Assembly (NCBI RefSeq): GCF_016097555.1
Contig: NC_054706.1
Location: 50,113,513 to 50,177,512, forward strand
Direction of reading: 5' to 3'
Source of the DNA: Gigantopelta aegis
Lineage: Eukaryota > Mollusca > Gastropoda > Neomphalida > Peltospiridae
Length of the DNA stretch: 64,000 bases
Shown here: in pieces, positions 1-64,000 of the stretch
Position numbering within the stretch: the first letter of the stretch is position 1
Layout of the letters: each line of letters opens with the position of its first letter
Made by a program: the position numbers and the translations under genes
Notes under the pieces: generated by a model
What the model was told of the DNA's origin: nothing
Database searches by the model: none
Seen by the model: the letters and a program-made list of their open reading frames with translations, nothing else

Positions 1-689
1 CCAGAGAGTACTGCGGGTCAAATCATCACCCAGTCACATGACTTTCTAACAAACGTATTGAAACAAACAAAAATTAAATAGTCGGCTATGATCATTGATT
101 ACTTTACTATATTGTGTACATATATAAATAACAGATGTATATTCATTAACCTCTGGCTGAAATAAAACAATTCAAATGAAGTTTTATTTGATTTTTTTTT
201 TTTAAAGATAAAAAAATAAAAATAATAATAATAGACATAGAAAAGAAGATTTGTTTTGTAAACGAGACGTAAGCCTATACCTACATACCTATTATAATAT
301 TAATTATCATTTGTTTTCCGTCTTTTTATTATTCCGTCTACTTTTGAATTGTTTTTTATCTAAATTTCATTTCTTTTTTAAAGAAAGTAGAAAGTTACAC
401 GCTTGCCACATTAGGGACCTCACTTTGTAGGCTAACAGTTATGAACTAACTGAGGCAATTGTACCGACTTCGCTGATTTCCGTTGCGAGTTAAGAAGCCA
501 CTATTTAATTCAATTCCATTTTTCCCCATAACTATACGAGTTAGCCTTATTAGACGTTGTGATCTATTACGTTACCAAAGTGGACTGTTTCTAATTAATA
601 ATAAATTAAATAGGCAAAAACGTTTGATCGAATTGGTCCGTTTTTGAAGATGTCTATCAAATCAGTGTTTTCTGATTTGTATAGCAAAG
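1..689. other. AT-rich stretch, no gene recognised
   Basis: Only short AT-rich runs and no open frame with coding character on either strand. It ends at the target-site duplication of the LINE that follows. Confidence 0.5.
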
Positions 690-701
690 ATAAGTACCAG
701 T

Positions 702-1031
702 CTTTTTTCTTCTTTTTTCTAAACCTTTATTACCCCCAGATCACTGGCGATGTCAAGGTTGGGGTGCCTTGAATCATCGTCTTACAATATACAACACTAA
801 TAAAATTATAACATGATTATGTGTACCTGTATAACGGTAAGCTAAAGGTTTTATATTTCATATTATGTATATAAACAATATGTGATATGTATGGGAGTTA
901 TATTCATTACATTTCTTGCCATATACTGCACAACCGTATTCATATACATACACATACATACATACATACATACATACGTATTTTTAAATGATCTGAGAGT
1001 CAAGAATGATAAGTGGAACGAGCTTGCATTG

Positions 1032-1100
<69 letters not shown>

Positions 1101-3372
1101 GAACATAAAAAAAAGGTTTATCGACCCCCAAAAGGTTTTGTTGTTGTTGTTGTTGTTGTTTGGGTTTTTTAACTGTTTTAAGTGGGTGTCTAATGTAGTA
1201 CCTGTTTTGATCTCAAACCAATTGTTGAAGTTTACCCACAACTGTCTTGTGTGATAACGAGTGAACAATAAATGCTCTAACGGTTCCGCTTCATTCGAAC
1301 AAAAAGTACATAGATTATCTGCTAGTATGCCACATTTATTCAGGTAAGTATTCGTGGTTAATATACGGTGTATAACTGAAACTTTTGCGTCTTAGTGTCG
1401 ATGGTGGTTTTTTGTATACGTTCAAAGCATTGTGATAACATGGTTTCGGTGATTGTGGTGTTGAGTTTTTGGGACCATTTGTGACAAATGTTTTCTAAAG
1501 AACATTGAATACGTGTAATATAGCTATTGTATATAATTTTATTATCATTAGTGTTTAGTATTTTTGTTATTAATGGATCACTTTCAGCTATTTCCATATT
1601 TAATCTATGACCTTTTATTCTACAAAGCCAATATTTTGGAATATAATTAATTAGTCTAAAATATAATAAATAATTGCCATTTAGGTTGAATTGTTGTTGT
1701 ACCGAATTAAATCGTTTAACTTCACCATTTGCATTTTATTTGTTTCAAGCCTTGATTGTGCCAATGTAGAAATAGTTTTATATGTTTAGGCGGAATAAAA
1801 TTGAGAAACGATTCATTTATAAATTGCTTTACACTTTCAATTTCGTTTGATCTAATTAATGCATAATAAGTAATTACATCTTTCCAAAATACATTTGAAA
1901 TACATTTTGCGGTTTTAAGTAGTTGGTTTTTGTGAAAGCTGAAAATAGTTTTACTTCCAAAGTTAGTTAATATAGTTTTTGTAAGACTCTGCCACAAACC
2001 ATCTGATGTGAGTAGTCGCTTTATCCATTTTACTTTTAGATATCTGCAGAATGACATGACATCAATCATTTTAAGTCCACCATTTTTATAGTCATTCATA
2101 AGCATTGTTCTTTTACTTTTATCGTTTACCATACCAGATAAATTTATAAAACACTGTATTTAATCTTTTGAAAAATGTTTTATCTGGATCAGGTAGGACT
2201 GTGAATAAGTGAGTGAAAAGTGGTAGAATCTGAGATTTTATTATAGTAATTTTACCGTTAATAGTTAGCGATCTATTTCACTATGTGAATAATATTTTAC
2301 GTGCTCTGGTCATTTGTTTTTCGAAATTAAGGAAAGGCATTTCATTGCTGTAGAAAAAATGATACCGAGAATTTTGTATGGCTCTTTTGACCAAGGTAGT
2401 GGTATGTGTGGGCAAAGTTTTTCAGTTGATCCTATTTTGGAGCCGATCCACATTGCAACACATTTGTCTAAATTAATTTTAAGACCAGAACATATTTGAA
2501 AATTTTAAATTATTTAAATAATTTTAATAACGTTCTTTCTGATCCGTCTAAAGTAAAATTCGTATCATCTGCATATTGAAATATGCAATATTCGATGTTA
2601 TTAATTTTTATACCTCTGATATTGCAAGAAAAAGTAGCTCGACACATAAAATGAACAAGTACGGTGAAATCGGGTCCCCTTGTCTACATCCCCGTTCACA
2701 CTTAAAGAAATTTGACAACTATCTTTTTCAATTTCTGATAATTTTATATCAGTATCTAGAAAATTGTTTTTAATTTGTTTCGATTATTTATTGTAATTAT
2801 TAGAATATAATTTTTTAAAGAATATAGGGGAATCCGAGTTTGGACCATATAAATTAACTAATGACAATTGATATTTTTCTATAGTGATGTCCATAATAAT
2901 ATAACGACCATTTTTATCACATATAAGATGAGTCACTGTATATTCAAAATTATTCTTAAAAAGTATCATAACACCAGCGCTATTTGAGCTTTTGTGGGGA
3001 AAATAGCATTTATAACCCCATTCTGCAGCCCAACGTTTCTCGTCTTTTTTTTTGAGCTATGTGTCTCCTGCAAAAAAACTAATGAACACTTTTTACTACG
3101 TAAAAAATTGAAAATATTTTGTCTTTTGTGATCAGATTGAAGACCTTTCACATTCAGCGAGAAAATAGTTATGTTTTTGCCGTTGGTTAGATTTTTTAAA
3201 GTTGTAAATGTACGACTTATTTACCTTGAAAGAGTGAAATAAAGAGGCGGCATTAAAATTAAGTGTTTTCAACCCGAGAAACAAGTCCATCGAATTAGTC
3301 AAGTAGAGAATAGGTATTTGAAAGAGAAAAATTATAAACGAAAGTAAATATCTGGGTAAGATGGCTGGAATC
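702..3372 (-). mobile_element. L1/Tx1-like LINE copy, internally deleted, with 12-bp target duplication
   Basis: The minus strand shows LINE ORF2 pieces in order. An endonuclease start lies at about 3151-2784 (LQSDHKRQNIFNFLRSKK, VFLQETHSS, LYGPNSDSP). A reverse-transcriptase piece at about 2750-2520 has [15 protein letters not shown] and a YADD-type motif. A C-terminal part at 2132-1722 has NGGLKMIDVMSFCRYLK, and a zinc-finger-like end at about 1340-984 has CTFC followed by an H-containing stretch. The endonuclease end and the front of the reverse transcriptase are missing between about 2784 and 2750, and several frame changes follow, so the copy is dead. The flanks carry a direct repeat ATAAGTACCAGT at 690-701 and 3373-3384, and the 3' end has an A-rich tail, as expected for retroposition. 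The clade call is by motif resemblance only. Confidence 0.85.
1035..1093. repeat. (GA)n microsatellite within the LINE
   Basis: About 29 GA dinucleotides interrupt the 3' part of the LINE. A CATA-type tetranucleotide run lies nearby at 945-977. Confidence 0.95.
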
Positions 3373-3452
3373 ATAAGTACCAGTTTTACAGTAGACTAAA
3401 AGGTTGCATGGACGCTACTGTTCACATCACTTTTTTTTCTTCTTTTTTTTTT

Positions 3453-3469
3453 GGGGGGGGGGGGGGGGG
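3453..3469. repeat. G17 homopolymer after a T-rich run
   Basis: Seventeen G in a row directly after a poly-T stretch. It is one of at least seven such long G or C tracts in the window. Confidence 0.9.
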
Positions 3470-3536
3470 AGTATTACAAAACGGGTCTTTCTATCAGCTA
3501 CATATGGTAAATAGCGTCAATCAATATATAGAGGCT

Positions 3537-3666
3537 ATTTCATGGGGGTTTTCGAATACGATTTTTATGTCAACGAGTGATGCATGAAAACCATATTACA
3601 CTAAATATGGTTTTCACACATCACTCGTTGACATAAAAATCGTATTCGGAAAAACACCATGAAATG
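3537..3666. repeat. Foldback (palindromic) element, ~60-bp arms
   Basis: Two nearly identical inverted arms flank a loop of only a few bases around 3598-3604. For example, CGATTTTTATGTCAACGAGT on the left is matched by ACTCGTTGACATAAAAATCG on the right. The transcript would form a long hairpin. The outer borders carry ATTTCATGG and its complement. This looks like a MITE-type or foldback repeat, with no target duplication identified. Confidence 0.8.
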
Positions 3667-4883
3667 GTCTATTTATTATATACATATTTCCTAATTTTGA
3701 CAATATCTTTCACTCTTTGGTAATATCTTTCACTTATCCTATCGAAAACACGTAACGTCATGATATATTTCTTCCTATGGAACTTTGCCAGAAAATTTAC
3801 TTTACCATAGACTTTTAAAAAGAAATTTGATTAAAATTTATCTTTATTAACATTTATTTAACAATACTGCGGTGCAAACATACCTGACAAAGCGATCCTC
3901 TAAAAATTCCCACAAAAACAAAACGAGTCGAACGCCGTTAAATTCTTACACTTACACTCGATGACACTACATTGTGTCATCATTATTTAGTTTCGTATTC
4001 AGTTTGTTTTATATATTTTATCGTAATTGCACTTCGTATCCCGTTTTTATAGGTACAGTTGTTTAAATTACATTTTTTATTTTTCAAATACGACCAGATG
4101 CATTGGTAATCATCAAATTTAAATACGAAGAACAGAGACAAAGGGAGATCATTTAATCATGCACTTTTACAAAAAAGTAAATACGACTTATATATTTTCA
4201 CTGTAGCTAAAATACAGTGAAAATATGACTTTTTACAGGATATGACTTTTATGGTTTTCGTAAATCTATATATTTCATTGCTAAGTATATAATAAACAAA
4301 ATTACTTTACGTGCGCTGTTTGTTAAGTGTAACGTGCGTTATTTTTCACATTCTCCAGATTGAAATTACGTGCGCTGTACCAGCGCGATCGCATTCGCAC
4401 ACCTTAAAAGACAACGTTTAATAATGGAAGCAATCACGACTTTGCCTATAACGTTCTTTCGACTCTACCTTGTATAGACATGCGATTTTGATCAAGGAAT
4501 ACGGTTTTTTTTTTTATTAAGATACACTTTACGGCAATCTGAGGTGGTCCAGAGGTGCTTATTTCTTTTCGTTCTTATCTCGATGAATTGAAAAAAATTA
4601 AGCCACACCAGCAGCTAGATGACATGGCGTCGCTTATCAAAATTACGTCATTTACTAAATGACGTCACTTACAAAAATATCACCTGATTCAAATAATAGT
4701 GAATGAACGTTTGCATTCTTACGCGACATAAGTATCAATGAAGTTTACACAAACAATACTACAGGCATATTTAAAGCTAAACAAAATAAATTCAGTTATG
4801 TATTGTTAAAGTATGCATATAAATTTAATTATAAGATTTGACCGCAATTATTTTTTGGTTCATGCAAGTATGAACCGAAAAAA
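3667..4883. other. Unassigned AT-rich DNA with a small hairpin
   Basis: No gene recognised. A short perfect inverted repeat sits at 4193-4225 (TATTTTCACTGTA and its complement, 7-base loop). The motif TTACGTGCGCTGT occurs twice, near 4307 and 4367. Confidence 0.4.
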
Positions 4884-4941
4884 CGATGTGCACACTTTTG
4901 TACGGGGACCCTCTACGCGGAGTCATACAGTGTGCACATCG
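4884..4941. repeat. 13-bp perfect inverted repeat with GC-rich loop
   Basis: CGATGTGCACACT at 4884-4896 is matched by AGTGTGCACATCG at 4929-4941 around a 32-base loop. The function is unknown. It could be a foldback remnant or a structured RNA. Confidence 0.6.
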
Positions 4942-5039
4942 AATTGCAGTCAGTTCTTAAATGATTCACCGTTCTTGATGAATGTCACGGTAAACAACAG
5001 TCCACAAATGGTTAGCAATTCGGCAACAACTCATTAAAC

Positions 5040-6060
5040 CATTAAAGGTAGACTAAACTCCAACAAGAGCCTTATGTGTTGGAAAGATGCATACCCGGAC
5101 CACCAACACACATACTGACACTTTAACAAATGAAAAACGCGTTAATTTTAGAATTAACAAAAAAACATGATTATTCCTGCTAACTGGGGGCAGCCATTTT
5201 GTTTCGTTTTTGTGACGTCCGGTGGTATAGCTTGGGGCGTCCAACTTCTCTATTATGCACAGTGTAAACAAACGCTCTAATTTACGACAAGGCGCTTCGT
5301 TTTCATCAACCTGACTTGTAAAACAACATAAATGACTTGATAGTATAATAAACTATTTAACTAAATATATTTCAATTTGCATGAATATAACGAAATGGAG
5401 TTATAGTATTTTTTCTTTTAAAAAATCCAAAGGAAAAATGCATATTATTAGGCCTATTGGTAGGATACGTTCGAGCAAAAACGACCACTCACGATAACCA
5501 AGTGATAATTTTCTTTTCTTTGGGATTACGTAATTGGTCAGTTTTGTGATTTTAGATGGGAAAGTCTACTAAATTAAGGGTTTTACAGAATTACGATTTG
5601 AGGTTATCACACAATACCCTGTGATCTTGATAAAAGAGGCACGTCTTTTTAGTGTGTCTAGACACAGTGTCTGGGGACCGTCTAAATATACACCTGCCAA
5701 TCAAGAACCACAGGTACAGGCCTTGTAAAGAAAATACCAATTAACCAAGAAAACACTCCCGACTATTATTTCAGTACGTGGGTTAATTTATATACAAAAC
5801 ATAATACAGTTATTTCAAAACTTGACAATGGTGGTTTATTTTGTATTGAAAAATAAACCACATATACAAGTTGCTGTGTTACTGGGATGGATATCATTAC
5901 AGAACATTACGATGCATCTGCAAAAATCAGGTATGTTCTGTTTCCTCAGTTCGAAGACTAATTCCTGACGTGACACGTTAGGTATTACGTAACCACCAGC
6001 TCGCCAGAGGGCGTATTCACTGGGATGGTACAAAATGGCTGCGCCCGTTATATATAATAG
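5040..6060. other. Unidentified block, probably an interspersed element
   Basis: No gene recognised. The block includes a minus-strand open stretch at 6033-5836 (WRAGGYVIPNVSRQELVF) that looks less random than its surroundings, next to a 'GCAGCCATTTTG'-like motif seen twice, once per strand (about 5190 and 6035). It may be a repeat with conserved sequence rather than a host gene. Borders are approximate. Confidence 0.3.
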
Positions 6061-6402
6061 CCGTCACATTTAACCGTTTTATTAATTAACTATACGATTA
6101 TACTTGTTGATATTAAGCAAGTCACAGAGAATTGCAGAACACAAACACTGTGATTGGCTTTACTTTGATAGTTTCGGGGGTTGTTGATGAAGTGTTATCC
6201 TTTTTCTGGAGTGTTGTTCCTTTGACAAATAATACTTGTGTTAACAACGTAATTATTATATATGATTTATGTAAACGTATAATAGTTCAATTCTATTTCA
6301 GATCATAACTATTGTAAATCATATATTTGTCCTATGTTTAGCTAATTTTCAGATCAGAAATGCGAAGATGAAAAGGACTTTCGTTGTATATGTTTATTAC
6401 TA

Positions 6403-6440
6403 CACATACACATACACACACGCACACGCACGCACGCACG

Positions 6441-6518
<78 letters not shown>
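6403..6518. repeat. Compound (CA)n-(GA)n microsatellite
   Basis: A CA-rich run changes into about 33 GA units and then GGGA-type repeats up to about 6550. It lies about 170 bp beyond the stop codon of the pyruvyltransferase exon, so it may be in the 3' UTR or just past it. Open frames over it on both strands are artefacts of the repeat. Confidence 0.95.
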
Positions 6519-6522
<4 letters not shown>

Positions 6523-6685
6523 ACGGAGGGAGGGAGGGAGAGGGAGAAAGAAATAGAGAGATAAGAGAAGAAAATGAAGAAAACACAAAATTTGAATACA
6601 GAAATGGACTGCTAAGACTGATTGATACAAGACGTCTTTTACCGAAGAAACATATCTTTTAAAATCTACTTAGCAACATGTATGT

Positions 6686-8118
6686 TCAGTCAAAATGGTC
6701 TTTTGTTCCAAAAAAGTCTTTCACGTCCATTATGGGAGCAATAGACGGCAACTCATCTTTGTATTTTTCCAGTAAAATCAAGGCAAGTTTAACGGCCTTT
6801 GAACTATCGTCCGTTATGAACACATTCTCAAGACTTCTTGTCCATGTGTTATGGAAGGAAGAAAGCTTTTTGTTCTGGTTATCAATCAACACGTGGGGTA
6901 TGTTCAACAGAGTGCTTAAAATGTGTCCGTGGAGACGATCGGTGATCACCACTCGTCCTCGTTGAAGAAACACGAAACCATTGTTCGCCACCAGGAAAAT
7001 AGTTTCCATGGTTGTTGAACCTTTGGTAGTTTTCCAGTCCAGCCAGTCAGATATTTTCACGGTTACATTATTTGGAAACAGCGTCGCTTTGGCTTTGGCT
7101 GAGTATTCGGGTGCCTCCGTATCATTTCGCTTCAGCCATATTACATCATACATAGGGGACATGGTTCGGCTAATGGAACCAATCTGAAATGCCATGTCTG
7201 GTGCCAGTGCTAAGTTAGTGCCGTTATTCCAGTATTTCAGAGCAAAATCCAGTGACTGCCTGTCCCTCAGCAGGATCGTGAGGTTTGCATTGCAGCAGTA
7301 TAGCTTCTTGCAGCGATCAAAGTGACCATCCTTGTACCGATTATCAGGAACGAATATGCTTTGGGGCATTATGAACATCTTGAAGCCATGAAACCTTCTT
7401 ATTAGACCTTCTCTGATGATATCATCCAGCTTGTAGGCTATCAAATTCCCGCCACCACGGAACAAGATAACCAGCTCGTTCTTGGAAAATTGGTTGCTCA
7501 GTTTTTGAGCATAATCTTGTACATTCTTTCTGGCACAATAAGAGTAGGTGCAGTAATGCACTACTTTGATTCCTAATCGTCGTAGTAAATAAACCTCGCC
7601 GGTACTGATTGCAGGATCACCTTTATTTTCAAAGGTGGCAACACTGAAGAGCATAGCGTACTTATACTTACCGATCATATCACCAAATAAATTAAAATGT
7701 ACCCTTTGAGCTTCGCGTATTATCTCAGTACTAGTTGGCAACATCGGAGCCAATACATTTGTGTTTTGTCTATGATCCGAAAGACGCCAATTTAGAAATT
7801 CCTTTATTTGACTCTTATTTCCGGCCAAATAACGTGCCTCTATGTCTGGAAGTAGTTGGCTTCGGTTCATTAATTTTAACGACTCTGGTCCAAAAGATCT
7901 GTCTTTAAAAGAGTCTCTTAAAAATTCGACAGAATTGTGTTGGAACATTTTGATCGATTGTATGTCTGTTGTATTTAGTAGATGGTCACTCGAAGCATAC
8001 TTCTGTATGTCTTTGAGACTCACACCCGTATTACCAACATACATAACCATTCCAGTTAACAACATGCCTAAAAATATCAATGTCAGCTGACGTCTGCAAT
8101 TCGGTGCTTTCAGTAAAT
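6686..8118 (-). CDS. Polysaccharide pyruvyl-transferase domain, terminal exon of a fusion gene
   Basis: PF04230-type enzyme, predicted to move pyruvate from phosphoenolpyruvate onto a sugar as a ketal in the Golgi lumen. Residues are numbered from the in-frame ATG at 8155. A membrane segment lies at 24-41 (LTLIFLGMLLTGMVMYVG). Family motifs are NKGDPAI (177-183), FRGGGNL (232-238), MPQS (263-266), RDRQS (297-301), APDMAF (318-323) and TDRLHGHI (405-412). The RLH triplet corresponds to catalytic residues of fission-yeast Pvg1. There are several N-X-S/T sites. I start the exon at 8118 because tttattttacag directly precedes it on the minus strand. The ATG at 8155 would then lie in the intron. 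The acceptor phase requires one base from an upstream exon, and the exon ending at 9678 supplies exactly that. Stop codon at 6688-6686. The domain call is strong; the acceptor substrate is unknown. Confidence 0.9.
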
Positions 8119-9677
8119 CTGTAAAATAAATCAATAAATATGCTACATATATCATAAATAGGTATCATATCCAACAATTTTATTTGTGATATTTTTCAGA
8201 TAACATACTTCAAGAATTTGATAACTTTGCAAACTACATGTTGATGAATGAGTCATGGCAAAAGGAGTTGCAATTATATAAAAACATATCAATATTTAAT
8301 ATTAACATTTATAGATGGGATCCAGAATTTTGTAAAAGGGGTTAAAACTAATTCTAAAAATGGCAATTTGTGTTTGTTGAAGGGAAATGAGTCGACCTCC
8401 AAGAGGGAGCGAGATTTGTACTGAATTGTGGGGGCATGTTCCCCAGCAAAATCTGAAACATAGATGCTCCGAGACGCATTTTCATGTTAGTGGTATATAA
8501 TGTAGATGATGAATTTGTTTTTTAAAGTACACTCATGTCACCTTAGTCTGCGCGGCACAAAGGTCTGTGCACGTTAATTACGTTACATTACGTCTTTAAA
8601 ACTAATGTTGGGGTATACTTGTAAACAAACAAACAAAAACTGGTAGATAACAATTAGATTGAAAAACAACAACTCTGAACTAATGCACTAAAACTATACT
8701 TTTGCCATCCTCGATCAACGTGTTTTTGTATCATCTATCAACACGTGTCTGTCAACGCTGTAATTATTAACCCTGTATATCAACCTACACACGTTTACAG
8801 AGAAGCTTCAATACATACCTTATTGTAATTTATGAATCTATAAAGGAAATGAATGTTTTATTTTATCTGTTAACGTAAACATCCAAGCATACTTTGGATT
8901 TCCCTCCGAGTGACACAATGCAAAATTGCTGCATACAGACGTTGAAGCTTGCACAGCATGGCCTATTGTAGCTATAGTCTGTTTCAAAAGTATCATTGAT
9001 TGTCCTATATGACTAACGAACACTATTTGTGCTCATTTACAGTTAATAACAGACAACTTTTGTTGAATAATAATCAAATTTTTGACATTGGCTTTTTTAT
9101 ATTGTCATTTTGTGTTGTCCAAACTAAGGAGCATGAAACACCATTTATATTTATCTCATTTGCATAATCAATTTTTTTCTGAAACAGACTATAGTAGGAA
9201 GTGTTTATTGTTTAGAACTTACACAAATCGGATACATTATTTGTTGCTGCTTATGTAAACATTAGCGACAGAAGTGGTTGTTTTAATGTTTGCTGCGCAG
9301 ACATATGTGCCGTCATGCAGGCCAGTAAATACAGGCGGGTCCCACTAAAAATGAGCTCATCACTTGAGTTTAAAAAACATTAAAATTAAAATAACTTTCA
9401 GTTGTAACACGTTTATTGTTCCATTGTACTGTGGCGGTGAAACAAATATTTTTAAAGAAATATTTAACATTAAAATATAACACAAATGCTTAGGTGCGCA
9501 GACTTAGGTGCCACCAGTGTACTCTTCATCACCTAGGAGTAGCCAACCACATGTCAATAAATCTATAACAAATGTAGTTCTCATCAACTGAAATATAAAA
9601 CAAACATACAATATTAAATAACAAAATCATATTTGTGATCAATGTCTTATTAAACTTCGTTTTATTTTAGGTCTTAC
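8119..9677 (-). other. Predicted phase-1 intron linking transporter and pyruvyltransferase exons
   Basis: On the minus strand the intron opens with CAG|GTAAGA at 9678/9677 and closes with tttattttacag|AT at 8119/8118. Both sites match consensus. The split codon is G+AT, giving Asp. No coding exon is evident inside, but a small TIR element is present at 8973-9193. Confidence 0.65.
8973..9193. mobile_element. Small TA-flanked TIR element (MITE)
   Basis: TATAGTCTGTTTCA at the left end is mirrored by TGAAACAGACTATA at the right end, 221 bp overall. The terminal TA fits a Tc1/mariner-type target duplication. No coding content. It sits inside the predicted fusion-gene intron. Confidence 0.6.
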
Positions 9678-10593
9678 CTGAACGTGCATGTTCTCTGTTT
9701 CTGTTATCAACGCCAACTCTTCCCTGTATGTATATTGTAAGTCCCAGTATGCTGATAGCCAAACCTGCAAAATTCCACGGTGTCGCATATCGTTGTCCAA
9801 ACACGTACATAAGAAGAACCACCGTGATTCGCTTGACCATGTTGATGATGCCGTGACTGACCACTGTCGTGTAGTGTATGAGGACCTTGGTCGACGTGAA
9901 GGAGTAGACAACGTGAAAGTAGCTTGACGTCAGCATCAAGCAGATAATCAGCGTCGTCGTGTGTTGCACGATTCCTCTCGATTCCATCACATACACAACA
10001 GCGGCAGCTGTTGCAGTGCACACTACAGCACTGCAGACGTACACGGCAGGCCGCAGTCGTATGGTTGTGGACGTGTTGCCTTCTGATTTGATGGCTACGT
10101 TTCTGATTGCTAGGATGATGTTGGAGGTACACGCCATTAGTACGCCCGTGGAGATCGATGACGTCTCAAAAGGGTTTCCGACGAAGACAACGGCTCCTGA
10201 GACGATCAGAGGCAGACTGATGAGAGTGGATCTGGAAAAAGATGTTTTGTGGACGATATGTTGAACTACAGCACTTGTGATGGGTTCCATCAGTTTGATG
10301 GCAAACGTGGAGGAAGCGTGCATGAATGCCATGCTGCAGTTTGTGGCAATGGTGGCGGCCATATGTGACAGAATTATCACGTAGAATATTTTGTCCCGTC
10401 GTCGAATATCCACTAGCCAGAAGCATGTCAGAACTTGTGAGAGAGTCAGAGAGATGGAGAGTAAAATACCTTGGCCTTCAAAGTTGGTGATGCCTTTATG
10501 TAGAAAGGCGTTTGCGCTTTGGTGGCACAGGAATGATGCCAGTGTCCATGTACAGAAGATAGCCAAACCCCTGATAACAGGAATCGCAGATCT
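9678..10593 (-). CDS. TPT/SLC35-like phosphate-ester transporter, internal exon of a fusion gene
   Basis: This is a 305-codon open exon encoding a drug/metabolite-superfamily transporter of the triose-phosphate-translocator type with about nine hydrophobic segments. Residues are counted from the TTG codon at 10566, nine residues into the exon. Family landmarks are FAIKLMEP (88-95), AIRNVAIK (153-160) and INMVKR (241-246). The lysine after RNV and the KR pair match positions that bind phosphate in plastid TPT structures. The exon starts after a pyrimidine tract and AAG at 10594. No in-frame ATG precedes TM1, so at least one 5' exon is missing. It ends at CAG|GTAAGA. Unspliced reading would stop four codons later (SGKT). 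The phase matches the pyruvyltransferase exon. Phosphoenolpyruvate is the inferred substrate; another phosphorylated metabolite or a nucleotide sugar is possible. Confidence 0.85.
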
Positions 10594-10956
10594 CTTAAGA
10601 AGAAAAAAAACATTAAAAGAAATTCATTGTCTGACAGGCAAATATGGCATGGTTTCAAAGGCATACTTTAAGACTTCTGACGGCAATGGGAACAGTGGTC
10701 ATCACGGCTACGGTAACACATTGCGTGCTTAGGTCTATGTTACGATTGTTTGGCTATGTCCTTTTATCATAAACTATAAGACTGACATCAAGAAACTTAT
10801 TTTGTTTAAATAAACTTTAAAAATGTATGGCAGGCAAAGCATTTAATTATTTGAATCACTTATAATATTCTGTTGCTTATTACAATACAGTTTAAAGTAA
10901 ATTTAAGATTTTAAAACTATATCTGATTTACAACCACTGGATGATAACATGAAAAA
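10594..10956. other. Upstream intron sequence of the transporter gene
   Basis: It carries the minus-strand pyrimidine tract and acceptor of the exon at 10593. No first coding exon with a start codon in the right phase was found here, so the start lies further upstream and was not identified. Confidence 0.4.
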
Positions 10957-10984
10957 TCCTGAGTTTGATGTTTCTGACTAACGG

Positions 10985-11165
10985 TTTGTTTTTATTTTGT
11001 TTTTTGTTGTTGTTGGGGTTTTTTGTGGGGGTTTTTGTGTTGTTGTTTTGTTTGTTTTTTTGTTGTTGTTTGTTGTGGGGGTTTTTGTGTGTTTTTTGTG
11101 TGTGGTTTTTTTTTTTTGGGGGGGAGGGGTGTTTCTTTTTTGGTTTTGGGGTTTTTTTGGTTGGT
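10985..11165. repeat. T/G-rich low-complexity tract
   Basis: A long TTTTG/TTGGGG-type run whose counterpart in unit 2 lies at about 13430-13530. The open frames across it are low-complexity artefacts. Confidence 0.85.
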
Positions 11166-11281
11166 TTTACATATTAAATGCAGGTTTAAAAAAAAAAATC
11201 ATTACTTATTTTTTCGTAAGTACGAAATTATGGGAAGGTAACATTTAGTTTGGTGACCAAAAACAATTCACTTAAAAAAAC

Positions 11282-11513
11282 CTATTACCTGTGGATCTGA
11301 GAGCCAACCGTTGGAGGTCATATCCAGTTGATCTTTCATCCGACCAATCAAAACTTACAAAATCATGCAAGCGATTTGAAAAGAATTTGAAAACATCCAG
11401 AATTATGCCGAGGGTATACGAAATGCTTCGGGTGAATTATGGATTATGCCAGAAACTAATTTCATTTTAATGTTGACGGAATAAAGACCAGTAGAAATGA
11501 TTTCAGTCAGATT
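11282..11513. mobile_element. Short MULE-family fragment (unit 1)
   Basis: It carries the GTGGATCTGAGAGC start and an ACCAGTAGAAATGATTTCAG end, which resemble the two termini of the complete MULE-like copy at 59286-59822. Confidence 0.5.
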
Positions 11514-11946
11514 TAAAACTAGGGGTAGTCCCTTTAAGGCGTCCTCGCTGTTTCTCATAAATATATTAATGCAGAAATTGTGTCGCTCAAATTACTTGGG
11601 GAAACAGCCTAGGGATGGAATATTTAATTAAAAGGAAAGAGGGAAAACAGCAAGTAATTAAGACACTTTAATATTTAAAAGTTAGTTTGTTTTGTGTAAA
11701 GACACCACTAGAGCACATTGGTTTATTAATCATCGGCTAGTAGATGTAAATCATTTGGCAATTCTGATATATAGTCTTAGAGAGGAAACCCGCTACATTT
11801 TCGATTAGAAGCAAGGGGTATTTTAGAGAGATAGAGAGAGACAGACACAAAAAGACAGACAGAAAGAAAGAGAGATGAAAAAAATCAAATTTATTGAGTA
11901 ATCTATTTGAAGTAAAAGTTAGCATTAAAAAAGTCAAAATAATTAA

Positions 11947-12200
11947 CAATCTAATTAAAATTAACTCCACTATTACATGTGGATCTAACAGCAGCCCGTT
12001 GGAGCTCATGTCCAGTTGACCTTTCATTCGACAAATCAAAACCTTACTTGCAAAATCATGCCAGTGATTTGAAAAGAATTTGAAAATATTCGGGATTATG
12101 CCGAGGGTATACGAAATGATTCGCGTGAATTATGAAGTATGCCGGAAAGTAATTTTAATATAAAATTTTATATAAAATTCGTTTCAAGACGAAAAAAACC
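11947..12200. mobile_element. MULE-family left end, truncated
   Basis: It starts with CAATCTAATTAAAATTA and continues with GGATCTAACAGCAGCCCGTT, matching the left end of the copy at 59286. No matching right end was found, and unit 2 lacks it, so it inserted or survived in unit 1 only. Confidence 0.55.
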
Positions 12201-13631
12201 CGTGATGGCATAGCCATAAAATCTGTTTATACATGTACTATTATCCTGTTCGATTATTTAGACCCAAAGTTTTTTGCAAATGTTACGTTTATTTCCTATT
12301 CGATATTTGTTTTCTTTGCATTTACATGAAAACAAACCCAAACCCCGACAGGTGTTATATACAAATCATCATATAAAATGCACGAAGTTGACTTAATTCC
12401 ACTTTTTAAAAATCTCTGTGTCTTTTGAATGCACGTTATTTCTCCTATAAATAACTAAGGACATTTGCATATCAAAACATTGGGATCTGAGGCTACGTGA
12501 AGGCCATTATAGCTTGTTTCACTAAATCAAGGTTATTATTGTTTTGCAGTGTGTAACAGCATTGTCTAATCTTTCCGTTAAACATAGATGTAAACAAACA
12601 GAACATGTTACCCTTTCTTGTAGGTGCATTATATTTAATAAATTTAGCTAATGTATTATGTATTTTTATTTTATTATATCAATTATATATTAGCATACCA
12701 TACCTAACCTAACACAACTGAGGTGTAGCACAGTAATAAACACATATCACCTCACACACCGTGAGAGACCTTTTGTACTACATAGACGTAACTCACATTG
12801 AGGTTTAGGAAACTATCCCACCGCGGCGAAAGAATATAGGAGTATGTCTTTTACGCTTCACTAGGTTTTTTTAAAATTCGCTTGACATTTGGGGGCATTT
12901 GTTCGTCATTGTCACTTTCAAATGTTCATAAGGCATGCACATCTTCGTGGGTATATCTTCAAGTTAAATAGGCAATACTAAATATATTGCAAATGTGTAA
13001 TTTGTTTTACTATTTTTTTATTGAGACATATTGAAATATCATAATAAATATATAACTTTGGAATCAGAAATACACATTATATGTATGTAATGTCAGTTAC
13101 GGAGAGTGGAATTTGTGTGACATAACTTGGTTTTATTGCAAAATACAGCTTTAAATATGAACATTATTTTGGACATGTGTTGCCTGGACTCCTCTTCCTA
13201 TACAAGCAATCGCTTTTTTAAAATGTTGTTGGTTTTTTCTCTTTTTCTTTAATATATCACAATAAGTAATGCTGAAAAAATTGTAACAAGTTGTGTGTTG
13301 TTTTTTGTCTTTCTTTATTTCTTTCTTTCTTCTAAACGCATTTTATTACATATTTTCCCCGATTTGAACAATTTCTTACAATTGTTACCAGCATGTCAGC
13401 AAATCCTGAGTTTGATGTTTCTGACTAACGGTTTTGTTTTGTTTTTTGTTTGTTTTTTGTTTTTGTTTTGTGTTTTGTTCTTTTTTTCTTTAATTCTTTT
13501 TTGTTTTTGGGGGAGTTTTGGGGTGTGACGGGGTCATTAAAATTACATATTAAATGCGGGTTTAAAAAAAATAATCATTACTTATTTTTCCGTAAGTACG
13601 AAATTATGGGAAGGTAATATTTAGTTTGGTG

Positions 13632-13887
13632 ACCATATTACCTGTGGATCTGAGAGCATCCCTTTGGAGCTCATTTCCAGCTGACCTTTCATTCAACCAA
13701 TCAAAACTTACTTGCAAAATCATGCAAGCGATTTGAAAAGAATTTGAAAACATTCGGAATTATGCCGAGGGTATACGAAATGCTTCGGGTGAATTACGGA
13801 TTATGCTGGAACCTAATTTCATTTTAATGTTGATCTTCGTTTCAAGACGGAATAAAAACCAGTAGAAATGATTTCAGCCAGATTTAA
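13632..13887. mobile_element. Short MULE-family fragment (unit 2)
   Basis: Paralogue of the fragment at 11282-11513, carried by the duplication. Confidence 0.5.
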
Positions 13888-14815
13888 AACCAGGGATAGT
13901 CCCTTTTAAGGCGTCCTCGCTGTTTCTCATAAATATTTTGCAAAATATATTAATGCAGAATTTTTGTCGCTCAAAAAGGGAGTAATCTACAAAGATGCCT
14001 CCCCTTTTAAAAATTATTTGGGGAAACAGCCTAGGGATAGAGTATTTATTTAAAAGGAAAGAGGGAAAACAGCAAGTAATTAAGACACTTTAATATTTAA
14101 AAGTTACAGTTTGTTTTGTGTAAAGACACCACTAGAGCACATTGGTTTATTAATCATCGGCTATTAGATGTAAAACATTTGGTAATTCTGACATATAGTC
14201 TTAGAGAGGAAACCCGCTACATTTTCGATTAGATGCAAGGGGTATTTTATATGCAACATCCCACAGACAGGATAACTGTACATGAAAATTAAATGGTTGT
14301 CTTGTTTTTATCGTTTACGAGAGAAACAGAGACAGACAGAGAGATGAAGACAGAGAGACAGACAAATAGACAGATAGAGAGAGACAGACAGAAAAAGACA
14401 GAAAGAAAGAGAGATGAAAAAATAATAATTTATTGAGCAATCTATTTCAAGTAAAAATTAACATTAAAAAAAGTCAAAATAATAAATGTAGGAGAGACTT
14501 TTTATACTACATAGACGTAACTCACATTGAGGGTTAGGAAACTAACCCACCGCGGCGTAAAAAAGATTGGAGTATGTATTTTACGCTTCACTGGGAATCT
14601 CTTGCTACCAAGCTCTATGGCAACAAAGTGGACCTAGAGATGACGATGCTCTTCATCGTATGATCAAATTTAAAAGTACAGTCTGCGGACGCAAAGAAGA
14701 AAGAAGAAGAAGACTGGGGTTTTTTTAATTCACTTGACATTTGGGGGCATTTGTTCAGCATTGTCACTTTCGAATGTTCATAAGGCATGCACATCTACGT
14801 GGGTATATCTTCAAG

Positions 14816-16007
14816 TTAAAGGGACTGAGTTTGCTGCAATTTTAAAGATGTTATCAACTAACAGAAACTTTTTAAAGTCGCACACCCTAGTTTCAGCCCG
14901 CGAAAATTAATTATAATTCTGGTTAATCTACAAACCTGTAACACACTTAGATCACGTTTTTATAAAATGGAGTAAAAAAAGAAGGTTTTATATCGATAAA
15001 TACCATGGGAATCCCCGTGACTCAATTACTTGAAATAATTTTGAAAGTTAGTATTCTGATGTCACCGGTAGATGTCGCTCGAAGTACAGAAATGCCTATG
15101 TCACGACAAATTTCCCAGAGTGCACACAGACTTGGGGTGCGTTCCTTTCACCTCTCCTGGGAATGTTCCAACTGTTCTGTTCTCTCCAGATATCGTAAGA
15201 CTTATTGGTTTTAAGGGTTTGTAACGTTTTGTATTGAGATACTTACTTGTCTGAACTTTATTGTTAATGAAAATGTGCACGAACTGTGAAGAAAAACCTC
15301 ACAAATGAACGACAAGCAAACGACAACAAATCGGATGTTGATTGCGCGAACCGTGCACGAGAAAACAAACCGAACCAAAATGATAACGGTCACGTGGTAT
15401 ACCAACATCTGTGACGTTGAAACGGGAAGATCCCCTCTAAAAATGGATTGGACCTCGTTTGATCAACGGTTTTTTCTCAGTGGCGCGTGCGTTTTTAAGA
15501 AATACAAAAAATGCATTTCGTGGTATTACAAACATCAGGATTACCAGGATTACCAAAAAACACTTCAGGAGAATGGAAATGTATATTCTAAATAATAAAA
15601 TGTAAGTAAAGTGTAATTTTATTTGTGAGAAAATGGGTTTAATAGCGAAAAACAACGGCGTAATGGTTAACAACTAGGGCGTGTCCCTTTAACGACTGTA
15701 ATTACATATCAAATAAATTTTTCTGCATAAACTATTATTGACTGTATATTAAACGTGTTTTTGATTCGTTTTAATATTTGTACTAGGTTACATTTCATTT
15801 TATTTCCTAAAATATATTTTTTCGTACGTTGAAGACAAAATCCAGTTTGGGCTTTTTACAAATATTAAGTCGACCTGAAACACATTGAATATACAGACAT
15901 CGATATTCTAAACAAGAACATATATTTAATATGTAAGTTTAATCGTAGAAATAGTTTATTAGTCGGAAACATCTTACAATGCAGCAAACTCAGGAAAGTC
16001 CCTTTAA
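14816..16007. mobile_element. TTAA MITE, type A, interrupted by type B
   Basis: The ends are TTAAAGGGACTGAGTTTGC and the complement of TTTAAAGGGACTTTCCTGAG. TTAA is present at both borders. The paralogous position in unit 1 (12964-12967) has a single TTAA, i.e. the empty site. TTAA target choice fits the piggyBac superfamily. No transposase is encoded. Confidence 0.85.
14872..15692. mobile_element. TTAA MITE, type B, nested in type A
   Basis: TIR-like ends ...CACACCCTAGTT and AACTAGGGCGTGTCCCTTTAA, with TTAA at both borders (14872-14875 and 15689-15692). About 820 bp with no transposase. A second long copy lies inverted at 24584-25440, and shorter relatives lie at 16855 and 43712. Confidence 0.85.
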
Positions 16008-16455
16008 ATAGACAATACTAAATATATTGCAAATGTGTAATTTGTTTGGGAGTTTTTATTTTTTTTATTGAGACATATTGAAATATCATAATAAATATAT
16101 AACTTTGGAATCAGAAATACACATTATATGTATGTAATGTCAGTTACGGAGAGTGGAATTTGTGTGACATAACTTGGTTTATTGCAAAATACAGCTTTAA
16201 ATATGAAAATTATTTTGGACGTGTTGCCTGGACTCCTCTTCCTATACAAGCAATCGCTTTTTTAAAATGTTGTTGGGTTTTTTCTCTTTTTCTTTAATAT
16301 ACCACAATAAGTAATGCTGAAAAAATTGTGACAAGTTGTGTGTTGCTTTTTGTCTTTCTTTCTTTATTTCTTTCTGTTTTCTAAACGCATTTTATTACAT
16401 ATTTTCCCCGATTTGAACAATATCTTCTTTCAGAATTTACAATTGTTACCAGTAT

Positions 16456-16854
16456 GTGATTTGTCCGTATGCTTAAAATATGACATATGGCATTTCCAAA
16501 GAAAATATCAGTGAAATAATCATTGCGTTATTTATGCCTCTCAGTGTGTTTATATGTGAGATTCAGTATTAAAATACAAGTCTAAAACAGTTTAGCTTTA
16601 AGCACAGTGACGATGAATAAAATATTTACATCGAGATAAAATTCAAATTCCTATTGATTACACTATCATCTGTTTTCTGGTGAAACAAAAGAATAATATT
16701 GCATTGACTTTTTTTTAAATCAAATTTTAATGTTTTGTCCCTGTTTGGTGACTTCCATCATCTTTCTGGTAAACCCATGTTTCCATCCAAAAGTTAAGAC
16801 AGTTAAACCCCAATGCCATAGTTTCTAATCTATAGCAATCGATCATATTCAAGT
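16456..16854. other. AT-rich stretch, nothing recognised
   Basis: No gene or identifiable repeat seen between the duplication and the next TTAA MITE. Confidence 0.4.
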
Positions 16855-17232
16855 TTAAAGGGACAGACCCTAGTTTCAGCCCATGAAAATTAACACTAAG
16901 TTTAGTTAATCTACAAACCTGTAACATATTTGGATAAAATTACAATTGAGTGAAACATGAGTCTGTGACTTTGAAATAGTGAAATATCCTTTAAAAATAG
17001 ACTAAAACTCGACTCCATAACTGTTACCTCTCAGACGTACGTGCGTTTATAAAAATATAAGAAATGCATTTTATGATATTAAAAACACCAGGATCACCAA
17101 AAACACTTCGAATGTATGGAAATGGTTAATCTAAACAATAAAATCTAAGTAAAGTGTGATTTCAGTTATCAAAAACGCTCTAATAGTCAAAACTATGCCT
17201 TAGTGTTTAAAAACTAGGCTATGTCCCTTTAA
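16855..17232. mobile_element. TTAA MITE, type B short form
   Basis: Ends TTAAAGGGACAGACCCTAGTT-like (18+ bases) and the complementary CTATGTCCCTTTAA. TTAA at both borders. It shares internal stretches such as ATCTACAAACCTGTAACA with the long type-B copies but is only 378 bp. Confidence 0.8.
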
Positions 17233-17885
17233 ACTGATATTCATAAATTCATTAAAGGGTCTAAAATTTTCGTGGAATTGACCACAAACAATATAAAACA
17301 TCACATACCGAGGTTTCTGTCCAGGAATCCCATATCTGAAAGAAAAGAGCGCTCATAATTTCTTGGTTTGCCGCAAACGATCGATAATGAATATGTCTTT
17401 GCTTCCCCGTAGCTAACGAACAAGGTAATATAAGATCTCGTTATCAAGGATTTACCAATCATCAAGAAGAGCGTCACATTTCCACTCAACTGTGAACATA
17501 TTTTAGTCATGAAAGAACGGAGCTAAACCCTGAGTTGATCCTTCAAGTAGGTCATTCGTATCGTGGGTATAGATCATGGATGCATTAGGTTTACGTACAC
17601 CATCCTCACACCTCCACATTGTGCTTTTTTTCGGGGTTTTTTTTTTTAGAAACCCTAGTATGTCCCGAACTTTAAACAAACTGGTAAAAAAAATATTTTT
17701 AAGTGGAATCCACTACTCATTTGTGACCAATATTGGAGGGTACCTTAGAAAACGGTTTGTTTTTTTCGTTGACGTCATGCCATAATCTGTACCCTACAAA
17801 ATGTAATGCTGTACATTAAAATATTCACAGTGGCTTGTATAATATATTAAACCAAATCTTTGATCTACTGGTCCATATGACATTA
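17233..17885. other. No convincing gene
   Basis: A 69-codon minus-strand frame at 17510-17301 contains a possible acceptor and donor around GGATTCCTGGACAG (about 17310-17340), but it matches no recognisable protein. The rest is AT-rich. Confidence 0.35.
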
Positions 17886-18230
17886 GGGCTTCTAGAATTT
17901 TTATAAAATCCACTAGCCATGGGATCAGTGATTTAAAAAATTTAATAGCCATGATTAAAAATTCACTAGCCCTACTTTACTTTAAGTTAGTACAATTTTA
18001 CTAAGTAATAGTAGTAATCAGATATGTTACCTAAAGAGGGAAATATGTTTTTAAACGCTAACATTGCGGGTTGGGGTTGGGGCAGGAAATTCATATTTAC
18101 AAAATATACTTAACTGCAACATTTGACCTGTTTTTACTAGCCGTCGGGCATGGCAATTACTTATTTACTAGCCCAATATTGCATATCACTAGTCATGGGA
18201 GTGGGGCTACCATAATCTAAAAGCCCTGTG
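17886..18230. mobile_element. TIR-type repeat with AGGGCTTCTAGA end
   Basis: The left end AGGGCTTCTAGAATTTT is roughly mirrored by CTAAAAGCCCTG on the right. Internal CACTAGCCATGGGATCAGTG recurs in opposite orientation at 42560-42775, where it has expanded into a tandem array. The flanking 6-8 bp duplication is imperfect. Confidence 0.55.
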
Positions 18231-19560
18231 GCATGGTTTAACGTAGGATAAACACTAAATACCTATGAGTAAGCCATCATTAAATGGCCATACTTCTCCA
18301 TTGCGTATACTTCTCCATTGCGTATCCCCTCTCTCTTTGAGAATGGCCAATACAGCACAAATCCCCTTGTTTTCTTCGAGATGCAATTGAAATTTTGAGT
18401 AAAAGTCCATATCTATCTGTGGTATTTGTATTTTTGCACAGTGCTTTACACTGTTTTTATTTATATCTTGAATTTTTATATTGATGTTGATCATCACTTT
18501 ATTTGTTTGCATTACATAGTTTGACACCCAATAGCCGATGTAGTTTTCGAGCTGGGGTGTCGTTAAACATTCATTCATTCATTCATTCGATTGCGTATTT
18601 TCTTTTTCACAAGAACACATCAAATGTCGGTCATCTGTTTGCTAGTTTTGCATTGTGTACACTATCGTAGCTTTCGTTTGACATCAATACCATCACCGTG
18701 GCGTTAAAAATAAACAAGATGTGTTTCAAGCATGATAGGGGTTTGTTGAATTTTAATGTCGTAATCCTAAATATCGGTTTTAGATTTGGCTCGTTTTTAA
18801 GGAAACTGGTCTTTATTTTAATGTTTGAAGCGGATTCTAAATTAATTTTCCCCAAGGAATTCGATGGTGCCATTTGATCAAGTGTGCCTAACATGAACTC
18901 TTAGCCACCCTCTCATCCACCCCCACCCCCACCCACCCCCACCCTCTCCCCCCAATCACATGTATTTGAAAACCTATTGATATATGTAAAGGCTGGTCGA
19001 TTTTTGTGTCAATTTATGTCAGTGTATGGAATGGCAATTCGATTATGCAATCTTCAGAATCAAAGATGACCGCCATATTACTTCACATTCATAATGGCCG
19101 CCAAACTCGTAAAATATTTTGATGTGTTCACTAAATTTCAAACCCCCATAATATCTTTGGTTTTTATTTTGTATATGTATTGCAACAGATTTGTAACAGG
19201 CAATGTGATATGCACAATGGAACTGAACAATTACTAAAATGGCCATCTCAAGGACAAAATTGCCACCTACCAACAATTTGGTCACCAAGCCAACAATTAA
19301 TCATCACTGCAACAAATATTTCAGCACCCACTGATTTGAGCAGAAATGTATCAAACTTCTGCTGACTCGGATGACTACGCTCTTAACAAAATAGACCCTG
19401 ACAACGAGACCGGAAGTGGGGTATAGTAAGGAGATAACCAGTGGAGTGTTCTTATATGTTACACTACAATAATGCGATAATGTGGAACAATGTTATAAAC
19501 ATAAATATATTAAATTTAGTCACACCATCTTCGCTATTCTTCATCGTTTTAGCTACTAAT
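18231..19560. other. Intergenic or intronic DNA with a SINE tail and C-rich run
   Basis: A minus-strand SINE-like tail (AACGACACCCCAGCTCGAAA, ATTCATTC repeats) lies at about 18440-18590, with a relative at 60930-60980. A CCCCCACCC run spans about 18912-18950. No gene recognised. Confidence 0.4.
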
Positions 19561-19562
19561 CA

Positions 19563-20233
19563 TCACTCAAGAGCGTCATCCGAGTCCGATATGTAATCTT
19601 CAGTATCAAACAGGAATTGTACTGAATCGTCTGACCAACTTGGTATGCTAGCTGTACCATCATACGAAATGGGGTTGCCTCTACCATGATCACTCTTCCA
19701 GCCATGGCCATTGCAGGGGCGTAGGCTGGGGGGGAGGGGGTTCTGGGGGTTCGGACGAAACACACACACACACACACACACACCACACACACACCCCTGA
19801 AGCAAATGGTTCGCTTTCAGAACTAAAGCATACAGGTTTATACATATGGAGTTTCTGGTGGTGCAAAAACAAAATAGAAAAAGGTCCACTTGGTTCATAT
19901 TCGACACCCCCCCCCCCCCCGGTCCAGATCACGCTACGCCCCTGCATTGGGATCTAAATCGGTCTGCGTTGGGTTTAAACAATTAATCATATTATGTGGG
20001 ACAGAACGCATGCCTTGAGTGGCATATTTCAGGGAGCTTTTATCTGGAGGCAAAGGCTTCAGTGTGTGGGCTGTGAATTGCCTCTCTATGCCATGGAAAG
20101 GTATGGCATATCGATTCTCATCAGATTTGTTTTGCCATTTGGATGCTGATGTTCCTTTTCGGAGGTACAAGGAAAACAAGGATTTAGTAGCATGAAATAG
20201 TATGCGTGTGTAAACGTAAGTTAGTATCATCAA
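19563..20233 (-). other. Unassigned coding-like stretch, interrupted by a small TIR element
   Basis: The minus strand has long open stretches on both sides of the insertion at 19714-19944. The upstream side includes NRYAIPFHGIERQF and PLPPDKSSLKYATQGMRS. The downstream side includes SIPSWSDDSVQFLF and ends DSDDALE-stop at 19563. The composition looks protein-like (balanced charged and aromatic residues, acidic C terminus). I do not recognise a family and cannot exclude chance or transposon origin. No clear splice acceptor was identified. Confidence 0.3.
19714..19944. mobile_element. 231-bp TIR element with 5-bp target duplication
   Basis: It starts CAGGGGCGTAG and ends CTACGCCCCTG, flanked on both sides by CATTG (19709-19713 and 19945-19949). 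The interior is G/C homopolymer and a (CA)n run. It resembles short hAT-like elements by its CAGGGGCGTAG terminus, although 5 bp is short for hAT. Confidence 0.7.
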
Positions 20234-21227
20234 CTACGATAAACGTGCCAGTATGTCCCAAAGAAGCATAGGCAGCATGCAGTAGGGCCTACTAACCTTT
20301 GGTCCTGCTCTTTATGGAAAGAACAGAGGTTTGGAATGTATGTACCTGGACCACATTCATTTGTAAACAGATGTCGATATCTACAGTGGGTACTCGTTGT
20401 GATACAAATGTTCTTATTGATATGTGAAAGACCAGACAACAAAATTAATAGTCAGAAAAAAATAGTATTTTTGTTAGCTGGCAGAATTAGTAAAAACGTT
20501 TCCCCATTCTCACACTTTGACAAAACGACTAAGATCACAGATTCTTCATTCCCTACCTTTATCTGACCGCTATTTGGACAAGTACAACTGCCCCCTCTGA
20601 ACAATAGTGTCCTCTCTTAAAATAAACTAAATTATTAACAACTGACCCCGTTTTGTTTGATTTCAACTTGGTTTCTCTGCTAAATATTTACTTAAGGTTC
20701 AAACACACTGTTCTTCAACACGTATTTGAATGTGAATATATGCTTCATAATATTGTAATAAACCGAAGGAAGAAAAGAAATACCAGACAACCATACGTTT
20801 GACATCGGCTGTTGCAGCTCTGACTAGTTTGTACATCACAGCACGACATGTAATTAAAATGACAGTCAATAAAATAGCGTACTTGTTACCTTTCAATGTG
20901 CACCTGATTTACTTTCGCCGAATAGGATACACTGCGCCTTACCTAGGTAAATGAAGGCCGTCGAACCTGTATTAAAAGACAGAGAATAATGGCGAAATTC
21001 TGCATTAAAAAACCCCTCCTAAAACTCCTAATTTCTGTTAGGAACAGGATAGAATAACATATTAACGTGCCTATATCCCATTAAGGTCCAAGCACTGTTA
21101 GCAATGACATGTCGACTTTTATGTTGTATTGTATTATTACTTTATATTCTATTACTGCGTGCATAACATTTAACCGATAGGCTATCTTGCCATTTGTTTG
21201 GCCGAAAATATATCTGCACAAGTAGTT
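20234..21227. other. No gene recognised
   Basis: Short open frames only (e.g. a 65-codon minus-strand frame at 20896-20699) with no recognisable motif. Confidence 0.4.
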
Positions 21228-21478
21228 TGATTTCATTTCAACTTATTTTCGTGCTTATATCCAGTTAAGGTTCGGCTATCTGGGCTGTCTGTCCAGGACA
21301 TTCAGTTAGTTGTTAGTTGGTTAGTGGTTAGTGAGAGAGAAGAGGGTGTAGTGGCCTTACACCTACCCATTGAGCCCTTAAGAACTCGCTCTGGGTTGGA
21401 GCCGGTGCCGGGCTGCGAACCCTGTACCTACCAGTCTGTAGTCCGATGGCTTAACCACTGCGCCACCGAGGCCGGTTC
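21228..21478 (-). mobile_element. tRNA-derived SINE, family T
   Basis: On the minus strand it begins with a tRNA-like head: GCGCAGTGGTTAAGCCATCGG (first 20 bases count as the A-box region), then GGGTTCGCAGCCC as B box. The body is CTCTCTCACTAACCACTAAC-like. Further copies lie at 44940-45223 and 52076-52215. Confidence 0.75.
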
Positions 21479-21724
21479 ATGGGCTACTCTTTTCTATTAG
21501 CAGCAAGGGATCTTTTATATGCACCATTAGGGTCTCCACGAGTACACGAGTCCGGGCCGAGTCTAGCGAGACTCGAGTCTGTTCAAAGGACTCGAGTACC
21601 CGTGCAAAGATGAGCACTCTCATTTAATTCTATTATTTATGTAATTTTGCCATATTATGCTTGACGCCAGTTACATTATAGAGCTATGAAACATTGAGTA
21701 AAAACAAAAGTTGAATGTATGGGA

Positions 21725-22040
21725 AAGAAAGAAAGAAATGTTTTATTTAACGACGCACTCAGCACATTTTATTTACGGTTATATGGCGTCAGACATATGG
21801 TTACGGACCACACAGATTTTGAGAGGAAAACCACTGTCGCCACTACATGGCAGGATAGCACAAACTATGGCCTTTGTTGAACCAGTTATGGATCACTGGT
21901 CGGTGCAAGTGGTTTACATCTACCCACTGAGCCTTGAGTCGGTATCTGGATTAAAAATCTCATGCCTCGATTGGGATCCGAACCCAGTACCTACCAGCCT
22001 GTTGACCGATGGCCTAACCACGACGCCACCGAGGCCGGTT
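21725..22040 (-). mobile_element. tRNA-derived SINE, family V
   Basis: Minus-strand head CCGGCCTCGGTGGCGTCGTG and B box GGGTTCGGATCCC. It has a long body and an AACATTTCTTTCTTTC tail. Family V is the most abundant SINE in the window. Confidence 0.85.
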
Positions 22041-22069
22041 ATATAGACTAAGAAACCAAAACTATATAT

Positions 22070-22560
22070 CTATTCCGTTTGCCATAACTAATATATTAAA
22101 ACTACCCTTTTTTCATTCGTCTATTGATCAGTGGAACACCTTGCCATGAGAAATTAGAAACTGTGAGCAAATTTCAACCTTTAAACAAAGCAGTTGCACC
22201 TGAAGGTTACAAGGTGCCTCCGTTCCACTTATGTGAAAATCGAAAGGAAAATATCTTACATACGGCAAATCATACATCAGGCAGGCTTGTAGTATCTTAA
22301 ATGCTGATTTATATCGCTGTGGATTAGTTACAGATCCATCCTGCAAATGTGGGTATGATTATAAGAGCAGCTTCCATTACTTCTTTCAGTGTAAACTTTA
22401 TACCCAGCAAAGACAACATCTATTAGACTCTTTGAGTATATTTGTACCAATAAACCTCCAGTTAGTACTAAACGGTAGAACCACATTAAGTGACGACACA
22501 AACAAGCAAATATTTCATTATGTTCAATAATACATTAAACAAACAGAAAGATTAAATAAA
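22070..22560 (+). mobile_element. 3' end of a second LINE
   Basis: A plus-strand frame carries a typical LINE C-terminal zinc-finger-like block (SILNADLYRCGLVTDPSCKC, HYFFQCKLY, QRQHLL). An A-rich, TAAATAAA-type 3' tail follows. Upstream parts are absent, so this is a dead 5'-truncated copy. Confidence 0.75.
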
Positions 22561-22654
22561 TAAAATAGTGTTTAATAAATGATTAGATAAATAAATTATG
22601 GCTCGATAAAAATATATAAAAATGTACGGAACTTATCGACTATCCCACGTCAAA

Positions 22655-23036
22655 AGAAAGAAATGTTTTATTTAACGACGCACACAACACATTTTATTTA
22701 CGGTTATATGGCGTCAGACATATGGTTAAGGACCACACAGATTTTGAGAGGAAATCCGCTGTCGCCACTACATGAGCTACTCTTTCCAATTAGCAGCAAG
22801 GGATCTTTTATTTGCGCTTCCCACAGGCAGGATAGCACAAACCATGGCCTTTGTTAAACCAGTTATGGATCACTGGTCGGCGCAAGGTTTACACCTACCC
22901 ACTGAGCCTTGCGGAGCACTCACTCAGGGTTTGGAGTCGGTATCTGGATTTAAAATCCCATGCCTCGACTGGGATCCGAACCCAGTACCTACCAGCCTGT
23001 AGACCGATGGCCTAACCACGACGCCACCGAGGCCGA
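22655..23036 (-). mobile_element. SINE family V with 14-bp target duplication
   Basis: Full-length-looking copy. Its flanks TATCCCACGTCAAA at 22641-22654 and 23037-23050 are identical, a clean retroposition footprint and evidence of fairly recent activity. Confidence 0.92.
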
Positions 23037-23319
23037 TATCCCACGTCAAAGCCGCGCCGTCCGATTAGAAAGATAAACTACTTTAGTTTCCCCATTTTTC
23101 TTTTCTTTAGCACTTTGTATTAACTTTGTTCTGAATATTTATTGTAATCTTTCTTCCGATTTCACATTATCTGCACTGTTAAGTTGTCCTGCTTTATGTT
23201 TTGTGTATTTACTTTGTTTCAAATATTTGTAGTGATATTAGTCGCCTATTATGTTATAATATTTGTAATTAGGAGAGGGCCTCGTAAGTTGGATAAGATC
23301 CTTTTGTATACTATATGCA

Positions 23320-23700
23320 ATAAAATATGTTTCAACCAAAAACCAAGGCCTTTGTTACACCAGTTGTGGAGCACTGGCTGGAACAAGAAATAGCCCAATG
23401 GGTCCACCGATGGGGATCGATCCTAGACCGACTGCGCATTAAGCGAACGCTTTACCACTGGTCTACGTCTCCCACCCCCCAGTGTACCACGACTGGTATA
23501 TCAAAGGTCGTGGTATGTGCTATTCTGTCTGTGGAATGGTGCATATAAAAGATCCCTTGCTACTAATGAAAAAAAAAAAATGTAGCGGATTTCCTCTCTA
23601 CGATTTTCAGAATTACCAAACGTTTGACATTCAATAGTCGATGATTAATAAATCAATGTGCTCTACTTGTGTCGTCATAAACAAAACAAATTTTGCCTTT
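23320..23700. mobile_element. Two SINE family R pieces, head to head
   Basis: A minus-strand head (about 23480-23340) has AGTGGTAAAGCGTTCGCTTA and the B-box-like GGATCGATCCC. It abuts a plus-strand body (about 23482-23700) with CACGACTGGTATATCAAAGG and the tail AATCAATGTGCTCTA. Confidence 0.75.
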
Positions 23701-23939
23701 ACTCTGCATTTTCGTTTTATCCGGACACAAATCAGTCTGCACGCCCTACAAAATAGGAGCTTTTAGTTTACATCTGAGCTTGTAGCACGAAAAAAGCGGA
23801 CATTTTGGCTTGGGTTATCAAAAAAGAGTGACTGAGGGATGAGGACAGTTCACCGATTAGATAGTAGTATGACAAGGTTTGATCATTTCACAGAAAACGT
23901 TGGACAATTAACAAGGTAAGAGTTATCCAATTTACCTCA

Positions 23940-24385
23940 AGTACTAATCAAAATTATACCCATGTGATTTTCCAGTCTTATATATTAGTTATGAAAATCC
24001 CTAGAATAAAAACCATAAAAATGTGTTCGTATTATCATGACCTGTTACGATATTCAAACAACCGGTGCAAAAAATGTAATTTGAAACGGACTATAACACC
24101 CTGGTTGATATTGATTACACCTGAGACTACCCCTCTGCTAAGCTTAGTACTTGTGATTTCACCTGTCAAGTGTAATCAATATCAACCAGGGTGTTATAGT
24201 CCGTTTCAAATTACATATGTTTAGCAGTAAAATTGTAAATACATCTCATATTTCTATCTATAACAGGTCACCATAACAGGTCATGATAATACTGACACAT
24301 TTTTATGGTTTTTATTCCAGGGATTTTCATAACTAATATATAAGACTGGAAAATAACATGGGTATAATTTTGATTAGTACTTTAG
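23940..24385. repeat. Long foldback element (~445 bp)
   Basis: The outer arms begin AGTACTAATCAAAATTATA and end with the complement. Middle arms share CCATAAAAATGTGT. Inner arms at about 24075-24121 and 24168-24214 are essentially perfect over about 46 bp (e.g. ACACCCTGGTTGATATTGAT). The central loop is about 47 bases. A transcript would form one very long hairpin. No protein content. Confidence 0.85.
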
Positions 24386-24583
24386 TCCTGTGCATTATGG
24401 TTCTTTAATTTGCTTTTGTATTAATATTTAGTTAACGTTATTAAAACGCAGAATAAACGCCGAAAGGGGCAAGTCTTCTTTTATTTCCCCCTACGTTAAC
24501 AACCAATATAATTTTTATTGAAGTAAGAGTTTCATCGCAAAACGCGATAAACGCCATATTAAAAACCATTGTGCGAACACCAC

Positions 24584-25440
24584 TTAAAGGGACACGCCCT
24601 AGTTACGGCTAGTTGTTAACCATTACGGCGTTGTTTTTCGCTATTAAACCCATTTTTTCACAAATAAAATTGCACTTTACTTACATTTTATTATTTAGAA
24701 TACACATTTTATTATTTAGAATACACATTTCCATTCACCTGAAGTGCTTTTTGGTAATCCTGATGTTTGTAACACCACGAAATGCATTTTTTGTTTTTCT
24801 TAAAAAGCCGCGCGCACTCGAGAAAAAACCGTTAAGCAAGCGAGGTCCAATCTATTTTCAGAGGGAATCTTCCTGTGTAAACGTCACAGACGTTGGTATA
24901 CCACGTGACCGTTATCATTTTGGTTCGGTTTGTTTTCTCGTGCACGGTTCGCGCAATCAACATCCGATTAGTTGTCGTTTGCTTGTTGTTCATTTGTGAG
25001 ATTTTTCTTCAGTTCGTGAACATTTTCAGTAACAATAAAGTTCAGACAAGTGTCTCAATACAAAAAGTTACAAACCCTTAAAACCAATAATTTTGCTAAG
25101 TCTTACGATATCTCGAGAGGCGATACAACCAGGACAGAACAGTTCGAACATGTCCAGGAGAGGTGAAAGGAACGCACCCCAAGTCTGTGCGCACTCTGTG
25201 AAATTTGTCGTGACGTAGGCATTGTTGTGCTTCGAGCGACATCTACCGGTGACATCAGAATACTAACATTCAAAATTATTTCAAGCAATTGGGACATGGG
25301 GATTTCCATGGTATTTATCGATATAAAACCTGCTTTTTCACTCCATTTGATAAAAACGTGATCTAAGTGTGTTACAGGTTTGTAGATTAACCAAATTATA
25401 ATTTATTTTCGCTGGATGGAACTAGGGTGTGCGGCTTTAA
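24584..25440. mobile_element. TTAA MITE, type B, long copy in inverse orientation
   Basis: Starts TTAAAGGGACACGCCCTAGTT (21 bases; the first 18 match the other copies) and ends ACTAGGGTGTGCGGCTTTAA. It parallels 14872-15692 in inverse order across nearly the full length. Confidence 0.85.
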
Positions 25441-25803
25441 GTGGTTGCAAGATTGTGTAAATTTCTACGGTATTTATATTGAATTTATATTCACTAAATA
25501 TGCTGATCATAATTAATAATTTATGCTGCAGTTCAAAATAATCAGTTATCTTGCAGTTTTAAATTAAAAGTTTGTTTAAGGGTAAATGAAATTGACGCAT
25601 ATCCATCAAAATATGTTAGTCTGTTCAAATAAAGTGCCTGTTTACCGACATCTTTATTTCAATTTAAAGAGTAAACACCACCTTGTACATCAATGAGAGC
25701 CCAAACAAGTAAATGCTAAATTAGGTAGTGTCATTAAATAGGTATTTATAAAATATTTACTTTTCAGTTTAAGATGAAAGAATATTTTTATTCTATTTCC
25801 GAC
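25441..25803. other. AT-rich 5' flank of the phospholipase gene
   Basis: No recognised promoter element. The first, non-coding exon of the phospholipase gene probably lies somewhere in or upstream of this stretch. Confidence 0.35.
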
Positions 25804-25850
25804 ACTACTTTAGTATCAGCCTTGGTGTCGGTTATGTTCATGTCGGGTTG
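25804..25850 (+). repeat. Partial duplicate of the signal-peptide coding stretch
   Basis: TTTAGTATCAGCCTTGGTGT here resembles TCTAGTATCTACCTTGGTGT in the coding exon about 96 bp downstream. It looks like a small local duplication of the signal-peptide segment. Confidence 0.5.
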
Positions 25851-25884
25851 AGCTTTACAAATTATTGAATTTTGTTTTTTCAGA

Positions 25885-26061
25885 ATGTTGAAGGAAGTGT
25901 TTCTAGTATCTACCTTGGTGTTGGTTGTGCTCGCGTCTTGTATAAACGCCGATTGGTGCTCAAGTCGAGTGAACGGCTGCAACATTCCGGGTTATATGCC
26001 TCCCGCCTACAAAGGACTCTTCACGGGTGCATGCAACCACCATGACGTCTGCTACTTTTGT
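25885..26061 (+). CDS. Conodipine-like secreted phospholipase A2, exon 1 of 2
   Basis: 59 codons. The start is the ATG two bases after an acceptor (tttgttttttcag at 25883), so a 5' UTR intron is implied. Residues 1-22 form a signal peptide (hydrophobic VFLVSTLVLVVLASC, then INA). The mature part carries CNIPG and the active-site block CNHHDVCYFC with the His-Asp pair typical of group IX (conodipine) and related prokaryotic-type PLA2s, which hydrolyse the sn-2 ester of phospholipids with calcium. The exon ends at TGT|GTAAGT in phase 0. Family members are secreted; conodipine-M was described from a cone snail. Here the role could be digestive, defensive or physiological. Confidence 0.85.
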
Positions 26062-26064
26062 GTA

Positions 26065-26783
26065 AGTATTTATAGCTTCGACGGTTGAGTGCTCGCTTGA
26101 GATGTTTGCGTCATCGGATCGAAACACCTATGTGGATCCATTCAACTGATTGGGATTTCTCTTGTTCCAACCAGTGCACCATAACTGGTCAAAGGCCGTC
26201 GTACATTTATGTGCTTTCCTGTCATTTGTTACCGGCCTCGGTGGCGTCGTGGTTAGGCCATCGGTCAACAGGCTGGTAGGTGCTGGGTTCGGATCCCAGT
26301 CGAGGCATGGGATTTTTAATCCAGATACCGACTCCAAACCCTGAGTGAGTGCTCCGCAAGGCTCAGTGGGTAGGTGTAAACCACTTGCACCGACCAGTGA
26401 TCCATAACTGGTTCAACAAAGGCCATGGTTTGTGCTATCCTGCCTGTGGGAAGCGCAAATAAAAGACCCCTTGCTGCCTGTCGTAAAAGAGTAGCCTATG
26501 TGGCGATAGCGGGTTTCCTCTAAAAAAAAACTGTCAGAATGACCATATGTTTGACGTCCAATAGCCGATGATAAGATAAAAAATCAATGTGCTCTAGTGG
26601 CGTCGTTAAATAAAACAAACTTCTTCTTTTTTTCCTGTCATTTGGGAAAGTGCATATAAACGGATCTCTTTCTGCATTAGAAAAATAATAGCTTTCCTCT
26701 GATCACTGTTAGAATTACAATAGCATCCAATAGCCGATGATTAATTAATGTGCTCTAGTGGTGTCGTTAAACAAAATAAACGT
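26065..26783 (+). mobile_element. SINE family R, split by a family V insertion
   Basis: The R copy runs from a degenerate tRNA-like head to CTTTCCTGTCATTTG at 26228. It resumes after the insert at GGGAAAGTGCATATAAACGG and ends with a GTGCTCTAGTGGTGTCGTTA tail. Confidence 0.75.
26229..26630 (+). mobile_element. SINE family V inserted inside a family R SINE
   Basis: It has a 14-bp target duplication TTTCCTGTCATTTG at 26215-26228 and 26631-26644, which lies inside the host SINE. This proves that V was active after this R copy was in place. Confidence 0.9.
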
Positions 26784-26845
26784 TTATAGCTGCGACGATG
26801 CAGTTGTTATGCAATCTGGTTTTAAGACCCTCATCCATACGTCCT

Positions 26846-27150
26846 GAGGGGTCGGGATTTAGCTCAGTCGGTAGAGTGTTCCGCTGAGATGCTTGGGTAG
26901 TAAGATCGAGCCTCTTCGGTGGATCCATTCATTGAATTTGAGTTGGGCTTTTTTTCTTCTTTCCCAAACAGTGACTCACAACTTGCATATATATATATGT
27001 GTGTTTTGTTTGTGGGAAAGTGTATTAAAGACCCCTTACTGCTAACTGAAAAATTTAACTAGTTTCCTTGTAGAGTTATTCAGAATTATCAAATGTTTCC
27101 TTTTTAGTAGCGGATGGCTAATAAATCAATGTGCTCTAGTTAAACAAAAA
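26846..27150 (+). mobile_element. SINE family R with tRNA-like head
   Basis: TTTAGCTCAGTCGGTAGAGT and an AAGATCGAGCC box form a tRNA-like head, followed by the family R tail with AATCAATGTGCTCTAG. Confidence 0.75.
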
Positions 27151-27169
27151 ACACTTTTTATACGTCCAT

Positions 27170-27480
27170 AGTCATATAGCTTGTTCACTTGAGCACTTAC
27201 CTGAGGTGTTTTGGTCGCAGGATCGAACCTCGTCCCTGATTGGTTTTTTGTTTTGTTTTGTTTTGTTTTTGGGGGGTACCGTCCCAACCAGTTCCCCACG
27301 ACTGTAATATTAAAGGTCATATGTGGTATGTGCTGTCCTGTCTGTGGTATGGTGCATAAAAAAGATCCCTTGCTACTAATGGAAAAATGTAGCGGCTTTC
27401 TTTTCTATGACTATATGTCAAAATTACTAAATGTTTAACATCCAAATAGCCGATAATTAACAAAACAAATAAAGTTATCA
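27170..27480 (+). mobile_element. SINE family R, further copy
   Basis: GTCGCAGGATCGAACCTCGT B-box region, then a GGTATGTGCTGTCCTGTCTG body and a degraded tail. Confidence 0.65.
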
Positions 27481-27627
27481 AAAATGTAACTGATTTCCTC
27501 TAAGACAATTTACATGTCAGAATTACAAAATGTTTGACATCCAATAGCCGATGATTAACAATGTATTCTAGTGGTGTCGCTAAACAAAACATTTTTTTTG
27601 TTAAACAAAACATACTTTCTTTTTTAG

Positions 27628-27831
27628 GGTCGGAATAGGAATGTAGGTCGAAGCACGTGCGACTATTGGTTTTACTACAACATGTGGAGACGATGCAGGT
27701 GGTGGCACTTTGGGTGTAGATACGCAGCCTACCTTTACTACTACGCGGCGAGAATCGGCGGAAGCAGTCACTACAACAGCGTGTCTCCATCTTGGTGCTC
27801 GCAAAGTTGGGTACCCGGATGTATGTATTAA
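27628..27831 (+). CDS. Conodipine-like secreted phospholipase A2, exon 2 of 2
   Basis: 67 codons plus stop (TAA 27829-27831) after the acceptor ctttcttttttag. The phase matches exon 1, giving a 126-residue precursor. It continues the family pattern with CDYWFYYNMWRRC, then a Cys-containing Tyr-rich segment (GCRYAAYLYYYAARIGG) and a final CSQSWVPGC. Eight cysteines in this exon and exon 1 can pair as disulphides. The unusual richness in Trp and Tyr suggests a membrane-interface surface. Conodipine precursors are cleaved into two chains, but no obvious dibasic cleavage site is seen here, so a single chain is possible. Confidence 0.85.
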   Translation, partial: GRNRNVGRSTCDYWFYYNMWRRCRWWHFGCRYAAYLYYYAARIGGSSHYNSVSPSWCSQSWVPGCMY

Positions 27832-28207
27832 ACAGGAAGTATCATCTCAGTCACTTAACATAAAAAAAAAGGAGGAAAATATGAATAACAGATTCTGAAA
27901 ATGGACAGATCCGATATTTTGAAAACTAGAAAAGCGTGTTAAAAGAAACATTATTGAAGACCGAAGAAACATATGTACAATATTAGCGGAATCGGAACTT
28001 CAAGATATGTAGATATTAGTTTCGTGTGTGTATTTATGTTTTGTGTTTGATATAATGAACTCATTGTACATTTTTAAAAACATTTGATAGAATTTGTATA
28101 AGTTTAACATCATTCTTTTTTAATCACATTAAAATAGTGCATTGTATTTTTGTGTTTGTATTAAATGCATGTTTAAGATTGTGTGTGTTAAATGTTTCAA
28201 CATAGTG
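27832..28207 (+). other. 3' flank of the phospholipase gene
   Basis: AT-rich and probably 3' UTR at first. No unambiguous AATAAA signal is close to the stop. Nothing else recognised. Confidence 0.4.
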
Positions 28208-28360
28208 AGGGCCGTACCCTGATACAAATACTGGGGGGGGGGGGGGGGGGGTGCACTACATTTTATAAACAAATGAAACACTAATATACAAATTAAACCC
28301 TGAGATGTGTATGCTATTTTCTGGAGTAAACAAAATAGACAAAGTGAGATTCCCAGGGGG
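28208..28360. mobile_element. G-tract repeat, copy 1
   Basis: AGGGCCGTACCCTGAT, then a run of 19 G, then TTTTATAAACAAATGAAACA and CCTGAGATGTGTATGCTATT. The same order recurs at 46111-46265. A (CA)n run follows at 28368-28395. Confidence 0.7.
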
Positions 28361-28362
28361 GC

Positions 28363-28401
<39 letters not shown>

Positions 28402-28539
28402 AAATCCTGATTACGGCAGTGGTCCTGAATCTCGGTTAAGGCTGTTAGACTGAAAGCGATTTGAGAGATTTCTCATATTATGCTATGTTAAATAAAGTAA
28501 CCTCCGAAAACTCTCCTACCCACTATCAACCAACAGGTG

Positions 28540-28795
28540 CTTTGTTTAACGACATCACTGGAGCACATTGATTAATTAATCATCGGCTATTGGATTTCAA
28601 ACAGTTGGTAATTTTGACACGTAGTCATCAGAGGAAACCTGTTACATGTTTTTGTAATCTTTTTTATATGCACTTTCCCAAAGACAGGAAAGCACATACC
28701 ACGGCATTTGACCAGTTATGGTGCACTGGTTGCAATGAATCGAGGTGGAATGGGAACCCTATGTTGTAGTCAAGACTAACTCTTCAACAATGCAC
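28540..28795 (-). mobile_element. SINE family R, degraded
   Basis: Contains the family R landmarks in reverse: GAGCACATTGATTAATTAAT, CATCGGCTATTGGAT and GGTGCACTGGTTG. Confidence 0.65.
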
Positions 28796-28881
28796 TTGGC
28801 ACGGATATATGGATTGATGTCCTCACGACTGTCATAACTTATTTAGACGTGTCATAACTTGTTTAGGCTTGTGCAGAGATG

Positions 28882-30397
28882 CAATCTCATTAAAATTAGC
28901 TCTACTGGTCTACCAGTAGATCTAACAACAATGCGTGGACTCCCATGTCCAGGTGACATTTCATCTATAAATAACAATTTAAATATCGACCAATTACACT
29001 TCAGGTTGAAAATGGGCAGAATTTTGAAAATAGCGATTAGTAAAAATTTTAACAGAATTAATTTTTATTAAAAAAAAAAGAAAGTTACAAGCCAAAAAAA
29101 AAAGTTACAAGCCAAAAAAAAAAGATTTGACTGCTCGGCCGAATATTTATAAAATTTGAAGCATTTTAGAAAGACAGTCCAAAATTAAATGAGAGAAAGA
29201 AGAGAGGATCGGACTATTTAATAATATTAAAAACGCAGATCTAAACGTTTAAAGTCCGATCGATATGTTCACGTGAGTGGCCTAGTTAAGGCCGTTTTGG
29301 TGCACAGCTTATAGGGACGAAATGGGTTGCATCCCGTCAAGAAAACCCCTAGACGTTGAAGGTGTAGTGCTGTGCTAAAATACAGATCTTGAGAAGCCGG
29401 ATCCGTCTGAACGAGAGAGTATCAGACTAGGGTATAGTCCAGTCGTCATGGGTTGGTATAGTGGTGCGGACGGGCCCGACTCCAGAGGGTACGAGATGGT
29501 ATCACAATAAAACCGTCCAGAAAAAGAGCAGGGGCCGACCCCGCTTCCTATTTCTTCTTGGAGTGGGGCGGTGAATTGTCCAGTGCTGCTAGGACAGGCT
29601 CGGACATGTAGAGACTAAACGTGACCAACCGTGGCGTTCTGCAGAATGGCCGTCATACGAGTCACAAAAAAAACAAGTCAACATAGTCAGACGGAGAAAT
29701 GACGTGGAGGCAAGGAATCTCGCTAAAAAAGAATCCAACCTGGTGGTGCAGACTTTCAAAACGAGAAGCGTTCCAGCGTTCAATCTGTTCCAATGGCCGC
29801 ATACATCCCAGTAGAAAACTTCATTTCGCGGACAAAAACAACGAAATGAAGGATCCCCAAGTTGAGCTGCGGATGCACGTGCAGTGTGTACAAGCGAAAC
29901 AAACACGTCTTACCGCGTGGAGCTCCAGACTGGAAATGTTTCGTCTTGAAACGAATTTTATATAAAATTTTATATTGCAATTAGTTTCCGGCATACTTCG
30001 TAATTCACCCAAATCATTTCGTATACCCTCGGCATAATCCCGAATGTTTTCAAATTCTTTTCAAATCACTGGCATGATTTTACAAGTAAGGTTTTGATTG
30101 GTCGAACCGGCCTCGGTGGCGTCGTGGTTAGGCCATCGGTCTACAGGCTGGTAGGTACTGGGTTCAGATCCCAGTCGAGGCATGGGATTTTTAATTCAGA
30201 TACCGACTCCAAACCCTGAGTGAGTGCTCTGCAAATAAAAGATCTCTTGCTGCTAATCGGAAATGTGTTGAGTGTGTCGTTAAATAAAACATTTCTTTCT
30301 TTCTTTGATTGGTCAAATGAAAGGCCAACTAGACATGAGCTCCAACGGGCTGTTGTTAGATCCACATGTAATAATGGAGCTAATTTTAGTTAGATTG
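28882..30397. mobile_element. MULE-like element with 9-bp target duplication
   Basis: The left end CAATCTCATTAAAATTAGC is mirrored by GCTAATTTTAGTTAGATTG on the right. Both flanks carry GCAGAGATG (28873-28881 and 30398-30406). A 9-bp duplication is characteristic of the Mutator superfamily. The inside is non-repetitive with no transposase recognised, and a SINE is nested at 30107-30302. The target itself lies in a local ~57-bp tandem repeat. Confidence 0.85.
30107..30302 (+). mobile_element. SINE family V, internally deleted, nested in the MULE
   Basis: Head and tail are present but the centre is missing. It is flanked by TTTGATTGGTC on both sides. Confidence 0.85.
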
Positions 30398-30618
30398 GCA
30401 GAGATGGATACTCAATGTCCTCACGACTGTCATAACTTCTTTAGACTTGTGCAGAGATGGATACTCAACATGTGAACAGTTTTTATTGCACTATTTAATT
30501 TTTGTATCGCATCGATGTATTACTGGTGAATCAATAAATCAACTGTCTCAATTATGGTTCAAACACGATCGTTGTGGGTACAAACTTTGACATAGCCAGT
30601 TTGTACCCAAAATGAGAT

Positions 30619-30804
30619 GGGGGGGGGGGGGGGGGGACTGTTTATGGCGGGCTGTGGCCTGTGGACATTTGGGAATAACACTTAGTGAATAAGAAAGCCA
30701 GAATAAAACATTAACTGACAAAATCAAATTGACTGATCAGCCAAAAATGTATATAATTTGGAGCATTTTTGAAGAGCAATACAACCCCCCCCCCCCCCCC
30801 CCCC
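30619..30804. repeat. Segment bounded by G18 and C20 runs
   Basis: G18 at 30619-30636 and C20 at 30785-30804 enclose about 150 bp of ordinary sequence. The two runs could pair with each other. Confidence 0.8.
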
Positions 30805-31315
30805 TCCAGAGGAGCAGACTAATGTGGAGATAAAAAAGAATACATATGTCATACCTTTTTGAACAAAGGCCTTAAAGTTTACTGGTGAGTAGAATAGGGG
30901 TACCTACATGTACCTATTATGGGAAAGTTTCTTGAAAATTGCTAATATACGAACAAAGGTCTTAAATGGACTGTTTCATAGCTAACTGGTATTTTTAACG
31001 AAAAGCTATTATGGTGAGATTACAACTGATGATTAATGTGTGGACCATTATTTCAGGTTAGAAATATTCCAAACCTCGAGCAGCTGACGGTAAAATATTT
31101 CATTTTCTACGAAAACAAAATGTTTATTGGTTGAAATATTAGGCCTATCTATTCAAAACATCAACTATAGCTATTAAGTGCAATGACAACAGGGTAAACC
31201 AACAGTAACATTTTGCAGTTTAATGACAATGGTCAAAATGTTTTTAAAATGTACAAGTTTATCTCCCCAAATTTTGAATGGAATTACATGTACAGAATGA
31301 AACTGCACCATAGTA
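30805..31315. other. No gene recognised
   Basis: AT-rich DNA without motifs that I can assign. Confidence 0.4.
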
Positions 31316-31655
31316 ATGGGGTGGATCTAACTCAAATCGGTAGAACACAGAGGTGGGACATATCCCAGTCATGAAGTTTTCACTTGATGCGTGGTCGGTC
31401 TATGATCGATCCCCGTCAATGGGCCAACTAGGATATTTGTCATTTCAGCCGTGGTATATCAAAAGCCATGGAATGTGCTATCTTGTCTGTGGATGGTGCA
31501 TATAAAAGATCACTTGGTACTAATGGAGAAATGTAGCGGATTTCCTCTCTAAATGTTAAAAAGTAGCCTACCAAATGGTTGACATCCAATAGCTGATGAT
31601 TGATAAATCAATGTACTCTAGCGGTGTTGTTAAACAAAACAAAACTTTATCTTTC
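31316..31655 (+). mobile_element. SINE family R
   Basis: Plus-strand body ATCAAAAGCCATGGAATGTG and tail CATCCAATAGCTGATGATTG, AATCAATGTACTCTAGCGGT. Confidence 0.75.
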
Positions 31656-32287
31656 GGTAAAGCACTTGACTAATATCCTTGGGTTGAATGAATGAATCCC
31701 TGTTCCCATTCTCAGTACTTCACACAGGTCTTGGTACATGTATGTATGTATGTATGTATGTATGTAGAAAATGTAATTGGTTTCCTTTTAAGATTCTTTC
31801 ATATGTGAGTAAAATTTGCCCCTGCACAAACTAGAACCTTAAAACCCAAAATAGTACACACACACAAAAAAGTCTTTATTAATAATAATAAAAATATTCT
31901 CAATATTTGCTGTCAGATACTTTCATTTTTATACCAGACTTAACCGAATAGCTTATCTCAGTTTTTGTCCTGGGGTGTTATTAAACATTTATTCGTTCAC
32001 ACATGACACACTTCTATTCACAGGGAACTCATGCAGTGGCTATTTCTATCATGTGTATGCAGTATTGTTAGATAATTGCCTACATTTATCGGGGATCATC
32101 CAGGCTTACACTGTTAAAACATGGGGCCTGTCATAAAAACTAGTGTGGCATGAGGTGCAAACATGTTCTGTTCAAACTAGTGTTTAAATTTGGAGGGCTT
32201 TGCCTGGCTCCCCAAACTTTAATAATTTGTTGACTCGTTTGTCTCCTACACACTCACATACAAGCACACACATACAAGCACACACAT
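31656..32287. other. No gene recognised; TGTA tetranucleotide run
   Basis: A (TGTA)n run at about 31736-31766 and a SINE-tail-like GGGGTGTTATTAAACATTTA near 31972. Otherwise unremarkable. Confidence 0.4.
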
Positions 32288-32289
32288 GT

Positions 32290-32344
<55 letters not shown>
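32288..32344. repeat. (CA)n microsatellite
   Basis: About 28 CA units immediately before the hAT element. A shorter CA run follows the element at 33482-33496. Confidence 0.95.
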
Positions 32345-32346
<2 letters not shown>

Positions 32347-32407
32347 ATATGTTGCAAATATAATAATGTTTAAACATAATTAACAAATATATTACATACA
32401 TGTACAC

Positions 32408-33477
32408 TAGGGGTGCAACGATACGGTCAAAACCGTATTGCGATATAAGAAACCGTATTGCGATATGTATTGCAATATAGTTGATATTATTTAAATTTAA
32501 TGTTTATGGGTGGGTTTTTTTAATGAAAGCAGAATGCATAAACTTATTAATGATCTTTATTAGTTTCAGCTGTCAGGCTAAACCCATCATTACAAACATC
32601 AAACACGTCGACGTTTCTTTGATGGTCAGTTGCTTAATAATTGTTGCACGCGTTTTTGGTGAATAAAACTTGACATAGCTAGTTTGAGTTAAATAAGTAA
32701 TACTAAGTATATAAATCGAAATATTTGTAATATTCATTCCATCATAGACCTAAATGATTATATAAACCACGACATTTATTAGTTGCATAATGTTCTTCTT
32801 GGTCATTTTTATTTTTTAACAAAATACTAGTCTACTAGAACACCGGTGTGACGGTGTCAAACTGTTTTTAAATTGTCACATTTGGAAATCCTTGCTATCG
32901 GGTTTTTCCGTTGCTGCTCGCTTGACACGGGAATTGTACGTATTGAATCGCAATATTTCGGCAGATCGACCGAACCAGAGGTTATTGGCCGAGGTGTTTT
33001 GAACGATCGGCCGAAGTATTCCGATTTCAGTGAAAAACAGCGATGTGTGATTCTCACTTGTTGTTTTATTTCTTTGAAGATGATAGCCGTAGCCGTATTC
33101 CAATGTAAATGAACAATGAATGATAATGAGTAACAAACAAGTAACAAAACATTTATTTGTAATTATCGTTAACTGGTTATTTTCATTGGACTTCTGACAC
33201 GTTTTGTTTAGAAGTTAGAACCAGGTATAACCGACCTATCACTTTGTATGCCAACAAGTAAGCCGACTACGCTTGACGTGATTGTTACATTTCCTGTCAT
33301 CACTAATTAATAAAATCATGTGGTTTTTGTTTGTTTGTTTGCCTATTTCAAGTCAAATAAGATACGAGGAAAAAAATAGCGTATAAAAATCGCGATACGC
33401 AAAACTGTACCGCGGTTCGTATCGAGCTGATCAATTATCGCGGTATACCAGTATACCGGTTTATCGTTGCAGCACTA
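32408..33477. mobile_element. Non-autonomous hAT element with 8-bp target duplication
   Basis: Ends TAGGGGTGCAACGATA and the complement of TAGTGCTGCAACGATA. The subterminal sequence is rich in CGATACG/ACCGTATTGCGATA. Both flanks read ATGTACAC (32400-32407 and 33478-33485). TIR type and 8-bp duplication are diagnostic of hAT. It is 1070 bp and no transposase is recognised. Confidence 0.92.
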
Positions 33478-33639
33478 ATGTACACACACACACACATGCC
33501 CACACACATTTACAATATGTTGCAAAAATAATAAAAGTTCAAATGTGCTCATGTAAACATAATTAACAAATAAATCACTGTAAAGTTTTGCTTTATCTTT
33601 CAATCAGTGATTATTTGTATATGACATGAATATTATATG

Positions 33640-63745
<30,106 letters not shown>

Positions 63746-64000
63746 CTGAAAATTTAATAAAGAGCAGATATTTGTCAAGAAAATAGTATTCACAGACTAT
63801 ATTATACATATTAGGTATTAAAAGTATATTTTACATTATGTAAAATGTTGTTACATATTGAAGATGGTGAATAAAATATTTAAATATCAAAAACAGAAAC
63901 AAATTAATATCATAAAAAGGTACATGTATATCTTACAGTAATAACACCAACATTTCACAAAAATGAAATTTGCAATCAATCTAATCATGTATCAGACATC
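63746..64000 (-). other. Intron upstream of exon A
   Basis: The mannosidase gene continues to the right. No further exon is visible before the window ends. Confidence 0.6.

Follow-up and report, generated by a model that had tools for sequence, protein, structure and literature searches.

A TPT-type transporter and a pyruvyltransferase predicted to be joined in one duplicated gene of Gigantopelta aegis

Two exons on the reverse strand of a 64,000-nucleotide stretch of the Gigantopelta aegis genome (the window) raise the question of whether a TPT-family transporter and a pyruvyltransferase are encoded there by a single spliced gene or by two neighbors. An initial annotation of the window had read them as one gene, whose product would both import phosphoenolpyruvate (PEP) and use it. 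Comparison of the locus with its relatives elsewhere in the genome is informative on both parts of that reading.

The junction and its paralogous copies

The transporter exon (9678..10593, minus strand) comprises 305 codons and the first base of a split codon. Its 3′ end reads CAT GCA CGT TCA G, the last base being 9678, and is followed by GTAAGACC (donor GTAAGA), in phase 1. A phase-1 GT...AG intron of 1559 bases (8119..9677, minus strand) separates it from a second exon (6686..8118, minus strand), which contains the rest of an Asp codon, a membrane span, a stem, the pyruvyltransferase and the stop codon. This exon follows the acceptor tttattttacag (ttttacag) and begins AT TTA CTG AAA at 8118, also in phase 1, and the codon split across the 9678/8118 junction is GAT (Asp). 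The agreement of donor, acceptor and phase that the initial annotation described is thus borne out, as is its predicted product of at least 782 residues, since the two exons, read as one frame from 10593, stay open for 782 codons up to the stop codon ending at 6686. The 5′ end of the transporter exon (10593) is a phase-0 acceptor, so the start codon must come from at least one exon farther 5′. If the transporter exon is left unspliced, its frame reaches a stop after SGKT, ending at 9667.

We searched the 1.15 Gb assembly, in which the window lies on contig C8 (81.6 Mb), with each exon. The transporter exon gave 12 matches at 11 loci (one locus being split into two pieces), three on C8, seven on C4 and one on C1. 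The enzyme exon was found at 10 loci, and a PF04230 profile search, which scored all 15 of its candidates and whose counts are minimum values for large families, returned the same 10 loci and no others, all of them over the cut-off. Each of the ten enzyme exons lies 3′ of a transporter exon on the same strand, across three contigs, and the joined frames are open in all ten pairs, at 754–789 codons. The intron in the window has homologs at the nine other loci, and the ten lengths range from 346 to 14101 bases (346, 516, 718, 798, 798, 865, 1005, 1559, 6253, and 14101). The sole transporter copy that has no enzyme exon, C8b, is frameshifted; the 16 kb spanning C8b and the interval up to the neighboring copy, in which 200 bases are N, gave no significant match to the enzyme exon, the only one (E 0.37) falling inside the transporter exon itself.

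The splice sites at the junction are conserved throughout this family. Taking as donor the phase-1 G|GT with GTAA at the homologous place, we find AG|GTAAG in 10 of the 11 transporter exons and AG|GTAAC in the remaining one; a single extra phase-1 GGT occurs within the region scanned in six of the 11 copies, and none of these fits GTRAG. All ten copies have CAG|AT, in phase 1, as the enzyme acceptor (two have one more possible site upstream), the split codon codes for Asp in all ten and occupies a single alignment column, and the 5′ acceptor of the transporter exon is in phase 0 in 11 of 11. A D-x-x-K motif just past the junction is invariant in the ten copies while its codons vary silently (TCA/TCG, TCT/TCC/TCG, AAA/AAG), and silent change around a fixed D and K past the acceptor is as expected of translated sequence that precedes the first Met. 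Donor, acceptor and phase therefore agree, and are conserved, in ten of ten pairs, and because the same three features recur at every enzyme-exon locus the arrangement goes beyond chance.

Substitution rates indicate purifying selection on both halves: pooled over 45 pairs, dN/dS is 0.32 in the transporter core and 0.20 in the catalytic portion, and seven close pairs give 0.34 and 0.27, respectively. The linker, the extra span and the stem are weakly constrained (dN/dS 0.61–0.77), and the transporter tail before the junction (17 columns) is unconstrained (1.06, and 3.3 in the seven close pairs). Distances in the two halves correlate, with a Mantel r of 0.88 and none of 20000 permutations as high. 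Their trees have six of seven internal splits in common, the conflict being confined to three close copies (support 64 vs. 99). By these comparisons the transporter and enzyme pair is duplicated as a unit. Unit duplication would fit two linked genes as well, so it is the splice evidence that favors one gene. With splice sites and phase kept in all ten paralogous pairs, both halves constrained and near-identical trees, the single fused gene of the initial annotation is supported, and we regard one duplicated fusion gene that joins a TPT-type carrier to a pyruvyltransferase as very probable.

The start of this gene lies farther upstream. No 5′ first exon was found by peptide and nucleotide comparison of the sequence preceding the 11 transporter exons, to a maximum of 4 kb (1927 bases of the C4d stretch and 200 of the C1 stretch being unread), or of the 15–26 kb that precede each of the three C8 copies. 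These upstream comparisons showed dispersed repeats, and in-register matches between clades stop within about 50 bases of the 5′ end of the transporter exon.

Properties of the two halves

The pyruvyltransferase domain (PF04230 PS_pyruv_trans; 6872..7627, minus strand) scores 75 bits against a cut-off of 25.3, and the enzyme half matches Schizosaccharomyces pombe Pvg1p (PDB 5ax7) with an E value of 1.5e-37. Passages of PMC4872226 give D106, R217, and R337 as the proposed catalytic residues of Pvg1; with a numbering offset of 53, deduced from the letters, the counterparts of all three are identical in this copy and invariant in the ten. The position of Pvg1 H168 aligns with an Asp in this copy; H168 restricts acceptor size in Pvg1p. 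It is probable that the fusion partner is an enzyme that pyruvylates sugars. Structure models predicted from the single sequence of each exon were too low in quality to use (mean pLDDT 42.2 and 33.4). Two short peptide patterns taken from the ten-copy enzyme alignment for each scan matched 94 stretches in prokaryotic genomes and 105 in viral contigs, none of them confirmed as a relative.

The transporter half of this copy matches PF03151 at 52.5 bits (cut-off 30) over profile positions 19–290 of 291. With TIGR00817 (phosphate/phosphoenolpyruvate translocator) it scores 51.5 bits against a cut-off of 317.9, so we place it in the broad TPT family only and infer PEP as its substrate. Its match to the Galdieria translocator GsGPT (PDB 5y78), the sole solved TPT, is weak (E 1.4e-5). 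Lys204, Lys362, and Arg363 form the phosphate site of the solved translocator, according to passages of PMC11661312, and their counterparts (numbering offset 89, deduced from the letters) are invariant in all ten copies. The GsGPT H185 position is Thr in all ten. The counterparts of T188, R266, and Y339, positions that we take to have functional roles, are likewise invariant in the ten.

TPT proteins cross the membrane with ten helices and have both termini on the cytosolic side. By simple hydropathy, nine spans are counted in the transporter half, a further one past the junction (LTLIFLGMLLTGMVMYVGNTGV; 8021..8086, minus strand) and another, weak, within the enzyme. Were ten helices to precede the linker, which has a net positive charge in all ten copies, the enzyme would lie on the lumenal side of the Golgi membrane, like Pvg1p; an odd number of spans before the linker would turn it to the cytosol. 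Sequons occupy three columns of the enzyme half in ten of ten copies and a fourth in nine of ten, and since the transporter half also has a sequon column (ten of ten), sequons alone are no proof of lumenal placement.

Carriers of the TPT family move their substrate in exchange for phosphate, and a simple cycle can be proposed from this property. The chain would reside in the Golgi, begin with the TPT-type transporter, continue through a short positive linker and a further span, and end with a Pvg1-type ketal-pyruvyltransferase. The transporter half would import PEP against phosphate; the enzyme half would move pyruvate from PEP onto terminal galactose, a kind of transfer that frees phosphate (title of PMC8615578), and this phosphate would leave through the transporter half. 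The fusion would thereby supply its own enzyme and clear the by-product, and would give glycolipids or glycoproteins an acidic cap resembling sialic acid. The PEP import and pyruvylation suggested by the initial annotation fit the retained catalytic and phosphate-site residues, and the product most likely combines a PEP/phosphate carrier of the Golgi with a ketal-pyruvyltransferase on the lumenal side. If the fusion is accepted, we consider the PEP/phosphate scheme reasonably likely.

One alternative accepts the fusion and has the carrier move no PEP, so that it would instead transport a nucleotide sugar or a different phosphorylated compound, or serve as a multi-span anchor only. The score far under the TIGR00817 cut-off, the Thr at the H185 position and the weakness of the GsGPT match are all compatible with it; the six invariant counterparts (K204, K362, R363, T188, R266, and Y339) speak against a non-PEP carrier, and a core dN/dS of 0.32 is tighter than a plain anchor needs. 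We think this alternative unlikely, though it deserves to be kept in mind.

Alternative transcripts and gene boundaries

The fused gene might also yield a second, transporter-only protein. The intron 8119–9677 is A+T-rich and contains seven AATAAA/ATTAAA motifs, and within it lies a candidate alternative terminal exon, outside the fusion (9529..9587, minus strand), with an acceptor and a stop. It reads S-VDENYICYRFIDMWLATPR-stop, fits phase 1, and has one of the seven motifs, an AATAAA at 9412..9417 (minus strand), on its 3′ side. The exon sequence is identical in C8b, but that copy is frameshifted, and in C8c the acceptor is missing. Among the eight introns shorter than 2 kb, similarity is limited to close copies (C8a, the copy in this window, with C8c; and C4c, C4e, and C4g), and no such exon is alike between clades. 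That one gene gives both a transporter-only protein through 9587–9529 and the fusion through 8118 is, we judge, rather unlikely. The initial annotation had named a transporter-only transcript as the finding that would overturn the fusion. Of its two forms, read-through to the stop at 9667 is rejected as a conserved product, the tails past the donor being unlike between clades, and an isoform ending through 9587–9529 is possible in this copy.

Another alternative is that two neighboring genes were copied together, with the transporter ending in the intron (at 9667, or through 9587–9529 and its AATAAA) and the enzyme having its own promoter and start, for example the ATG at 8155. Co-copied pairs would likewise yield matching trees, and the two long introns (6.3 and 14.1 kb) could be taken in the same sense, but another intron is just 346 bases long and the rival terminal exon is without its acceptor in C8c. 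The enzyme starts are mixed. In seven of the ten enzyme exons the first Met is codon 3 or 6, before the membrane span, and in three of ten (C8a, with the ATG at 8155, C4c, and C4g) a Met lies between the acceptor and the nearest upstream stop when the frame is read unspliced, so such copies could have starts of their own. The other three enzyme exons have no Met before the span, the first being codon 19 in C8a, codon 75 in C1 and codon 14 in C4a; C1 and C4a have none ahead of it whether spliced or unspliced, which argues against separate genes. Nor did eight of the ten introns contain a first exon that starts with ATG and runs to a GTRAG donor in phase 1; candidates occur in C4c (one) and in C1 (four, with 8640 of the 14101 intron bases unread). 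This result lends further support to the fusion. Separate genes would have no need of a phase-matched donor and acceptor, yet these are kept in ten of ten pairs, and the tails through the donor differ between clades. We therefore consider two separate genes improbable.

Two other accounts of the locus, chance adjacency of the exons and a pseudogene, are rejected, the first by ten of ten pairs on three contigs and the second by open joined frames in all ten.

Comparison with known systems

Both domains are known individually. Within the open-access PMC titles and the beginnings of abstracts, among the matches listed, no carrier joined in one chain to a pyruvyltransferase that uses its substrate is described; the combination appears new within that set, and uncharacterized database entries of the same architecture may exist.

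The transporter half resembles GsGPT of Galdieria (PF03151) in family fold, by sequence, and in its retained phosphate-site residues, and differs from it in having Thr for H185, in its score below the TIGR00817 cut-off and in being fused to an enzyme. The enzyme half has the same domain as Pvg1p, the Golgi galactose ketal-pyruvyltransferase of S. pombe, with the D106/R217/R337 counterparts and a span before the catalytic domain. It has Asp at the position of H168, and whereas Pvg1p is a separate type II membrane protein (passages of PMC4872226), here a transporter precedes the enzyme.

In S. pombe, Pet1p and Pet2p are separate transporters that supply Golgi PEP to Pvg1p, as passages of PMC4872226 and PMC6801904 have it, in agreement with the account of the yeast pathway in the initial annotation. 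Their role is the one proposed here for the transporter half, and the likeness is one of described role; they are two separate proteins. Two jobs done by separate proteins in fission yeast thus seem to be joined in each of ten genes. The yeast Golgi enzyme obtains its donor substrate through carriers that are proteins apart from it, and a covalent unit would couple supply and use in one chain. If this is true, the ion exchanged by the carrier is the fused enzyme's own by-product, and the unit has been kept through many duplications.

Seen more broadly, the animal may have evolved and amplified a one-chain machine for capping glycans, in which a PEP/phosphate antiporter and a PEP-using enzyme run a stoichiometric Golgi cycle. 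The ten diverged copies, which comprise every pyruvyltransferase domain found, may differ in their acceptors and would together form a pyruvate-based counterpart of sialylation. We give this larger picture about an even chance.

An animal product of the kind that the enzyme might make is a glycolipid of Aplysia kurodai that carries pyruvylated galactose (passages of PMC6801904 and PMC6994554, which name no gene or enzyme). The initial annotation was right to point to pyruvated galactose in Aplysia glycolipids; the 4,6 ketals that it proposed to look for do not agree with the Aplysia ketal, which is listed as 3,4-linked on Gal (PMC6801904). The genes described here would provide candidates for the pyruvylated animal glycans that are known chemically from Aplysia, and the pathway would become testable.

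Sequence around the transporter donor

In five of the 11 loci carrying the transporter (TPT, PF03151) exon, a long (AG)n microsatellite starts at the exon's donor or within about 30 bases of it (C4b, C4d, C4c, C4e and C4g; L027, L029, L030, L031 and L032, respectively), and splicing in these five copies might be influenced by the adjacent repeat. Another of the loci, C8b (G000:C8:50092307-50093240; L010, L020, L023), is a frameshifted transporter copy that lacks the pyruvyltransferase (PF04230) exon and is flanked by two complete pairs of transporter and enzyme exons.

Sequence flanking the enzyme exon

The part of the intron that adjoins the enzyme exon in the window (8155-8500) consists partly of dispersed repeats, and a genome search with this sequence gave 277 candidates, of which 40 were scored as matches, these being spread across many contigs. 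On the other side of the exon, a (CT)n/(GT)n microsatellite (6400-6560) lies somewhat more than 100 bases 3′ of the enzyme stop codon.

Other repeated sequence in the window

A dispersed repeat whose translation resembles a peptide ([14 protein letters not shown]...RMKGQLDMSSN) occurs on the minus strand at about 11300-12130, 13870-14090 and 59100-59490, and is also present 5′ of several of the other transporter copies. The minus strand also carries a 208-residue open frame (55557-56183) that consists of repeats rich in Ser, Gly and Phe ([13 protein letters not shown]) and is overlapped by open frames in other reading frames.
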